A stretch of DNA of 64,000 nt from the NCBI RefSeq assembly GCF_003076755.1, contig NZ_QDKM01000002.1:496001-560000 (forward strand), given 5' to 3'. Shown here piece by piece: positions 1 through 64,000 of this stretch. A program made the translations under genes and the position numbers. Origin of the DNA: Pararhodobacter oceanensis. GTDB taxonomy: Bacteria > Pseudomonadota > Alphaproteobacteria > Rhodobacterales > Rhodobacteraceae. The notes beneath the pieces are model-generated. The model was not told the DNA's origin and did no database searches. It was given only the letters and a program-made list of their open reading frames with translations. Each line of letters opens with the position of its first letter. The first letter of the stretch is position 1.

Positions 1-254
1 GACAGGCCCAGCGCATCAATCCGCGAGCCGGGCAGGGTCAGGCAGATCAGCCCGCGCCCGTGGGTGGCCATGAAGTTGATCGCCTCGGGGGTCGCCATCT
101 GCGCGGGGATCACCAGATCGCCCTCGTTCTCGCGGTCCTCATGGTCCACAAGGATGAACATCCGGCCATTGCGCGCGTCGTCGATGATCTCTTCGATGCT
201 CGAGATCGCCTCACGCCAGTTTTCTTCCACCGGACCCGGCTTTTCGTATTCCAT
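1..254 (-). CDS. ribB: 3,4-dihydroxy-2-butanone-4-phosphate synthase, N-terminal part
   Basis: Converts ribulose 5-phosphate to formate and the four-carbon precursor of riboflavin. The first 84 codons are visible and the gene continues off the left edge. Residues 37-47 read [11 protein letters not shown], the acidic catalytic/Mg-binding loop of RibB, followed by the conserved THGRGLICL stretch at about 64-72. The start is set by an AGGAGTGGCGG ribosome site directly before the ATG. Whether a GTP cyclohydrolase II domain is fused at the C-terminus cannot be seen. Confidence 0.9.
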
Positions 255-396
255 CCGCCACTCCTGTCGCTCTGACGCGTCAAATAGCGCATGGGGGGCG
301 CGGGCGAAAGGGGCAGGCGTCGAATGCGTCGCGGCGAAACGCCGCTTAATCGGCGCTTAACCAGTGTGGTGCAACCTCAGGCGGTGCGCAAACGGG

Positions 397-1353
397 CTAA
401 ACCGGATTGGGCAGCGGCCTGCCCTGTTTATGCGCCAGAGCATTCGCCACGGCCATCAGCCCCATCTGGCTGCGCACTTCCAGCGCATTGGTGCCCAGAT
501 GCGGCAGCAGCACCGCGTTCTCGCAGGCAATCAGCCGTGCGGGCACCTCTGGCTCGAATTCATAGACATCCAGCCCCGCGCCGCCAATGCTGCGCGCCTC
601 CAGCGCCGCGATCAGCGCCGCTTCGTCAACAATATCCCCGCGCGCGATATTGATCAGCAGCGCATGGCTTTGCATCGCCGCCAGCGCCTCGGCATTGATC
701 ATATGATGCGTTTCCGGCGTGGCGGGCGCGGCAATCACCACGATATCCGAAGACGCCATCAGCGCGTGCAGATCCGTCATCCCTTGCGCCTCCGGCAGCT
801 CCGGCAAGTCGCGCTTGCTGCGGGTGACATAGCGGATCGCCATGCCGAAACCGAAATGCGCGCGTTTGGCAATCGCCTGCCCGATCCGCCCCATGCCGAC
901 AATGCCCAGCGTCTTGCCCGACATATGCAGCCCCAATAGCTGCGTCGGATGCCAGCCCTGCCAATCGCCCGCGCGTACCAGCCGCTCACCCTCGGCAGCC
1001 CGCCGAGCGGTCATCAGCATCAAGGTCAGCGCCAGATCCGCCGTGGCATCGGTCACCGCACCCGGCGTATTGCTCACCGCAACCCCCGCCGCCCGCGCCG
1101 CCGCCACGTCGATATGGTTATACCCGACGCCGAAATTCGCCAAGAGCTTGGCGCGCGGCGTGGGGCAGGCGGCAAAGACCTCCGCCTGAAACCGGTCGCC
1201 CAGCGTTGGCAGGATCACGTCAAACTCCCGCAGCGCCGCCAGCATTTCGTCATGGTCCATCGGCAGATTGCTGTCGCGCACGGTCACGTCAAATTCCGCC
1301 CGCGCCGCGTCGAGCACCGCGTCCGGCAGGGGCCGTGTGATTAGCAACCGCAT
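397..1353 (-). CDS. D-isomer-specific 2-hydroxyacid dehydrogenase (glyoxylate/hydroxypyruvate reductase-like)
   Basis: Cytosolic NAD(P)-dependent reductase of 2-oxoacids, probably glyoxylate or hydroxypyruvate. It has 318 residues, the usual family length. The Rossmann motif GIVGMGRIG lies near residues 150-158. The catalytic trio is visible as Arg in NIARGDIVDE, Glu in the following VYEFEPE segment and His in LLPHLG. The ATG used here overlaps the TGA of the upstream csaA gene (TGATG), so proC, csaA and this gene are probably co-transcribed and translationally coupled. A GTG two codons upstream is a less likely start. Substrate preference cannot be read from sequence. Confidence 0.88.
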   Translation of the reverse strand: MRLLITRPLPDAVLDAARAEFDVTVRDSNLPMDHDEMLAALREFDVILPTLGDRFQAEVFAACPTPRAKLLANFGVGYNHIDVAAARAAGVAVSNTPGAVTDATADLALTLMLMTARRAAEGERLVRAGDWQGWHPTQLLGLHMSGKTLGIVGMGRIGQAIAKRAHFGFGMAIRYVTRSKRDLPELPEAQGMTDLHALMASSDIVVIAAPATPETHHMINAEALAAMQSHALLINIARGDIVDEAALIAALEARSIGGAGLDVYEFEPEVPARLIACENAVLLPHLGTNALEVRSQMGLMAVANALAHKQGRPLPNPV

Positions 1354-1700
1354 CAGCACAGCCGCGCCCCATCGGGCGTCGCGCGCTCGGCTCCCGCCAG
1401 CACCACCGCGCCCGCCTCATTGTGCAGGCCAAGCACCAGCACCTCTGACATAAACGGCCCGATCTGGCGCGGCGGGAAATTCACCACCGCCAGCACCTGC
1501 CGCCCCAGCAACTCCTCGCGCCCATACAAATCAGTGATCTGCGCTGACGAGCGTTTCACCCCAATCTCCGGCCCGAAATCCACCGTCAGCTTCCACGCCG
1601 GTTTGCGCGCCTGCGGGAAGTCCTCGACCGCCGTCACCGTGCCGACGCGGATATCCACCTTCATGAAGTCATCAAAGGAAATCGTCTCAGTCACCGTCAT
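1353..1700 (-). CDS. csaA: CsaA-type tRNA-binding-domain protein
   Basis: A 115-residue single-domain protein of the CsaA/YgjH type, an OB-fold tRNA-binding domain related to the C-terminus of methionyl-tRNA synthetase. The motifs DFMKVDIRVGTV near the N-terminus, then KLTVDFG, and VVNFPPRQIGPFMSEVLVLG in the second half are characteristic. CsaA homologues have been described as export-related chaperones; the role here is inferred only from family. It overlaps the stop codon of proC by 4 bp (ATGA) and its own stop overlaps the next gene, so it sits in the middle of a three-gene operon. Confidence 0.88.
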   Translation of the reverse strand: MTVTETISFDDFMKVDIRVGTVTAVEDFPQARKPAWKLTVDFGPEIGVKRSSAQITDLYGREELLGRQVLAVVNFPPRQIGPFMSEVLVLGLHNEAGAVVLAGAERATPDGARLC

Positions 1701-2509
1701 TGCCCCAACTCCCGCGACCGATCCGCCGCCGCCTGCACCGCACGGCTCAACAGCGCCGGAAACCCGCTGTCTTCATCCATCAGCACCGCCAGCGCCGCCG
1801 CCGTGGTGCCATTGGGCGAGGTCACATTGACTCGCAACTGCCCCGGCGCCTCGTCGGCCCCTTCGGCCAGCGCACCAGCCCCCGCCACCGTCGCCCGCGC
1901 CAGTTGCAGCGCCAGATCCTCGGATAACCCTTGCGCCTCACCCGCCGCCGCCAGCGTTTCGATCAGGTGGAACACATAGGCCGGACCCGAGCCCGAGACC
2001 GCCGTCACCGCATCCATCTGCGCCTCATCCTCCAGCATCACCGTCTGGCCGACCGCGCCCATCAACACCCGTGCCAGCTCCAAAGCGTCCGCCGGTACAT
2101 GCGCGTTGCCGATCAGCGCGGTGATCCCGCGGCCCACTGCGGCGGGGGTGTTCGGCATTGCCCGCACCACCGGCGTGCCCGCGCCCAAAGCGCCCTCGAT
2201 TGTCGCCAAGGAGGTCCCCGCTGCGACCGAGACAAACACCGTGCCGCCGCCACCCAACGCCTGCAACGCGGGCAGCGCCTCGCCCATCATCTGGGGTTTC
2301 ACCGCCAGCAGCGCCATCGCCGGTGTCTCGGGCATGCCTTGGTTGATCTTGACGCCGGTGGATTTCAGCCAGTCCGAGGGCATCGGATCGAGCACATAGA
2401 CCGACGCCGGCGCGACCCCGTTCTTCAGCCAGCCCTCGAGCAGCGCAGACCCCATCTTGCCGCAGCCCAGCAGCACCAGACCGCCCGCGTTCAAATCACT
2501 CAAATCCAT
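1697..2509 (-). CDS. proC: Pyrroline-5-carboxylate reductase
   Basis: Last step of proline synthesis: NAD(P)H-dependent reduction of 1-pyrroline-5-carboxylate. It has 270 residues. The N-terminal nucleotide-binding motif LLGCGKMGSALL is near residues 12-24, the conserved RAMPNTPAAVG follows mid-protein, and the C-terminal signature region contains SGSGPAYVF. The chosen ATG starts MDLSDLNAGG just before the Rossmann motif and has a GGGGG ribosome site. An upstream in-frame extension of 18 codons overlaps the YbjN gene and is rejected. Confidence 0.93.
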   Translation of the reverse strand: MDLSDLNAGGLVLLGCGKMGSALLEGWLKNGVAPASVYVLDPMPSDWLKSTGVKINQGMPETPAMALLAVKPQMMGEALPALQALGGGGTVFVSVAAGTSLATIEGALGAGTPVVRAMPNTPAAVGRGITALIGNAHVPADALELARVLMGAVGQTVMLEDEAQMDAVTAVSGSGPAYVFHLIETLAAAGEAQGLSEDLALQLARATVAGAGALAEGADEAPGQLRVNVTSPNGTTAAALAVLMDEDSGFPALLSRAVQAAADRSRELGQ

Positions 2510-2537
2510 GGTAAACCCCCGTAATTTCGGGGGCAGG

Positions 2538-3041
2538 TTAGGCGCGCCCGTAGGCCTGTGCAATGGCGAGTTTCAACGCATCCTCGGGCGCACGATCCGC
2601 CCAGGCGACGAGTTGAAACGCCGGATAGAACCGCTCACAGGCGGCCACTGCAGTCTGGATCATCTGGTCGATCTGCTCGGGCGCGGCGATCTGCCCGCCG
2701 GACAGCAACAGCCCGTAGCGCCAGACCATCAGCCCCTGCGCCGCCCAATAGGTAAAGCCACCCGACCAGACCATATCATTGGTCAGATTGAGCGCCTCAT
2801 AAAGCTCGGCCATCCGCGCTTCGGGCGGCTCCATCTCGAAGGTGCAAATCAGCCGCAGAGTCTGATCGGGGCTGGACCATGCCAGCGTCAGCGCGTATCC
2901 GCGCCATTGGCCCTCAACGGCCATCGCGATCTGATCATCCCCGACGCGGTCGAATTCCCACGCGTGATGGTGGGCCAGCGTCTCGACAATGTCGATCGGG
3001 TGGATATCGTCGCTCAGGGTATAGTCCGCGGACAGGGGCAT
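2538..3041 (-). CDS. YbjN-domain protein
   Basis: A 167-residue protein matching the YbjN family (an all-in-one chaperone-like fold related to type III secretion chaperones). It starts with DDIHPIDIVETLAHHHAWEFDR and carries the family pattern of short strands followed by ALNLTNDMVWSGGF. YbjN proteins are linked to stress tolerance and motility in enterics; the function in alphaproteobacteria is not established. It lies 28 bp upstream of proC on the same strand, so it may head that operon. Confidence 0.8.
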   Translation of the reverse strand: MPLSADYTLSDDIHPIDIVETLAHHHAWEFDRVGDDQIAMAVEGQWRGYALTLAWSSPDQTLRLICTFEMEPPEARMAELYEALNLTNDMVWSGGFTYWAAQGLMVWRYGLLLSGGQIAAPEQIDQMIQTAVAACERFYPAFQLVAWADRAPEDALKLAIAQAYGRA

Positions 3042-3356
3042 GTCCTGACCTTCTCTGATCTAGCCTCAACAATCGCCGCCCCCACTATACATTGCGGGGT
3101 TCAGCAAGGTGCGGCGGTGTCTCGTTACCGCTCTTACTAGATATGGTGGGCCAAAACCGAAAGCCTGTAAAGGAAATTTTCTTGTGGATAAGGTGTTTGC
3201 GGCGCTTTGCCGGTGCATTTCACCCGCATTTTGGCGCAGGCGGGCGGGGTTCCGCCGGTCGCGCCGCTCAATCCTAGCGTGTTCGGGGCTGCGGCGATAT
3301 CACCCGTGGCGGCGCATGGGGCGGATTTGCTATACTCGCGCTCTCAGGAGGTAATT
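3042..3356. other. Intergenic region between divergent genes, with a promoter for the membrane protein
   Basis: This 315-bp divergent spacer holds no convincing gene. A TATACT hexamer at 3331-3336 is a plausible -10 element for the plus-strand membrane protein, about 10 bp before its AGGAGG ribosome site, implying a very short leader. The promoter of the YbjN gene must lie near 3050-3100, but I see no clear element there. Confidence 0.4.
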
Positions 3357-3794
3357 ATGGACGAGAAGATCACCGAGCAGATCCCCACACGCGCGCCCTA
3401 TCACAGCGGCGAGGCGCATGCCGATTCGGAGCGCCCGCGCTTTGGCCTGCCGCGTCTGGTGCGGGTGTATTTCACCCAGATCGCCATCGGTTTCGGCCTC
3501 TCGGCGGCGTTTGTCGGCCTGCTGCTGGGGTTTGACGTGGCCAATCTGCGCTCGCTGATGCTGTCCACCCAAGGCGGCGCCATCGCGGGGTTTTTGCTGT
3601 TTTTCTTTAACGGGCTGGTCTTTGCCGGTGTGCAATTTGCTATCACCATCATGCGCATGGCCGAACCAACAGACAGGCCTCCGCACAGCGGCCTCAAGGC
3701 TTGGACGTTGTCACAGCGCGCGCAGAAGATCGCGATTCCGGTGCCAGTCAAAGAGCCGCATCAACCCTCCGCACAAGCCGACAAAAACCGTTAA
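3357..3794 (+). CDS. Small two-helix membrane protein, function unknown
   Basis: A 145-residue protein I do not recognise beyond its topology. After a polar N-terminus (about 33 residues) there are two strongly hydrophobic segments, roughly residues 37-58 and 72-94, separated by a short polar loop, followed by a basic, proline-containing tail of about 45 residues. The arrangement predicts a hairpin in the inner membrane with a soluble tail. The ATG is fixed by a perfect AGGAGG six bases upstream; a longer in-frame reading lacks such a site. A candidate structured RNA begins immediately downstream. Confidence 0.75.
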   Translation: MDEKITEQIPTRAPYHSGEAHADSERPRFGLPRLVRVYFTQIAIGFGLSAAFVGLLLGFDVANLRSLMLSTQGGAIAGFLLFFFNGLVFAGVQFAITIMRMAEPTDRPPHSGLKAWTLSQRAQKIAIPVPVKEPHQPSAQADKNR

Positions 3795-3809
3795 AAGCTG
3801 GGATAAGGT

Positions 3810-3999
3810 GGCGGGCCCGCAGCGACCGTATCGGGCGTAAATTTCCCGAGAGCCTGACTATATCAGGTGGGCGCCAGATGCTAAGGCCAGGACCAGAGCA
3901 GAGCCAGCTCCCTCGGAAATGCTTATCGGCCACTGGAAAAGTGCCGTCCTCGGGAAGAGCAGAACCCGCCAAGAGGAAATCTAGGCCCGCAGGGGCGGG
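3810..3999 (+). ncRNA. Candidate structured RNA with terminator-like hairpin (unassigned; 6S-like?)
   Basis: The spacer between two plus-strand genes contains nested complementary segments. GGCGGG at 3810-3815 pairs with CCCGCC at 3965-3970, and TTCCCGAG at 3843-3850 pairs with CTCGGGAA at 3949-3956. Inside are hairpins CCTGA/TCAGG (3853-3867), GAGC/GCTC (about 3896-3910) and GGC.ACT/AGT.GCC (about 3928-3945). A CCCGC/GCGGG hairpin with GTTTC follows at 3986-4003 as a possible terminator. No reading frame is credible. The size and single rod with side hairpins recall 6S RNA, but I cannot assign a family. Strand is inferred from the terminator. Confidence 0.35.
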
Positions 4000-4132
4000 G
4001 TTTCAAGGGGCGAGGGCGGCGGCAAGTGCAGAATTGCCGCGATATGCCAGTCGCGCCATCGGCAGATTGATCGCCTGAAATTTTTACCCGCCAAAGCCTC
4101 GAATCCCGCGCCCGATCCGCTAGATTGGGGCG

Positions 4133-4567
4133 ATGGATGAGCCAATTTTGCAACCCGGCCAGCGACTGGCGCGCGGTGTCTGTCGCCTGCTGCGAAGTCA
4201 TAATTTCGCCACCCTCGATGAGGTGACGCCGCGCCCCGGTCTGCGCGTCGATGTCATGGCTTTGGGCGCCAAGGGCGAGATCTGGGTGGTGGAATGCAAA
4301 TCCAGCCGCGCCGATTACACCTCGGACCGCAAATGGGAGGGGTATCTGGAATGGTGCGACCGGTTTTTCTGGGCGGTGCCGCCGGAGTTCCCCACCGAGA
4401 TCCTGCCGCCAGACCACGGGTTGATTGTGGCCGATGATTTCTTTGGCGAGATCGTCACCATGGCGCCCGCCCATCCGCTGACCGGCCCGCGGCGCAAGGC
4501 GGTGACGCTGAAATTCGCCCGAATGGCGGCGCTGCGCCATCACGCCCTGCGCGACCCGCGCCCCTGA
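4133..4567 (+). CDS. mmcB: MmcB-family DNA repair protein
   Basis: A 144-residue PD-(D/E)XK-fold protein of the MmcB family, known in Caulobacter as an SOS/mitomycin-C-response repair protein. The core is RVDVMALGAKGEIWVVECKSSRADY at residues 39-63: Asp, then E-x-K, form the nuclease-like active site. The following SDRKWEGYLEWCDRFFWAVP segment is highly typical. No SOS box was recognised upstream. The ATG follows a weak GGGGCG ribosome site. Confidence 0.85.
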   Translation: MDEPILQPGQRLARGVCRLLRSHNFATLDEVTPRPGLRVDVMALGAKGEIWVVECKSSRADYTSDRKWEGYLEWCDRFFWAVPPEFPTEILPPDHGLIVADDFFGEIVTMAPAHPLTGPRRKAVTLKFARMAALRHHALRDPRP

Positions 4568-4629
4568 CACGCGGCGATCTGCACCCCTAACAGTCCGCGC
4601 CCGCGCCCTAAGCCCGACCCTAAACGCAA

Positions 4630-4658
4630 TGCGCCCCGCGATCACTCGGCGGGGCGCA
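4630..4658 (-). terminator. Hairpin downstream of cytochrome c gene
   Basis: A 10-bp perfect stem, TGCGCCCCGC paired with GCGGGGCGCA, lies 32 bp beyond the cytochrome stop in the convergent spacer with mmcB. On the minus strand it is followed by TTGCGTTTA, only a moderate T-tract. Confidence 0.5.
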
Positions 4659-4690
4659 ATACGTGAAGCGTTGAGACCTCAGCGCAAACC

Positions 4691-5173
4691 TTAGTCGGTC
4701 GCGGCGTCCTCGGCGGCGTCGTCCCCGGCAGCGGCGTCGTCTTCAACCGCAGGCGAGACGCTTTCCAGATAGGCCCACATATCCTCGGCGCCGCGGCGCA
4801 TGCGGTAGGTCATCGCCGAACGCACCGAATCATCACCCAGATGGTGGCGCAGGAAGGCGGTCGGATCGGTGACATATTCAACGAACAGCTCTTCATTCCA
4901 GACCGCGCCGGTTTCGGCATAGGCCAGCAGCGGGTCGGAATAGCCGAAATCGGGGTCAGCCGAGGCCACAGCCGCGCCCGGAATCCCGTAGAGATTCGGC
5001 GCCGAACGTCCGCCGCGCTGGATCTGGTTGCCTTCGTCATCGGTCAGCGCGTGGCAGCTGCGGCAACCGCGCCATTCCCGCTCACCCGCGGCCGGATCAC
5101 CGGCGAAAGCTGCGGTTCCCGAAAGCCCCATGGTCAGGGCGGCGAGTGTGGAGAGTGCGGCGTTTTTCAACAT
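4691..5173 (-). CDS. cycA: Cytochrome c of the c550/c2 type
   Basis: A periplasmic class I cytochrome c of 160 residues with a signal peptide (first 24 residues, ending TAAFA-GD). Haem is bound by CRSCH at residues 37-41 and probably by the Met of MTYRM as sixth ligand. The order GxREW..C..CH, APNLYG, GYSDPLLAYAE, EELFVEYVTDP and the acidic Asp/Ala-rich tail closely follow Paracoccus cytochrome c550, which shuttles electrons between complex III and oxidases. I chose the ATG before MLKNAALS because AGGAAAAG precedes it; a 14-residue upstream extension would spoil the signal peptide. Confidence 0.87.
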   Translation of the reverse strand: MLKNAALSTLAALTMGLSGTAAFAGDPAAGEREWRGCRSCHALTDDEGNQIQRGGRSAPNLYGIPGAAVASADPDFGYSDPLLAYAETGAVWNEELFVEYVTDPTAFLRHHLGDDSVRSAMTYRMRRGAEDMWAYLESVSPAVEDDAAAGDDAAEDAATD

Positions 5174-5354
5174 GATGGCTCTTTTCCTGTTGTGGTTGGC
5201 GCGAGGCTTCCTCACCCCGCCGGATGGCTAGTCACGAAGTATCTAGTCATGAAGCATAGGCTATCAGCTCAGCGGCTTCTAGGGAATTGCAGCGAATTGT
5301 CACAGCCCTGTCAAGGGCCGGAGCTGGCGCGGAGCGGGTCCAGTCACCGGCCGA

Positions 5355-6221
5355 TCACGGCTTGAGCCGAAACCCGCGCTTGAGCCAGATCCAGGACAGC
5401 GCGCAGAGCGCCAGCGCGATCAACGAGGTCACCGCCAGCCCCATCAGCGGGTCGGAATCTGAGCGCCCCAGATAGCCGTGGCGGGCGCCGTCGATCAGAT
5501 AGAAGATCGGATTGACCGTGGAGATCGTGCGCATCAACGGGGGCAGGGCCTCCATCGTGTAGAAAGTGCCCGACAAAAACGACAGCGGCGTGACGACGAA
5601 ATTGGTGATCGCGGCGATCTGGTCGAATTTATTCGCCAGGATCCCCGCCACAATGCCCAAAGCCGCCATCAGGACCGAGCCGACCAGCGTCACCAACAAA
5701 AGCCACAAAGGGTTCACCGGCCAGAGCCCCAGCGCCAATCCGGTGCCGATGACGATCACCACCGCGACCAGCAACCCGCGCGCGACACCACCGGCGATAT
5801 AGCCCGCAACCAGTTCGGCGGGCGACAGGGGCGGCATCAGCGTGTCGACGATATTGCCCATCACCTTGGCCCCGACCAAAGAACTGGCGGTGTTGGAAAA
5901 CGCGTTCTGGATCACCGACATCATCAGGATACCGGGCGCCAGAAACGCCACAAAGGGCACGCCCATCACCGGCCCGCGGGTGGCCCCCAAAGCCAGTGAG
6001 AACACCGCCAGAAACAGACCGGCAGTGACCAAAGGTGCGGCGATGGTCTGCTGCCAGACCGCCAGAAACCGCCGCGTCTCGCGGGCCGCGAGCGTATAGA
6101 GGCCCAGCCAGTTGATCCGCCCGAACCGGCGCGCCCCCATCGCTTGCGGGCGGGTGCCGGAAATCGGGCCGGAACTGGCGCCCAATTCAGGGGTGGACGA
6201 GGGGGAAGCTGGCGCGTTCAT
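5355..6221 (-). CDS. ABC-2 type transporter permease
   Basis: Inner-membrane permease of an ABC-2 exporter (polysaccharide or drug export class), 288 residues with about six hydrophobic helices after a polar N-terminal 45 residues. The segment FLSGTFYTMEALPPLMRTISTVNPIFYLIDGAR is the ABC2_membrane signature. The start is the ATG before NAPASP, 9 bases after AAGGAG; the same frame stays open a further 239 codons upstream but that part is a shadow of gcrA. No ATPase partner is adjacent, so it presumably works with a distant subunit. Confidence 0.85.
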   Translation of the reverse strand: MNAPASPSSTPELGASSGPISGTRPQAMGARRFGRINWLGLYTLAARETRRFLAVWQQTIAAPLVTAGLFLAVFSLALGATRGPVMGVPFVAFLAPGILMMSVIQNAFSNTASSLVGAKVMGNIVDTLMPPLSPAELVAGYIAGGVARGLLVAVVIVIGTGLALGLWPVNPLWLLLVTLVGSVLMAALGIVAGILANKFDQIAAITNFVVTPLSFLSGTFYTMEALPPLMRTISTVNPIFYLIDGARHGYLGRSDSDPLMGLAVTSLIALALCALSWIWLKRGFRLKP

Positions 6222-6348
6222 ATCAGGGATCTCCTTGCTGGGCATTGCCTTCGCAGCGGGCCGCTTGTATCTCAGCATGTCCCCGATAGAATAGGGGGGA
6301 AATGATTTCAGGGGTGCATATGCGCCCCATTCTTGCGGAGCACAACGC

Positions 6349-7008
6349 ATGTCTTGGACCGATGACCGGGTCGAATTGCTAAAGAAAATGTGGGCGGATG
6401 GCAAATCTGCCTCGCAGATTGCCAAGGAATTGGGATCTGTCACGCGCAACGCCGTGATCGGCAAGGTGCACCGGCTGGGTCTGTCCAGCCGCACCGCCGA
6501 TGCCGCTGGCGCCGCGCCCAAAGCCAAACCGGCGGTGGCCGAACCACCTGCGGCCAGTCCCGAGTCGGCGGCGCCCGCGGCGAAAGCCGCCCCTGCGGCG
6601 CCGGCGAAACCCAAGCCCGAGCCGGTGACACCGCCCGCGGCAGAGGCCACGCCCGAGCCCGAGGCGCAGGCCACGCCCGCCCCCGCGCCGGTGCCCGATC
6701 CGCCACGTCCGGTGATCATCACCGGTCGCCGTCCGGTGGTGCCCGCGGGCCAGCCGCTGCCGCCGCAACCCTCGGCCAACGAGATCTCGCCCGAGGCGCT
6801 GGCCAATGTGCGCGAAGTCGAGAAAACCGCGAAGAAGCTGCATTTGATGGAGCTGACCGAACGCACCTGTAAATGGCCGATTGGCGACCCTGCGACCGAA
6901 GAATTCTGGTTCTGCGGTCTGCCCTCGGTGGCCGGCAAACCCTATTGCGAGGCGCATGTCTCGGTGGCCTTCCAGCCGATGCAAAGCCGCCGCGACCGCC
7001 GCCGGTAA
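6349..7008 (+). CDS. gcrA: GcrA cell-cycle regulator
   Basis: Global cell-cycle transcription factor that interacts with sigma70-RNA polymerase and with GANTC sites methylated by CcrM. The 219 residues begin with MSWTDDRVELLKKMWADG and SASQIAKELG..TRNAVIGKVHRLGL (1-45), the DNA-binding helix-turn-helix. An Ala/Pro-rich linker covers about 50-135. The conserved C-terminal region around 170-210 contains TCKWPIGDP, FCG and PYCEAH, with paired Cys residues. It is convergent with gpt and separated from it by a repeat element and a bidirectional terminator. Confidence 0.94.
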   Translation: MSWTDDRVELLKKMWADGKSASQIAKELGSVTRNAVIGKVHRLGLSSRTADAAGAAPKAKPAVAEPPAASPESAAPAAKAAPAAPAKPKPEPVTPPAAEATPEPEAQATPAPAPVPDPPRPVIITGRRPVVPAGQPLPPQPSANEISPEALANVREVEKTAKKLHLMELTERTCKWPIGDPATEEFWFCGLPSVAGKPYCEAHVSVAFQPMQSRRDRRR

Positions 7009-7081
7009 ACCAAAGCCGCGCGCTTGGCGGCGCGCGGGGTGTTCAAACGGATTTTCAGGAAACCTGAAAAAAGCCTATGGT

Positions 7082-7193
7082 AAGGGGCGCTTGCGCGCCG
7101 TGGCGGGGCGCTGCCCCGCTGGCCTGCGGCCAGTCGCCCCCGATTGCTGCGCAATCCGCGCCGACACCCCGGGATATTTCAGGCATAAAGATG
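7082..7193 (+). repeat. Dispersed intergenic repeat, copy 1 (GATATTT...AAAGATG type)
   Basis: Downstream of gcrA, a run of GC-rich small hairpins (GCGCTTGCGCGC, GGCGGGGCGCTGCCCCGC, TGGCCTGCGGCCA, GATTGCTGCGCAATC) ends in CCCCGGGATATTTCAGGCATAAAGATG. The same end motif and hairpin-rich body recur downstream of two other plus-strand genes in this window. Confidence 0.7.
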
Positions 7194-7205
7194 GGCAATA
7201 AGAAA

Positions 7206-7234
7206 GGGGCGGTGGCGCATCTGGCCACCGCCCC
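7206..7234. terminator. Bidirectional terminator between gcrA and gpt
   Basis: An 11-bp perfect stem, GGGGCGGTGGC with GCCACCGCCCC, is flanked by AAA on the left and TTT on the right, so it can act for both convergent genes. Confidence 0.75.
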
Positions 7235-7263
7235 TTTGCTTTGGGCATTGGTTGCGGAAAGGG

Positions 7264-7782
7264 TTAATCCTTGCCGCGGAACGGCTCGACATATTGCAGC
7301 GCCATATCCCAGGGAAAGAAAATCCAGGTGTCCTGGCTGACGCCGGTGATGAAAGTATGCGCCTGTTTCTCGCCCTCGGGTTTGGCGTAGACACAGGCGA
7401 AATGCGCGTTCGGATAGAGGCTGCGCACCAGTTCCAGCGTCTTGCCGGTATCGACCAGATCATCGACCACCAGAATGCCGGTGCCATCGCCCATCATCTC
7501 GGCGTCGGGGGATTTGAGCACCGTTGCCTCGCGGCGCTGGTCGGCCTTGCCGCCGCCCGAGTGATAGGATTTGACGCTGATCGTATCGACGGTGCGGATG
7601 TCCAATTCGCGCGCCACGATCATCGCCGGTGCCAGACCGCCGCGGGTGATCGCCACCACCGCGCGCCAGTTGCCATCATCGGGCCCATGCCCTTGCAGCC
7701 GCCAGGCCAGGGCGCGGGCGTCGCGGTGGAGTTGATCCCAGCTGACGTGGAAACCTTTTTCATAGGGCAGGCGATCGGACAT
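7264..7782 (-). CDS. gpt: Xanthine(-guanine) phosphoribosyltransferase
   Basis: Purine salvage enzyme that transfers phosphoribose from PRPP to xanthine/guanine. It has 172 residues. The PRPP-binding signature [14 protein letters not shown] lies near 103-116 and the loop [10 protein letters not shown] near 43-52. The C-terminal FFPWD is typical of XGPRTs. The ATG follows AAGGAGTAACCCCG. The stop of fabI is only 5 bp upstream, so gpt is probably the second gene of a fabI-gpt operon. Confidence 0.9.
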
Positions 7783-7787
7783 CGGGG

Positions 7788-8618
7788 TTACTCCTTGGGG
7801 GCGGGTTGATGGGTCTGGGTGGCAATATCGGGCGCATCGACCGCCTTCATGCCGACCACATGATAGCCCGCATCGACATGCAGGTTTTCGCCGGTGGTGC
7901 CGCTGCCCAGATCGGAGAGCAGGTAAACCGCCGCCTTGCCGACCTCTTCCTGTGTGACATTGCGCCGCAGCGGCGAGTTCAGCTCGTTCCACTTCATGAT
8001 ATAGCGGAAATCGCCGATACCGCTGGCCGCCAGCGTCTTGATCGGCCCCGCCGAGATCGCATTGACGCGGATGCCGTCCTTGCCCAGATCCTCGGCGATA
8101 TACTTCACCGAGGCCTCAAGCGCGGCCTTGGCCACGCCCATCACATTGTAATGGGGCATCACCTGTTCGGCGCCGTAATAGGTCATCGTCAGCAGGCTGC
8201 CACCCTCGGGCATCATCGCCGCCGCGCGCTGGCAGATCGCGGTGAAGGAATAGACCGAGATATCCATCGTCTTGATGAAATTCGCATGCGAGGTATCGAC
8301 ATAACGTCCGCGCAGCTCGTTCTTGTCGGAAAACCCGATCGCATGGACGACAAAATCAATCGTCCCCCATTCCGCCTTCAGCCCCTCGAACAGCGCATCG
8401 ACCGAACCCATATCGGCGACATCGCATTCAAACAGCCGCGGCGTGCCCAGCCGTTCGGCCAGCGGCCCCACGCGCTTTTTCAGCGCCTCGCCCTGATAGC
8501 TGAACGCCAGTTCGGCGCCATGTTCGGCAAGCGCCTGGGCAATACCCCAAGCGATGGATTTGTCGTTGGCAAGGCCCATAATAAGGCCCCGTTTGCCCTC
8601 CATTAGTGCTGCTGGCAT
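7788..8618 (-). CDS. fabI: Enoyl-[acyl-carrier-protein] reductase I
   Basis: NADH-dependent enoyl-ACP reductase, the last step of each fatty-acid elongation cycle and the triclosan target. It has 276 residues. The N-terminal [13 protein letters not shown] motif (residues 15-27) binds NADH, and the catalytic Tyr-x6-Lys is YNVMGVAK. It is 5 bp upstream of gpt on the same strand. The start is the ATG before PAALMEGKR; the longer in-frame reading has no support. Its promoter lies in a divergent spacer shared with pdxH. Confidence 0.94.
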
Positions 8619-8718
8619 CGCGGTCTCCGATCTCGGTAAAAACTCTTGATCAGCATTATGGCAAAGCCCCAGTTTCATCAAGGGTTGGCGACTTGCGCCG
8701 CGCCCGATAAAGCGCAGA

Positions 8719-8763
8719 CTGGAACCGTAGATTCTGGCACCGTAGAATCTGGCACCGCAGTTA
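8719..8763. repeat. Three tandem 15-bp repeats in the fabI-pdxH spacer
   Basis: Three head-to-tail copies of CTGGMACCGYAGNNN, starting at 8719, 8734 and 8749, occupy the divergent spacer 28-72 bp before pdxH. The first two unit junctions create GATTC (8730) and GAATC (8745), CcrM-type GANTC sites exactly 15 bp apart. Confidence 0.8.
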
Positions 8764-8790
8764 CGGGCCATGACCAAGGAGGGCCGAGAG

Positions 8791-9429
8791 ATGACAGAGC
8801 CACAGAGCACCACCGGCACCCAAGGGGCGACGCGCGAGGGGATCTTTGCGGGCGATGATCCCTTTGCGATTGCGCGCCGCTGGCTGGCCGAGGCCGAGGC
8901 GAGTGAGCCCAATGACCCCAACGCGATGGCGCTGGCCACGGTGGATGCCGCCGGTCTGCCCAATGTGCGGATGGTCTTGCTCAAGGAGATCGAGGCAGAG
9001 GCCTTTGTTTTCTATACCAATTACGGCAGCGCCAAAGCGCAGGAGATCGAGGCCAGCGGCATGGCCGGTTTCGTCCTCCATTGGAAGTCGCTGCGCCGCC
9101 AGATCCGTGTGCGCGGTCATGTCACCCGTGAAGAGGGGCCGCAGGCCGACGCCTATTATGCCTCGCGCTCCTTGCAATCGCGGCTCGGCGCCTGGGCCTC
9201 GCATCAGTCGCAACCTCTGGCCTCGCGCGCCTCTTTGATGGCCGATGTCGCCAAACTCAGCCTGCGCCATGGCACCAATCCGGCGCGGCCACCGTTCTGG
9301 GGTGGCTACCGGATCACCCCCGTCGAGATCGAGTTCTGGGCCGATGGTGCCTTTCGTTTGCACGATAGATTCCGCTTTACCCGCGCGGATTCTGGCCGGA
9401 ATTGGCAGATCACCCGATTGAATCCGTGA
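8791..9429 (+). CDS. pdxH: Pyridoxine/pyridoxamine 5'-phosphate oxidase
   Basis: FMN-dependent oxidase forming pyridoxal 5'-phosphate. It has 212 residues, near the E. coli length. Family landmarks: [24 protein letters not shown] (FMN binding), [16 protein letters not shown], a [11 protein letters not shown] strand, and the C-terminal [15 protein letters not shown] followed by RLHDRFRF. The ATG before TEPQSTT has AAGGAGG eight bases upstream; an ATG seven codons earlier lacks a site and would place the ribosome site inside the gene. Confidence 0.93.
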
Positions 9430-9527
9430 AATTCACGCTTCGCGAATTGTCTTTCACGGCCGGATCATGCAAAATGCAAAAAAACGGGGCCGTAAGGCCC
9501 GGGTCCTGTGTTGGGTTGGGATAGAGA

Positions 9528-10055
9528 ATGGTTGAGATCGAGAGAGGGCTTCCACGCATCCGTGGAAGCATAAAGTGGTTTGACCACGGCAAAGGCTTTG
9601 GCTTCATCGTGTCGGATACCGGCGGGCCGGACATCCTGTTGCATGTGAATGCGCTGCGCAATTTCGGGCAGGGCTCGGTCTGTGACCGCGCCGGCATCGA
9701 GGTCAGCGTCCAGCAGACCCAGCGCGGCTTGCAGGCGGTCGAGGTCTTTGCGGTGACCCCGCCAGCGGGCGAAGATGGCGAAGAATTTACCACAATCGAG
9801 GAATTGGACCCCGAGGCAGCGGCACTTCCGCTTGAACCGGCGCGGGTGAAATGGTTCGATAAGATCAAGGGCTTTGGCTTTGCCAATGTCTTCAGCCGTC
9901 CCGAGGACGTGTTTATCCATATGGAAGTCCTGCGCAAATCCGGCTTTGCCGAATTGCAGCCGGGCGAGGCCATAGGGTTGCGGATCACGGATGGCGAGCG
10001 CGGTCGCATGGCCGTGTCGATCTCGTCTTGGGAAACCGCATTAAACAACACCTAG
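9528..10055 (+). CDS. Double cold-shock-domain protein
   Basis: Nucleic-acid-binding protein with two CSD OB-folds in 175 residues. The first (about 12-75) contains IKWFDHGKGFGFIVS and ILLHVNAL, the second (about 105-170) VKWFDKIKGFGFANV and VFIHMEVL. RNP1-type K-G-F-G-F is intact in both; RNP2 is degenerate (LLH, FIH). Linked CSDs of this layout are common in Rhodobacterales and are presumed RNA chaperones. Its 3' end overlaps the longer in-frame reading of the next gene, whose real start lies 12 bp after this stop. Confidence 0.88.
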   Translation: MVEIERGLPRIRGSIKWFDHGKGFGFIVSDTGGPDILLHVNALRNFGQGSVCDRAGIEVSVQQTQRGLQAVEVFAVTPPAGEDGEEFTTIEELDPEAAALPLEPARVKWFDKIKGFGFANVFSRPEDVFIHMEVLRKSGFAELQPGEAIGLRITDGERGRMAVSISSWETALNNT

Positions 10056-10066
10056 GGGCTTATCCC

Positions 10067-10549
10067 GTGAAAATGCACAGATTTGGCGGTTTGCTCACCG
10101 CGGCTTTCATCCTGCTGGCCGGGGCGGCTGCAGCCGAATCCGAGTGCCGTGCCGACCGTGTCGAGCTGCGCGGGCCGGGCGGGAAATCCGCCTTCACCGT
10201 TGAAGTCGCCGCCACCGATGCCGAGCGGTCGCAAGGTCTGATGCACCGCGAATCAATGGCCCGTTTCGCGGGGATGTTTTTCATTTTCGACCATCCGCAT
10301 AGTGCCGCCTTCTGGATGGAGAACACGCTGATCCCGCTGGATATGCTGTTCATTGACGAGACCGGCCTTGTCCGCACCGTCCATGAAAACGCCGTGCCCT
10401 TGGACCGGACGCCGATTCAGGGCGGGCCGGATATCCTCTATGTGCTCGAGATCAACGGCGGTATGGCGGCGATGTTGGGGCTGGAAGCCGGTGCCGAACT
10501 GCGCCATCCTTCGATTGATCCGGCGCTGGCGGTCTGGCCGTGCGAATGA
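10067..10549 (+). CDS. Secreted DUF192 protein
   Basis: A 160-residue DUF192 protein with a signal peptide (hydrophobic GGLLTAAFILLAGAAAA, cleavage near AAAAE-S). Family landmarks are QGLMHRESM, GMFFIFDH, FWMENTLIPLDMLFID and ILEINGG-like VLEINGGMA. Its molecular function is not established. I favour the GTG at 10067 because AGGGG is nine bases before it; the ATG two codons later also fits. It probably forms a unit with the cold-shock gene just upstream. Confidence 0.85.
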   Translation: MKMHRFGGLLTAAFILLAGAAAAESECRADRVELRGPGGKSAFTVEVAATDAERSQGLMHRESMARFAGMFFIFDHPHSAAFWMENTLIPLDMLFIDETGLVRTVHENAVPLDRTPIQGGPDILYVLEINGGMAAMLGLEAGAELRHPSIDPALAVWPCE

Positions 10550-10600
10550 TTTCCTCTTTGCCCTTTCAAGTGCCGACGGCATAGGCTATGAGGCGCCTGT

Positions 10601-10677
10601 CGGGGCGTGGCGCAGCTTGGTAGCGCGACGGTTTTGGGTACCGTAGGTCGTAGGTTCGAATCCTATCGCCCCGACCA
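10601..10677 (+). tRNA. tRNA-Pro (anticodon TGG)
   Basis: A 77-nt cloverleaf: acceptor CGGGGCG/CGCCCCG, anticodon stem ACGGT/ACCGT with loop TTTGGGT (anticodon TGG), T-loop GTTCGAATC in a TAGG/CCTA stem, and an encoded 3' ACCA. It reads proline codons of the CCN box. Confidence 0.97.
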
Positions 10678-10744
10678 TTTCAGAAAACATTATGACTACC
10701 GGTGCCGCGCTCTGCTGCGGTTCTGCGCCGCTGCGCCAATGAAA

Positions 10745-10770
10745 AATGGCGCGACCAAAGCCGCGCCATT
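10745..10770 (-). terminator. Terminator-like hairpin of the class V aminotransferase gene
   Basis: AATGGCGCG pairs with CGCGCCATT (9 bp). On the minus strand it is followed by TTTTC. It lies between the aminotransferase stop and the convergent tRNA-Pro gene. Confidence 0.65.
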
Positions 10771-10792
10771 CCCGAACTATTAACCCTGATCC

Positions 10793-11917
10793 TCAGGCCA
10801 CCGCGTCCAGCGCTGCCTCCAGCCGCTTCAGCGTGCCGGGCACATCCTTGAGCTTATCCAGCCCGAACAGCCCGATGCGGAAGGTGCGGAAATCCGGCCC
10901 TTCATCGACCATCAGCGGCACCCCGGCGGCGATCTGGAACCCTGCCTTGGCAAAGGCCGAACCGTTCTGCAACTCCGCGCGGTCGGTATAGCAGACCACC
11001 ACGCCCGGCGCGCCAAAGCCCTGCGCGGCAATCGGCATATGGCCCTTTTCGGCCAAGAGCGCCCGCGCCCCGTCACCCAGCGCGATCTGCGCCGCGCGCG
11101 CCGCGTCGAACCCCATCTCGCGGGTCTCCACCATCGCGTCGCGCAAACCGGTCAGCGCGTCGGTCGGCATCGTCGCGTGATAGGCATGCCCGCCGTCCTC
11201 ATAGGCTTTCATGATCGCGCGCCATTTCTTCAGATCCAGCGCGAAACTGTCCGAGGTGGTCGCCTCCAGCCGGGCCTCGGCGCGCGGCCCCAGCACCACG
11301 ATCCCCGCCGAGGGTGAGGCGCTCCAGCCCTTTTGCGGCGCCGAGATCAGCACATCAACGCCGAGCGCCGCCATATCGACCCAGACGCAGCCCGAGGCGA
11401 TGCAATCGAGGATCAGCAGCGCGCCGACCTCATGCGCCGCATCGGCCAGGGCCTTGATGTAATCATCGGGCAGGATCAACCCCGCGGCGGTCTCCACATG
11501 CGGGGCAAACACCGCTTCCGGCTGGCTCTCGCGAATCGCCGCCACCACATCCTCGATCGGGGCGGGGGCAAAGGGCTGCGTCGGCCCGTTGCCTGCCGCG
11601 CGCGCTTTCATCACTGTCGCCGCCTCGGGCATCTGGCCCGCGTCAAAGATCGCGCTCCAACGGAACGAGAAGAGCCCGTTGCGCACCACCAAAACCTTGC
11701 CGCGGGCGAACTGCCGCGCCACCGATTCCATCGCATAGGTGCCGCCACCGGGCACCAGCGCCACTGCGCTGCCTTGGTAAACGTCTTTCAACATCCCCGA
11801 GATGTCGCGCATCACCTGCTGGAATTTTGCCGACATATGGTTGAGCGAGCGGTCGGTGAAGACCACCGAAAATTCATCCAGACCACCGGGGTCGATATGG
11901 GGGTGCAGAGCGGTCAT
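10793..11917 (-). CDS. Class V aminotransferase (alanine/serine-glyoxylate aminotransferase family)
   Basis: PLP-dependent fold-type I enzyme, 374 residues, probably transferring an amino group between a small amino acid and glyoxylate or pyruvate. The cofactor lysine is in SAPQKGWS (about residue 200). VPGGGTYAMESVARQF near 55-70 is the phosphate-binding start and HVETAAGL the substrate region. The ATG before TALHPHID has GGAG nine bases upstream. The exact donor (Ala, Ser, ureidoglycine) is not distinguishable here and no purine-degradation genes are adjacent. Confidence 0.82.
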   Translation of the reverse strand: MTALHPHIDPGGLDEFSVVFTDRSLNHMSAKFQQVMRDISGMLKDVYQGSAVALVPGGGTYAMESVARQFARGKVLVVRNGLFSFRWSAIFDAGQMPEAATVMKARAAGNGPTQPFAPAPIEDVVAAIRESQPEAVFAPHVETAAGLILPDDYIKALADAAHEVGALLILDCIASGCVWVDMAALGVDVLISAPQKGWSASPSAGIVVLGPRAEARLEATTSDSFALDLKKWRAIMKAYEDGGHAYHATMPTDALTGLRDAMVETREMGFDAARAAQIALGDGARALLAEKGHMPIAAQGFGAPGVVVCYTDRAELQNGSAFAKAGFQIAAGVPLMVDEGPDFRTFRIGLFGLDKLKDVPGTLKRLEAALDAVA

Positions 11918-12064
11918 TGAGGTCTCCTGTTTCAATTCCGCGCCAGCCTAGGGCGCAGATGTGGCAGGCGCAACGGGGCGCGCGGAAAACCACCGCGCGG
12001 CAGATTTTCCGCCGCCCGCACCCTTGCCCTCGCGGGGGGAACAGAGTATTTCACACATCAGAGC

Positions 12065-12138
12065 GCGGGCGTTGTGTAATGGTAAGACCTTAGCCTTCCA
12101 AGCTAATGACGCGGGTTCGATTCCCGCCGCCCGCTCCA
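12065..12138 (+). tRNA. tRNA-Gly (anticodon TCC)
   Basis: A 74-nt cloverleaf: acceptor GCGGGCG/CGCCCGC, anticodon stem TTAGC/GCTAA with loop CTTCCAA (anticodon TCC), T-arm GCGGG-TTCGATT-CCCGC, and an encoded TCCA 3' end. Confidence 0.97.
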
Positions 12139-12258
12139 ATCCCCCAATCTGTGATCGCGCGCCGCTTTGCTGCGGTGCTTTGCCGTGGCCCGAGGCTGTT
12201 CGACCCGCCCCGCCGCAGCGCGCCAAATCTTAAAAAAATTCCGCCAATGCTTATTCTA

Positions 12259-12291
12259 CCGCGCGATTCGCCCTGATTCGCGCGGTTTTTT
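12259..12291 (+). terminator. Intrinsic terminator downstream of tRNA-Gly
   Basis: CCGCGCGA (12259-12266) pairs with TCGCGCGG (12278-12285) and is followed at once by six T. It probably ends the tRNA transcript about 150 nt after the mature 3' end. Confidence 0.7.
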
Positions 12292-12595
12292 CGCTGCGAA
12301 TCAGTTTAGCGCGGGGTGATTCGCGGCTGTAAAAACACCACCCCCGCACCACCGCGCGGGAGAGGCTCGTTAATAAAGGTTAACGCCGCCAGCACCACCC
12401 CCGCCACAAAGCTGTGTCGGGCTCGGATTCGCCTGCGGAGATGCGCTTTTTTGTGGGGAGGGGTGTGGTTTTCTGCCTGTGCTTTACGTTGGGTTAAGGC
12501 GGCGAGTTGCGCTTGAAAGTCGTGTCGCACGCTATGAGGGAGCGTAAAAAATCTCAACAGGGATTGGAAAAAAGACGATGGCAGACAAAAAGGAA

Positions 12596-12642
12596 GGGCC
12601 ACGCAAAAGCGTGGCCCTCACAGCAATCTGGAGCTTGCTGTG
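12596..12642 (-). terminator. Twin hairpins after the Flp-type pilin gene
   Basis: Reading on the minus strand, CACAGCAA/TTGCTGTG (12619-12642) begins right after the pilin stop. GGGCCACGC-4 nt-GCGTGGCCC (12596-12617, 9 bp) follows, then TTCCTTTTTGTC. The second is a good intrinsic terminator; the first may protect the 3' end. Confidence 0.75.
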
Positions 12643-12645
12643 ACC

Positions 12646-12858
12646 TTAGTTCAAGGCAGCAGTATCGGTTGTAAGTTGCGTATTCGCTTCGGTTAGCGTT
12701 GTTCCAATGTTGGTAGCCAGCGTTTCAACGCCACCCCGCACCGAAGCCACCACAGCAATGCCGAGGCCCACGATAGCAGCGGTCAGGACGACCCAGTCAA
12801 CAGTTACAGCACCGGATTCGTCGGCGGCGAAGTTCTTGAGGAAAGTGGTAAAAGTCAT
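12646..12858 (-). CDS. Flp/Fap-type IVb pilin-like protein (orphan)
   Basis: A 70-residue small pilin: short basic/acidic N-terminus (MTFTTFLKNFAADESG), then a hydrophobic helix of about 24 residues (VVLTAAIVGLGIAVVASV) and a Thr/Asn-rich tail. The prepilin-peptidase site would be after Gly15 in DESG-AVTVDWV. The usual Flp E-Y pair at +5/+6 is D-W here. The ATG follows AGGAGAATACCG. No tad/cpa assembly genes are present in the window, so it is an orphan locus with a long AT-rich upstream region and its own terminator. Confidence 0.8.
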   Translation of the reverse strand: MTFTTFLKNFAADESGAVTVDWVVLTAAIVGLGIAVVASVRGGVETLATNIGTTLTEANTQLTTDTAALN

Positions 12859-13225
12859 CGGTATTCTCCTGGTTATACTACGTTCGCCTGCGCTTGAACC
12901 GGAGTGTTGAGGTTTGTTTGAACCGGCCCTTGCTTGGACAATTACCTTTTCGCGCTCAATTGTGTTAAGAATATGAAAACATTCTGGCGACTTCTTCATC
13001 TATTTATGGTTAATTTGCGATAAGCCTGTTTTTCCCTTCAAAACATGGGAAAAGCTAAAAATGTCCGCGTTAAAAAATCGTGAATCACCGGTTTTTAGCC
13101 GAAAACCACTTCGCTTTCTAAGATTTCCCGCGCAAAGCCCCAAAACAGACACCGCAGCGTTTCCACAGGCCGCATCCATGCGCTCGCCATCCCCAAGGGG
13201 GTTGCAAACCACGGCTCAGGCCGGG
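12859..13225. other. AT-richer intergenic region upstream of the pilin gene
   Basis: 367 bp between two minus-strand genes. It is clearly AT-richer than its surroundings from about 12930 to 13100 and presumably carries the pilin promoter and regulator sites. A TTAA-N7-TAAG sequence near 13010 resembles half of a CtrA box but is too poor to call. No coding potential seen. Confidence 0.4.
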
Positions 13226-13801
13226 TTACCGCAGGATCATCACCAGCGCGTCGTCGATCAGCTTGTCCAGCGTGACCTCGCCCGCGGGCTGATACCAGAA
13301 ACTGGTCCAGGCCAGCGCCCCATGCAGAAATTGCCGCAGGATCATCGGCTCGACACGGGTCAGCCCCTCGGCGCGGGCCTCAGTCAGCACCGCGCTCCAC
13401 ATCTCGAAATAGGCGTCGCGCCCGCGCAGTAGCTGCGCCTGCCGGTCTTCGGGTAGGGCGCGCCAGTCGTGAAACAGCACCGCGGTGGCATCGGCGGCGG
13501 GGCCGTGCAGATAGGTCAGCTCGACCGCAATCAGCGCGCGCATCCGCGACCGCAGATCCGGCGCCGCCGCCAGCGCGGCGGCCAAATCACGGGTCATGCC
13601 GGTGATCACCCGCTCAAGGATCGCGAACAGAATATCGTCCTTGCTGCGCACATGATGGAACAGGCTGCCCGATTGCAGCCCGACCTCGGCGGCGAGATCG
13701 CGCACCGTGGTTTTCGCAAACCCCTTCTGCCGGAACAGCCGCGCGGCGGCGGCCAGCAGCCGGTCTTTGGCCGTCTCGGGATCGAATAGCGCATGTTCCA
13801 T
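13226..13801 (-). CDS. TetR-family regulator of the acyl-CoA catabolic operon
   Basis: A 191-residue TetR repressor. The N-terminal HTH (about 10-56) reads AKDRLLAAAARLFRQKGFAKTTVRDLAAEVGLQSGSLFHHVRSKDDIL; the C-terminal ligand domain resembles regulators of fatty/branched-chain acyl-CoA genes. It is divergent from the BKACE gene, with a perfect palindrome in the 90-bp spacer, so it most likely represses that operon and responds to an acyl-CoA intermediate. Confidence 0.88.
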   Translation of the reverse strand: MEHALFDPETAKDRLLAAAARLFRQKGFAKTTVRDLAAEVGLQSGSLFHHVRSKDDILFAILERVITGMTRDLAAALAAAPDLRSRMRALIAVELTYLHGPAADATAVLFHDWRALPEDRQAQLLRGRDAYFEMWSAVLTEARAEGLTRVEPMILRQFLHGALAWTSFWYQPAGEVTLDKLIDDALVMILR

Positions 13802-13836
13802 CGGCGCAAGATAGGCTGTGACGTGACGGGAGGCAA

Positions 13837-13852
13837 CCAAGCGCTTGCTTGG
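13837..13852. promoter_or_regulatory. Palindromic TetR operator candidate
   Basis: CCAAGCGCTTGCTTGG contains the perfect 10-bp palindrome CAAGCGCTTG and longer CCAAGC/GCTTGG arms. It lies midway between the divergent TetR and BKACE starts (90-bp spacer). CAAGCGCTTG-like cores are familiar for TetR regulators of acyl-CoA metabolism. Confidence 0.6.
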
Positions 13853-13891
13853 GTGAACCCCGCTTGCTAGGCTTTTCATCGGGAGGACAGG

Positions 13892-14758
13892 ATGGCTCAG
13901 AGAGATAAGGCGATCATCACCTGCGCGCTGACCGGCGTGTTGACGGATCCGCGCCAACATCCGGTGCCGGTGACACCCAAGGACCTCGCCGCTTCGGCGC
14001 GCGAGGCCTGGGACGCGGGCGCCAGTTGCATGCATGTGCATTTCCGCCAGCAGGGCGCAGGGCAGGGGCATTTGCCAAGCTGGGATCCTGCGCTGGCGCT
14101 TGAGGTTGCGGAGGCGATTCGCGCCGCCTGTAAGGGGGTGATCCTGAATTTCACCACCGGCGTGATCGGGCGGGATCAATCCGGCCCGATCGCCTGCCTG
14201 CGCGCCGCCCGCCCCGAGATCGCCGCCTGCAACGCCGGTTCGCTCAACTACCTGAAAACCCGCGCCAATGGCGACTGGGCCTGGCCGCCGATGCTGTTTG
14301 AAAACCCGGTCGAGAAGATCGAGGAGCTGCTGGCCGTCATGCACGAGACCGGCACCAAGCCCGAGTTCGAGTGTTTCGACACCGGCATCCTGCGCTCGGT
14401 CTCGATGTTCGCCCAGGCCGGACTGGTGCGCAATCCGCAGGTCAATCTGGTGATGGGCGTGCATTCCGGCATGCCCGCCGATCCTGATCTCTTGGCCGTT
14501 CTGATGCGCTATCTGCCACCCGGGAACCTCTGGCAAACCACGGTGATCGGCCGCGCAGAGGTCTGGGCGCTGCACCGCAAAGCGGCGGAACTTGGCGGCC
14601 ATCTGCGCAGCGGTGTCGAGGACACATTCTATCTGCCCGACGGCAGCCGCGCCGCGGGCAATGGCGCGCTGATCGAGGCTTTGACGCAGGTCGCACGGGG
14701 GGCGGGGCGCGATGTGGCTAGTGCCGAGGAGGCGCGGGTGATCTGGGGATTGGCGTGA
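13892..14758 (+). CDS. BKACE-family beta-keto acid cleavage enzyme (DUF849)
   Basis: A 288-residue member of the 3-keto-5-aminohexanoate cleavage (Kce/BKACE) family. These Zn enzymes condense a beta-keto acid with acetyl-CoA to give a CoA thioester plus acetoacetate. The Zn-binding H-x-H is in CMHVHFR (about 46-52), and the family motifs NFTTGV, NAGSLNY, ECFDTG and MGVHSGMP are all present. It starts the locus with a GGGAGG-type ribosome site. The substrate is not predictable; the carboxylase and acyl-CoA dehydrogenase downstream suggest a branched or terpenoid-like acyl chain. Confidence 0.88.
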   Translation: MAQRDKAIITCALTGVLTDPRQHPVPVTPKDLAASAREAWDAGASCMHVHFRQQGAGQGHLPSWDPALALEVAEAIRAACKGVILNFTTGVIGRDQSGPIACLRAARPEIAACNAGSLNYLKTRANGDWAWPPMLFENPVEKIEELLAVMHETGTKPEFECFDTGILRSVSMFAQAGLVRNPQVNLVMGVHSGMPADPDLLAVLMRYLPPGNLWQTTVIGRAEVWALHRKAAELGGHLRSGVEDTFYLPDGSRAAGNGALIEALTQVARGAGRDVASAEEARVIWGLA

Positions 14759-14759
14759 G

Positions 14760-14878
14760 GGGGGCGGCGCTCGGGCCCCATCGAGGGGCCGCTCGCGCCG
14801 GTGGGGTGGCCCCACGCGCCACCAAGGGGGTTTTCCACCCCCTTGGAGACCCCCGAGGATATTTAAGGCATAAAGATG
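14760..14878 (+). repeat. Dispersed intergenic repeat, copy 2
   Basis: Three adjacent hairpins (GGGCCCC-5 nt-GGGGCC; GGTGGGG/CCCCAC; CCAAGGGGG-6 nt-CCCCCTTGG, the last 14823-14846) end in GACCCCCGAGGATATTTAAGGCATAAAGATG. It begins right after the BKACE stop and supplies the first possible ATG of the next gene. Confidence 0.8.
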
Positions 14879-14908
14879 AAGGGGATAGCATTGGTCGTGG
14901 TGTCTGAC

Positions 14909-16492
14909 ATGGATATGGGCGGCGCTGCCTTTGCCGAGAATGCAGCGATGATGGCGGCAGCGCTGGCGCCGGTTGAGGCGGTGCGCGCGGCGGTGGAGGC
15001 GGCGGCGGAAGCCTCCCGCGCGCGTTATGAGAAACGCGGCATGTTACTGCCGCGCGACCGTTTGGCGCTGCTATTGGATCCCGGTGCGCCGTTTCTGGAG
15101 CTCTGCCCCTTTGCCGGTTACAAGCGCTACGGGGATAGCGATGGCACCGGCGCCGGGGCGGGGGCGATTGCCGGGATCGGGCGGGTCTCGGGCCGCGATT
15201 GCATCGTGGTGGTGGATAATTACGCGGTCAAAGGCGGCACGGTGACGCCCGACGGGCTGGCGAAGAAACTGCGCGTGCAAGAGATCGCCCGCGACAACCG
15301 CCTGCCGCTGGTGTCACTCAGCCAGTCGGGCGGCGCCAATCTCTCCTATGCGCATGAGGTGTTCATCCCCGGCGGGCGCGGCTTTGCCAATCAGGCGCGG
15401 CTTTCGGCGCTCGGCATCCCGCAGATCACCGTGGTCCATGGCTCGGCCACCGCCGGCGGCGCCTATCAGCCCGGCCTCTCGGATTATGTGATTCTGGTGC
15501 GCGGGCAGGCGACGATGTATCTGGCCGGACCGCCCTTGTTGAAGGCCGCGACCGGCGAGATCGCCACGGATGAGGAGTTGGGCGGCGCGCAGATGCATAG
15601 CGAGGTCTCGGGCGTCGGCGATTATCTGGCGCAGGATGACGCCGACGGCATCAGGCTGGCGCGCGAGGTGATGGCGGCGCTGCCCGAGGTGACGCCGCAA
15701 GCGCCGCTGACCTACGCCGCGCCGCTCTATCCCGCCGACGATCTGATCGGTCTGGTGCCCGCCGATCCCAAACAGCCCTATGACTGCCGCGAGATCATTG
15801 CGCGTCTCGCCGATGGCTCGGAGTTCATTGATTTCAAACCCGAATACGATGCCGCAACGCTCTGCGGGCATATCCGCATCGCGGGCCATCCCTGCGGTGT
15901 GATCGGCAACAACGGCCCGATCACCGCGCAGGGGGCGATGAAGGCGGGGCAGTTCATCCAGCTCTGTGATCAGGCGGGTATTCCCTTGGTATTTCTGCAC
16001 AATACCACCGGATTTCTGGTCGGCACCGAGCCCGAGCGTGCCGGGATCATCAAGCATGGCTCGAAGATGATCCAAGCGGTGGCGAATGCCCGCGTGCCGA
16101 AGTTCTCCATCGTCGTCGGCGGCTCTTACGGTGCGGGGAATTACGCGATGTGCGGGCGCGGCTTTGATCCGCAGTTCATTTTCGCATGGCCCAACGCGCG
16201 CACCTCGGTGATGGGACCGGCGCAGGCGGGGCAGGTGATGCGAATCGTCGCCGAGGGCAAAATGGCGGCGGCAGGCGCAGTGGATACGGCGAAGCTCGAC
16301 GCATTAGAACAGGGCACGGCGGCGATGATGAGTGAGCAAACCTCGCCCCTGGCCTCCTCGGCGCGGCTGGAGGACGACGGGATCATCGACCCGCGCCACA
16401 CCCGCGAGATATTGGCCATGGCGCTGGGTCTGGCGGCGACGGCACAAGCGCGCGGCGGCAATCCCAATACATTCGGAGTGGCGCGGCTATGA
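14909..16492 (+). CDS. Acyl-CoA carboxylase, carboxyltransferase (beta) subunit, AtuC-like
   Basis: Carboxyltransferase subunit of a biotin-dependent acyl-CoA carboxylase, about 527 residues. The crotonase-like halves contain SQSGGANLSYAHEVF, VHGSATAGGAYQPGLSDY and AGPPLLKAATGEIATDEELGG in the N-half, and NTTGFLVG and GGSYGAGNYAMCGRGFDP in the C-half. SGGANL..EVF and GLSDYVI look more like geranyl-CoA carboxylase AtuC than classical methylcrotonyl-CoA carboxylase. Start uncertain: the frame opens at 14876, but that ATG belongs to the repeat; TTG 14891 has GGGG nearby, ATG 14909 lacks a strong site. It overlaps the alpha subunit gene by 4 bp. Confidence 0.88.
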   Translation: MDMGGAAFAENAAMMAAALAPVEAVRAAVEAAAEASRARYEKRGMLLPRDRLALLLDPGAPFLELCPFAGYKRYGDSDGTGAGAGAIAGIGRVSGRDCIVVVDNYAVKGGTVTPDGLAKKLRVQEIARDNRLPLVSLSQSGGANLSYAHEVFIPGGRGFANQARLSALGIPQITVVHGSATAGGAYQPGLSDYVILVRGQATMYLAGPPLLKAATGEIATDEELGGAQMHSEVSGVGDYLAQDDADGIRLAREVMAALPEVTPQAPLTYAAPLYPADDLIGLVPADPKQPYDCREIIARLADGSEFIDFKPEYDAATLCGHIRIAGHPCGVIGNNGPITAQGAMKAGQFIQLCDQAGIPLVFLHNTTGFLVGTEPERAGIIKHGSKMIQAVANARVPKFSIVVGGSYGAGNYAMCGRGFDPQFIFAWPNARTSVMGPAQAGQVMRIVAEGKMAAAGAVDTAKLDALEQGTAAMMSEQTSPLASSARLEDDGIIDPRHTREILAMALGLAATAQARGGNPNTFGVARL

Positions 16493-18396
16493 GTTTTGAC
16501 ACGCTTTTGATCGCCAATCGTGGCGAGATTGCCCTGCGGGTGATGCGCAGCGCCAAAGCCATGGGGCTGCGGGTGATCGCGGTGCATGTCGCCGCCGAGC
16601 GCAACGCCCCCCATGCGCGCGCGGGTGATGCGGCGGTGGAAATCCCCAGCTATCTCGACGGGGCTGCGCTGATCGCGGCGGCGCAGGCATCGGGCGCGGG
16701 CGCGGTGCATCCGGGCTACGGATTTCTGGCGGAGAACGCTGAGTTTGCAAAGGCTTGTGCCGAGGCGGGGCTGGTGTTTATCGGCCCCTCGCCCGAGGCG
16801 ATCGCGCTGATGGGCGAGAAGGGCGCGGCGAAACGCGCGGCCGCGGCGGCAGGCGTGCCGTGCCTGCCGGGTTATGACGGCACGGCGCAGGATGACGCGA
16901 CGCTGATCGCTGAAGGCGCGCGGATCGGCACTCCCTTGATGGTCAAACCGGCGCTCGGTGGCGGCGGCAAGGGCATGCGGCTGGTCACGGATCTGGCCGA
17001 TCTGCCCGAAGCCTTGTCGCGCGCGCGCTCCGAGGCACAGAACGCCTTTGGTGACGCCACGCTGATCCTTGAACGCGCCCTGATCGCGCCGCGGCATATC
17101 GAGGTGCAGGTCTTCGGCGACCAACACGGCAACGCGGTGCATATGTATGAGCGCGATTGCTCGGTGCAGCGCCGCCACCAGAAGGTCATTGAGGAGGCGC
17201 CGTCCCCCGCGGTGACGCCGGAATTGCGCGAAAAGATGGGCGCGGCGGCGGTCTCACTGGTGCAATCCAGCCGGTATTGCGGCGCCGGCACGGTGGAATT
17301 TCTGTTTGATGGCAAGGACTTCTGGTTTCTGGAGATGAACGCGCGGCTGCAGGTCGAACATCCGGTGACCGAGGCGATCACCGGGCTCGATCTGGTCGAA
17401 TGGCAAATCCGCGTTGCCCGGGGCGAGGCGCTGCCCTTGGCGCAAGAACAAATTCCGCTCAACGGCCATGCCATCGAGGCGCGGCTCTATGCCGAGGATC
17501 CCGCGCAGGGGTTTCTGCCGCAGGCGGGCCGGGTGCTGAACTGGCAGGCGCCTGCAGGGCTGCGCTGTGATCACGCGCTTGAGACGGGGCAGGAGATCAG
17601 CGGCGGGTTCGACCCGATGCTCGCCAAACTCATCGCCCATGGGCCGGACCGCGAGACCGCGCGCCGCCGCTTGATCGCGGGGCTGGAGGCCACGGTCTTG
17701 CAGGGCGTGCAGGGCAACCGGCGCTTTCTTGCGGCGGTGCTTGCGCATCCCGAATTTGCCGAAGGCCGTGCCACCACCGATTTTCTCGACGGCAGTTTCG
17801 CCGGTGATCCAAGTCTCACGCCGCAGCCCCCGACACCGGCGCAACTGGCCGCCGCGGTGCTGATCAACGCGGGCGCGCCCTTTACCCGCTTTGGCTTCAC
17901 CAACGGGCCGCCGCCGCGGCTGACCCGCCGGTTTGAACTGGGCGAGGCGCAGCATTCCGTCACCCTGACCCTGCATCCCGAAAGCGCGGCGCAACTCGCA
18001 GACGGCCCGCGGGTGGTGCTGTTGTCGCGCAGCGAGAGCCATGCGCGGATCAGCATTGACGGCATCGCGCAGACCCTTGCCATCGCGCGGGACGGCGCAA
18101 CGCTCTGGCTGGATGATCTGGCGCTCCGCGATGTCACTTTGGCGCCCGCGCAGGCCACCGAGGGCGCAGGCGACGGACGGGTCACCGCGCCGATGGCGGG
18201 CGGGGTGGTCAGCGTCGCGGCCACCGTGGGCGCGCGCGTCGCGCAGGGGCAAATCCTTGCGGTTCTTGAGGCGATGAAAATGGAGCACCCGCTGCGCGCC
18301 CCCTGCGCCGGTGTCATCCGTCAGGCCAGCATCACCGCAGGCGCGCAGGTCCGCGCTAAGCAGTTGTTATTTCAGATAGAACCGGAGGACATATGA
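16489..18396 (+). CDS. Acyl-CoA carboxylase, biotin carboxylase/biotin carrier (alpha) subunit
   Basis: A 635-residue alpha subunit. Biotin carboxylase domain 1-445 begins FDTLLIANRGEIALRVMRSAKAMG and contains the ATP-grasp loop KPALGGGGKGMR and NARLQVEHPVTE. The C-terminal carrier domain has the biotinylation motif VLEAMKMEHP near 600-610. It couples ATP-dependent carboxylation of biotin to the preceding transferase subunit. Overlaps of 4 bp on both sides (ATGA) show tight translational coupling within the operon. Confidence 0.93.
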   Translation: MSFDTLLIANRGEIALRVMRSAKAMGLRVIAVHVAAERNAPHARAGDAAVEIPSYLDGAALIAAAQASGAGAVHPGYGFLAENAEFAKACAEAGLVFIGPSPEAIALMGEKGAAKRAAAAAGVPCLPGYDGTAQDDATLIAEGARIGTPLMVKPALGGGGKGMRLVTDLADLPEALSRARSEAQNAFGDATLILERALIAPRHIEVQVFGDQHGNAVHMYERDCSVQRRHQKVIEEAPSPAVTPELREKMGAAAVSLVQSSRYCGAGTVEFLFDGKDFWFLEMNARLQVEHPVTEAITGLDLVEWQIRVARGEALPLAQEQIPLNGHAIEARLYAEDPAQGFLPQAGRVLNWQAPAGLRCDHALETGQEISGGFDPMLAKLIAHGPDRETARRRLIAGLEATVLQGVQGNRRFLAAVLAHPEFAEGRATTDFLDGSFAGDPSLTPQPPTPAQLAAAVLINAGAPFTRFGFTNGPPPRLTRRFELGEAQHSVTLTLHPESAAQLADGPRVVLLSRSESHARISIDGIAQTLAIARDGATLWLDDLALRDVTLAPAQATEGAGDGRVTAPMAGGVVSVAATVGARVAQGQILAVLEAMKMEHPLRAPCAGVIRQASITAGAQVRAKQLLFQIEPEDI

Positions 18397-19019
18397 TCGA
18401 GCTTTGGCATTGCGCGGATTCGCGGTCGCTGCGCGCGCTATGGGCGCTGGAGGAATTAGGCCTGCCCTATAAGGTGCATAATCTGGGCTTTCCGCCGCGG
18501 TTCACCGATCCCGATTTCCTCGGCGTTAACCCTCTGGGCACGGTGCCCTATCTGGTCGACGGCCCCCTCCATATGACGGAATCCACCGCGATCACCCATT
18601 ATCTGGCGGAAAAACACGGCGCCGGAACCCTCGCGGTCACCATGGATGAACCGGCTTACGGCGCGTATCTGAACTGGATGTATCACTCGGATGCGACGCT
18701 GACCTTCCCGCAAACGCTGGTCCTGCGCTACGGGCGGTTCGAACCCAAGGACCGCCGCCAGCCGCAGGTGGTGGCCGATTACACGCAATGGTATCTGGCG
18801 CGCCTCAAACTGGTTAACGCGCGGCTTGAGACCGCGGAATATCTCTGCGCCGACCGCTTTACCGCGGCGGATATCGCGGTTGGCTATGCGCTCTATCTTG
18901 GTGAGGTGATCGGGCTCAGCGAGCATTATAAGCCGCAAACCATCGCCTATTTGCAGCGGCTCAAAGCCCGCGAGGCCTTTCAGCGCGCGGTGGTGCAGGG
19001 CGAGGGGTTCACCGGATGA
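18393..19019 (+). CDS. Glutathione S-transferase family protein
   Basis: A 208-residue GST-fold protein: thioredoxin-like domain 1-78 with SRSLRALWALEELGLPY, NPLGTVPYL and TESTAITHYL, then an all-helical domain with the conserved FTAADIAVGYAL N-capping segment. It overlaps both neighbours by 4 bp, so it belongs to the acyl-CoA operon. A role in handling a reactive enoyl or keto intermediate, or as an isomerase, is inference. Confidence 0.85.
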   Translation: MIELWHCADSRSLRALWALEELGLPYKVHNLGFPPRFTDPDFLGVNPLGTVPYLVDGPLHMTESTAITHYLAEKHGAGTLAVTMDEPAYGAYLNWMYHSDATLTFPQTLVLRYGRFEPKDRRQPQVVADYTQWYLARLKLVNARLETAEYLCADRFTAADIAVGYALYLGEVIGLSEHYKPQTIAYLQRLKAREAFQRAVVQGEGFTG

Positions 19020-20206
19020 GCGCGCAGTTTGACCTAAATGACGCGCAGCGCGCGATCTATGACGCCGCCTTCAAATACGCCGAGCGCGAGTTGCATCCGC
19101 TTTTCGCCAAGATGGATGACGAGGATTGGTATCCCGCGGAGATGATGGCGAAACTCGGCAGCGACGGTTACTGCGGGCTGACCGCGCCCGAGGCTTTGGG
19201 CGGCGCCGAGATGGACCTGATGTCGGCGGGGCTGGTCGGCGAGGCATTCGGCTATTGGAACACCAATGCGGCGTTTATCTGGGGGCCGCATGAAAACCTT
19301 TGCCTCAATAATATCCTGCGCAATGGCACGGACGACCAGATCGCGCGCTATCTGCCGGACCTCTGCGCCGGGCGCAAAATCGGCGCGCTGGCGCTGACCG
19401 AGCCGGGCGCGGGCTCGGATGCGCTGGGCTCGATGGCACTCAAGGCGGTTCGCGACGGCGACGACTATATATTGACCGGCCGCAAGATGTTCATCTCCAA
19501 CGGGCCGGTCGCCGATGTGGTGCTGACCTACGCCAAAACCGCGCCCGAGCGCGGCGCCAAGGGGATTTCGGCCTTTATCGTCGATACCGACACGCCCGGC
19601 TTCTCGGTGGCGCAGACATTAACCAAGATGGGCTGGCGCGGTTGCCCGACCGGAGAACTGGTGTTCGAGGGCGTGCGGGTGCCCGCGGCCAATCTCTTGG
19701 GTGTCGAGAACGCGGGCGTGGGCGTGGTGATGAGCGGGCTTGATATCGAGCGCGCCTTTCTGGGCCTGCCCTATATCGGCGCGGCGCAGCGCTGTCTGGA
19801 TCTCTCGCTCGATTACGCCGCCACGCGCCGGCAATTCGGCCAGCCGATTGGCAGCTTCCAGATGATCCAGGCGATGCTGGCCGAGATGTATACGATGATC
19901 TCGGCGGCGCGGGTCTCGGCCTATCAGGCGCTGGCGGCCTGCGACGCGATGGCGCGCGGCGAGGGCGGGCGCGGCGCGATCCACAAGCTTTGCGCCGCCA
20001 CCGTCCTGCAGGGTGCCGAGATGATCGCCGCCGTCACCGACCGCGCGGTGCAGATCCACGGCGGCTCGGGGTTTGTCTGGGAAACCGAGGTCAACCGCCA
20101 CTACCGCAACGCGCGCATCGCCTCGCTGGGCGGTGGCACCACCGAGGTGCGCAAGCTGATTATCGCCGAGGAGTTGTTTCGGGAGCGCGGGTTGCGATTG
20201 GGGTGA
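19016..20206 (+). CDS. Acyl-CoA dehydrogenase
   Basis: FAD-dependent alpha,beta-dehydrogenase of an acyl-CoA thioester, 396 residues, with electrons going to ETF. Motifs: LTEPGAGSDALGSMA, FISNGPVADV, DYAATRRQFGQPIGSFQ, and the C-terminal QIHGGSGFVWETEVNRHYRNARI with Gly/Glu positions of the catalytic loop region. With the carboxylase it forms the acyl-CoA DH/carboxylase pair seen in leucine, citronellol and related pathways, but no enoyl-CoA hydratase is present here. It ends the operon before repeat copy 3. Confidence 0.92.
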   Translation: MSAQFDLNDAQRAIYDAAFKYAERELHPLFAKMDDEDWYPAEMMAKLGSDGYCGLTAPEALGGAEMDLMSAGLVGEAFGYWNTNAAFIWGPHENLCLNNILRNGTDDQIARYLPDLCAGRKIGALALTEPGAGSDALGSMALKAVRDGDDYILTGRKMFISNGPVADVVLTYAKTAPERGAKGISAFIVDTDTPGFSVAQTLTKMGWRGCPTGELVFEGVRVPAANLLGVENAGVGVVMSGLDIERAFLGLPYIGAAQRCLDLSLDYAATRRQFGQPIGSFQMIQAMLAEMYTMISAARVSAYQALAACDAMARGEGGRGAIHKLCAATVLQGAEMIAAVTDRAVQIHGGSGFVWETEVNRHYRNARIASLGGGTTEVRKLIIAEELFRERGLRLG

Positions 20207-20323
20207 AGGGGGGCGGTGCTTGGGGGCATCGAGCCCCCGCGCGCCGCATGGGGCCCGCCCCATACGCGGCCAAGGGGGGTTTCCACCCCCTTGGGGACCC
20301 CCGAGGATATTTGGGGACAGATG
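20207..20323 (+). repeat. Dispersed intergenic repeat, copy 3
   Basis: Hairpins GGGGGCATCGAGCCCCC, TGGGGC/GCCCCA and CCAAGGGGGG-TTT-CCACCCCCTTGG-like, then GACCCCCGAGGATATTTGGGGACAGATG. It matches copy 2 in order and orientation and starts directly after the acyl-CoA dehydrogenase stop. Confidence 0.8.
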
Positions 20324-20335
20324 AGGGGGATAGAG

Positions 20336-20360
20336 AACACCCCGCAAGGCGGGGTGTTTT
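20336..20360. terminator. Bidirectional terminator between the acyl-CoA operon and clpA
   Basis: AACACCCCGC-AAG-GCGGGGTGTT, a 10-bp perfect stem with a three-base loop and TTTT on the plus side, AA-rich on the other. It sits 4 bp after the clpA stop and can serve both convergent units. Confidence 0.8.
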
Positions 20361-20363
20361 GGG

Positions 20364-22685
20364 TTATTCGGCGGTCAGCAGCGGCGGTTTGCTGCCGGAG
20401 ATGCGCGGTTTATCGGCCGCTTCGATCTCGAGCTCGATCTTATTGTCGCGCACCACCACCCGCACCAGACCGCCCTTGGTCAGACGCCCGAAGAGAAGCT
20501 CCTCGGCCAGCGGCTTTTTGACGTGTTCCTGGATCACCCGCGCCAAGGGGCGGGCGCCCATTTTATCGTCATAGCCCTTGTCGCCCAGCCAGGCGGCGGC
20601 AGCCTCGGACAGTTCGAACGTCACATTGCGGTCCATCAACTGGGCCTCAAGCTGCAGCACGAATTTCTCCACCACCTGCATGATCGTCGCCTTGCCCAGC
20701 GGCGCAAAGCTGATCACCGCATCCAGACGGTTGCGGAACTCGGGCGAGAAGGTGCGCTCGATGGCGGCGGTATCCTCACCCTCGCGGCGGTCGCGGCCAA
20801 AGCCGATTGCCGATTTCGCCTGTTCGGTGGCGCCCGCATTCGAGGTCATGATCAGGATCACATTGCGGAAATCCACCGTGCGGCCGTTGTGGTCGGTCAG
20901 CGTGCCGTGGTCCATCACCTGCAACAGGATGTTATAGACGTCCGGGTGTGCTTTCTCGATCTCGTCGAGGAGCAGCACACAATGCGGATGCTGGTCGACA
21001 CCATCGGTCAGCAAGCCACCCTGATCAAACCCCACATAGCCCGGAGGCGCGCCGATCAGCCGTGAGACCGCGTGTTTCTCCATATACTCCGACATATCGA
21101 AGCGCAGGAGTTCCACACCCAGCGAATCCGCCAGCTGCTTGGCGACCTCGGTCTTGCCGACGCCGGTGGGGCCCGCGAACAGGTAGTTGCCGATCGGCTT
21201 CTCCGGCTCGCGCAGACCCGCGCGCGCCAGTTTGATCGCCGAGGAAAGCGCGGTAATCGCCCCCTCTTGGCCAAACACCACCCGTTTCAGCGTCGATTCC
21301 AGATCGCGCAGCAGTTCCGCGTCATCTTTCGAGACATTCTTCGGCGGGATCCGCGCGATCTTTGCCACCACCGCTTCGATCTCTTTCGGCGAGATCGTCT
21401 TGCGGCGTTTGGCGGCGCTGACCAGATGCTGCGCGGCACCGGCCTCATCGATCACATCAATCGCCTTATCGGGCAATTTGCGGTCGTTGATATAGCGCGA
21501 GGCCAGTTCAACGGCGGTCTTGATCGCGTCATTCGTGTAGCGCAGCTCGTGGTGCTTCTCGAAATAGGGTTTCAGCCCCATCAAGATCTTGATCGAATCC
21601 TCCACCGAGGGCTCGCTCACATCAATCTTCTGGAACCGGCGGCTCAGCGCGCGGTCCTTCTCGAAGTGCTGGCGATACTCTTTATAGGTGGTCGAGCCCA
21701 TGCAGCGCAGCTTGCCGCCCTGCAGCGCGGGCTTCAGCAGATTGGACGCATCCATCGCCCCGCCCGAGGTCGCACCGGCGCCGATCACCGTATGGATCTC
21801 GTCGATGAATAGCACCGCGTCGTCGTGCTCTTCCAGCTCCTTCACCACCGCCTTGAGACGCTCTTCAAAGTCACCGCGGTAGCGGGTGCCGGCCAGCAAA
21901 GCGCCCATATCGAGCGAATAGATCGTCGAATTGGCCAGAATGCTGGGGGTTTCACCATCGACGATTTTCTTCGCCAGACCCTCGGCAATCGCGGTTTTAC
22001 CCACGCCCGGATCACCCACCAACAGCGGGTTGTTCTTGCGCCGGCGGCAGAGCACCTGAATGCAGCGTTCGACCTCGGGGCCGCGCCCGATCAACGGGTC
22101 GACATCGCCCTCGCGGGCCTTGCGGTTGAGATCGACACAGAATTTCGCCAGCGCCGAATCCTTGGCGTCGACCTTGGCCTCCTGCGCCTCTTCGGCCTCG
22201 TCATCATCCGAGCCGGTGATCGGCCGTGCCTCGGAAAAGCCGGGGTTCTTGGCCACGCCATGGGCAATGAAATTCACCGCGTCATAGCGGGTCATATCCT
22301 GTTCTTGCAGGAAATAGGCGGCGTTTGATTCGCGCTCGGCAAAGATCGCGACCAGCACATTGGCGCCGGTCACCTCATTGCGGCCCGAGCTTTGGACATG
22401 GATTGCGGCGCGCTGGATCACCCGCTGGAAGGCGGCCGTCGGCACCGCTTCGGAGCCTTCGACATTGGTGATCAGGGTCGCCAGATCGTCATCGATGAAC
22501 GTCTCGAGCGTCTTGCGCAATTCGTCGATTTCGACATTGCACGCTTCAAGCACGCGGGCGGCTTCGGGTTCATCCATCAGCGCCAGCAGCAAGTGCTCCA
22601 ACGTCGCAAGCTCATGCCGACGTGCGTTGGCGAGCGCAAGTGCGCCGTGGATCGCCTGTTCAAGGGTCGCGGAAAACGAGGGCAC
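20364..22685 (-). CDS. clpA: ATP-dependent Clp protease ATP-binding subunit ClpA
   Basis: AAA+ unfoldase that feeds substrates, including N-degron proteins via ClpS, to ClpP. It has 773 residues: Clp_N repeat 1-145, AAA1 with [13 protein letters not shown] near 215 and [15 protein letters not shown]2 with [13 protein letters not shown] near 490 and [10 protein letters not shown]. The second domain ends with the [11 protein letters not shown] sensor region; the short C-terminal tail and absence of a ClpB middle coiled coil fit ClpA. A GTG start is used: AAGGAG lies seven bases upstream, and no in-frame ATG is suitably placed. No clpS gene is adjacent. Confidence 0.93.
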
Positions 22686-23142
22686 GGCATTGCTCCTTCT
22701 TGGGTGCGGTTTGACCCGCGGGACATCGCGCACCGGCTGCAGGGGCAGACGGGCGCCGGGTCCGATTGTGGACCCATGGTATTAACCTTTGGTTTTCGGG
22801 GCGCTGCTTCAAGTGTTTATTTGCCCGAATTGCCTCACATTTCAGTTTGGCACGGTTCGATGCGCCAGAAAAGCCGCAGATTGGGGAAATCCCGCGCATC
22901 GGGCTAGTGCCTCTATAGATAGGGTGGCGGCACGCGATGTCACGGGGGGCAGGGTGCAAAAATGCAAGCCCGGCCCTGCGCGCCCCGCAAGGGAGGGGGC
23001 GGGCAGGGGCGCGGCCGATCCGCGACCTTTGGCGTGCCGCAGGGCAGGGGGAACGCGCGTGGGTCATTGGCGGCTCATAGATAGAGTTCGCACGTCGGGC
23101 CGCCGGTTATTCCCCCTGTTTTCTACCGCGTCGGACACTGTT
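22686..23142. other. Intergenic region between clpA and gloB
   Basis: 457 bp between the clpA start and the gloB stop, both genes on the minus strand. The part nearest clpA (22770-22870) is AT-richer and should hold its promoter. The rest is GC-rich with small inverted repeats; I see no gene, RNA or clear terminator. A paired motif, CTATAGATAGGGT near 22913 and CATAGATAGAGT near 23080, is present without known meaning. Confidence 0.4.
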
Positions 23143-23895
23143 TCAGGCATTGTCTTTCTGGCTGCGAATCGCGGCGAAAACCGCGCGCGGATCAGCACCC
23201 GCCACCCCTGCCGCCGCGGCGACCTGTGGCAGATGGCAGCGCAGATAGGGGTTGAGCAATTTCTCACTCTCCAGCGTGGTGCCGGTGGTCGGCGCGCCGG
23301 TGCGCGCCAGTATCGGCAATTCTGCCTGCCGCGCCGCCAGCGCCTCGGCATCAGGCGCGTAATTGGCGGCGAATGCCAGATTGGCAGCGGCATAGTCATG
23401 GCCCGAATAGACCCGCGTATCCTCGGGCAGGGCGGCAAACCGCGCGACGGTGTCGAACATCTGGTCCGGCGTGCCCTCGAACAGCCGCCCGCAGCCATGG
23501 GTCATCAGGCTGTCGGCGCTGAACAAGGCGCTAAGCTCTGGATAATACAGCGCAATATGGCCAAGCGTATGGCCCGGCGCATCCAGCACCTGCGCACCGC
23601 CGGGCAGCTCATCGCCGGGCACAAAGGCGTGATTGAGTTTCGGCAGCCTTTCGGCATCACCGGCATGGCCCCAGACTTCGGCGCCGGTTGCCTCGACAAT
23701 CGCCGCCAGCCCGTCGACATGGTCCCAATGGTGGTGGGTCAGATAGACGCGGGTCAGGTTCCAGCCGCGATCAGCGAGCACGTCGAGGATCGGGGCGGCC
23801 TCGGGGGCGTCGATCAATGTCACCTCGCCAGCAGCGGGATCATGGATCAAAAAGGCGTAATTATCCGAAAGGCAGCGGATGATCTCGATGGGCAT
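23143..23895 (-). CDS. gloB: Hydroxyacylglutathione hydrolase (glyoxalase II)
   Basis: Hydrolyses S-lactoylglutathione to lactate and glutathione in methylglyoxal detoxification. It has 250 residues, a metallo-beta-lactamase fold with the di-metal motif THHHWDHVDG near 53-62, further ligands in APGHTLGHI and FSADSLMTHGCGR, and the C-terminal glutathione-binding part containing YSGHDYAAANLAFA. AGGAG precedes the ATG. It is divergent from a methyltransferase gene. Confidence 0.93.
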   Translation of the reverse strand: MPIEIIRCLSDNYAFLIHDPAAGEVTLIDAPEAAPILDVLADRGWNLTRVYLTHHHWDHVDGLAAIVEATGAEVWGHAGDAERLPKLNHAFVPGDELPGGAQVLDAPGHTLGHIALYYPELSALFSADSLMTHGCGRLFEGTPDQMFDTVARFAALPEDTRVYSGHDYAAANLAFAANYAPDAEALAARQAELPILARTGAPTTGTTLESEKLLNPYLRCHLPQVAAAAGVAGADPRAVFAAIRSQKDNA

Positions 23896-23971
23896 TGGCT
23901 CTCCTGCAGGCTTGGCAAATCACCCGTGAATAGGGCAGGGTGCAGTCTGGCGCAGCCTGCGGCAGGGTTCA

Positions 23972-24745
23972 ATGCATCTCGACGTCCATCATTTGAGAGA
24001 TTTCTACTACCGCAGCGAGCTTGGGCGCGCCGCGCAGAAGGGGGTGCGCGACAAATTGACCGCCCGCTGGTCGGATGTGCGCGGGCTGACGATTGCCGGT
24101 TACGGGTTTGCGGTGCCTTTGTTGCGGCCGTTTCTGGGCAAGGCCGAGGCGGTGATCGGGCTGATGCCGGCGCCGCAAGGGGTGATGCATTGGCCCGCCG
24201 AGAGCGACAATCATTCGGTGCTCTGTGACGAGGTGCGCTGGCCTCTGGCCAATGACAGCGTGGACCGGCTGGTGATGATGCACGGGCTGGAGAATGGCGA
24301 CCACCCGCTGGCGCTGCTGGATGAGGCGCACCGTGTGCTTTCGCCGCAGGGCCGCGCGGTGATCGTGGTGCCCAACCGCGGCGCGCTCTGGGCGCGGTCG
24401 GACCGCACGCCCTTTGGCTACGGCCAGCCCTATTCGCGCGGGCAGATCACCAAATTGCTGGGCGAGGGCGGGTTTATCACCACCGACCAGACCTCGGCGC
24501 TGTTCTTCCCGCCCTCCGAGCGGCGGATCTGGATGCGCTCGGCGCGCGGGCTGGAGAGGCTCGGCTCGCGCTGGGGGTTCGAGAGGGTCGGGGGCGTTCT
24601 GATGATCGAGGCGATGCGCCGCGACACCGCCGCCCCGCGCGGGCTGCGCACCGCCGACCGCCCGCCGCTGCGGGTGCTCGAAGGCATCCCGCTGAGCGGC
24701 GCGCAACCGGCGTGGCGCGACCGCAGCGACCCGCCGAGGCGCTAG
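23972..24745 (+). CDS. SAM-dependent methyltransferase-like protein
   Basis: A 257-residue class I methyltransferase-like protein, divergent from gloB as in many Rhodobacteraceae. The glycine motif is weak (TIAGYGFAVPLLRPFL near 37-52), but LPLANDSVDRLVMMHGLEN-type motif II/III (WPLANDSVDRLVMMHGLE) and LLDEAHRVLSPQGRAVIVVPN are clear Methyltransf_11 landmarks. The Arg/Pro-rich C-terminus is probably disordered. Substrate unknown. Confidence 0.8.
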   Translation: MHLDVHHLRDFYYRSELGRAAQKGVRDKLTARWSDVRGLTIAGYGFAVPLLRPFLGKAEAVIGLMPAPQGVMHWPAESDNHSVLCDEVRWPLANDSVDRLVMMHGLENGDHPLALLDEAHRVLSPQGRAVIVVPNRGALWARSDRTPFGYGQPYSRGQITKLLGEGGFITTDQTSALFFPPSERRIWMRSARGLERLGSRWGFERVGGVLMIEAMRRDTAAPRGLRTADRPPLRVLEGIPLSGAQPAWRDRSDPPRR

Positions 24746-24848
24746 GGCAGCCGACAGCCAACACACACGTGCTCATATATAAGTGACGTTAGACCCGCGC
24801 CCCGCGACCCCAAGACATTATTATGTGCCGCACCAACCCACCCTCACG

Positions 24849-24927
24849 CCCGGCATCGCCGGGCAGCGCCCGACCGCCCCCTCGGGCGGGCGCTCCGCTT
24901 CGCCCGCGGTCGAGCACTGCCCTCTGT
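24849..24927. repeat. GC-rich palindromic element, copy 1 (upstream of atp)
   Basis: A GCCCGGC/GCCGGGC hairpin followed by AGCGCCCGACCGCCCCCTCG and a right arm GCGGTCGAGCACTGCCC, which differs at two positions from perfect complementarity to the left arm GGGCAGCGCCCGACCGC. It is about 95% identical to copy 2 over 70 bp. Confidence 0.8.
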
Positions 24928-24999
24928 ATTGAGTCAAACCAGCGCCTCGAGAACACATAGCTTAAATTGGTGCCGCGCTGACCAAACGTCTCGCTCGGC

Positions 25000-25074
25000 T
25001 TGCCGGGCAGCGCCCGACCGCCCCCTCGGGCGGGCGCTTCGCTTCCGCCCGCGGTCGGGCGCTGCCCTGTGTTG
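25000..25074. repeat. GC-rich palindromic element, copy 2 (upstream of atp)
   Basis: Left arm GGGCAGCGCCCGACCGC (25005-25021) is perfectly complementary over 17 bp to right arm GCGGTCGGGCGCTGCCC (25051-25067), with an inner GGGCGG/CCGCCC hairpin. As RNA or cruciform DNA this would be very stable. It lies 140 bp after copy 1 in the same orientation. Confidence 0.85.
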
Positions 25075-25487
25075 GGCGTGAAACCGAAAACAAACCGCGC
25101 GAGCTCTCTGCAGCGCAGCGCGAACCCATGGGCGATTCTCTGATCCCGCCACCACCACCCCGCAGATTCGCCCGAATCCCGCGCCAAACCCCGCGATTCC
25201 CGCCGATATCCCTGCGAAACCCCCCAGATTTCCCCTACGTCACCGCCGCATTGCAGCGTTGCAAGTGCCGCAAATCCGGCCGAGGCTGGGTTTTTACCCG
25301 CCCCGAAGCACAGCAGAACCGCGCTAACCGCTAACAGGGGCCACTTCACAACCCGTTGATGGTTGCGGGAAGCAAAATGCTTTGCTAAACCCGCGCTGAT
25401 TTCGGGTGCCGCGCAGCTTTCGTGCACCCTGACCATTGCCCGGGCCTTGCGCGAGGTCGGAGGGCGCTCAAACTCGAAAGGGTGGAC

Positions 25488-26048
25488 GTGTCCGAACCTG
25501 CTTCGATCTCTTCCGGCATTGCGCAACGCTATGCCACCGCCGTCTTCGACCTGGCCAAAGAAGGTGGCGCGCTTGCCGCCCTTGAAAGCGATGTCGAACA
25601 GTTGGAATCCGCAATGAACATCAGCGCCGATCTGCGCGCTGTGTTGACCTCTCCGGTATATACCCGCGAGGAAATGGCCGAGGCGATCAATGCCCTGGCT
25701 GAAAAGATGTCGCTGTCGCAGTTCATGCGCGGCACATTGGGCGTGATGGCGCAAAACCGCCGTCTGTTTGCCCTGCCTCAGCTCTGCGCCTCGTTGCGCG
25801 GCATGATTGCCGAAGAAAACGGCGAAGTGACCGCTGATGTCACCTCGGCTTCGGTGCTGACCAAGGCCCAGGCCGATGCGCTGGCATCGTCCCTGACGTC
25901 GCGGATCGGCAAAACCGTGAAACTGAATGTCGCCGTTGATGAAAGCCTCATTGGCGGCCTAATTGTAAAGGTGGGCTCTAAGATGATCGACACGTCGATC
26001 CGTTCCAAGCTCGCTGCCCTCCAAAACACCATGAAAGAGGTCGGATAA
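25488..26048 (+). CDS. atpH: F1Fo ATP synthase delta subunit
   Basis: Delta (OSCP-like) subunit linking F1 to the peripheral stalk, 186 residues. N-terminal six-helix domain starts [25 protein letters not shown]; the C-terminal conserved segment is [30 protein letters not shown] start is used with AAAGGGTGG upstream; homologues begin [11 protein letters not shown]. The stop is directly followed by the atpA ATG (TAAATG), first gene of a five-gene F1 operon. F0 genes are absent from the window, as is usual for this group. Confidence 0.93.
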
Positions 26049-27587
<1,539 letters not shown>

Positions 27588-27612
27588 GGGCGGGAACCAG
27601 AGGAAACGGTAA

Positions 27613-29939
<2,327 letters not shown>

Positions 29940-29959
29940 TCTGACAACAGGAGGCCCTG

Positions 29960-30361
29960 ATGGCCGATACGATGCAGTTCGACCTCGTCTCGCCTGAGCG
30001 GATGCTACTGTCCACCCAGGCCTCTGAGGTCCAGATCCCCGGCGCTGAGGGCGAGATGACGGCCATGCCCGGCCACTCGCCCACGATCACCACCCTGCGC
30101 CCCGGCGTGCTCAAGGTCACCTCGGGTGGCCAGACCACCGAGTTCGCGGTCACCGGCGGCTTTGCCGAGGTCGCGCCCGAAGGGGTGACGATCATGGCCG
30201 AACGCGCTTTGCCGCGCGCCGAGATGACCTCCGAGGTCCTCAAGGACTGGGTGGCCGAGGCCCGCAAGAGCCATGAAGAGGCCCACCCGACCGTCGCCGA
30301 CGACGCCGCCAAGCTCTTGTCGGATATGGTCGCCATGGGCGGTCACATCGGGCTCGATTGA
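29960..30361 (+). CDS. atpC: F1Fo ATP synthase epsilon subunit
   Basis: Rotor/regulatory subunit, 133 residues. N-terminal beta-sandwich: [43 protein letters not shown], typical of epsilon. The C-terminal helical part is present but short of the long enterobacterial hairpin, as usual in alphaproteobacteria that regulate with zeta. AGGAGG precedes the ATG. Last gene of the operon, followed 24 bp later by a terminator. Confidence 0.94.
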
Positions 30362-30384
30362 GCCTGACGCCGGACTGAAGTTGC

Positions 30385-30420
30385 AAACGCGCCGTGGGAA
30401 ACCACGGCGCGTTTCGCGTT
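30385..30420 (+). terminator. Terminator of the atp operon
   Basis: AAACGCGCCGTGG (30385-30397), loop GAAA, CCACGGCGCGTTT (30402-30414): a 13-bp perfect stem with a tetraloop, ending TTTCGCGTTT. Confidence 0.85.
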
Positions 30421-30486
30421 TGGGGAGGGGGCCTGACCGGCCCTTGAGGCCCTCATGCCGCGCAATCCAGCGCGCCCCTCGTGCCG

Positions 30487-30614
30487 TTCAGCGCCCCATA
30501 TCCCTCCTCTGGCCCGTGGCCCCCACGGGTCGCGCCCGCCCCTCCCCCCGGGAGGGCGCCTTGGCGATGTCACGCACAGCCCACCCGACATGCATGCTTC
30601 CAAGCGCAGCGCGC
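30487..30614. repeat. 128-bp direct repeat, unit 1 (downstream of atp)
   Basis: Starts TTCAGCGCCCCATATC and includes TCTGGCCCGTGGCCCCCACGGG, then CCTCCCCCCGGGAGGG and CACAGCCCACCCGACATGCATGCTT. About 80% identical by eye to unit 2, 158 bp downstream. Confidence 0.8.
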
Positions 30615-30644
30615 TCTGCACAATCAGACGCAGCCCTCGGACCT

Positions 30645-30775
30645 TTCAGCGCCTCATATCACCCCTCTGGCCCGGCGGCACCGCCGGGCCGCGCCCGACC
30701 CTCCCCCCGGGAGGGCGCACTGGCGAGGTCATTCACAGCCCACCAGACATTCATGCTTTTGAGCGCACCGCACCG
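30645..30775. repeat. 128-bp direct repeat, unit 2 (downstream of atp)
   Basis: Starts TTCAGCGCCTCATATC, contains GCCCGGCGGCACCGCCGGGC and CGCGCCCGACCCTCCCCCC. That core resembles the palindromic elements upstream of atpH (GCCCGGC-loop-GCCGGGC then GCGCCCGACC), so the two sets are probably one element family. Confidence 0.75.
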
Positions 30776-31013
30776 TTCAGCCCGCCCAAGCGCCCACCCA
30801 GGGCCGGGCGCGTCCCTCCGCGCTTTGCTGGGAGGTGATGAATCGGAGAAAATCTCGAAAAAACAGCAATAGGGTGTCATGAGGAATGAGATGAGGCGTG
30901 GAAAATCTCGGCATGTTTTGCGTTTCGGGGCCTTTCTAATTGCGGACGATAGGAAAATGTCGGGGCTGGCAACAGCGCATGCTTGCAGATAGTCTATTTT
31001 AGAGAAAATATGG

Positions 31014-32363
31014 ATGGATGCTCCGATGACGATGATAGCAGGCAGTCCGACCGAGGGTGCTGAAGGCTTGTCAAACACGCACATGGCAACCCTATTTGAG
31101 GACTTGCTTCTTGGCGCGGGTGCAGATGATTTTCGCCAACTTGAAAATTGGTTTGGCGGATTCTGCCCATTCGAAGCTGTAGGAATGGTACGTCAGGAAA
31201 TTAGGCACGGACATTTTTTGACATTTTTAATGGATCCGAACAGGCCGCATCCGTTCCACGACTACTTTTTGAAAGTACTTCTACTTGAGGCAATTGCAAA
31301 GTCGGCCGCTGATCAATTCCCGCTTTCACCTCTGGATATTCATTTTCTGGATTTTTCCGATGTTCTAGTTCGGCGCGAGAAAGCCAACATTGACATTTTA
31401 GTCGAATTACCGCCTGCAGGCCCGGACGGCGAGAAGCGTGGCCTCGCTGTTGCAATAGAACTAAAGATCGATGCACAAGAAAGTGGCCATCAACTGGCCA
31501 AATACAAACAATATGTCGCGACTGAGTATCCAGAGAGTGATTGGAACCAAGCCTTTGTCTTTCTGACGCTAGATGCAACGCCAGCGTCCGATGAAAATGA
31601 AAGTGACTGGATAGCGGTTTCGTTGGCTGATGTAGTTAAGGCCTTCGATAAAAAGTTAGACGGGCTAGATTTGTCAGGACCGGCGACTGAATTTTATCGA
31701 GCATACGCGGAGATGGTCAGGAGACGACTGATGAAAGATGAAGAACTTGCTCGGCTTGCCAAACGAATTTGGGCTAAGCACAAAACGGCATTGGAGACGC
31801 TAAATGAATACCGACCTGATCTACAAGGTGAGGTATTCGAAATCCTTGCGGATAACCCAAATATGCTTGTTGATGCAGTTGCTCAAAAAAGCGGATATCG
31901 GCTCGCGCCTGACACTTCTTCCGCGAGGATGCTACGCTTTTCAGTGAGTGAATGGACAGAAATTGATGGTTTTTGTGAAAGCCATGCGGAATGGACATTA
32001 TCAAAGTCTCTGCTGATGTTGGAAATGTCTGACTGGGGAAGTGGAAAAATTGGATTGTCATTCGTACTTTTTCCTGGCGAAGCCGATACCAGGAGCCAAA
32101 TTTACAACTCGATACTGGATCGCGCCAAAGCTGGGAAGATACAAATTGGGCGTAAAACAGCCGTTCTCGCTGCGCAGTTTAAGCGCTTGAGTTCAATGCA
32201 CGTGCAAACACGACTCGAATACGAAGCCGCAATGGATCGTGAAGCTTCGGCGGCGGAGTTGGTTCAAAGCGTAATAGGTAAGGCGGAAAAATTTCTATCT
32301 AGAAATCTTCCGGTTTATGATGAAGTTCTTCGCTCATTGCTTACAGGTCATGATCGAGGTTGA
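31014..32363 (+). CDS. PD-(D/E)XK nuclease superfamily protein (PDDEXK_4-like), probably acquired
   Basis: A 449-residue protein of the PD-(D/E)XK type often found among defence genes. The N-terminal RQEIRHGHFLTFLMDPNRPHPFHDYFLK segment is typical; the active site is the Asp of NIDILVEL (about 125) and E-x-K of AIELKIDAQE (about 145-150), followed by the Gln-containing GHQLAKYKQYV. The remaining 270 residues are charged, with no recognised domain. The gene is much AT-richer than both neighbours and uses AT-ending codons, pointing to horizontal transfer. No methylase or partner gene is adjacent. Several ATGs cluster at the start, so it is approximate. Confidence 0.75.
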   Translation: MDAPMTMIAGSPTEGAEGLSNTHMATLFEDLLLGAGADDFRQLENWFGGFCPFEAVGMVRQEIRHGHFLTFLMDPNRPHPFHDYFLKVLLLEAIAKSAADQFPLSPLDIHFLDFSDVLVRREKANIDILVELPPAGPDGEKRGLAVAIELKIDAQESGHQLAKYKQYVATEYPESDWNQAFVFLTLDATPASDENESDWIAVSLADVVKAFDKKLDGLDLSGPATEFYRAYAEMVRRRLMKDEELARLAKRIWAKHKTALETLNEYRPDLQGEVFEILADNPNMLVDAVAQKSGYRLAPDTSSARMLRFSVSEWTEIDGFCESHAEWTLSKSLLMLEMSDWGSGKIGLSFVLFPGEADTRSQIYNSILDRAKAGKIQIGRKTAVLAAQFKRLSSMHVQTRLEYEAAMDREASAAELVQSVIGKAEKFLSRNLPVYDEVLRSLLTGHDRG

Positions 32364-32564
32364 AGATGCATGGCCTCATGCCAACGTATGAGCGTCACTC
32401 GTAGTAGACAGGAAAGCATGGCCAACTGGCAAGGAGTCACGCGACTTCACCCTTAACACCCCCTTAACCCAACACGCCAACCCCTTGATATCCCTACACT
32501 CACCCTCTGTCCCACGCGCGGGACACGCCTCTGTCCCACACCCATCCCCAACCTCTCGGCACAG

Positions 32565-32594
32565 AAAAACCCCCCGAGATATCCTCCCGGGGGG
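32565..32594 (-). terminator. Terminator of the secreted protein gene
   Basis: On the minus strand CCCCCCG (32594-32588) pairs with CGGGGGG (32576-32570) across an 11-base loop, followed by TTTTT. It lies 29 bp after the stop. Confidence 0.8.
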
Positions 32595-32623
32595 CCAGAA
32601 CCGCTCTTAAATTGCGGGTTAAA

Positions 32624-33358
32624 TCACTCCTGAATCCACATCACTGCCGGATTATTCGATGACTGGTTATACGAGCCCGCCCAGATATCGTATTGGCCGG
32701 TCATCGGCGAGTTGAAGGTGATCATCGAATTCACCCCGTTGGTATCGTCATTATAATACCACTGCCCGTCCGGCGCGTTGATCAACAGGATCGTATCGGT
32801 GCGGTTTGAATCCAGCCGGAAGGTCAGCCGCCCGGTCGGCGAGCCGCCCTGATAGTTCATCCGGTAGTCCGGCCGGGTGATGGTAAATCCGCGCCAGTTG
32901 GTCCCGAAACAGCGCTGCAGCGAATGCCGCCCGCCCGCGGTGATCCGTGGCACCCGAAAGTTGCCGAACCCGCCCCACAGCGTGGTGCCGCCAAAGGCCG
33001 TCCGGTTCGTTGCCCAGTTCGGACAGCCCCGCGCGCCGCCGATCCCCGAGCTCACATGCACGCCGGTGGTGCCCCCTGAAGGCTGCGGTGTCGGGTTCGG
33101 CCGCGGCGTGCTGGCCCCCGCATAGACCCCATGGGCAAACCCCGCACCCTGTCCATAATTTGAATTCGGGTTCGAACAGTCAATCGGATCCGTCCGCCAG
33201 GCACAGAGATTGAGCCCGTTCGGCTCGTCACAATCGCCGTCCCCCGCCCATGCCGAGGGGCAGGGGTTTTGCAACTGCGCCAGCGCCGCCGTGCCGGTCA
33301 GGCTGCCGACGGTGAATATGGAGACCGCAATGGCCGAGGATATCAGAGTGATACGCAT
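32624..33358 (-). CDS. Secreted Cys-containing protein, function unknown
   Basis: A 244-residue exported protein: signal peptide 1-27 ending TAALA-QL. Residues about 32-61 carry six-cysteine-like spacing with AGDGDCDEPNG, reminiscent of LNR/calcium-binding repeats. A Pro/Thr linker (about 78-92) follows. The C-terminal 110 residues end in a beta-rich part (TGRLTFRLDSNRTDTILLIN, then QYDIWAGSYN) resembling domains that follow secreted bacterial proteases. No catalytic domain is seen. The start has GGAAA upstream; an upstream frame extension is rejected because it destroys the signal peptide. Confidence 0.75.
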   Translation of the reverse strand: MRITLISSAIAVSIFTVGSLTGTAALAQLQNPCPSAWAGDGDCDEPNGLNLCAWRTDPIDCSNPNSNYGQGAGFAHGVYAGASTPRPNPTPQPSGGTTGVHVSSGIGGARGCPNWATNRTAFGGTTLWGGFGNFRVPRITAGGRHSLQRCFGTNWRGFTITRPDYRMNYQGGSPTGRLTFRLDSNRTDTILLINAPDGQWYYNDDTNGVNSMITFNSPMTGQYDIWAGSYNQSSNNPAVMWIQE

Positions 33359-33557
33359 AATGTTTCCGATCCTATAAATGGCCCTCGTAACGCGAGGTTT
33401 GTGCCAAAAGTTTACGGCAGCCCGCAGCGATCTGGCAAGAAAAACGGTGAATCGGAGGTATTTGCCACCCGCCAGCCCCCCGCCAACCCTTCTGCGCGCG
33501 CGCATTGCGGGAGCCTGGGACAGCCGCTTCATCCATGGGGCGTGCCCGCCCGCAGAG

Positions 33558-33591
33558 CAAAACGCCCCAGATGCGGGGGGCATCTGGGGCG
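33558..33591 (-). terminator. Terminator of rpiB
   Basis: CGCCCCAGATGC (33563-33574) and GCATCTGGGGCG (33580-33591) form a 12-bp perfect stem with a 5-base loop; on the minus strand TTTTG follows. It lies 26 bp beyond the rpiB stop. Confidence 0.85.
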
Positions 33592-33616
33592 GATCACGGG
33601 GTGTGTAGAGGAGGGG

Positions 33617-34075
33617 TTAAGCGCCCGCGGGTTCGATCATATCAACGCGGCGCGCATGGCGGCCACCTTCAAACTCGGCACCCAGAAACGCGTCGACGAT
33701 CTCCAGCGCCAGCCCCTCGCCAATGACCCGCACGCCCATCGACAGCATATTGGCGTCATTGTGCTGCCGGATCATCCGCGCCGAGAAAGTGTCCGCGCAA
33801 ACCCCGCAGCGGATGCCGGCCACTTTATTCGCCGCCATCATGATGCCCTGACCGGTGCCGCAGAGGATGATCCCGAGGCGACAGTCGCCCGAGGCCACCC
33901 GCTCCGCCGCCGCCGCACCGTGCAGCGGGTAATCGGTGCTCTCATTGGTGGTGGGGCCGATATCGACGACCTCCCAGCCACGCTCGGCGATATGGGCGGC
34001 AATCGTCGCCCGCAGCTCCAGCGCGGCGTGATCGCTGCTCAGAACAATGCGCTTATTGGCAGTCATCTCGGTCAT
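33617..34075 (-). CDS. rpiB: Ribose-5-phosphate isomerase B
   Basis: Interconverts ribose 5-phosphate and ribulose 5-phosphate. It has 152 residues of the RpiB/LacAB fold: SSDHAALELRATI near 14-26, ILCGTGQGIMMAANKV with the catalytic Cys near 70-85, and RQHNDANMLSMG near the C-terminus. It follows prs by 30 bp; rpiB makes the substrate that Prs uses, so the pair is functionally coherent. An alternative ATG three codons in is possible. Confidence 0.9.
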   Translation of the reverse strand: MTEMTANKRIVLSSDHAALELRATIAAHIAERGWEVVDIGPTTNESTDYPLHGAAAAERVASGDCRLGIILCGTGQGIMMAANKVAGIRCGVCADTFSARMIRQHNDANMLSMGVRVIGEGLALEIVDAFLGAEFEGGRHARRVDMIEPAGA

Positions 34076-34105
34076 CCTGTGTCGTCATCTGGCAATGGGG
34101 GAGGG

Positions 34106-35116
34106 TCACTCGGCGGGGTAGAGCCCGTCATAGATCGGCGCGAGGGTCTCCATATCAAACAACGAGGAGACCGATGTGCCGTTCCAGGTGTTGAGGATCG
34201 CTTGCGCAAACATCGGCGCGGTCGGCACGATGCGGATATTGGGGCAGGCGCTGACCGCGTCGGTGGGCTGGATGGAATCGGTGATCACCAGCGATTTCAT
34301 CACCGAATTGCTGATCCGCTCGACTGCAGGACCGGACAACACGCCGTGGGTGATATAGGAGTGCACCTCGGTGGCGCCCGCCTCGATCAGGACTTCGGCG
34401 GCTTTGCACAGGGTGCCGGCGGTGTCGCAGATATCGTCAACGATGATACAGGCCTTGCCGCGCACATCGCCGATTACCGTCATCTCTGAAATCTCGCCAG
34501 CTTTCTCGCGGCGTTTGTCGACGATCGACAGCGGCGCACCGATCCGTTTGGCCAATTCCCGCGCCCGCGCCACGCCGCCAACGTCGGGCGAGACCACCAT
34601 CACCTCATCAAGACGGCCCTTGAACTGGTGGAGCATGTCCAGCGCGAAAATCGGCGCGGCATAGAGGTTGTCGACGGGGATATCAAAGAAGCCCTGAATC
34701 TGGGTGGCGTGCAAATCCATCGTCAGCACGCGGTCGATCCCGGATTCCGAGATCAGATTGGCCACCAGTTTCGCCGAAATCGGCGTGCGGGCCTTGGCGC
34801 GGCGATCCTGACGGGCATAGCCAAAATAGGGCATCACCGCGGTGATCCGCGCCGCCGAGGAGCGTTTGAGCGCATCGGCGATGATCAGCAGTTCCATCAG
34901 GTTGTCATTGGCCGGATTTGAGGTCGGCTGCAGGATATACATATCCTCGCCGCGCACGTTCTCGTAGACTTCGACAAAGATTTCCTGATCGTTGAACCGC
35001 TCGACACGGGCGTCGACGGGTTTGACCATCTTGCCACGGTGCAGCGTCAGACGGCGCGCGATGGAGTTCGCAAGCGGCTTATTGGCGTTTCCGGCGATCA
35101 GTTTGGGTTCGTTCAT
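34106..35116 (-). CDS. prs: Ribose-phosphate pyrophosphokinase
   Basis: Makes PRPP from ribose 5-phosphate and ATP. It has 336 residues. Signatures: [23 protein letters not shown] near 42-64, [11 protein letters not shown], and the PRPP-binding [13 protein letters not shown] loop. ATG chosen before NEPKLIAGN; an upstream 19-residue extension has no support. Divergent from a DsbA-fold gene; probably co-transcribed with rpiB. Confidence 0.94.
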
Positions 35117-35229
35117 GGCGCTGGTCTCTGGCTGGATCGGGGATAAAACGGGCGGGATTCGCGGAGTTGACACCGCTTATCACCCCGCTAGGGTCTTGCA
35201 AACCCAACAGACCGAAGAGCGAGCCTTAG

Positions 35230-35838
35230 ATGCAACAGATTGACTACTACATGAGCGTTGTGTCGCCCTGGACCTATTTTTGCGGCAGTCGTCCGGTCGA
35301 AGTGGCGGCGAAACACGGGGTGCGGCTGCGCTATCGGCCGCTGGATCCGATGGCGCTATTTGCGCGCACCGGCGGGCTGCCCTTGGGTGAGCGGCATGAA
35401 AGCCGTCAAGCCTACCGGTTTCAGGAGTTGCGCCGCCAGTCGGTGAAACTGGGGATGCCCCTGACCCTCAAGCCCGCGTTCTTTCCGACCAATCCCGCGC
35501 CTGCCGCCTATGCGATTATCGCGGCGCAGGAGGTGGCCGAGGAAACCGGCGAGGGCGATATCCACGCTTTGGTGCAATCGCTTTGCGCCGCCTGCTGGCG
35601 TGACGAGAAGAACGTCGCCGAGGATGAGGTGATCGGGGATTGCCTTGAGGCGGCGGGATTTAGCCGCGGGTTGTTGATGTCCGGGTTGATCAGCGGCGCC
35701 GATACCTATGCGCGCAATCTCGAACAGGGGTTGCTGGCCGGTGTCTTCGGGGTGCCGTTTTTCATCACCGGCGATGAGAAGTTCTGGGGTCAGGACCGGA
35801 TCGACGATCTCGACCGGCATCTGGCGGGTGAGTTCTAA
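35230..35838 (+). CDS. 2-Hydroxychromene-2-carboxylate isomerase family (kappa-GST/DsbA fold) protein
   Basis: A 202-residue DsbA-like thioredoxin-fold isomerase. MQQIDYYMSVVSPWTYF at 1-17 holds the catalytic Ser of the kappa-GST class in place of CxxC, and GVFGVPFFITGDEKFWGQDRI near the C-terminus has the cis-Pro (V-P-F). In naphthalene degraders this enzyme isomerises hydroxychromene carboxylate with glutathione; in most alphaproteobacteria the substrate is unknown. The hydrolase gene begins 3 bp downstream. Confidence 0.85.
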   Translation: MQQIDYYMSVVSPWTYFCGSRPVEVAAKHGVRLRYRPLDPMALFARTGGLPLGERHESRQAYRFQELRRQSVKLGMPLTLKPAFFPTNPAPAAYAIIAAQEVAEETGEGDIHALVQSLCAACWRDEKNVAEDEVIGDCLEAAGFSRGLLMSGLISGADTYARNLEQGLLAGVFGVPFFITGDEKFWGQDRIDDLDRHLAGEF

Positions 35839-35841
35839 GCC

Positions 35842-36645
35842 GTGATCCATACGCGACGTTTCGGTCAGCCCGAGGGGCTGCCATCTGTGCTGGTGCATTG
35901 CTTTCTGGGCCACGCGGGCACTTGGCGGCCGCTGGTCGAGCGGATCACACCGCCGCTTGATGCGCTGGCCTTTGATATGCCCGGTCATGGCCGCAGCCCG
36001 ATGCCCGAGGGGCCGTGTGATCTGCAAGCCGAGGTCGCCGGGGTGATTGAAGGGTTTGTGAGTGAGCCTTCGCTGCTCATCGGTCATAGCTTTGGCGCGG
36101 TGTCGGCGCTGCGGTTTGCGCTTTATAACCCCGAGCGTGTCTTGGGGCTGGTGCTGATCGAGCCGGTGTTGATCGCCGCCGCGCTGGCCGATCCCGCCTA
36201 TACGCCCGAACCCGAGGAACCGCGGTATTCCGTGCTGGCCCGCGAAGGTGCCTATGAGGCGGCGGCGCAGGATTTCTTTACCTTCAACGATCCAAGCCGC
36301 GATTGGGACGCGCTGCCCGAGGCGGCGCGCAAAACGATGGCACGGCAGATGCGGCTGGTGGCTGCGACCGAACCGGGCGCGGTGCAGGACAGTGGCAAAC
36401 TCTTGGTGCCGGGGCTGATGGAGGGGTTCACCCCGCCGGTGTTGCTGATCGGCGGTGATCGCTCGCCCGCGGTGTTTCCGGCGATCCTCAAGGCGCTGAA
36501 CAAGCGGTTCACCGCGCCGCGCAGCGCCACCATTGCGGGGGCGGGGCATATGGTGCCGCTGACCCATCTCGACGAGACCTCGGCTGTGATCAGCCGCTGG
36601 CTGGCCGAGAAGGTTCTGGTCGGTGATGCGGCGGCAGGGATTTGA
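35842..36645 (+). CDS. Alpha/beta-fold hydrolase
   Basis: A 267-residue hydrolase. Oxyanion region VHCFLGHAGTW at 18-28, nucleophile Ser in LIGHSFGAVSAL near 87, acidic residue region LLIGGDRSP and catalytic His in GAGHMVPLTHL. It begins with GTG three bases after the isomerase stop, so the two genes form an operon. Substrate unknown. Confidence 0.85.
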   Translation: MIHTRRFGQPEGLPSVLVHCFLGHAGTWRPLVERITPPLDALAFDMPGHGRSPMPEGPCDLQAEVAGVIEGFVSEPSLLIGHSFGAVSALRFALYNPERVLGLVLIEPVLIAAALADPAYTPEPEEPRYSVLAREGAYEAAAQDFFTFNDPSRDWDALPEAARKTMARQMRLVAATEPGAVQDSGKLLVPGLMEGFTPPVLLIGGDRSPAVFPAILKALNKRFTAPRSATIAGAGHMVPLTHLDETSAVISRWLAEKVLVGDAAAGI

Positions 36646-36681
36646 GTGCCGCGCGCGCGGTATTTCTGAACGCAGAATAAA

Positions 36682-36717
36682 CGAAAACCCCGCGCCACGA
36701 GGGTCACGGGGTTTTCG
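36682..36717. terminator. Bidirectional terminator
   Basis: CGAAAACCCCG (36682-36692) and CGGGGTTTTCG (36707-36717) form an 11-bp perfect stem that gives a T-tract in both directions, between the hydrolase and the convergent DUF6280 gene. Confidence 0.85.
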
Positions 36718-36749
36718 AAACATCGGCACCATTTGGTGCCGTGAACTGT

Positions 36750-37070
36750 TTAAGCGGCTTCGGCTTGCGCGGCGGCCATCCGGCGTTCGCTTTCCTCGCG
36801 CGACAGCGCGACGGAGGTGCGCACACCATTGCCGACAAAGGCCATCAGACCGGAGACAACCCGCTCGTTCGGGTCGATACCGGCACAGGTCAGGACTTCA
36901 CGCCCATCGCGCGAGCGTGCCCAGCGGGCGATCTGCTCGGGGCCGTTGCCGTATTTCTTGTCGTCGGCGATCGCATCATCCAAGGCTGCGAGGACGACAG
37001 CCGCGAACAGTTTGCGCGCGCGTTGACCCTGCTCGTGGTTATACGCAGTGCCGTCTACTGAATCGAACAT
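36750..37070 (-). CDS. Conserved Rhodobacterales protein (DUF6280-type)
   Basis: A 106-residue soluble protein starting [34 protein letters not shown], followed by [19 protein letters not shown] and an Ala/Glu-rich tail. I recognise it as a small conserved protein of this order (DUF6280) but no function is known. AAGGACGG lies upstream of the ATG. It is divergent from efp with a 216-bp spacer. Confidence 0.75.
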
Positions 37071-37286
37071 ACCAATACCGTCCTTATTCTTGCTCTTGCA
37101 TTTTCTGGCATGCGCCTCTTCTATCGGGTTTCGCATGTGATTCGCTACCGATATCAAGCATGGCCGCCATGCGCTGGCGTCATACCTCTGCGAGACCTAC
37201 CAGATCCGGTAAACTTGCGCGGCATGACCCCGCAATATATAGGCTTGGCAAAGCCAATCTCAATATGTCCCCCAAAGAGTTTTCCC

Positions 37287-37850
37287 ATGCCCAAAATCAA
37301 TGGTAACGAAATCCGTCCCGGCAATGTGCTCGAGCACGAAGGCGGCCTTTGGGTCGCGGTCAAGACCAGCCACGTCAAGCCCGGCAAGGGCGGGGCCTTT
37401 GCACAGGTCGAGTTGAAGAACCTGCGCGACGGTCGCAAATTGAACGAACGCTTCCGCTCGGCAGACAAGGTCGAGCAGGTGCGGCTGGATCAAAAGGACC
37501 AGCAGTTCTTGTTTGAATCCGACGGGATGCTGACCTTCATGGACAGCCAAACCTTTGATCAGATTGAACTTCCCGCCGATCTGCTGGGCGACCGCCGCCC
37601 GTTCTTGCAAGACGGGATGACGGTGACCATCGAGTATTACGGCGAAGAAGCGCTGAACGTGACGCTGCCGCAAAAGGTCACCTGCAAGATCGTCGAGACC
37701 GAGCCGGTTGTCAAAGGACAGACCGCTGCGAACTCGTTCAAACCGGCGCTACTGGACAATGGCGTGCGGGTTATGGTGCCGCCGTTTGTCGGGCAGGACG
37801 AAGATATCATCGTTAACACCGAGACCTTTGAATACGCCGAACGCGCCTGA
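37287..37850 (+). CDS. efp: Elongation factor P
   Basis: Rescues ribosomes stalled at polyproline. It has 187 residues and three beta domains: [25 protein letters not shown] at the N-terminus, the modification loop [11 protein letters not shown] with Lys34 at its tip, and the C-terminal [26 protein letters not shown]. Lys34 suggests lysyl-type modification by EpmA/B enzymes, which are not in the window. Confidence 0.95.
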
Positions 37851-38078
37851 TTCCGCGGCGGTCTGGCGTCATAACAATCCGGTGTGTGAGGGGCTCATAC
37901 GCCGGATCTAAACGCTTACGAAGCAATCTGCCGTTGCGTCACTCTTGGCAGGCGCGGCGGGGGAACCGGCGTTTGGGTGAATACTACGGAAATTTGCGCC
38001 AAAAGCCGCGTAGATTTCCGTGATTTTCGCCCTGTAACAATCACCGCGCTCGGGGCGTAGGGACGGGTTGGAGGCAGA

Positions 38079-38687
38079 ATGCTCGATCGTTACGTCCGGC
38101 CCTTGATTGATCCCCCTTTGAACCGTGCCGGTCGGATGATCGCGCAGGTGCGGATCTCGGCGAATATGATGACCACATTCGGCTGGGTTCTGGGGATCCT
38201 CGCTGCGGTGGCGATAGCACAACACAGCTACTGGCTGGCGCTGGCGCTGGTCTTGGCCTCCCGTTTGGCGGATGGTTTGGACGGCGCGGTGGCGCGCGCG
38301 ACGCAGCTTTCGGATTTCGGCGGTTACTATGACATCGTCGCGGATTTCGTGTTCTACGCAGCGATCCCGATGGGCTTTATCTGGGCCGATCCCGCGGCGA
38401 ATGGCGTCGCAGGGGGCGCGCTATTGACCGCGTTCTACATCAATGGCGCGACTTTTCTGGGCTATGCGATCCTTGCCGCAAAACGCAATCTGACCACCAG
38501 CGCGCGCGGCGAGAAATCATGGTATCATGTCGGTGGCTTATTGGAAGGCACGGAAACCATTGTGTTTTTCGTCGCGCTTTGCCTGTTTCCCGGCTGGTTT
38601 GTGCCGCTGGCTTGGGTGTTTGCGCTGCTCTGCGTCTTGGGGGCGGCGGCGCGTATAATGATGGCGCGGCAGGTGATGCGTGACTGA
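38079..38687 (+). CDS. CDP-alcohol phosphatidyltransferase family protein
   Basis: Inner-membrane enzyme that would transfer a phosphatidyl group from CDP-diacylglycerol to an alcohol. It has 202 residues with about five to six hydrophobic helices. The catalytic D-x2-D-G-x2-A-R-x8-G-x3-D-x3-D pattern is visible in LADGLDGAVARATQLSDFGG and the following YYDIVAD (about 65-90). The acceptor alcohol (glycerol phosphate, choline, inositol) cannot be told; 202 residues fits the PgsA-like size. Confidence 0.85.
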   Translation: MLDRYVRPLIDPPLNRAGRMIAQVRISANMMTTFGWVLGILAAVAIAQHSYWLALALVLASRLADGLDGAVARATQLSDFGGYYDIVADFVFYAAIPMGFIWADPAANGVAGGALLTAFYINGATFLGYAILAAKRNLTTSARGEKSWYHVGGLLEGTETIVFFVALCLFPGWFVPLAWVFALLCVLGAAARIMMARQVMRD

Positions 38688-38696
38688 GGCACGCGC

Positions 38697-39773
38697 TCAA
38701 TCGACCAATGTGATCACATGACCGTCGCGCGGCTGCGCATCCCCGCGCGCCAGATCGCCGTAAACCGTCAGTGCGGCCTGTAACCCGCAATGCGCCCGCA
38801 GGTCCAACCAAGTGGAGGCATCGGCGGCGATACGTTTCCAGGCTTGGGTGATCTGGCCCTCGATCACGCCGGGGCCCCAGTCGGCGCGGCGTTTGGCGAT
38901 CTGCGAGGGCGCGAAAAAGAACCTCGGCTTGGCCCCCGGAAGGTCGGATGGCGCGGCGAATTGATCCCAATGACTGGTGCCCACGGCCGCCGAATATTTG
39001 ACGTTTTCGCCCAGATGATGATGCAGCCGCGATTTCACCGAGGCATTTCCCGCCATATCGACATAGATTGACGGTATTTTCTCGAGCGCTTCAACCTGAT
39101 CATAGGTTAGAGTGTGATCGCAGGCGCCCAGACTTTCGACAAACCCGTGGTTGGCCGCGCTGGTGAGGCCAATAATCCGGTAGCGACGGTCAACAGGTTC
39201 GGCGAGAAACTTGCATAGGCCGAGACCGGTCTTCGACGAGGCGCTGCCGATGATGATTTGCTGCGCGCCAAAACATGCGTTGTCGATCAGCCAGTCGAAT
39301 AGCAGATAGGAGGTGGCAAGCAGGGGTTGCAAGAGCGCGCGCAGATGCTCGGTTTCGGGCTTGGTGGTCTGCACCTCGACATAGGTGTTATAGACCTGAG
39401 GCAGCTCGGCACGGTGCGGGGTTTGATCGAGGTAGACACCGGCGCTATCCGCTTGCGGGGTCAGGACCAGCTCTTCGGCCATCGGATAGAAACCATAAAG
39501 CCGCGTTCCGACCGGCAGATGCGGCGCGCGGCTTTCGGTCACCTGCGCCGTGCCCCAGACCGGAACAATGCCCGCCCCCTCAATGCCCGAGGGGAAGAAT
39601 TGCCAATAGCCGATGACAAATCCGGTGCTGGCATAGGTCACATTATTGGCCGTCAGCGCGAAATTCTGCAAACGCAGGCGGGCTTGCCCCTCGGCAAGGG
39701 GCGGCCTCTCGACATGAGCAAGCCGCTGCTTGGTGATATCCTGCTGGTCGGTCAAAATACATGCGTAAGTCAT
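38697..39773 (-). CDS. DUF2855 family protein (MDR/quinone reductase-like)
   Basis: A 358-residue protein of the DUF2855 family, distantly related to medium-chain reductases: N-terminal GroES-like part with LTANNVTYASTGFVIGYWQFFP, then a nucleotide-binding-like middle (IIIGSASSKTGLGLCKFL). The C-terminal HWDQFAAPSDLPGAKPRFFFAPSQIAKR is family specific. Function is not established. GGGGAG lies just upstream of the ATG. It converges with the phosphatidyltransferase gene, with 9 bp between the stops. Confidence 0.8.
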   Translation of the reverse strand: MTYACILTDQQDITKQRLAHVERPPLAEGQARLRLQNFALTANNVTYASTGFVIGYWQFFPSGIEGAGIVPVWGTAQVTESRAPHLPVGTRLYGFYPMAEELVLTPQADSAGVYLDQTPHRAELPQVYNTYVEVQTTKPETEHLRALLQPLLATSYLLFDWLIDNACFGAQQIIIGSASSKTGLGLCKFLAEPVDRRYRIIGLTSAANHGFVESLGACDHTLTYDQVEALEKIPSIYVDMAGNASVKSRLHHHLGENVKYSAAVGTSHWDQFAAPSDLPGAKPRFFFAPSQIAKRRADWGPGVIEGQITQAWKRIAADASTWLDLRAHCGLQAALTVYGDLARGDAQPRDGHVITLVD

Positions 39774-39833
39774 CGCGCTCCCCCCAATTTCGGGCAGTAT
39801 GGGCTGCACTGCAAAGATTGGGCAAGGGGGCGC

Positions 39834-41000
39834 TTACGTCAGCCAGACGGTGGATTCGACTCCGGTGAACCGGCGCATCCGCTCCAACTCGGCTGCCAGT
39901 TTCTCATGTCGGCTGGCGGGCCAGTCGATGCCCGGTTCCGGCCAAAACGCCAAGACTTGCAACTCCGAGGCGCGCCGGTCCGCCTTCACCTCGATCCGGC
40001 CGACAAACCGCTGGCCTTCAAGGATCGGAAACACGTAATAGCCCCAGATCCGCTGCGCGGCGGGTTTGAACATTTCGACGCGGTAGTCAAAGCCGAATAG
40101 GCGCGAAAGCCGGTTGCGGTCGCGGATCACCGGATCAAACGGGTTAAGGATGCGCAGCCGGCTGGTCACGGGGCGCAGCGCGGCCAGACGATCCTCTATA
40201 TTTAGGGGCGCATAGGCAGTCACCCACTCTCCCTGCGCCGTCTCAATCTCAACGAGCTGCAGGCTTTCTTGGCTGCGCGCCAACCATGCGCGCAACTCGA
40301 CCGCCGAACTGGCCGCCCAAAAGCGCTGGATATCGCCTGCTGAGCCAAAGCCGATACGGTCCAGCGCCGCACGGCAGAGCCAGTCAATCTGATCCTCATC
40401 ACTCATCCGCGATGCGCGCAGGTCCTGCGGGAACACCCTTTCAGACAGGTCATAATATTTGGTGAAATTCACCCGATGACTGGTCGCCAATTCGCCCACA
40501 TACCACATGTAGTCGAGCGCCAGTTTATGCGGCGGGCGGGTCCACATCGCTTTTGGCCCCTCGATCTGGCTGTCAAACGCATGGGTCGAGAGCGGCCCCT
40601 CGGTGCGAATCCTATCCTTGATCCGGGCACGCGTATCAGCGTCGGGCAAGCTTCTATACCAGCCAGCGCGGTCCAGTTCCGCGCGTTTGCGGCGAAACTG
40701 ACGCTCCCACATCGGCAGGAACTCCATCGGGATTACCGAGGCATCATGGGTGAAATGCTCAAAGATACTGCGGTCATTGGCCAGCAGTTGCCCGAGCATT
40801 GGCTCGCGGTAATTCTGGTTCCGGCTCCACAAGATATGGTGGTGCGCACGGGCGACGACTTGAATGGCATCGAGCTGCACAAACCCCAGCCGCCGGATCT
40901 CGCCCAGCACATCCAGCGCGCCGGTGGGCGTGCGGGCCAGCCCCTGCGCCGTCAGCCAAAGCTGCCGCGCGGTGCGATTGGGGATGCGAAGAGGCGCCAT
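39834..41000 (-). CDS. YcaQ-like winged-helix DNA glycosylase family protein
   Basis: A 388-residue HTH_42/YcaQ family protein. E. coli YcaQ is a DNA glycosylase that unhooks interstrand crosslinks. The N-terminal winged helices hold LGFVQLDAIQVVARAHHHILWSR, including the QLD stretch where YcaQ has its catalytic Q-x-Q/D motif, and the C-terminus has FDPVIRDRNRLSRLFGFDYRVE and KRIWGYYVFPILEG-like sequence. Assigned by family resemblance; activity on crosslinks is inferred. Confidence 0.82.
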   Translation of the reverse strand: MAPLRIPNRTARQLWLTAQGLARTPTGALDVLGEIRRLGFVQLDAIQVVARAHHHILWSRNQNYREPMLGQLLANDRSIFEHFTHDASVIPMEFLPMWERQFRRKRAELDRAGWYRSLPDADTRARIKDRIRTEGPLSTHAFDSQIEGPKAMWTRPPHKLALDYMWYVGELATSHRVNFTKYYDLSERVFPQDLRASRMSDEDQIDWLCRAALDRIGFGSAGDIQRFWAASSAVELRAWLARSQESLQLVEIETAQGEWVTAYAPLNIEDRLAALRPVTSRLRILNPFDPVIRDRNRLSRLFGFDYRVEMFKPAAQRIWGYYVFPILEGQRFVGRIEVKADRRASELQVLAFWPEPGIDWPASRHEKLAAELERMRRFTGVESTVWLT

Positions 41001-41039
41001 CCACCTTGCCTAAACGGCGCGGGGCGGCCTGCCAAGTCC

Positions 41040-41855
41040 TCAGAACTCGCGCAGTTTCGAAATCTCGTCGGCGATGATCTCTTTGACCTCGTCAAACCGC
41101 TCGGCCATGCGCTGGGTGTGCACCGAGACGCAAATCGCATAAGTGTCGCCGCCCAAGGACACCGGCACCGCAAGGCAGGTCAGGCCGATGGCGTATTCCT
41201 CGCGGTCGACCGCATAGCCGTCGCGCAGGATTTCTTCGAATTCGCGGCGCAGCGCGGCTTCCGAGGTCAGCGTGTGTTCGGTCAGCGGCTCGAAATCGCA
41301 GCTTGAGAAAAACGCCGCCCGTGACGCCTCATCCGAGAGCGCGAGCAGCAATTTTCCCGACGCGCGCGCGTGCACATGCCCGCCCAGATGCCTAGAGGCC
41401 ACCGCCGCGCGCACCGGATGCGAGCCCAAGGCCAGATGCAGGGACACCAGATCGCCGTCAAACCAGCCCGAGGCATAGCTGGTCTCGCCCGAGCGTCTGG
41501 CGATCCGGCGCACCAATGAGCGTAGCTCCTCGGGGCAGGAAAAATGCTCACGAAACCCGTCGATCAGATCGCCAACACGCAGGCCCAACACATAGTTATG
41601 CTCAGCCGAGCGGCGCAAAAGACCAATAACTTCAAGCGATTGCAAGAGGTGATAGGTCGCTTGCGTCGGCAGGCCGGTGCGTTCTCGGATCTCGGCGGCT
41701 TTCAACCCCGAGGGGCTTTCGGCGACGCAAAACAGGATAGACGCGGCGCGCGAAACCGATTGCACACGCGGTTTATTGCGCGTCTTCTCGGTCTCGACGG
41801 CTACGTTTTCCGGCAGTTCCATACCCAAATTTGCGTCGCTTTCACTCGGTGTCAT
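41040..41855 (-). CDS. IclR-family transcriptional regulator
   Basis: A 271-residue IclR regulator. N-terminal winged HTH at about 30-90 (VQSVSRAASILFCVAESPSGLKAAEIRERTGLPTQATYHLLQSL), C-terminal effector domain containing HLGGHVHARASGKLLLA and GLTCLAVPV. The ATG used overlaps the TAA of the upstream reductase gene (TAATG), making it the last gene of the ten-gene catabolic operon and a likely regulator of it; the ligand is probably a pathway substrate. Confidence 0.9.
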   Translation of the reverse strand: MTPSESDANLGMELPENVAVETEKTRNKPRVQSVSRAASILFCVAESPSGLKAAEIRERTGLPTQATYHLLQSLEVIGLLRRSAEHNYVLGLRVGDLIDGFREHFSCPEELRSLVRRIARRSGETSYASGWFDGDLVSLHLALGSHPVRAAVASRHLGGHVHARASGKLLLALSDEASRAAFFSSCDFEPLTEHTLTSEAALRREFEEILRDGYAVDREEYAIGLTCLAVPVSLGGDTYAICVSVHTQRMAERFDEVKEIIADEISKLREF

Positions 41856-42817
41856 TACAGGTCCAGCACGAGGCGGGGGGTTTTGCATCTGGAAACACAG
41901 ATCGTCATTTGATCGTTCAACGCGTGTTCCGCATCGGAGAGATACATGTCTTCATGGTCGGGTATGCCGTCGACAACCCGCGTCAGGCACGTCCCGCAGA
42001 TACCTTGCTCGCAGGAGAGTTCAACTTCAATCCCATTTGTGGTCAGGACATCGGCGATGCTCTGGTCGGAGGGGATGGTAAAGGTCTTGTCGCTTTGTGC
42101 AAGATAGAGTTCAAACCCGTCACCACCGGCGGTTAATACTGGAGCTTCGGCGCTAAAATGCTCGAAATGCACGGTGTTCTCGGGCCAATGCGCCGCGGTG
42201 ATGTATTTTACCGCGTCAATAAAGGGGGAGGGACCGCAGAGATACACATGGGTGCTGGTGGGGCGGGACTGTAAAATCTGCTGTAAGGTGGATCGAACTG
42301 CGTCGGCGGATTGGCCGTAATAATGTATGGTGTTCTCGGCAAGGGCGCTGTTTGCGATGAGATCGGCGAAAGCGGTGACCTCGGGTGCGCGCGAGAAATA
42401 GTGCAGTTCGAAGGGCTTACCATTGGCTTGCAGATACAGAGCCATAGACATCAGCGGGGTGATGCCAATGCCCGCCGCCAGCAAGATCGCATGTGACCCG
42501 TCTGGATCGAGGCCGAAATTGTTGCGCGGCGCAGAGATTTTAAGGCTGTCGCCTATGGATAGCATAGTATGCACGGCCTCAGAACCGCCACGGGAGCTTA
42601 CCTCGCGCTTCACCGCAATATGGTAGCGTGAGGTATCGCCGGGGGCGGCCCAAAGCGAATATTGCCGGATCAATCCGTTTGGCAGATGCAGATCAATATG
42701 GGCACCACATTCAAACTGGGGCAATTCGGCGCCATTGGCATCCGCCAATTCAATGCGCAATATATCGTCATTCTCGCGGATTATATCCGTGATCACCGCA
42801 TCAATTTTATCACTCAT
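41855..42817 (-). CDS. Phthalate-dioxygenase-type reductase (FMN/2Fe-2S, PDR/VanB)
   Basis: NADH-dependent electron donor to the Rieske oxygenase of the same operon, 320 residues. FMN/flavin domain with RQYSLWAAP near 50-58, NAD domain with LLAAGIGITPLMSMA near 112-126 and YLCGPSPF, and a C-terminal plant-type ferredoxin with CEQGICGTC and a later Cys (about 268-310). This order (flavin, NAD, 2Fe-2S at the C-terminus) is that of phthalate dioxygenase reductase and VanB. Confidence 0.9.
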   Translation of the reverse strand: MSDKIDAVITDIIRENDDILRIELADANGAELPQFECGAHIDLHLPNGLIRQYSLWAAPGDTSRYHIAVKREVSSRGGSEAVHTMLSIGDSLKISAPRNNFGLDPDGSHAILLAAGIGITPLMSMALYLQANGKPFELHYFSRAPEVTAFADLIANSALAENTIHYYGQSADAVRSTLQQILQSRPTSTHVYLCGPSPFIDAVKYITAAHWPENTVHFEHFSAEAPVLTAGGDGFELYLAQSDKTFTIPSDQSIADVLTTNGIEVELSCEQGICGTCLTRVVDGIPDHEDMYLSDAEHALNDQMTICVSRCKTPRLVLDL

Positions 42818-42828
42818 GGTGGATGCCT

Positions 42829-43248
42829 TTATCCTTGCGGCGGCTGGATAAGGAATTGTCGCTGCGTGGATTTGCGCGAAATCTTCCAGGAGCCGGCATG
42901 CTGGATCAGCGAGCCATGTGAGGTCAGCACCATCGACGGCCCGCTGACACTGGGCGATTCACCTTCCGCCGCCTTGCCCGCGTAGAGCGTGATATAGACG
43001 CTAAAGTCCTGCCCTTCTGCGCTATCTGAGAGGAGGATGTTCGTGATCACATGGCGGGTGTGCAGGTCGGCAGATCGGCCAAAATAGGCGGCTTCCACTT
43101 CGGCAGGGCCGGTCAAAACTTCGCCCTTGCGGTGCCATTCCCCGTGATCGGCGAAAGCCTTGGCGGCGTCGTCGAAACGGGCCTCGTCCAAGGCTTGATA
43201 GAAGCCCAAAATCAACTGTTGTCCGGCAATGAAATCAGCGTCATTCAT
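42829..43248 (-). CDS. NTF2/SnoaL-like protein
   Basis: A 139-residue single-domain protein with the NTF2-like cone fold pattern: QQLILGFYQALDEARFDDAAKAFADHGEWHRKGEVLTGPAEVEAAY, and a C-terminal beta sheet with SMVLTSHGSLIQHAGSWKISRKS. Members include small beta subunits of ring-hydroxylating oxygenases, hydratases and isomerases. In this operon it could be an isomerase/hydratase; a dioxygenase small subunit is less likely because the alpha subunit is of the phthalate (alpha-only) class. Confidence 0.75.
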   Translation of the reverse strand: MNDADFIAGQQLILGFYQALDEARFDDAAKAFADHGEWHRKGEVLTGPAEVEAAYFGRSADLHTRHVITNILLSDSAEGQDFSVYITLYAGKAAEGESPSVSGPSMVLTSHGSLIQHAGSWKISRKSTQRQFLIQPPQG

Positions 43249-43254
43249 ATTCTC

Positions 43255-44025
43255 TTATCCTTCCTTGGCGGTGCTCATCATGGCGTTCACCGAGCCCACA
43301 AGCGCGCCGATATCCGAGCCGAGCAGGAACAGGCTCACGCCCTCGGCAGTCCACTCCGCCACTTTTGCGGGCGGGCATAGGATGCCACTCGCGGTGCCGC
43401 TGTCTTTCGCAAGAGCAAGCGCCGTGGTGATTGCATTTTGCACTTTTGGCGCGGCGGGATCGGCGCGGTGGCCGAGCTGTGCCGAGAGGTCCATCGGGCC
43501 AATAAACACCGCGTCGACACCGTCAACAGCAGAGATTTCCGCTATGTTATCAATCGCCTCTTGACTTTCGATCTGCAGGATAACGGTGATCGGCTGTTCT
43601 GGTCCTTCGGGAAAATACGAAGCATCCATGCCGTAGCGCGAGGCACGGATGCTGCCGCCAATCCCGCGTTTTCCCTCGGGGGCAAACCGGGTATGGGCTA
43701 CGATCTCGCGCGCCTCGTCCGCGCTGCGCACATCGGCGACCATGATGCCGGTGACGCCCAGATCGAGCACAGGTTTGATCGCCCGCAGGTCCATCGGTGC
43801 CACGCGCACGATCACCGGTTTGCGGTCGGCAATCGCCGCCACCTGCGCATGTATGAGGGGCAGGGAGGTCGCGCCATGTTCGGCTTCGAGACAGATGTAA
43901 TCCAGCGCCGAATGGCTGAGGATTTCGGCAATCTGAAACGAGGTTGTGCATTGGAAAATGCCACTCAGCGGCGCGCCGTCCCTGAGCATTTGCCGAAAGT
44001 TCTGCGGCGTAACCATCCCTGCCAT
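43255..44025 (-). CDS. HpcH/HpaI-family aldolase
   Basis: Class II (metal-dependent) pyruvate aldolase, 256 residues. CLEAEHGATSLPLIHAQVAAIADRKPVIVRV near 45-75 has the catalytic His and Arg, GVTGIMVADVRSADEAREIV the metal region, and GVDAVFIGPMDLSAQLGH the C-terminal loop. HpaI-type enzymes cleave 4-hydroxy-2-oxo acids to pyruvate plus an aldehyde, a common last step after ring cleavage. 8 bp from the Rieske gene. Confidence 0.88.
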   Translation of the reverse strand: MAGMVTPQNFRQMLRDGAPLSGIFQCTTSFQIAEILSHSALDYICLEAEHGATSLPLIHAQVAAIADRKPVIVRVAPMDLRAIKPVLDLGVTGIMVADVRSADEAREIVAHTRFAPEGKRGIGGSIRASRYGMDASYFPEGPEQPITVILQIESQEAIDNIAEISAVDGVDAVFIGPMDLSAQLGHRADPAAPKVQNAITTALALAKDSGTASGILCPPAKVAEWTAEGVSLFLLGSDIGALVGSVNAMMSTAKEG

Positions 44026-44033
44026 CTCCTTTG

Positions 44034-45392
44034 TTAAGCAGTTTTCACGGGTGTCAGCGCCGAGGTGTCCGTGCCACCCGGTGCCAATGCCAGCCGGTGA
44101 CCAAAGCGCTCTTTCATCACATCTTCAAAGGGGATTTTGTCGCTACACACATGGCTGCCGGACCGCAGGCGATACAGGCCGGCATGCGAGTGTGCCGAGG
44201 GCAGCAGCCCCTCGTTGTCAAAGGCCAGAACCGCATCAAGGATATAGCGCCGGAACTGAACAACACCCAGATCACTGGAGTTTAAGTGTTCCTTGGTACG
44301 ATCCACAATCGGACCCATGCTTTCCTGAATAGCTGCGTCTTGTTCCGACACGCCCTTAATACCCGTATAGGTTTTATTGCGCTGCTCTTCGCGGTCGATC
44401 ATGAAATCATTGTTGATATTGCGGATCGGACGATAGTCTTCGTCGGTCTCCGCATGGATCGAGGCGCCTTTCTGGAAGCGCGAAACCTCGTCTTCCGAGA
44501 GTTTGCGCTCTGGGTTCCACGTATAGTTAAAGATCCAGCAGGTCTCGTCATCGATCGGCACCCAGCATTGACCATGCATATTCTCACCGGGGAAAGCGTT
44601 CGGCGCCAGACCGTGGTTCGGCATCAAAAACTGGCTGATCCGCCAATAGGTGTCGCCCTCATCGGCATAGCGTGCGCCGCCGATGACCAGACCGGTTTCG
44701 TGTTTGGTGATCGAGAATCGCGGCGATCCGTCGTTGCGGATCCAACCCAAGCGACGCTCGTCCGCCGAGGATTCCGCGACGAATTGGTCCTTGCCGAAGT
44801 TGATTTTCCCGTCGACCAACGGCATATGCAGGAAGGAGAAATGCGCCGTGTCCAGAGCGCCTTCGCAGGCCTGCGCCCAGTTCGAATATTGCAGCTTTTT
44901 CGACACATAGACCTGATCCGAGGGCAGGGCGGTGAACTCAAAATCCGGCAGTTCCGGCATGAGTTCTTTCGGGCCAAGGTAAACCCAGATGAAGCCGCCT
45001 GCTTCGCGTGTCGGATAGGTTTCCAGCTTGATCTTCTTGCACATTTTCTCGCGCTGGCCGTTGTCGGGCAGGGTCGGAATGTCCAAGCAATTGCCGTCAA
45101 CGTCGAATTTCCAGCCGTGATAGGCGCAGCGAATGCCGCCCTCTTCGACGCGGCCAAAGAACAGGTTGGCGCCGCGATGCGGGCAGGTCGGGGTGATCAA
45201 TTGCGCGCGGCCACTGGTGTCGCGGATCGCCACCATATCGGTGTTGAGGATGCGCACGCGTTTGGGCGGGCAATCGGGCTCGGGCAGTTCACGCGACAGC
45301 AGTGCCGGTTGCCAGAAGAACCGGAACATCTTGCCCATCGGCCGCTCGGGGCCGGTTTGCGTCAACAAATCGTTTTTCTCTTTGGTCAGCAT
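44034..45392 (-). CDS. Rieske non-haem iron ring-hydroxylating oxygenase, alpha subunit
   Basis: A 452-residue oxygenase. Rieske ligands are Cys70/His72 (TCPHRGANL) and Cys89/His92 (CAYHGW); the mononuclear iron site is D181-x2-H184-x4-H189 in LDTAHFSFLH. Length, the early Rieske motif and lack of a beta subunit gene suggest the phthalate 4,5-dioxygenase/vanillate demethylase group. It would use the reductase encoded three genes downstream. It could mono- or dihydroxylate, or O/N-demethylate, an aromatic or heterocyclic acid. Confidence 0.9.
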   Translation of the reverse strand: MLTKEKNDLLTQTGPERPMGKMFRFFWQPALLSRELPEPDCPPKRVRILNTDMVAIRDTSGRAQLITPTCPHRGANLFFGRVEEGGIRCAYHGWKFDVDGNCLDIPTLPDNGQREKMCKKIKLETYPTREAGGFIWVYLGPKELMPELPDFEFTALPSDQVYVSKKLQYSNWAQACEGALDTAHFSFLHMPLVDGKINFGKDQFVAESSADERRLGWIRNDGSPRFSITKHETGLVIGGARYADEGDTYWRISQFLMPNHGLAPNAFPGENMHGQCWVPIDDETCWIFNYTWNPERKLSEDEVSRFQKGASIHAETDEDYRPIRNINNDFMIDREEQRNKTYTGIKGVSEQDAAIQESMGPIVDRTKEHLNSSDLGVVQFRRYILDAVLAFDNEGLLPSAHSHAGLYRLRSGSHVCSDKIPFEDVMKERFGHRLALAPGGTDTSALTPVKTA

Positions 45393-45417
45393 GGTTAATC
45401 CTCCTCAGGGTGCAAAA

Positions 45418-46197
45418 TCAGGCATCCACGCCAAGCGCGGCGGCGATTTTGTCATGCAAGATACGGAATTTGTCGCGGTCGGTGCGGTCTTCTTCGGTCG
45501 GGCTTTCTTCGAGCAAAAGCCGCGCCGGAGCGCCGAGCACCAAGATCCGGTCAGCCATCTCGATCGCGTCGTCAATGCGGTGGGTGATGAACAGACAGGT
45601 CTTGTTATACTTGCGGATCACCTCGCTCACATCGGCGCGCAGGGTCTGCGAAGTGACATGGTCAAGCTGGCTAAAGCATTCATCCAGCAGCAGAATTTCC
45701 GGGTCGATTGCCAGCGCACGGGCGAGGCTCGCACGTTGGCGCATGCCGCCGGAGAGTTCATGCGGATAAAGGTTGGCCGCCGCCGTCAGGTTCACGCGGT
45801 CGAGCCATTCGAGGGCTTTTTCGCGCGCCTGTGCCTTGGGTTCGCGTAGGATCAAAAGGCCGAGTTCGACGTTTTCGACAGTGGTGCGCCAGGGCAGCAA
45901 GCGGTCGGTTTGAAAGCCCACCGAAATCGTCTGGCGCAGCTTTTTGAAGTCCTTGTTCGGGTCCATTCCCATCACGCGGACGCGGCCTTTGGTCGGGCCG
46001 AAGTTGCCCATGATCAGGTTCAACGCGGTGCTTTTGCCAGCGCCGGTGCGACCCAGAAACGAGACGATCTCGCCTTTGTTGACATGGAACGACAGGTTTT
46101 CAATGGCGACGACCGAACCGAAACTCTTGTTGATTGAGTCGAGCAGGATCGCCGGTTCCTCGCCATTTTGAATGGCAGCGTTTGATTGCGGGGACAT
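45418..46197 (-). CDS. NitT/TauT-type ABC transporter ATP-binding protein
   Basis: A 259-residue ATPase of the SsuB/TauB/NrtD class. Walker A GRTGAGKST near 50-58, Q-loop GFQTDRLLPWRT, signature [15 protein letters not shown] and Walker B ILLLDECFSQLD. Its ATG overlaps the permease stop. Powers uptake of the operon's substrate. Confidence 0.9.
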   Translation of the reverse strand: MSPQSNAAIQNGEEPAILLDSINKSFGSVVAIENLSFHVNKGEIVSFLGRTGAGKSTALNLIMGNFGPTKGRVRVMGMDPNKDFKKLRQTISVGFQTDRLLPWRTTVENVELGLLILREPKAQAREKALEWLDRVNLTAAANLYPHELSGGMRQRASLARALAIDPEILLLDECFSQLDHVTSQTLRADVSEVIRKYNKTCLFITHRIDDAIEMADRILVLGAPARLLLEESPTEEDRTDRDKFRILHDKIAAALGVDA

Positions 46198-47009
46198 TAG
46201 CGCACCTCGACTTCGGGCCGGTAGCGCAGCACTCGCTTTTCGAGCAGGGCGACCAGGAATTGTGAGAAGATATTCAGGACAACAAGAAACAGGGTCCAGG
46301 CAAAGACGGAGGCGATGTCAAAATTCGCTTGAGCAAGCCCCATCTGCGCACCGATCCCGACCGCCGAGGCAATGAGTTCGGCGAAGATCACCATACGGGT
46401 GGCATAGCCGATGACCGAACGGGTGGTCGAGAAGACATAGGCGATAATATGCGGGAGGATCAAATAGCGCAGCACTTGCCATCTGTTGGGACGAAAGCTC
46501 TCGCACATTTCAAGCCATTCTTTGGGCAATGAGCGAATGCCGTCAAAAACATTGAGCGCGTAAAATGGAACAAGGATCACGGACATGATGAAGAAGATGC
46601 GAATTTCAGGCTCACGGAACCAGAATACGGCAATCAACATCCATGACAGCGCGGGAATACCGGTGTCGATCACCACCAATGAGCGGACATAGGGGCGAAT
46701 GCGTGGCAGCATACCCATAACAATGCCCAAGATTGTGCCGATCAGCATGGCGAAAGCCAGTGCAATGGCCAAACGCAGTAGGGTGATCAGGATTTCATCC
46801 CAGAGCGAGGTCAATTGTGTCCACAGCTTTTCAGCAATCAACACAGGCGGGGGGGCGATATAATGCGGCGCGAATTGGCTTGCGATCTGCAAAGCGAGAA
46901 TGATCAGCGCAACAACAACCAAGCCGGCAAAACGGTCTTGATTAAACACCCGCAATAGAACTGGCCCGGATTTTCCGGTGGGTGTTACAGAGGTTTCCTG
47001 TGTTGACAT
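46197..47009 (-). CDS. NitT/TauT-type ABC transporter permease
   Basis: A 270-residue inner-membrane permease with about six helices. The EAA loop region EWLEMCESFRPNRWQVLRYLILPHIIAYVFS (about 155-185) contacts the ATPase. I use the ATG before STQETSV; ATGs 5 and 11 codons upstream are possible. Directly coupled to the ATPase gene. Confidence 0.88.
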   Translation of the reverse strand: MSTQETSVTPTGKSGPVLLRVFNQDRFAGLVVVALIILALQIASQFAPHYIAPPPVLIAEKLWTQLTSLWDEILITLLRLAIALAFAMLIGTILGIVMGMLPRIRPYVRSLVVIDTGIPALSWMLIAVFWFREPEIRIFFIMSVILVPFYALNVFDGIRSLPKEWLEMCESFRPNRWQVLRYLILPHIIAYVFSTTRSVIGYATRMVIFAELIASAVGIGAQMGLAQANFDIASVFAWTLFLVVLNIFSQFLVALLEKRVLRYRPEVEVR

Positions 47010-47069
47010 GGAGTAATCTTTCATTTGAGCCGTCGCCCGCAAAGCGTGACGAGCGACGGCAGATTAGCC

Positions 47070-48047
47070 TCAGCTGGCGAAATAGGCGTCGTCGATCTCG
47101 GCGTCATCCGCGTCGATGAAGGCTTGCGCCTCGCGGACGAGTTGGCGGCCCTCGGGCTGCTGCATCGAATGCGACGAGAACTGCAGACGACCGGCCTCAT
47201 AGGCCTGCATCAAGACTTCGGGTTCGACGTTGAGTTCCGGTGCGGCGATGGTAAAGGCGTCCATCGGATCTGCGTTGATCTGGTCCATCAGTTGCGCAAA
47301 AGTTGCATGCACCAAAGCGGCGGTTTCTGCATTGCGCTCAATCGCTTCGTTGCGCAGGGCAAAGGCGAAATAGGGCAGTTCCATACCTTTGGACTGTTCG
47401 TATTCCTGACCCAGATTGAAGATCGTGCGCAGACCGGGCATGCGCGACATCGCGGCCGAGACATTGGGCTCCCACGACAGGGCAGCATCGACGTTACCGG
47501 CCATCAATAGGGTCATGGCCTGCGCCGGGCTCGGCACGTTTTGCACGGTGATGTCTTCGCCGAGTTCCAGATCATAGAGATCCTGCATCGTCGATTTGCA
47601 CATGTTGAAGGCGCCCGAAGCGGCAATCGCCGAGACGGTTTTGCCGCGCAGTTCTTCGACCGAGGAGGGGCCGTCGTCGCGGGTGACGATGTTGATCATC
47701 GTTCCGGTGGTGATGGTGGTGGCGAGGCTGGTCGGAACGCCACGCTTATACATGCGCAGGTAAGTGTCCCAAGCGCCGATCCCCAATTCAAAGGTGCCCG
47801 AAATGAAGTCGCTATAATAGCTCGACACCGAAGTGTATTCATTGGTGATGTTGATTTCGAGACCGTTGTCGAGATCAGGGCGTTTATGCTTGAGGTATTC
47901 GTTGATAATTACGCTGACGCCGGTTTTCAGCGTCGCATAGTTCAACTGAATGCGACCGCTTTGAGCGAACACCGCGGGGGTGCTGATCAAAGGTGTGGCG
48001 GCGGCGAGAAGGCCGGTTTGCACGAAGGCGCGTCTTGAAATCGTCAT
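47070..48047 (-). CDS. NitT/TauT-type substrate-binding protein (Tat-type signal)
   Basis: A 325-residue periplasmic binding protein. The N-terminus TISRRAFVQTGLLAAATPLISTPAVFAQ has twin arginines and a Tat-like consensus, cleaved near VFA-QS. The body follows the SsuA/TauA/NMT1 pattern (TLKTGVSVIINEYLKHKRPD, RGKTVSAIAASGAFNM). Family ligands are sulfonates, nitrate, aromatic acids and pyrimidines; none can be chosen from sequence alone. Confidence 0.86.
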   Translation of the reverse strand: MTISRRAFVQTGLLAAATPLISTPAVFAQSGRIQLNYATLKTGVSVIINEYLKHKRPDLDNGLEINITNEYTSVSSYYSDFISGTFELGIGAWDTYLRMYKRGVPTSLATTITTGTMINIVTRDDGPSSVEELRGKTVSAIAASGAFNMCKSTMQDLYDLELGEDITVQNVPSPAQAMTLLMAGNVDAALSWEPNVSAAMSRMPGLRTIFNLGQEYEQSKGMELPYFAFALRNEAIERNAETAALVHATFAQLMDQINADPMDAFTIAAPELNVEPEVLMQAYEAGRLQFSSHSMQQPEGRQLVREAQAFIDADDAEIDDAYFAS

Positions 48048-48085
48048 AGTTCTCTCTCCCTTGGTTTTGGTTCGTGTCGTTCTTG

Positions 48086-48874
48086 TTAAAAGGCGCTGCG
48101 GAACATTCCGCCGTCCATTAGTAAGTTTTGTCCGGTGATAAATCCGGAATATGGGCTACATAAAAAGGCACAAGCGCGGCCAAATTCTTCGGTATCTCCC
48201 AATCGACCGGCGGGAATAGAGGCGTTGCGCTCGGCGGCCAGTTCTTCAATCGGGCGACCCGAGGTCTCGGCGCGGCGGCGCAGACCCGAGCGCGAACGCT
48301 CGGTGTCAAAGAACCCGGGCATCAATTGGTTAATCGTCACATTGTCTGCGGCCACATCGCGGGCGATCCCGGCGACAAAGGAGGTCAGTCCCGCCCGCGC
48401 CGCGCTCGACAGGTCCAGCCCCGAGATCGGCATTTTCACTGTGATCGAGGTGATATTCACGATACGCCCGAATTTGCGCGCGCGCATCCCGTCGATCACC
48501 CGCTGGATCATTTCAAACGGCGCCACCATATTCGCGGTCAGACCGGCCATCACGTCATCGCGGCTGAGATCTTGAAAGCCGCTGATCGGCGGGCCGCCGT
48601 TGTTGTTAACCAGAATATCCGGCGTCGGACAGGCCTCAAGAAGTTTTTCCTGTGTCGCCGGATCGGTGATGTCGCCAGCCACGGTGAGGATCTGGCGACC
48701 CCCATCAGTGGCGAGCATTTCGGCCTTGGTGGCCTCAAGCGCCTCGGCGTCGCGGCCATTGAGGACCAGCGCGGCGCCCGCCTGTGCCAGCATTTCGGCG
48801 CAGCCGCGTCCGAGGCCGCGACTGGAGGCGCAGACAATGGCGTGGCGTCCGGTCAGGTCGATTGCGAGGGTCAT
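48086..48874 (-). CDS. SDR-family oxidoreductase lacking the canonical Tyr/Lys
   Basis: A 262-residue short-chain dehydrogenase fold. The cofactor motif is degenerate, ASSRGLGRG (15-23), NNNGGPP replaces the usual NNAG, and ITSITVKMP supplies the Ser. Where YxxxK is expected the sequence is LDLSSAARAGL: the Tyr is Ser and the Lys is Arg. Relatives with this LxLSxxAR pattern form a known SDR subgroup of uncertain activity. It starts 4 bp after the E1 fusion stop. Probably a dehydrogenase or lyase-like step in the pathway. Confidence 0.85.
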   Translation of the reverse strand: MTLAIDLTGRHAIVCASSRGLGRGCAEMLAQAGAALVLNGRDAEALEATKAEMLATDGGRQILTVAGDITDPATQEKLLEACPTPDILVNNNGGPPISGFQDLSRDDVMAGLTANMVAPFEMIQRVIDGMRARKFGRIVNITSITVKMPISGLDLSSAARAGLTSFVAGIARDVAADNVTINQLMPGFFDTERSRSGLRRRAETSGRPIEELAAERNASIPAGRLGDTEEFGRACAFLCSPYSGFITGQNLLMDGGMFRSAF

Positions 48875-48878
48875 CGCG

Positions 48879-50861
48879 TTAACCCTTTCCGAGCTGCGCG
48901 CGCACTTTCGCGGCAACATCCTGCGCGTTGGGCAGAACCTCGCGCTGCAGCACCGGCGAGGCGGGCATGCGCATGTCTGGGGTGGCGAGACGGGCGACAT
49001 TCTCGATGCCGGCGTCGCGCAGTCGGCACAGGAGTTCGCCGCCGACACCGCCGGTCAGATTGGCCTCATGCACCACCAGCGCGGCGTTGCCCGAGGCTTT
49101 GATCTGGGCGATCAACTCGTCTTCGGGCAGCGGCGAGAGCCATCGCAGGTCGATCACTGCGGCGTCGATCCCCTCGGCGGCGAGGATTTCGGCGGCCTCG
49201 GTGATCACCGGCATGCCGGTGCTCCAGCTGACCAGCGCGATATCCTTACCGGCGCGGCGGCTACGCAACCCGCCAATGGGCTGCACGTCATCGGTCAGAT
49301 CGGCGATTTCCTTGCGCTGGTAGAAGGCGCGCGATTCAATGATGATCGTCGGATCATCGCAGGCGATCGCGGCGCGCAGCATGTCATGGGCGTCTTGCGC
49401 CGTGGAGGGCAGGCCGACGCGCAGGCCGGGCGTGTGGAAGAGGATCGCCTCAAGGCTCTGGCTGTGCTGGGCGCAAGAGCCAGGCGTGACCCCATGCTGC
49501 ATGCGCACGACCAGAGGCGCGGTGCAGGTGCCGCGGGTCAGATAGCGCAGGTTCGCCATTTGGTTAATGATCTGGTCCAGCGCGACCAGCATAAAGTCGG
49601 CCCACATGATCTCGACGACCGGACGCATGCCCATCATCGCAGCGCCCAAGGCCGAGCCGAGGATTGCGCTTTCCGAGATCGGCGTATCGAACACGCGGTC
49701 CTCGCCAAAGGTCTTTTGCAGGTTGCGGGTGCAGCCAAAGATGCCGCCGCCAAAGCCCACGTCTTCGCCGTAAACCAGCACATCGGGGCGTGCTTCGAGT
49801 TCGGCGCGCAGGGCTTCGGTGACCGCTTTGCCGTAGGTCGTCTCGCTGCCGCCAGTGGGGGCCGCGGTGGCGGGCACGTCAGGGGCGTCGCCGATGATAT
49901 GGTCGCGGGCAGTGGCAGGGTCGGGGTCGGGCGCGGCCAGCACATCGTCGCGCAAGGTTTCCAGCTCGACCTTCAGATCGGCGTCGATCCGGTCAAGCGC
50001 ATCTGCGTCGGCCAGCCCCTCGCGCAGGATCCGCTCGCGGAAGCTGGCAATCGGATCACTGGCCTGCGCCTGATCCCATTCTGCCTTGGAGCGGTAGTGC
50101 TGCAGGTCCTTATTATAGTGGCCCCAGAGGCGAGTGGTGGTGAATTCCAGAAACACCGGACCTTCGCCAGCGACAATCGCGGCGCGGGCGGCGGCGACGG
50201 AATCGCGCACCGCAATCGGGTCGTTGCCGTTGACGGTGGCGGATTTCATCCCGTAGCCGCGGGCGCGCTGCGCCTGACGGTCCACCGGCGAGACCACATC
50301 CGAGGCGGTCATCTCGGCCCAGCCGTTGTTTTCGCAGATGAACAGCACCGGCAGCTTACGCAACGAGGCAAACACCATGCCTTCATGCACCGCGCCTTGG
50401 TTCATCGCGCCGTCGCCGATCGACACCACCGAGATGCCGCCGGTTTCCTGCAATTTCTGCGCCATCGCCACGCCTGCGGCGATCGGATAGCCCGCGCCGA
50501 CGATGGAGTTCTCGCCGATGAACCGATACTGCGGCGCGATCATCAGCGCCGAGCCCGAGCGACCCCCGTTCGCGCCGGTGGCTTTATGGGCGATCTCGCT
50601 AAGCACCTCGAAGGCCGGAACGCCCGATTCAATCGCCCAGCCGTGGCCGCGGTAGGTGGCGGAAATCCGGTCTTCGGGCATCAACGCGGCGGCGGCGCCC
50701 ACGGGGATCGCCTCTTGCCCCGCGCAGAGGTGAATGGACCCTACGGCAACCGGCGTCGCACCCTGGCTGAAATCCATGCAGAGCTGCTCAACGCCACGGA
50801 TGAAGGACATGTTCCGATACGCTGCATATGCGAAATCCGTGTTGTCATTTGTCTTAAGCAT
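48879..50861 (-). CDS. Fused E1 alpha/beta thiamine-diphosphate 2-oxoacid dehydrogenase
   Basis: A 660-residue fusion. The N-half (about 1-310) is E1 alpha, with the ThDP motif SIGDGAMNQGAVHEGMVFA ending in ENNGWAE. The C-half (about 340-660) is E1 beta, starting TYGKAVTEALRAE, with DTPISESAILGSALGAAMMG and the transketolase C-domain VSWSTGMPVITEAAEIL. No E2 or E3 gene is in the window. First gene of the operon; start at ATG with AGGGG seven bases upstream. Likely acts on a 2-oxo acid or acetoin-like diketone produced by the pathway. Confidence 0.9.
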   Translation of the reverse strand: MLKTNDNTDFAYAAYRNMSFIRGVEQLCMDFSQGATPVAVGSIHLCAGQEAIPVGAAAALMPEDRISATYRGHGWAIESGVPAFEVLSEIAHKATGANGGRSGSALMIAPQYRFIGENSIVGAGYPIAAGVAMAQKLQETGGISVVSIGDGAMNQGAVHEGMVFASLRKLPVLFICENNGWAEMTASDVVSPVDRQAQRARGYGMKSATVNGNDPIAVRDSVAAARAAIVAGEGPVFLEFTTTRLWGHYNKDLQHYRSKAEWDQAQASDPIASFRERILREGLADADALDRIDADLKVELETLRDDVLAAPDPDPATARDHIIGDAPDVPATAAPTGGSETTYGKAVTEALRAELEARPDVLVYGEDVGFGGGIFGCTRNLQKTFGEDRVFDTPISESAILGSALGAAMMGMRPVVEIMWADFMLVALDQIINQMANLRYLTRGTCTAPLVVRMQHGVTPGSCAQHSQSLEAILFHTPGLRVGLPSTAQDAHDMLRAAIACDDPTIIIESRAFYQRKEIADLTDDVQPIGGLRSRRAGKDIALVSWSTGMPVITEAAEILAAEGIDAAVIDLRWLSPLPEDELIAQIKASGNAALVVHEANLTGGVGGELLCRLRDAGIENVARLATPDMRMPASPVLQREVLPNAQDVAAKVRAQLGKG

Positions 50862-51046
50862 TTTCAGCCCCTGCAATTATCATCATTTGACATGACTATC
50901 ATATGGTGACAGTTTCGGGCAAGGGAAAATTTGACGCCCCGGCGGTTTCGATCTGTGGAAATCGCGCAAGATATTGGAAATATGTCGAAAAAACATGTCC
51001 TCGCGGCGGGGGCGTGGATGCCATCCAAAGAGAAGGGAAAACCAAG

Positions 51047-52036
51047 ATGCATGCAGTGATTGCCAATGGCGCCGGAGGGCCCGAGGTTCTGGACCTGATC
51101 GAGCGCCCGATTCCGACACCGGAACGCACCGAGATTCGGGTGCAGATCCACGCGGCGGGAGTGAACCGGCCGGATGTGGTGCAGCGGCAGGGGAATTATC
51201 CGCCGCCCGCGGGTGCCTCGGATATTCTGGGGCTGGAATTGGCCGGTGTGGTCGATGGAGTCGGCGCGGATGTCACGCGGTTCAAAGCGGGCGACCGCGT
51301 CATGGCGCTGGTCGCGGGCGGGGCCTATGCTGAATATGCGGTGGTGGACGAGAGCAACGCTTTGCCGGTGCCCGAGGGCGTGACGATGGTCGAGGCGGCG
51401 GCGATCCCCGAGACCTATTTCACCGTCTGGAGCAATCTCTTCGAGCGCGCGGCGCTGGTCTCGGGCGAGACCGTGTTGATCCACGGCGGTACCTCGGGGA
51501 TCGGCACTACCGCGATCCAGCTGGCGAAATGCTTTGGCGCACGGGTCATCGCCACCGTCGGCTCCGATGAGAAAGCCGAGGCCGCCGCGCGCATCGGCGC
51601 CGATCATGTGGTGAACTACAAAACCCAGGATTTCGTCGCCGAGACGCTGGCGGCAACCGGCGGCAAGGGCGCGGATGTGGTGCTCGATATGGTCGGCGCC
51701 GCTTATATGCAGCGCAATTTCGAGGCGGTGGCGGTGGACGGGCGGATTGCCCAGATCGCCTTTATGACCGGCTCGAAGGTTGAAATCGACATGCGCCCGA
51801 TCTTGGTTAAGCGGTTGACGCTGGCCGGTTCGACCCTGCGCGCGCGGCCCGTCGCGATGAAAGCGGCGCTGGCGGCGGCGCTGGAACAGAAGGTGCTGCC
51901 GCTGCTGGCCGAACGGAAGGCACTGCCGGTGATCGATTCCACCTATGCGCTGGCGCAGGTGCGCGAGGCGCATGCGCGGATGGACGGCGGCGCGCATATC
52001 GGAAAGATCGTGCTGACCATGGCGGCGGCGGAGTAG
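51047..52036 (+). CDS. NAD(P)H-quinone oxidoreductase (zeta-crystallin-like MDR)
   Basis: A 329-residue medium-chain reductase of the Qor/PIG3 type: GroES domain with AAGVNRPDVVQRQGNYPPPAGASDILGLELAGVV, cofactor motif HGGTSGIGTTAIQLAK, no zinc-ligand cysteines. NADPH-dependent reduction of quinones or enones. The ATG with AGAAGGG upstream begins MHAVIANGAGGPE; the frame is open 48 codons further upstream into the divergent promoter region, which is rejected. Confidence 0.9.
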   Translation: MHAVIANGAGGPEVLDLIERPIPTPERTEIRVQIHAAGVNRPDVVQRQGNYPPPAGASDILGLELAGVVDGVGADVTRFKAGDRVMALVAGGAYAEYAVVDESNALPVPEGVTMVEAAAIPETYFTVWSNLFERAALVSGETVLIHGGTSGIGTTAIQLAKCFGARVIATVGSDEKAEAAARIGADHVVNYKTQDFVAETLAATGGKGADVVLDMVGAAYMQRNFEAVAVDGRIAQIAFMTGSKVEIDMRPILVKRLTLAGSTLRARPVAMKAALAAALEQKVLPLLAERKALPVIDSTYALAQVREAHARMDGGAHIGKIVLTMAAAE

Positions 52037-52349
52037 GGCCGCCGGACGGTTGATCGGGCTTGGCGCGGGGGTGGATGATCGCCCTCGCGCCAAATCGCTG
52101 GCCGCATCGCAAGTTGTATCTGGTCTGGGGCGTGAAAGACCCACGCCCGAGTGAGCGCACTGGCGATTTTCCCCTGAACAGGATGTGCGGGTTTTACCGG
52201 CTTGTAATCAGAACTGGGCGTAAAACCGGCGCGACTGAATTGTTTTCAAATCAACCTATAGTTGAAAGTTTTTGCGCTGAGCAGCGATAAAACCCACCGC
52301 TAGCTACCTTCAAAAACCTCTCCCTTCCACGCCAAAAATATAATCGCCC

Positions 52350-52379
52350 TTGACTGGACGCGAGCGGGTCTGGTTAACT
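52350..52379 (+). promoter_or_regulatory. Promoter candidate of the amiC operon
   Basis: TTGACT (52350-52355), 18 bp, TTAACT (52374-52379). The predicted transcript begins near 52386, immediately before the leader hairpins. The sequence CCCTTGAC recurs at the promoter before the peptide ABC transporter. Confidence 0.55.
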
Positions 52380-52389
52380 ACACGTATTC

Positions 52390-52455
52390 AGGGATTTCCC
52401 GAAGGCATTCAAGCCTCGCCCTCGACCGCGTGTTGCGCAGTCGAGGGCGAGGCTT
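52390..52455 (+). promoter_or_regulatory. ANTAR-type antitermination leader candidate, copy 1
   Basis: In order: hairpin GGG-ATTT-CCC (52391-52400); hairpin AGGC-ATTCAA-GCCT (52403-52416) with a six-base loop; and a 16-bp perfect stem AAGCCTCGCCCTCGAC / GTCGAGGGCGAGGCTT (52411-52426, 52440-52455). The second hairpin shares bases with the left arm of the large stem, so the two are mutually exclusive. The large stem ends 9 bases before the ribosome site but has no clean T-tract. The same architecture occurs at 55304-55377. Confidence 0.5.
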
Positions 52456-52474
52456 GTCATTGTGGAGGGTGGCA

Positions 52475-53569
52475 ATGCGGCGGCAGATCGAAATTGGCTT
52501 GCTGTTCTCGTGCACAGCAAGCTACGGGCTGATTGCCGCGGCAGGCCGCGCCGGCGCATTGCGCGCGATCGACGAGGTTAACGCAGACCCCGCGTTTGAC
52601 CTGACCTTCATCCCCGTTGAGCGTGATCCGCAGGGCAATATCGACCTCTATCAGCCGATGTGCGCCGAGATCCTGCGCAGCACCAATGCGCGCCATGTGA
52701 TCGGCACGACCACCTCCTGGAGCCGCAAGGAAGTGATCCCGACGCTGGAAAAAGCCGGTGGAATTCTGTGGTATCCCTGCCCGCATGAGGGGTTCGAGGC
52801 CTCGGATCATGTGGTCTATATGCATGCCTGTCCGAACCAGCATTTGGTGCCATTGATGGACTGGGCGCTGCCGCGCTACGGGCGGCGCGCCCATCTGGTC
52901 GGTTCGAACTACATCTGGGGATGGGAGATCAACCGCGTCGCCCGCGATCTGGTGATGGGCTCGGGCGGCACCGTGCTGGGCGAGCGCTATCTGCGGATCG
53001 GTGACACCGATGTGGCGCGGATGATCGAGGAAATTCGCGCGACACGGCCTGATTTTGTGCTGAATTCGCTAATTGGTTCATCATCTTACGCGTTTCTGGC
53101 GGCGATGGCGGAGTTGCGGCGCGAGGATAGCGCCTTTGCCGGTGGCAAGATGCCGGTGCTCTCATGCAACCTGACCGAATGCGAACTGCCGAAACTGGGC
53201 GCGGATGCCGAGGGGTTGATCTCGGCGGGGCCGTATTTCCACGGCGCGGCGGGATGGCCCGGGGACGGGCGGGTGTTTGCCTCATCCTTCGAGGCCGCGG
53301 CCTATGTGTCGGTGCGCGCTTTGGCGGGGCTTTTGGCGCATCGTCCGGGGGCCGAGATGCTCTGTCTGCGCAGCCTGCTGGACCAGCCGAAAGAGGCGCG
53401 TTTCGGCATCGACCGCGCGACCCATCACGTGACGCTACCGGCGCTGATCGCCGAGGTGCAGCAGGGGCGGTTCGAGGTGGTTTCAGCCCGCGACGGGGTT
53501 GAGCCAGACCCGTATTTGTCGCGGCGTAGCAATAGGTTACATCCCAATCTTACGGTGGTGACGCCATGA
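52475..53569 (+). CDS. AmiC-like amide sensor (periplasmic-binding-protein fold)
   Basis: A 364-residue cytoplasmic relative of branched-chain/urea binding proteins, close to AmiC, which senses short amides and holds the antiterminator AmiR inactive. There is no signal peptide: it starts MRRQIEIGLLFSCTASYGLI, then AGALRAIDEVNADPAF, TTTSWSRKEVIPTLEKAGGILWYPCPHEGFE and NYIWGWEINRVARDLV, a pattern of AmiC/UrtA-like proteins. GGAGGGTGG precedes the ATG. It overlaps the ANTAR gene by 4 bp, as amiC-amiR should. Confidence 0.82.
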   Translation: MRRQIEIGLLFSCTASYGLIAAAGRAGALRAIDEVNADPAFDLTFIPVERDPQGNIDLYQPMCAEILRSTNARHVIGTTTSWSRKEVIPTLEKAGGILWYPCPHEGFEASDHVVYMHACPNQHLVPLMDWALPRYGRRAHLVGSNYIWGWEINRVARDLVMGSGGTVLGERYLRIGDTDVARMIEEIRATRPDFVLNSLIGSSSYAFLAAMAELRREDSAFAGGKMPVLSCNLTECELPKLGADAEGLISAGPYFHGAAGWPGDGRVFASSFEAAAYVSVRALAGLLAHRPGAEMLCLRSLLDQPKEARFGIDRATHHVTLPALIAEVQQGRFEVVSARDGVEPDPYLSRRSNRLHPNLTVVTP

Positions 53570-54153
53570 AGCAAAAGATATTTATTCCCGAGTTCGGCGG
53601 CGCGCGGGCGGTGATCCTGCACCGGCCACATCCGACGGTAGACTCGCTGTCCCGCCAGTTGCGCGCGATTGGTCTTAGCGTCGAGGCGCATTGGCCGGAA
53701 TTGCCCGCCTCGGTGATGCTGGCCGACTACTTGTTTTTCGACGCGGATATGGGCTGCGACGAGCAGTTTCCCTGGCCCGCGGGCGAGGCGCCGATGCCGA
53801 TGATCGCGCTGATCGGCTCCGAGGCGCCGGGGCGGATCGAATGGGCGCTGTCGCATAATGCGGCGAGCAAAATTCTCAAGCCGGTGGGCGATGGCGGCGT
53901 GTTCAGCGGGCTGTTGATCGCGCGCCAGACCTATGATGCGCGCAAGGCGATGGCGGCTGAAATTTCGGATCTGCGTGCCCGATTGTCCGAGCGTCAGACC
54001 GTGGTGCAGGCGGTGATGTTACTGGCGCGCAACGCGGGCAGCGAGGACCGCGCCTATGATCAGCTGCGCCAAATGGCGATGTCTTGGCGGGTCAATATCG
54101 AAGAGGCCGCGCAGCGCGTCGTGGCCATGGGGCTGGCGGCGAAACGCGCCTGA
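53566..54153 (+). CDS. AmiR-like ANTAR-domain antiterminator
   Basis: A 195-residue RNA-binding antiterminator. A pseudo-receiver domain (about 12-120) lacks the usual phosphorylation Asp cluster; a coiled coil (AAEISDLRARLSERQ) leads to the C-terminal ANTAR three-helix domain, VVQAVMLLARNAGSEDRAYDQLRQMAMSWRVNIEEAAQRVVAMG, with the diagnostic A-Y-x2-L-R-x2-A-M. It is released by the AmiC-like sensor when the amide binds and should act on leader hairpins that overlap terminators; two such leaders are nearby. Confidence 0.88.
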   Translation: MKQKIFIPEFGGARAVILHRPHPTVDSLSRQLRAIGLSVEAHWPELPASVMLADYLFFDADMGCDEQFPWPAGEAPMPMIALIGSEAPGRIEWALSHNAASKILKPVGDGGVFSGLLIARQTYDARKAMAAEISDLRARLSERQTVVQAVMLLARNAGSEDRAYDQLRQMAMSWRVNIEEAAQRVVAMGLAAKRA

Positions 54154-54208
54154 AGCCAGCAAATGGCCCACCGAACCTATTGAGTTGTAAGGAGATAAAC
54201 GGAAGACC

Positions 54209-55168
54209 ATGTGTAAGAACCACGATTACACCATCCATGGTGCGCAGCATCACTTTGGCTGGGACAACTCGATTGCGCCGGTGCAGCGCGCCGAGCCGGG
54301 CTCGACGATCCTGTTTCACTGCAAGGATAGCGCCGCTGGGCAATTGGGGCCGAAATCAACCGTCGCCGATGTTGCGGCGCTGGATTTCAGCCGGATCAAT
54401 CCGGTGTCGGGGCCGGTCTATGTTGAGGGCGCGGAGCCGGGTGATGCGCTGAAGATCACCCTCGATAGTTTCGTGCCGCAGGCCCGCGACGGCGCCGGTT
54501 TTGGCTGGACCGCGAATATTCCCGGCTTTGGTTTGTTGACCGATCAGTTCACCGATCCGGCGCTGCATATCTGGAAATACGACACCTCGACGATGGCGCC
54601 GGCGATGTTCGGCAAGGAGGGGCGGGTGCCGCTCAAGCCCTTTGCTGGGACCATCGGCAATGCCTTGGCCGAACCGGGGATGCACTCGATTGTGCCGCCG
54701 CGCCGGGTGGGTGGAAATCTCGATATCCGCGACCTTTCGGCCGGCACCACGCTCTATCTGCCGGTCGAGGTGGCGGGGGCGCTGTTCAGCGTCGGCGACA
54801 CCCATGCGGCGCAGGGCGATGGCGAGGTTTGCGGCACCGCGATCGAGAGCCCGATGGATGTGGTGTTAACCATAGACTTGGTTAAGGACGCGCGGTTGAA
54901 GTTCCCGCGATTCACCACGCCGGGGCCGGTGACCACCCATCTTGATGCCAGGGGCTATGAGGTCACCACCGGCATCGGGCCGGACCTGATGGGCGCCTGC
55001 CGCGATGCGGTGGCGGGGATGGTCGACTTCCTCTGTGCGACGCGGCAGATGGCGGCGGTCGATGCCTATATGCTGGTTTCGACCTGCGGCGACCTGCGGA
55101 TTTCGGAAATCGTCGACCAGCCGAACTGGGTGGTCTCCTTCTACTTTCCGCGTTGTGTTTTCGAGTGA
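54209..55168 (+). CDS. Acetamidase/formamidase family amidohydrolase
   Basis: Hydrolyses formamide, acetamide or a related small amide to ammonia and the acid; 319 residues of the FmdA/AmdA family. Landmarks: HHFGWDNSIAP at 14-24, VEGAEPGDALKITL near 72-85, IPPRR-like VPPRRVGGNLDIRDLSAGTTLYLPV and VGDTHAAQGDGEVCGTAIE near 198-216 with metal-binding His/Asp/Glu. AAGGAG precedes the ATG. Third gene of the amiC-amiR operon. Confidence 0.9.
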   Translation: MCKNHDYTIHGAQHHFGWDNSIAPVQRAEPGSTILFHCKDSAAGQLGPKSTVADVAALDFSRINPVSGPVYVEGAEPGDALKITLDSFVPQARDGAGFGWTANIPGFGLLTDQFTDPALHIWKYDTSTMAPAMFGKEGRVPLKPFAGTIGNALAEPGMHSIVPPRRVGGNLDIRDLSAGTTLYLPVEVAGALFSVGDTHAAQGDGEVCGTAIESPMDVVLTIDLVKDARLKFPRFTTPGPVTTHLDARGYEVTTGIGPDLMGACRDAVAGMVDFLCATRQMAAVDAYMLVSTCGDLRISEIVDQPNWVVSFYFPRCVFE

Positions 55169-55262
55169 TCACCGGAAACTGTTAAAAAATCCCCGATTCT
55201 CACAAAAACACGCGGAAATCGGATGTAAAAACAAAGGTTAACCAGATCACTTATATTAACCC

Positions 55263-55291
55263 TTGACGTGGGCTGGGGTGATCTGCATCCT
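55263..55291 (+). promoter_or_regulatory. Promoter candidate upstream of the ABC operon terminator
   Basis: TTGACG (55263-55268), 17 bp, CATCCT (55286-55291), predicting transcription from about 55299. It shares CCCTTGAC with the amiC promoter and lies before, not after, the terminator at 55330. Confidence 0.5.
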
Positions 55292-55303
55292 TTAACCAAC
55301 ATG

Positions 55304-55377
55304 AGGGTGCTTGCACCTTTTCGGCACTCGAGCCCGGACTTTCCTCTTTTTGGGGGTGAAGTCTGGGCTCTTTTTTT
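55304..55377 (+). terminator. Leader terminator with overlapping antiterminator hairpin, copy 2
   Basis: Hairpin AGGGT-6 nt-ACCTT (55304-55319) is followed 3 nt later by hairpin GGC-ACTCGA-GCC (55323-55334). The terminator stem GAGCCCGGACTT (55330-55341) pairs with AAGTCTGGGCTC (55359-55370; 12 bp, one G-U) and is followed by seven T (55371-55377). The small hairpin and the terminator share bases 55330-55334, so only one can form. It would also end readthrough from the formamidase gene. Confidence 0.75.
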
Positions 55378-55468
55378 GGGAAAACTCCGATGACGTCATA
55401 TTTGAACCTGTGCGGAATTCTCCAGACTCACGCGGCGCGATTCTGCGGTCACAGCGGAGGTGTTCCCG

Positions 55469-56494
55469 ATGCCAGTTGAGCGCAATATCGTGCTGGAGGT
55501 CGACAACCTCCAGACCCATTTCAGCACCGATGAGGGCGTGGTGCGCGCGGTTGACGGGGTCAGCTTTCAGTTGGAAGCGGGCAAAACGCTGGCGCTGGTT
55601 GGCGAGTCCGGTTCGGGCAAATCCGTCACCAGCCTGTCGATCATGCGGCTGTTGCAAAAAGGCGTCGGGCGGGTGGCTGGCGGGCGCATCCTGTTTGAGG
55701 GCCGCGATCTGGCCGCACTGACCGAGCCCGAGATGCGCCGCGTGCGGGGCAAGGATATTGCCATGGTGTTTCAGGAACCGATGACCAGCCTGACGCCGGT
55801 TTATACGGTGGGCGACCAGATTGCCGAGGCGATCATGGCGCATGAGCCGATCAGCAAGCGTGCGGCACGGGCGCGGGCGGTGGAATTGCTGGAAACGGTC
55901 GGCATCCCCGAGCCTGCGACCCGTGCGCGCGCTTATCCGCACCAGCTTTCGGGCGGTATGCGGCAGCGGGTGATGATCGCGATTGCGCTGGCCTGCAACC
56001 CCAAGGTGCTGATTGCCGACGAGCCGACGACGGGGCTGGATGTGACCATTCAGGCGCAGATCCTCGATCTGATGCGGCGGCTGCAAAAAGAGACCGGCAT
56101 GGCGATCCTGTTCATCACTCATGACTTGGGCGTGGTGGCGGAAATGGCTGACCGGGTGCTGGTGATGTATGCCGGACGCACCGTCGAGGAGGCGGCGGTC
56201 GAGCCCCTGTTTGGCGAGCCGCGGATGCCCTATACGCAGGGGCTGATGGCCTCGATCCCGCGATTGGGCTCGGCGCCTGAAGGCGTCTCGCATCCGCGAT
56301 TGCAAGCGATTCGCGGCAATATTCCCAGCCCGCGCAACCTGCCGCAGGGCTGCGCTTTTCATCCACGTTGCGAGCATGCCAGCCCCGATTTCTGCACGCA
56401 CAACGTGCCCGCGCTCGAGGATAGCGGCATGGGGCATATGGTGCGCTGCGCCCGCTGGCGTGACGTTTTGCAAACTGCACAGGTGGCCCCATGA
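55469..56494 (+). CDS. Dipeptide/oligopeptide/nickel-type ABC transporter ATPase (DppD/OppD-like)
   Basis: A 341-residue ATPase: Walker [19 protein letters not shown] near 42-58, signature [15 protein letters not shown], Walker [13 protein letters not shown], and the C-terminal oligopeptide_HPY extension with [11 protein letters not shown] cysteines (possible Fe-S site). The ATG follows GGAGG eight bases upstream. It overlaps the second ATPase gene by 4 bp. Confidence 0.93.
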
Positions 56495-57513
56495 CCGGCT
56501 CCGCCCTTTTGAAACCCACCGATAACAGCGTCGCAGAACCGGCTGACGAGGCGCTCTTGTCGGTGCGCAATCTCTGCACCTATTTTCCCGTGCGCGGGGC
56601 CACGCCTTTTGCGCCCAAACGGGTGGTGAAAGCGGTGGACAACCTGTCGCTGGAAGTCGGGCGCGGCAAGATCGTCAGCATTGTCGGCGAGTCCGGCTCG
56701 GGCAAGACCACCGCTGGACGCTCGATCCTGCGGCTGATCGAGCCGACCTCGGGGCAGGTGATGTTCGACGGTATGGATCTGGGCCAGTTGGGGCCGCGCG
56801 CCCTGCGTGATGCGCGGCGCAAGATGCAGATCATTTTCCAAGACCCGTTCGCCAGTCTGAACCCGCGGATGAGCATCGGCGGGATCATTGCCGAGGGGCT
56901 GAAACTGCACAGTATCGGCGAGGGCCGCGCCGACCAGCGTGACCGCGTCGCGGCGCTGCTCGAACGCGTGGGGCTGAGCGCCGATCACATGCGCCGCTAT
57001 CCGCATGAGTTCTCGGGTGGCCAGCGCCAGCGGGTGGGCATTGCCCGTGCCTTGGCGGTGGAGCCGGATTTCATTCTGGCCGATGAACCGGTCTCGGCGC
57101 TGGATGTGTCGATTCAGGCGCAAGTCCTCAACCTGTTGCAGGATCTGCGCGAGGATCTGGGGCTGACGATGGTGTTCATCGCCCATGATCTGAGCGTGGT
57201 CGAATACCTCTCGGACCGTGTCGCGGTGATGTATCTGGGGCGGATCATGGAGATCGCCGATGCGCGCGATCTCTACGCCAACCCGCAGCATCCCTATACC
57301 GAGGCGCTGCTCTCAGCGGCGCCGATCCCCGAGCCGGGGGCGGCGCGCAACCGCATCATGCTCAAGGGCGAGACACCCTCGCCGATTGATCCGCCTTCGG
57401 GCTGTGTGTTTCGCACCCGTTGCCCGATTGCCGGGCCGGAATGCGCGACGACGACGCCCGACCTCAAGCCTTTGGGCAAGGGCCATTCGGTCGCCTGCCT
57501 GAAGCGCGGTTGA
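56491..57513 (+). CDS. Dipeptide/oligopeptide/nickel-type ABC transporter ATPase (DppF/OppF-like)
   Basis: A 340-residue partner ATPase: N-terminal LSVRNLCTYFPVRGA, Walker A GESGSGKTTAGRSILRLIEP, signature FSGGQRQRVGIARAL, Walker B FILADEPVSALD and C-terminal GCVFRTRCPIAGPEC. Heterodimerises with the preceding gene product. The binding protein gene follows after 60 bp. Confidence 0.93.
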   Translation: MTGSALLKPTDNSVAEPADEALLSVRNLCTYFPVRGATPFAPKRVVKAVDNLSLEVGRGKIVSIVGESGSGKTTAGRSILRLIEPTSGQVMFDGMDLGQLGPRALRDARRKMQIIFQDPFASLNPRMSIGGIIAEGLKLHSIGEGRADQRDRVAALLERVGLSADHMRRYPHEFSGGQRQRVGIARALAVEPDFILADEPVSALDVSIQAQVLNLLQDLREDLGLTMVFIAHDLSVVEYLSDRVAVMYLGRIMEIADARDLYANPQHPYTEALLSAAPIPEPGAARNRIMLKGETPSPIDPPSGCVFRTRCPIAGPECATTTPDLKPLGKGHSVACLKRG

Positions 57514-57573
57514 GCCTGCGCCGCGCGCGCAGGGCCTGACCATAACAACAACAACGACGTCAACGAGGAGAAG

Positions 57574-59103
57574 ATGATGAAACGCTTTACCCTTCTTTCG
57601 ACGGTTGCGAGCTTTGCTGCCACTCTGGCGCTTGCCGCACCGGTCTGGGCGGATTCGCCCCTGCGCGGTGGCATCCTTCAGGTCGGTCTGGCCGATGATC
57701 CGCCCGAGCTGGACCCGCATCTGAGCAGCTCGAACGCCTCGCGCACCATCCTGCACAACATCTTCGCGACGCTGGTCGAGGTGGATGACAAGCTGCAGAT
57801 CCAGCCGGAACTGGCCGAGCGTTGGGAGGTCAGCGAGGATGGCCGCCAGTATACATTCTATCTGCGCGACGGGGTGAAGTTCCACGACGGCACCACGCTG
57901 GATGCCGATGCGGTGGCGTTCAACTTTGACCGGATGCGCGACGCCGATGAATTCGGCTCGGCCCGCGCAGGTGAGTTGGCCTTTGTCGAGGACGTGAAGG
58001 TTGACGGCCCGCTGCAAGTCACCGTGACCCTCAGCCAGCCCTACGGCGGTTTTCTGCCGGCGCTGGCCAGCTGGTCGGGGATGATTGTCTCGCCCACGGC
58101 TGTCGAAGAGCATGGCCGCGATTTCGGGCAGGTGCTGGTGGGGGCGGGGCCGTTCCGCTTTGTCAACCGCATCCGCGACGACCGTGTGGTGCTCGAGCGG
58201 TTTGACGAGTATTTCAAGGACGGTCTGCCGTATCTGGACGGGGTGGTCTACCGCCCCTTTGTGGATGCCGAAGCGCGGATTGTGAACCTTGAGACCGGCT
58301 CGATCCATATCATCAATACGGTGCCGGGCCGCGCGGTGAACCGCCTGCAAGAGAGCGAGGATATCAACCTGTCGATCGTCGGCGGGCTGGGGTTTCGCGG
58401 GATCTGGGTCAACGTCGACTCCGATGAGCTGGGTTCGCGTGAGCGCCGCGCCGCGCTTTCGGCCTGTATCGACCGCCGCGTGGTGGTGAATAGCATCTTT
58501 GGCGAGGCCGCGGTGCCTGCCGTGGGGCCGTTCTCGCCCGCGACCTGGGTGGTCGATAGCGCCGAAGAAGCGCCGCACCGCGATGTTGACGCCGCGCGCG
58601 CTGCGCTGGCCGAGGCAGGGGTGCCCGACGGGTTTTCCTTCCCGCTGTTGATCACACCGGATGACGAGAGCATCCGCGTCGCCTCGATCTATGCGGCGAT
58701 GTGCTCGGAGGTGGGTATCGACATCCAGCTGCAGCAGGTCGAATTCGGCACCATCCTGTCGCGTATGGCCGAGGGCAATTACGCCGGTGCGCAGATCGAG
58801 TTGAGCCCGCGCAACGACCCCGATCTGAGCGCGCATCCGTGGTTCCATTCGAGCGGTGGGGTGAACTTTAGCCACTACGCCAGCCCCGAGATGGACCGTG
58901 TGCTTGATGAGGCCCGTGCGGCGGTCGATCAGGGTGAGCGTCGTGCGCTGTATCGCGAGGCATTGGAGCTGTTCAACACCGACTTCCCCTATGTCTTTGT
59001 CTACCATCTGCAAGAGATGAAAGCGCACCGCGCCGAGATGATGGGCTACCGCCACATCCCGGATTCGATGATGCGCTTCGAAGACGTCTGGCTGCAGGAC
59101 TGA
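57574..59103 (+). CDS. Family 5 extracellular solute-binding protein
   Basis: A 509-residue periplasmic binding protein of the DppA/OppA/NikA class. Signal peptide MMKRFTLLSTVASFAATLALA with cleavage near VWA-DS. The family start GGILQVGLADDPPELDPHLSSSNASRTILHNIFATLVEVDD and LAERWEVSEDGRQYTFYLRDGVKFHDG are clear. GAGGAGAAG precedes two successive ATGs. Ligand unknown; the amidase operon upstream suggests an amide or short peptide. Confidence 0.93.
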   Translation: MMKRFTLLSTVASFAATLALAAPVWADSPLRGGILQVGLADDPPELDPHLSSSNASRTILHNIFATLVEVDDKLQIQPELAERWEVSEDGRQYTFYLRDGVKFHDGTTLDADAVAFNFDRMRDADEFGSARAGELAFVEDVKVDGPLQVTVTLSQPYGGFLPALASWSGMIVSPTAVEEHGRDFGQVLVGAGPFRFVNRIRDDRVVLERFDEYFKDGLPYLDGVVYRPFVDAEARIVNLETGSIHIINTVPGRAVNRLQESEDINLSIVGGLGFRGIWVNVDSDELGSRERRAALSACIDRRVVVNSIFGEAAVPAVGPFSPATWVVDSAEEAPHRDVDAARAALAEAGVPDGFSFPLLITPDDESIRVASIYAAMCSEVGIDIQLQQVEFGTILSRMAEGNYAGAQIELSPRNDPDLSAHPWFHSSGGVNFSHYASPEMDRVLDEARAAVDQGERRALYREALELFNTDFPYVFVYHLQEMKAHRAEMMGYRHIPDSMMRFEDVWLQD

Positions 59104-59160
59104 CCCTAACACCGGCTGCGGCGCAATCTGTGCCGCAGCCCCCAAACCCTCTGGAATACC

Positions 59161-60105
59161 ATGCTGGTTTTTATCTTTCGCCGTTTGCTCGGTATCTTGC
59201 CGATCCTGTTCCTGATCACCCTCGCGGTGTTTCTGGTGATGCAGGTATTGCCGGGGGATCCGGCGCTGATGATCCTTGGCACCGAGGCCACGCCCGAAGC
59301 GCTGGCGGCGATCCGCGAGCGCTTGGGTCTGAACCAGCCGCTTTATATGCAGTATCTGAGCTGGATCGGAAACGTGTTGAGCGGCGATCTGGGCCGCTCG
59401 ATGGTCGATAACTCGCCGGTCTCGCGGGCGATCCTCTATGCGCTGCCGGTGACCTTGCAGATCAGCTTTCTGGCGATCCTGATCGCGCTGGTGATCGGCG
59501 TGCCGGCGGGGGTCATCGGTGCCACCCGTCGCGGCGGTATCGGCGATACGGTGGTCAGCCTGATCGGGTTTTCCTGCATCTCGCTGCCCGGATTCTGGGT
59601 GGCGATCCTGCTGCTGTATGTGCTCTCGCTCTATCTGGGGTGGCTGCCGTCCTCGGGGTTTGTGCGGCTGCATGAGGATTGGATCGGCAGTCTGCAAACC
59701 TCGATCATGCCGGCGATTGCGCTGGGCCTGCGGCCGGCGGGGATTTTCATGCGGCTGGTGCGCTCGTCGATGCTGGAAGCGATGAAATCCGACTATGTGC
59801 GCACCGCCCGCGCCAAGGGCATCACCGCGATGAAGGTGACCCTGCGCCACGGGCTGCGGACCTCGCTGATCCCGCTGTTGACCGTGCTCAGCGTCGAGTT
59901 TGCCGCGCTTTTGGGCAATGTGGTGGTGATCGACACGATCTTTGGCCTGCCGGGCTTCGGGCGGCTGATCTACAACTCGGTTCTGCGGCTGGATCTGACG
60001 ATGATGCAAAGCCTCGTGTTGATTTTCGCGGTCTCGGTGATCTTGATTAACCTGTTGACGGATGTGGCTTATTTCATCCTCGACCCGCGCATCAAGGAGC
60101 GCTGA
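59161..60105 (+). CDS. Peptide-type ABC transporter permease (DppB-like)
   Basis: A 314-residue permease with six helices. N-terminal FIFRRLLGILPILFLITLAVFLVMQVLPGDPA and LGLNQPLYMQYLSWIGN are DppB/GsiC-like, and the EAA loop SDYVRTARAKGITAMKVTLRHGLRTSLIP is near 220-248. The next permease begins 1 bp after the stop. Confidence 0.93.
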   Translation: MLVFIFRRLLGILPILFLITLAVFLVMQVLPGDPALMILGTEATPEALAAIRERLGLNQPLYMQYLSWIGNVLSGDLGRSMVDNSPVSRAILYALPVTLQISFLAILIALVIGVPAGVIGATRRGGIGDTVVSLIGFSCISLPGFWVAILLLYVLSLYLGWLPSSGFVRLHEDWIGSLQTSIMPAIALGLRPAGIFMRLVRSSMLEAMKSDYVRTARAKGITAMKVTLRHGLRTSLIPLLTVLSVEFAALLGNVVVIDTIFGLPGFGRLIYNSVLRLDLTMMQSLVLIFAVSVILINLLTDVAYFILDPRIKER

Positions 60106-60106
60106 G

Positions 60107-60937
60107 ATGGACCGTTTGCTGGTAAAAATGCGCGGCAAGCCTTTGGGCGCGCTGGGGCTGTTGATCGTGATTCTGCTGGTGTTGGTGGCGATTTTTGCGC
60201 CGCTGCTGGCGCCCTATAACCCGACCGACCCCGACTTTATGGCGATGCTGCAGGGGCCGAGCGATCAGTATATCTTGGGCACCGATGAATTGGGCCGCGA
60301 TATGCTCAGCCGCCTGATCTGGGGCGCGCGCGCCTCGCTGCAAGCGGGGCTGATTGCGGTGATCCTTGCGGCGGGGATCGGGGTGCCGATTGGGCTGATC
60401 TCGGGGTATTTCCGTGGGCCTCTGGACGAATATGTGGTGATGCGGCTGACCGATGCGATGATGGCATTTCCGGTGATCGTGCTGGCGCTGGCGCTGACCG
60501 CGATCATGGGGCCAAGCCTGTCGACGGCAATGGTCGCCATCGGCATCGTCTATGCGCCGATCTTCATCCGGCTGGCCCGTGCCCAGACCCTGAGCGTGCG
60601 CGAAACCGAATATGTCGAGGCCGCGCGCGCCCTTGGCAACCGTCATATCGGCATCATGATCAAACATGTGCTGCCCAATATCGCCAGCCCCCTGATCATC
60701 CAGATGTCGGTGAGCATGGCGACGGCGATTCTGGTGGAAAGCGCGCTCAGCTTTCTAGGTCTTGGCGTACAACCGCCGACGCCAAGCTGGGGCTCGATGC
60801 TGCGGATCGGCACCAACTATATGCAAGAGGCGCCGTGGATTGCCTTCTGGCCCGGTCTGGCGATCTTTGTCGCGGTCTTGGGGATCAACCTGTTCGGCGA
60901 TGCCTTGCGCGACGTGCTGGACCCGCGCGACAGGTAG
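60107..60937 (+). CDS. Peptide-type ABC transporter permease (DppC-like)
   Basis: A 276-residue second permease: N-terminal helix LGLLIVILLVLVAIFAPLLAPYNP, TDELGRDMLSRLIWGARASLQ near 62-82, EAA loop TEYVEAARALGNRHIGIMIKHVLPNI and the ending FLGLGVQPPTPSWGSML. AAGGAG lies six bases before the ATG. Last gene of the transporter operon. Confidence 0.93.
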   Translation: MDRLLVKMRGKPLGALGLLIVILLVLVAIFAPLLAPYNPTDPDFMAMLQGPSDQYILGTDELGRDMLSRLIWGARASLQAGLIAVILAAGIGVPIGLISGYFRGPLDEYVVMRLTDAMMAFPVIVLALALTAIMGPSLSTAMVAIGIVYAPIFIRLARAQTLSVRETEYVEAARALGNRHIGIMIKHVLPNIASPLIIQMSVSMATAILVESALSFLGLGVQPPTPSWGSMLRIGTNYMQEAPWIAFWPGLAIFVAVLGINLFGDALRDVLDPRDR

Positions 60938-60943
60938 GGCTTG

Positions 60944-60975
60944 GGCGGGGCGGTCCATTCGGGATGCGCCCCGCC
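60944..60975. terminator. Shared hairpin between convergent ABC operons
   Basis: GGCGGGGCG (60944-60952) and CGCCCCGCC (60967-60975), a 9-bp stem in the 48-bp spacer between the two convergent operons. No T-tract, so termination would need help. Confidence 0.45.
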
Positions 60976-60985
60976 GATCATGTGT

Positions 60986-61753
60986 TCAGCGGATCGGCGA
61001 GGGGGCCAGTTCGACCGAAGGCGTGGGCTCACTGCGGCGGGTCAGATGGCGCAGATAGCGGCGCTCGATCCAGCGAAACACACGGGTGATCGCGAACACG
61101 ATGATGAAATACAGCAGGGCGGCGGTGATAAACCCTTCATAGGCCAGATAATAGCGCCCGTTCAGCCAGCGTCCGACGCCGAGGATATCCTGCAATGTGA
61201 TTGTGCTGGCGACCACCGAGCCGTGCAGCATGAAGATCACCTCGTTGGAATAGGCGGGGATCGCGCGGCGAAAGGCCGAGGGCAGGATGATGCGCCGCAT
61301 CCGGCTGCGATAGGAATGGCCGGTGGCAATCGCCGCCTCGACCTCGCCCTTGGGCGTGTCGATGATCGCCCCGCGCAACAGCTCGGTGGTATAGGCGGCG
61401 GTGTTGAGGGTGAAGGCGATCAGCGCGCACCACCAAGCCGACGACAGGATCGGATCCCATAGCCAGCTGTCGCGCACCACGGTGAATTGACCGAGCCCGT
61501 AATAGATCAAATAGGTCTGCACCAACAGCGGCGTGCCGCGAAACACATAGGTGTAGCCCCAGATCACAGGGTTCCAGAGCCGGTGGTTGGAGGCACGCGC
61601 GATGGCCATGGGGATTGCGATGATCCCGCCGATCAGCAGCGCCAGAAATGTCAGGTTCAGCGTCATCCAGACGCCCCAGAGAAAGCGGTCGAAATTCGCC
61701 GCGATCAGTGCCACATCCAGCGGAATATAGGCGAGGAGTTGCTCAACACTCAT
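60986..61753 (-). CDS. Polar amino-acid ABC transporter permease (HisM/ArtM-like)
   Basis: A 255-residue permease with about five helices. RGTPLLVQTYLIYYGLGQ near 72-89, NTAAYTTELLRGAIIDTPKGEVEAA near 115-139 and RRIILPSAFRRAIPAYSNEVIFML are signatures of His/Glu/Arg-type permeases. It overlaps the sister permease gene by 4 bp. Confidence 0.92.
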   Translation of the reverse strand: MSVEQLLAYIPLDVALIAANFDRFLWGVWMTLNLTFLALLIGGIIAIPMAIARASNHRLWNPVIWGYTYVFRGTPLLVQTYLIYYGLGQFTVVRDSWLWDPILSSAWWCALIAFTLNTAAYTTELLRGAIIDTPKGEVEAAIATGHSYRSRMRRIILPSAFRRAIPAYSNEVIFMLHGSVVASTITLQDILGVGRWLNGRYYLAYEGFITAALLYFIIVFAITRVFRWIERRYLRHLTRRSEPTPSVELAPSPIR

Positions 61754-62439
61754 GCCCGCACCACGCCACGGCTATAGCGCCGGTCCAAGGCCCGGAACGC
61801 GAGGTCGGAGAGGCCGGTGAGCATCAGATAGATCACAAAGGCCGCCGCCATGAAGGTGAAGAGTTGCCCCGTCGAACGCCCGGCGGTGAAGGCGTTATAG
61901 ACCAGATCCTGCAGCCCGATCACCGAGACCAGCGCGGTGGTCTTGAGTTGCACCAGCCAGTTGTTGGTGAACCCCGGCAGCGCATAGCGCACCATCTGCG
62001 GCCAGATAATATGGCGGAAAATCAGGGATTTGCGCATGCCGCAGCTAACACCGGCCTCGATCTGTCCGGGCGGGATCGCCATGATCGCGCCGCGGAAGGT
62101 CTCGGTGAAATAGGCGCCAAAGATCACCCCGATGGTGGCGGCTCCGGCGGCAAATTTGCTGATATCGACATAGCCCCAGAGACCGGTGGCATAGCCGAGT
62201 TCATTGATCATCACCTGCCCGCCAAAGAACACCAGAAGGATCAGCACCAGATCGGGCACGCCGCGCACCAGTGTTGTATAGATGCCCGCAAGACGCTGCG
62301 CGAGGCGGTTCTTGGAAAGTTTGGCCCAAGCGCCCAACAGCCCGAACACCAGCGCAATGGCCAGCGAGACCAGCGCCAGTTTGACCGTCATCCATGTGCC
62401 GGCGAGCAATTGGGAATGATATTCGAGTAACAGGTCCAT
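61750..62439 (-). CDS. Polar amino-acid ABC transporter permease (HisQ/ArtQ-like)
   Basis: A 229-residue permease: VRGVPDLVLILLVFFGGQ near 58-75, AYFTETFRGAIMAIPPGQIEAGVSCGM near 105-131 and RYALPGFTNNWLVQLKTTALVSVIG are family landmarks. Pairs with the HisM-like protein. Confidence 0.92.
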   Translation of the reverse strand: MDLLLEYHSQLLAGTWMTVKLALVSLAIALVFGLLGAWAKLSKNRLAQRLAGIYTTLVRGVPDLVLILLVFFGGQVMINELGYATGLWGYVDISKFAAGAATIGVIFGAYFTETFRGAIMAIPPGQIEAGVSCGMRKSLIFRHIIWPQMVRYALPGFTNNWLVQLKTTALVSVIGLQDLVYNAFTAGRSTGQLFTFMAAAFVIYLMLTGLSDLAFRALDRRYSRGVVRA

Positions 62440-62511
62440 CGCGGGCCTCGGTAAATGGTTTGGGGGCGGGCCACAGGGTCGCGGCCCGCCCGATGTCTCA
62501 GCGGCCCTGGA

Positions 62512-63294
62512 TCACTCGGCGGGGCGACCGCCGTAGATGTCAAAGGGGAAATAGCTGTCGTTGATCTCGGCATAGGTGCCGTTTTCGCGGATCGCCAGAA
62601 TCGCGGCGCTGAATGCCTCGCGCAGCGCGTCTTCATTCTGCCGCAGCGCCACGCCGACGCCTTCGCCGTAGCAGTCAACATCCAGATGGTCGCCACCGAC
62701 AAAGCGGTAATCCGCGCCTTCATCGGTCGAGAGGAAGGATTCCTCGGCGATCAGGCTGTCGGACAATTGCGCGTCGATACGGCCCAGAACCAGATCGCGG
62801 AACACCTCTTCTTGGGTGCCGTAAAGAACGATCTCGGCCTCGGGAAAGGCTTTTTCGGCGTAACACTGGTGGGTGGCGCCGCGCTGCACGCCGATGCGGC
62901 GACCGGCGAGCCCCTCAGCGGTGCCCTCGAACCCGGCATCCACCGGCGCGACGATGCGGGCCGGGGTTTGATAGTAGCGGTCCGAGAAGTCAATCTGGCG
63001 GCGGCGCTCTTCGGTGATCGACATCGAGGCGATGATCGCATCGAACCGGCGGCCCAGAAGGGCAGGGATCATCCCGTCCCATTCCTGCTCGACCAATTCG
63101 CAGTCGCGCTGCATTTCGGCGCAGAGGGCATGGGCGATCTCGATATCGAAACCGGCCAGCGTGCCATCGGATTCCTTATAGGAAAACGGCGGGTAGGCGC
63201 CCTCGACGCCAATGCGCAGCGTGTCTTGCGCGACGGCCGGAGCGGCGAAGGCCAAAGCGGCCATAGTGGATAGAAAAGCGTTGCGGATCATCAA
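62512..63294 (-). CDS. Polar amino-acid binding protein (HisJ/ArgT-like)
   Basis: A 260-residue family 3 solute-binding protein: signal peptide 1-22 (ending APAVA-QD), then TLRIGVEGAYPPFSYKESDGTLAGFDIEIAHALCAEM, and AIIASMSITEERRRQIDFSDRYYQTPAR. Motifs are those of lysine/arginine/ornithine or histidine receptors. GGAGGAGATATTG upstream contains the ribosome site. Confidence 0.92.
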   Translation of the reverse strand: MMIRNAFLSTMAALAFAAPAVAQDTLRIGVEGAYPPFSYKESDGTLAGFDIEIAHALCAEMQRDCELVEQEWDGMIPALLGRRFDAIIASMSITEERRRQIDFSDRYYQTPARIVAPVDAGFEGTAEGLAGRRIGVQRGATHQCYAEKAFPEAEIVLYGTQEEVFRDLVLGRIDAQLSDSLIAEESFLSTDEGADYRFVGGDHLDVDCYGEGVGVALRQNEDALREAFSAAILAIRENGTYAEINDSYFPFDIYGGRPAE

Positions 63295-63312
63295 TATCTC
63301 CTCCTGGGTTGG

Positions 63313-64000
63313 TCAGTTCATGCGGGACAAAAAGGCCCGGAATTGCTCGGTTTCGGGGTTGGTAAACAGTTGCGAGGGCGGGCCTTCTTCGCAGATCTCG
63401 CCCTGATGCAGGAACACGGTTTTCGACGAGACATCGCGGGCAAACCCCATCTCATGGGTGACCACCAGCATGGTGCGGCCCTCTTCGGCGAGGTCGCGCA
63501 TCACGCTGAGCACCTCGCCGACCAGCTCGGGGTCGAGCGCCGAAGTCGGCTCGTCAAACAGCATCACATCGGGGTCCATCGCCAGCGCGCGGGCAATCGC
63601 GACGCGCTGTTGCTGGCCGCCCGAAAGATGCGCGGGGTAGTAATCGGCGCGGTCCGAGAGGCCGACCTTGGCCAAGAGCGCCTGCGCCTTGTCGCGGGCC
63701 TCGGATTTGGGGATCCCCTGCACATAAAGCGGGCCTTCGAGCACATTTTCCATCACCGTCATATGCGACCAGAGGTTGAAGCCCTGAAACACCATCGCCA
63801 GACGGGCGCGCATGCGTTCGACCTGCCGGATATCGGCGGGAATGGTCTCGCCGTGGCGGTTTTTCCGCATGCGGATTTTCTCGCCACCCAGATATACATC
63901 GCCGGAATTCGGCGTCTCCAGCAGGTTGATACAGCGCAGAAAGGTGCTTTTGCCCGACCCCGAGGCGCCGAGGATCGCGATCACATCGCCCTTTTGCGCC
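63313..64000 (-). CDS. Polar amino-acid ABC transporter ATPase (HisP/ArtP-like), N-terminus outside window
   Basis: C-terminal 228 residues or so of a HisP/GlnQ-type ATPase. The frame is open through the right edge ([26 protein letters not shown] is the Walker A region), followed by the Q-loop [18 protein letters not shown], signature [15 protein letters not shown] and Walker [15 protein letters not shown]. First gene of the four-gene transporter operon. Confidence 0.93.

Follow-up and report, generated by a model that had tools for sequence, protein, structure and literature searches.

The window, a 64,000-nt stretch of Pararhodobacter oceanensis DNA (GCF_003076755.1, contig NZ_QDKM01000002.1, positions 496,001 to 560,000 of the forward strand), carries amiC-amiR-fmdA followed by oppD-oppF-oppA-oppB-oppC, and all of the features described below, given in window coordinates, lie on its forward strand. 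The amiC gene (52475..53569) encodes an amide/urea-type sensor (Peripla_BP_5) whose nearest solved chain was AmiC 1pea (E 2.2e-41) and whose relatives also include urea-binding proteins. It overlaps amiR (53566..54153) by 4 nt. The AmiR protein combines an AmiR_N pseudo-receiver and an ANTAR domain in a single protein (PF21332, 39.6 bits, and PF03861, 40.7 bits, both above cut-off), and matched the solved AmiR 1qo0 with E 3.3e-7; no other ANTAR match was found in the genome. The original prediction had placed an ANTAR gene between two matching leaders, and amiR was confirmed as this gene, lying in the operon behind the first of them. The fmdA product (54209..55168) belongs to the acetamidase/formamidase family and scored below the formamidase equivalog cut-off, and the five opp genes (55469..60937), which lie behind the second leader, encode a peptide/nickel-type ABC transporter.

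Paired leaders before amiC and oppD

Leader 1 precedes amiC and leader 2 precedes oppD. Each was found, as proposed earlier, downstream of a predicted promoter whose first hexamer lies within CCCTTGAC: a sigma-70-like promoter at 52350..52379 (TTGACT, 18 nt, TTAACT; start predicted near 52386) and a second at 55263..55291 (TTGACG, 17 nt, CATCCT; start predicted near 55298). The 12-mers GGCATTCAAGCC (52404-52415) and GGCACTCGAGCC (55323-55334) were identical at 10 of 12 bases and are predicted to fold as GGC-AUUCAA-GCC and GGC-ACUCGA-GCC, a hairpin (HP2) with A at loop position 1 (A1) and C at position 4 (C4) in both leaders. The order of the elements was also the same, with a small hairpin (HP1) ending 2-3 nt before the 12-mer and a large stem whose left arm overlaps it. 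HP1 was GGG-AUUU-CCC in leader 1 (52391..52400, shorter than the HP1 counts below required) and GAGGGUG-CUUG-CACCUUU in leader 2 (55303..55320). The large stem of leader 1 (52410..52456) is terminator-like, with 17 bp and a tail holding no T-run longer than 2, and that of leader 2 (55330..55377) folds as a terminator, followed by T7.

Folding z-scores for the full leaders were -8.4 (leader 1) and -5.1 (leader 2). The RNA ending at the 12-mer formed two hairpins in each case and folded barely better than shuffled sequences (z -2.1 and -1.1, with 8 and 31 of 200 shuffles, respectively, folding equally well). By itself, GGCANNCNNGCC is not rare, with 18 occurrences in the window versus 8.4 expected. 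A simple consensus scan listed neither the promoters nor the terminators of the two leaders. Rfam families reaching the gathering score in the window were limited to two tRNAs, with no relevant family among them, and the three matches at E <= 5 within 52250-55480 were all unrelated; the covariance search for the Rfam ANTAR dual-hairpin family that had been suggested as a check gave no relevant match.

Conservation of HP2 and the terminator stem

The other suggested check, an alignment of leaders across relatives, showed the 12-mer and its hairpin to be conserved. Within this AmiR subfamily, GGCA-N5-GCC overlapping a terminator-like stem was present in every one of the 62 distinct amiC leaders that were counted and in 5 of 5 second leaders; the element was also present in 31 relatives of one set and 27 of 27 loci of another, and one set gave 35 of 35 leaders compared to 1.3 expected by chance. 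In each of the 67 leaders, a stem of 6 to 21 pairs began in the 3' half of the 12-mer, the only region searched. Because leader starts were placed either with the 12-mer pattern or by eye, the count is not a blind finding; it means that no examined amiC leader beside an undegraded amiR of this group lacked the 12-mer. Excluded from the 62 were a locus with degraded genes and no 12-mer before amiC (L007) and leader 1 of a genome with a decayed amiR (G003, locus L124), in which loop A1 was lost and G stands instead (GGCGTCCACGCC). Four duplicates were removed from the leader count, L041, with a broken amiR, was left out of the tree while its leader was retained among the 62, and L010 and L011, from another AmiR group, were kept out of the first leader counts. 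One search gave 39 AmiR matches, and loci were taken for all but 9 of these (one of the 9, G379, being covered as L088); several lower matches of a further search were left out of the leader sample.

The terminator stem had 96.2% of cells paired and 9 double changes, and on five measures the observed value was reached by 0 to 15 of 500 shuffles. Because the HP2 stem never varies, there was no covariation for the antiterminator hairpin itself. From a 31-row MAFFT alignment, RNAalifold recovered HP2 alone, probably because the terminator arms were misaligned, and a covariance model (R2) was therefore trained on 19 better-aligning leaders of relatives, with the window left out. The elements in combination proved rare: within the 64 kb, R2 gave its two highest scores to leader 1 (28.8 bits) and leader 2 (25.8 bits), with the next match at 15.4. 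It matched 12 of 12 held-out Thioclava-type leaders, in a search that gave 39 matches at E < 0.02, 20 of them training rows or their copies. In another set of 27 loci it recognized every amiC leader at E <= 0.5, two of these being duplicates of held-out leaders. It found four of the five second leaders, missing that of G003. Two element-bearing amiC leaders, L057 and L058 (also seen as L088 and L089), were missed as well, as was leader 2 in whole-genome searches in which scoring covered 150 of 4765 candidates in one case and 88 of 4525 in the other. A loose pattern found 34 places genome-wide versus 14 for the reversed control, and among the 30 of these 34 that were rescored, only leader 2 exceeded 12.2 bits, which is a partial test of genome-wide uniqueness. 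A 17.8-bit genome match, C2:614728, was rejected as a tRNA followed by a terminator.

We considered whether the leaders might simply be ordinary inter-operon terminators, with the 12-mer forming the terminator base and having no relation to AmiR. The GCC half of the 12-mer does belong to the terminator stem, and GGCANNCNNGCC is common in this GC-rich DNA. However, GGCA is not part of the terminator helix in the R2 model and yet was invariant in the 67 leaders counted, and both window leaders place the element downstream of a predicted promoter. When 60 genomes were searched with R2, E <= 0.05 was reached only in the 5 that carry an AmiR orthologue (E <= 1e-40); 3 of these 5 supplied training rows, so the weight of this test rests on the other 55, of which 4 showed only E 0.09-0.40. 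An origin as ordinary terminators is, in our judgment, highly improbable.

The missing T-tract of leader 1, already pointed out in the original prediction, was borne out and proved unusual, since the 2-nt T-run was the shortest, and the tail the poorest, of the 67 leaders. Leader 1 may therefore be leaky or no terminator at all. Set beside the T7 of leader 2, this would agree with only leader 2 working as an attenuator: leader 1 would have lost termination here, amiC-amiR-fmdA would thus be expressed without amide control, and AmiR would gate uptake alone. Leader 1 nevertheless retains HP2, its 17-bp stem is perfect, its R2 score is the highest in the window, and a long GC-rich stem may still give partial termination. 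Moreover, the element is retained in all four other leaders with a T-run of only 3 (L004, L003_lead1, L107 and L109). Attenuation by leader 2 alone is the less probable outcome, and we rate it as unlikely.

HP1 and the case for a single hexaloop

A hairpin ending no more than 8 nt from HP2 was found in 44 of the 67 leaders, compared to 11.6 +/- 2.9 in shuffles (maximum of 21 in 200 rounds), and 42 of the 44 had a linker of no more than 4 nt. Such an excess would fit a canonical dual-hairpin ANTAR target, in which HP1 would be a recruitment hairpin with a relaxed loop, like EutV P1, and HP2 the antiterminator. When a laxer 3-bp stem was allowed, a hexaloop hairpin was also possible within 12 nt in 32 of the 67 leaders, 16 of them with A1. 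Against this, the best HP1 loops ranged from 3 to 9 nt, and a hexaloop with both A1 and G at position 4 (G4) occurred in 5 of 67. Among the 41 leaders with an exact TTGAC, 11 had the promoter 43-47 nt before HP2, which, from the predicted starts, leaves 8-12 nt of RNA and therefore too little for HP1. We regard a dual-hairpin target as doubtful, and the earlier description in terms of paired hairpins with six-base loops fits this AmiR family poorly because HP1 is not a conserved hexaloop. A strict scan of 12 loci of the other AmiR group for canonical A1/G4 dual hexaloops found none.

Position 1 of the HP2 loop was A in all 62 amiC leaders and in all five second leaders, with that A being part of the search pattern. 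Position 4 was C in 48, T in 6, A in 6 and G in 2 of the 62 amiC leaders, and C in all five second leaders. The C at this position, which had been counted against the original prediction, is a feature of the family and not noise.

The AmiC-AmiR/amiE system of P. aeruginosa likewise has an AmiC sensor, an AmiR with pseudo-receiver and ANTAR domain, an antiterminator overlapping a terminator, and an amidase target. The window differs from this Pseudomonas aeruginosa amidase operon in having a second leader before a transporter, and amiE belongs to a different amidase family than fmdA. Compared by description, the amiE leader has two hexaloops, both with A1 and G4, in the available part of the published account (PMC3369931), whereas the window has an A1/C4 HP2 and an HP1 that is not conserved. 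In Enterococcus faecalis, the eutP/G/S/A leaders likewise supply one ANTAR protein, EutV, with several leaders per locus, and EutV P2 overlaps the terminator, as HP2 does. As far as the available text of two reports goes, EutV requires a fixed linker as well as both hexaloops, each with A1 and G4 (PMC3369931; PMC8934654); this G4 is absent from the window HP2 loops, which carry C4. The latter report, in the same part, describes EutV as a phosphorylated response regulator and AmiR as having a pseudo-receiver (PMC8934654). In an alignment with numbering matched by eye, AmiR retained the equivalents of EutV Tyr164, Arg168 and Met172, together with those of Arg142, Glu160 and Arg175, while the EutV contacts Lys143, Lys147, Lys149, Asn173 and Arg177 aligned with Gln, Gln, Val, Ser and Asn. 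A specificity switch pairing Lys149-to-Val with G4-to-C4 was dropped, since other AmiR proteins whose residue in that column is Thr, Val or Ile (L075, L078-L082 and L084, by eye) adjoin G4 HP2 leaders.

Putative control of hydrolysis and uptake by one sensor

Taken together, these comparisons suggest, with a probability that we put at roughly 85%, that both leaders are AmiR-controlled attenuators through which one sensor drives the amidase operon and uptake. Across the AmiR subfamily, the overlap of the hairpin with the predicted terminator is conserved, a second copy is present where the operon is split, and the predicted terminator stem covaries. Comparison gives good support to the original proposal of AmiR-type control over both units, through the 62 amiC and 5 second leaders and through relatives in which the transporter is part of the amiCR operon. 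The mode of action is apparently AmiR-type ANTAR antitermination built on one hexaloop. Without ligand, AmiC would hold AmiR, the large stem would form in the nascent RNA, and transcription would stop ahead of amiC at leader 1, where termination would probably be leaky, or ahead of oppD at leader 2, where it would be strong. With an amide-like ligand bound to AmiC, AmiR would be released and would bind the loop of the GGC-ANNCNN-GCC hairpin; HP2 would then occupy the GCC required by the terminator stem, so that polymerase would read on at both the amidase operon and the uptake genes.

A broader proposal, whose odds we see as evenly balanced, is that a large alphaproteobacterial AmiR family antiterminates via a single A1/C4 hexaloop, with the 12-nt hairpin sufficient and lying in some clades 8-12 nt from the transcript 5' end, and that the second copy came to precede a transporter when one lineage split the operon and took on another transporter. 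If true, a single-hexaloop A1/C4 switch would be in conflict with the rule drawn from EutV, which calls for two hexaloops and G4 stacking. The portion of PMC8934654 available gives one hexaloop as the minimal ANTAR-binding site, with two still needed for antitermination, and asks to what extent single hexaloops are used. This family provides dozens of natural leaders, some with space for only one hairpin, together with two matching leaders within a single genome, making the single-hexaloop question directly testable.

A search of the open-licence literature found no account of RNA leaders for the amiC-amiR-opp-fmdA family. In Klebsiella sp. KOS9, a plasmid operon combines amiC-amiR-amiE with an ABC transporter (PMC13209695), and there, as in the window, AmiCR adjoins an amidase together with transporter genes presumed to import the amide; the available part of that account describes one operon and mentions neither an RNA element nor a second leader (PMC13209695). 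The arrangement also differs among closer relatives. In one group (L014-L041, with titles including Thioclava, Paracoccus, Roseobacter and Jannaschia), related AmiC, AmiR and FmdA proteins are encoded behind an amiC leader of the same kind, but transporter and amidase share a single operon with one leader, ordered amiC-amiR-oppC-oppB-oppA-fmdA-oppD-oppF in the 26 of 28 loci extending as far as the fmdA-oppD junction. The transporter of the window and of four other genomes is instead a separate, weakly related set with its own leader, and the second element was present in all five. The regulon apparently formed by placement of a second short RNA switch before a different transporter. Between the single-operon relatives and the window, the transporter proteins were about 25-61% identical, compared to 67-80% for FmdA.

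Genes and structure of the two window leaders

From position 52475 the genes run amiC (Peripla_BP_5), amiR (AmiR_N + ANTAR), fmdA (FmdA_AmdA), oppD, oppF, oppA, oppB and oppC, and one ANTAR match was obtained in the 4.08-Mb host genome. The nearest solved relative of the AmiC was AmiC 1pea (E 2.2e-41), with urea-binding proteins also among its relatives, and those of the AmiR were AmiR 1qo0 (E 3.3e-7) and then EutV 6wsh (E 0.002); among records with names, the top AmiR matches had titles from Rhodobacteraceae/Paracoccaceae. FmdA scored under the formamidase equivalog cut-off, and the transporter (55469-60937) was a peptide/nickel-type Opp set.

Leader 1, before amiC (12-mer at 52404-52415), and leader 2, before oppD (12-mer at 55323-55334), both had the layout originally described: TTGAC is followed by a small hairpin (HP1), a spacer of 2-3 nt, a hairpin formed by the 12-mer (HP2, GGCA-N5-GCC) and a large stem that overlaps the 12-mer with its left arm, the GCC of HP2 being common to both structures. 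Their 3' ends were likewise as described, with T7 at the end of the leader 2 terminator and no T-tract in leader 1, where the longest T-run, behind a 17-bp stem, was 2 nt. RNAs ending after HP2 folded into two hairpins (-7.7 kcal/mol for leader 1 and -10.2 kcal/mol for leader 2), by a slight margin over shuffles (z -2.1 and -1.1, respectively). The folds of the complete leaders contained the terminator, at -48.6 kcal/mol (z -8.4) for leader 1 and -38.6 kcal/mol (z -5.1) for leader 2. When the whole of leader 2 was folded, the 5' halves of HP1 (GGGUGCU) and HP2 (GGCACUC) paired with each other across 55305-55329, so the terminated form may dismantle both small hairpins. Within the window (1-64000), GGCANNCNNGCC occurred 18 times, twice as often as the 8.4 predicted by dinucleotide shuffles, perhaps owing to the codon usage of GC-rich genes.

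Conservation and covariance of the element

An AmiR search of GTDB genomes yielded 28 loci, and the gene order was amiC-amiR-oppC-oppB-oppA-fmdA-oppD-oppF in 26, those that reached the fmdA-oppD junction. In these relatives the transporter, amidase and amiCR genes thus form one operon with one leader. GGCA-N5-GCC followed by a terminator stem was present in all amiC leaders of 31 relatives (the 28 plus L004, L005 and L006), and the 12-mer was found in 35/35 leaders versus 1.3 expected by chance. A family-wide search of 394 genomes gave 39 AmiR hits and loci for 30 of these, 27 with new locus ids, and all 27 carried the element. After six leaders were added from a phylum-wide search and four duplicates removed, 67 distinct leaders were counted, 62 before amiC and 5 second leaders; two degraded loci were omitted, L007, in which the 12-mer before amiC was absent, and leader 1 of G003. 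Conservation of the 12-mers in orthologous leaders, proposed as a check of the original prediction, was thus observed in all 67 as GGCA-N5-GCC, with G-G-C-A and G-C-C invariant across leaders that were located using that same pattern.

A covariance model, R2, was trained on 19 relatives' leaders (alignment A2), with the window, L003 and 12 Thioclava-type leaders held out. Of the cells in its terminator stem, 96.2% were paired, with 9 double changes, and the values observed on five measures were reached by 0, 5, 2, 15 and 0 of 500 shuffles. HP2 was without covariation because its stem never varies. In the 64-kb window the two leaders ranked first and second (28.8 and 25.8 bits; next match, 15.4). 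R2 found 12/12 held-out leaders and the amiC leader in 27/27 later loci (E <= 0.5), 2 of which duplicate held-out leaders. Over 68 loci (457,681 bases), the 39 matches at E < 0.02 were all family leaders with the 12-mer, and 20 were training rows or their copies; the amiC leaders of L057 and L058 were missed there, though the element is present (read in L088 and L089). Among 60 genomes, matches at E <= 0.05 occurred only in the five with an AmiR orthologue, three of which (G023, G027 and G036) had contributed to the training set. Of the remaining 55 genomes, four had matches at E 0.09-0.40. With no more than 88 candidates scored in each genome, this search missed window leader 2, as did the search of its own genome (150 of 4765 candidates scored).

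The split operon and its second leader

The amiC-amiR-fmdA arrangement with a separate oppD unit was found in the window, G014, G778, G473 and G003, the last with decayed amiC and amiR, and GGCA-N5-GCC plus a terminator lay between fmdA and oppD in all five. R2 found the second leader in four (25.1-43.0 bits), missing that of G003, and gave no match at E <= 1 at the fmdA-oppD junction of the single-operon loci L014-L041. In a quick AmiR tree (61 rows), the four split genomes with intact amiR clustered and the arrangement changed once (SH-aLRT 93). Opp proteins of G014, G778 and G473 were 74-87% identical to those of the window, versus about 25-61% for single-operon relatives, whose FmdA was 67-80% identical. 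This contrast points to a different transporter behind the second leader, for which we infer replacement or recruitment; the transporter substrate is uncertain, since the window Opp set is so far from that of single-operon relatives despite a highly conserved FmdA.

The draft genome of the genus-mate G003 (80% complete) has truncated or frameshifted versions of amiC, amiR and the first opp frame (L124, G003:C145:9150-12275); fmdA and leader 2 were apparently intact. Leader 1, GGCGTCCACGCC, beside the decayed amiR, kept its stem and terminator and had lost the A at loop position 1 (A1), the loop starting with G. This state reflects either a locus in decay or an assembly fault.

Hairpin number and the proposed mechanism

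AmiR-type control of both units through paired six-base-loop hairpins had been proposed. Control of both units was supported by the element before amiC in 62 leaders and in 5/5 second leaders; the paired form was not, the conserved unit being one hairpin, HP2. The C noted at HP2 loop position 4 in place of G (C4, G4) proved to be a feature of the family, occurring in 48 of 62 amiC leaders (T 6, A 6, G 2) and 5/5 second leaders. HP1 is a real feature, found in 44/67 leaders versus 11.6 +/- 2.9 in shuffles, with a best loop of 3 to 9 nt; with a laxer 3-bp stem, a hexaloop was possible in 32/67 (16 with A1, 5 with A1 and G4). Exact TTGAC, present in 41 leaders, lay 43-47 nt before HP2 in 11, 51-63 nt in 29 and 93 nt in one. 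Promoters and transcript starts are predictions, and in the 43-47-nt class the predicted transcript holds 8-12 nt upstream of HP2; 10/11 lacked HP1 by our criterion, and the eleventh (L103) has a hairpin ahead of the predicted start. Two starred clades of the AmiR tree (6 and 5 rows) consisted of HP1-less leaders, the clade of 5 having no exact TTGAC by which to fix starts. Across all rows of the tree the HP1 state changed 11 times or more, which marks the criterion as noisy.

Two reports on EutV leaders describe a requirement for two hexaloops, with A1 and G4 in each, at a set spacing (PMC3369931; PMC8934654). Here A1 is kept in HP2, but C4 replaces G4. The ANTAR domain retains residues aligned with Arg142, Glu160, Tyr164, Arg168, Met172 and Arg175 of EutV but lacks equivalents of Lys143, Lys147, Lys149, Asn173 and Arg177 (numbering by eye). 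Two features that define the dual-hexaloop RNA family as described, G4 and paired hexaloops, are thus absent here. The window leaders, which from sequence would work like AmiR/EutV antitermination, are therefore called a new variant of it; we recognised no earlier description of these amiC-amiR family leaders in the open-licence literature searched. The best reading is that both window units are controlled by AmiR-HP2 antitermination. AmiC would bind a putative amide-like ligand and set AmiR free, and the freed AmiR would bind HP2, letting polymerase through because HP2 and the terminator have GCC in common. Uptake would be gated strongly by leader 2; for sensor and amidase, the gate formed by leader 1 would be weak or leaky.

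In a second AmiR group (L075, L078-L082 and L084), the leader follows amiR and precedes the next operon. By eye, HP2 there was GGC-UNNGNA-GCC (U1, G4) followed by a terminator in 7/7 loci, with an upstream hexaloop hairpin carrying A1 in 5/7 and A1 and G4 in 3/7. An R2 match of 27.6 bits at L159 (G030:C1:2511127-2511188, minus strand), had TTGAC, GGCAACAAAGCC and a terminator. An ANTAR gene belonging to the other AmiR group is about 4 kb away, an aliphatic-amidase-like frame (called by eye) runs divergently from the match, and a 448-aa frame lies behind the match.
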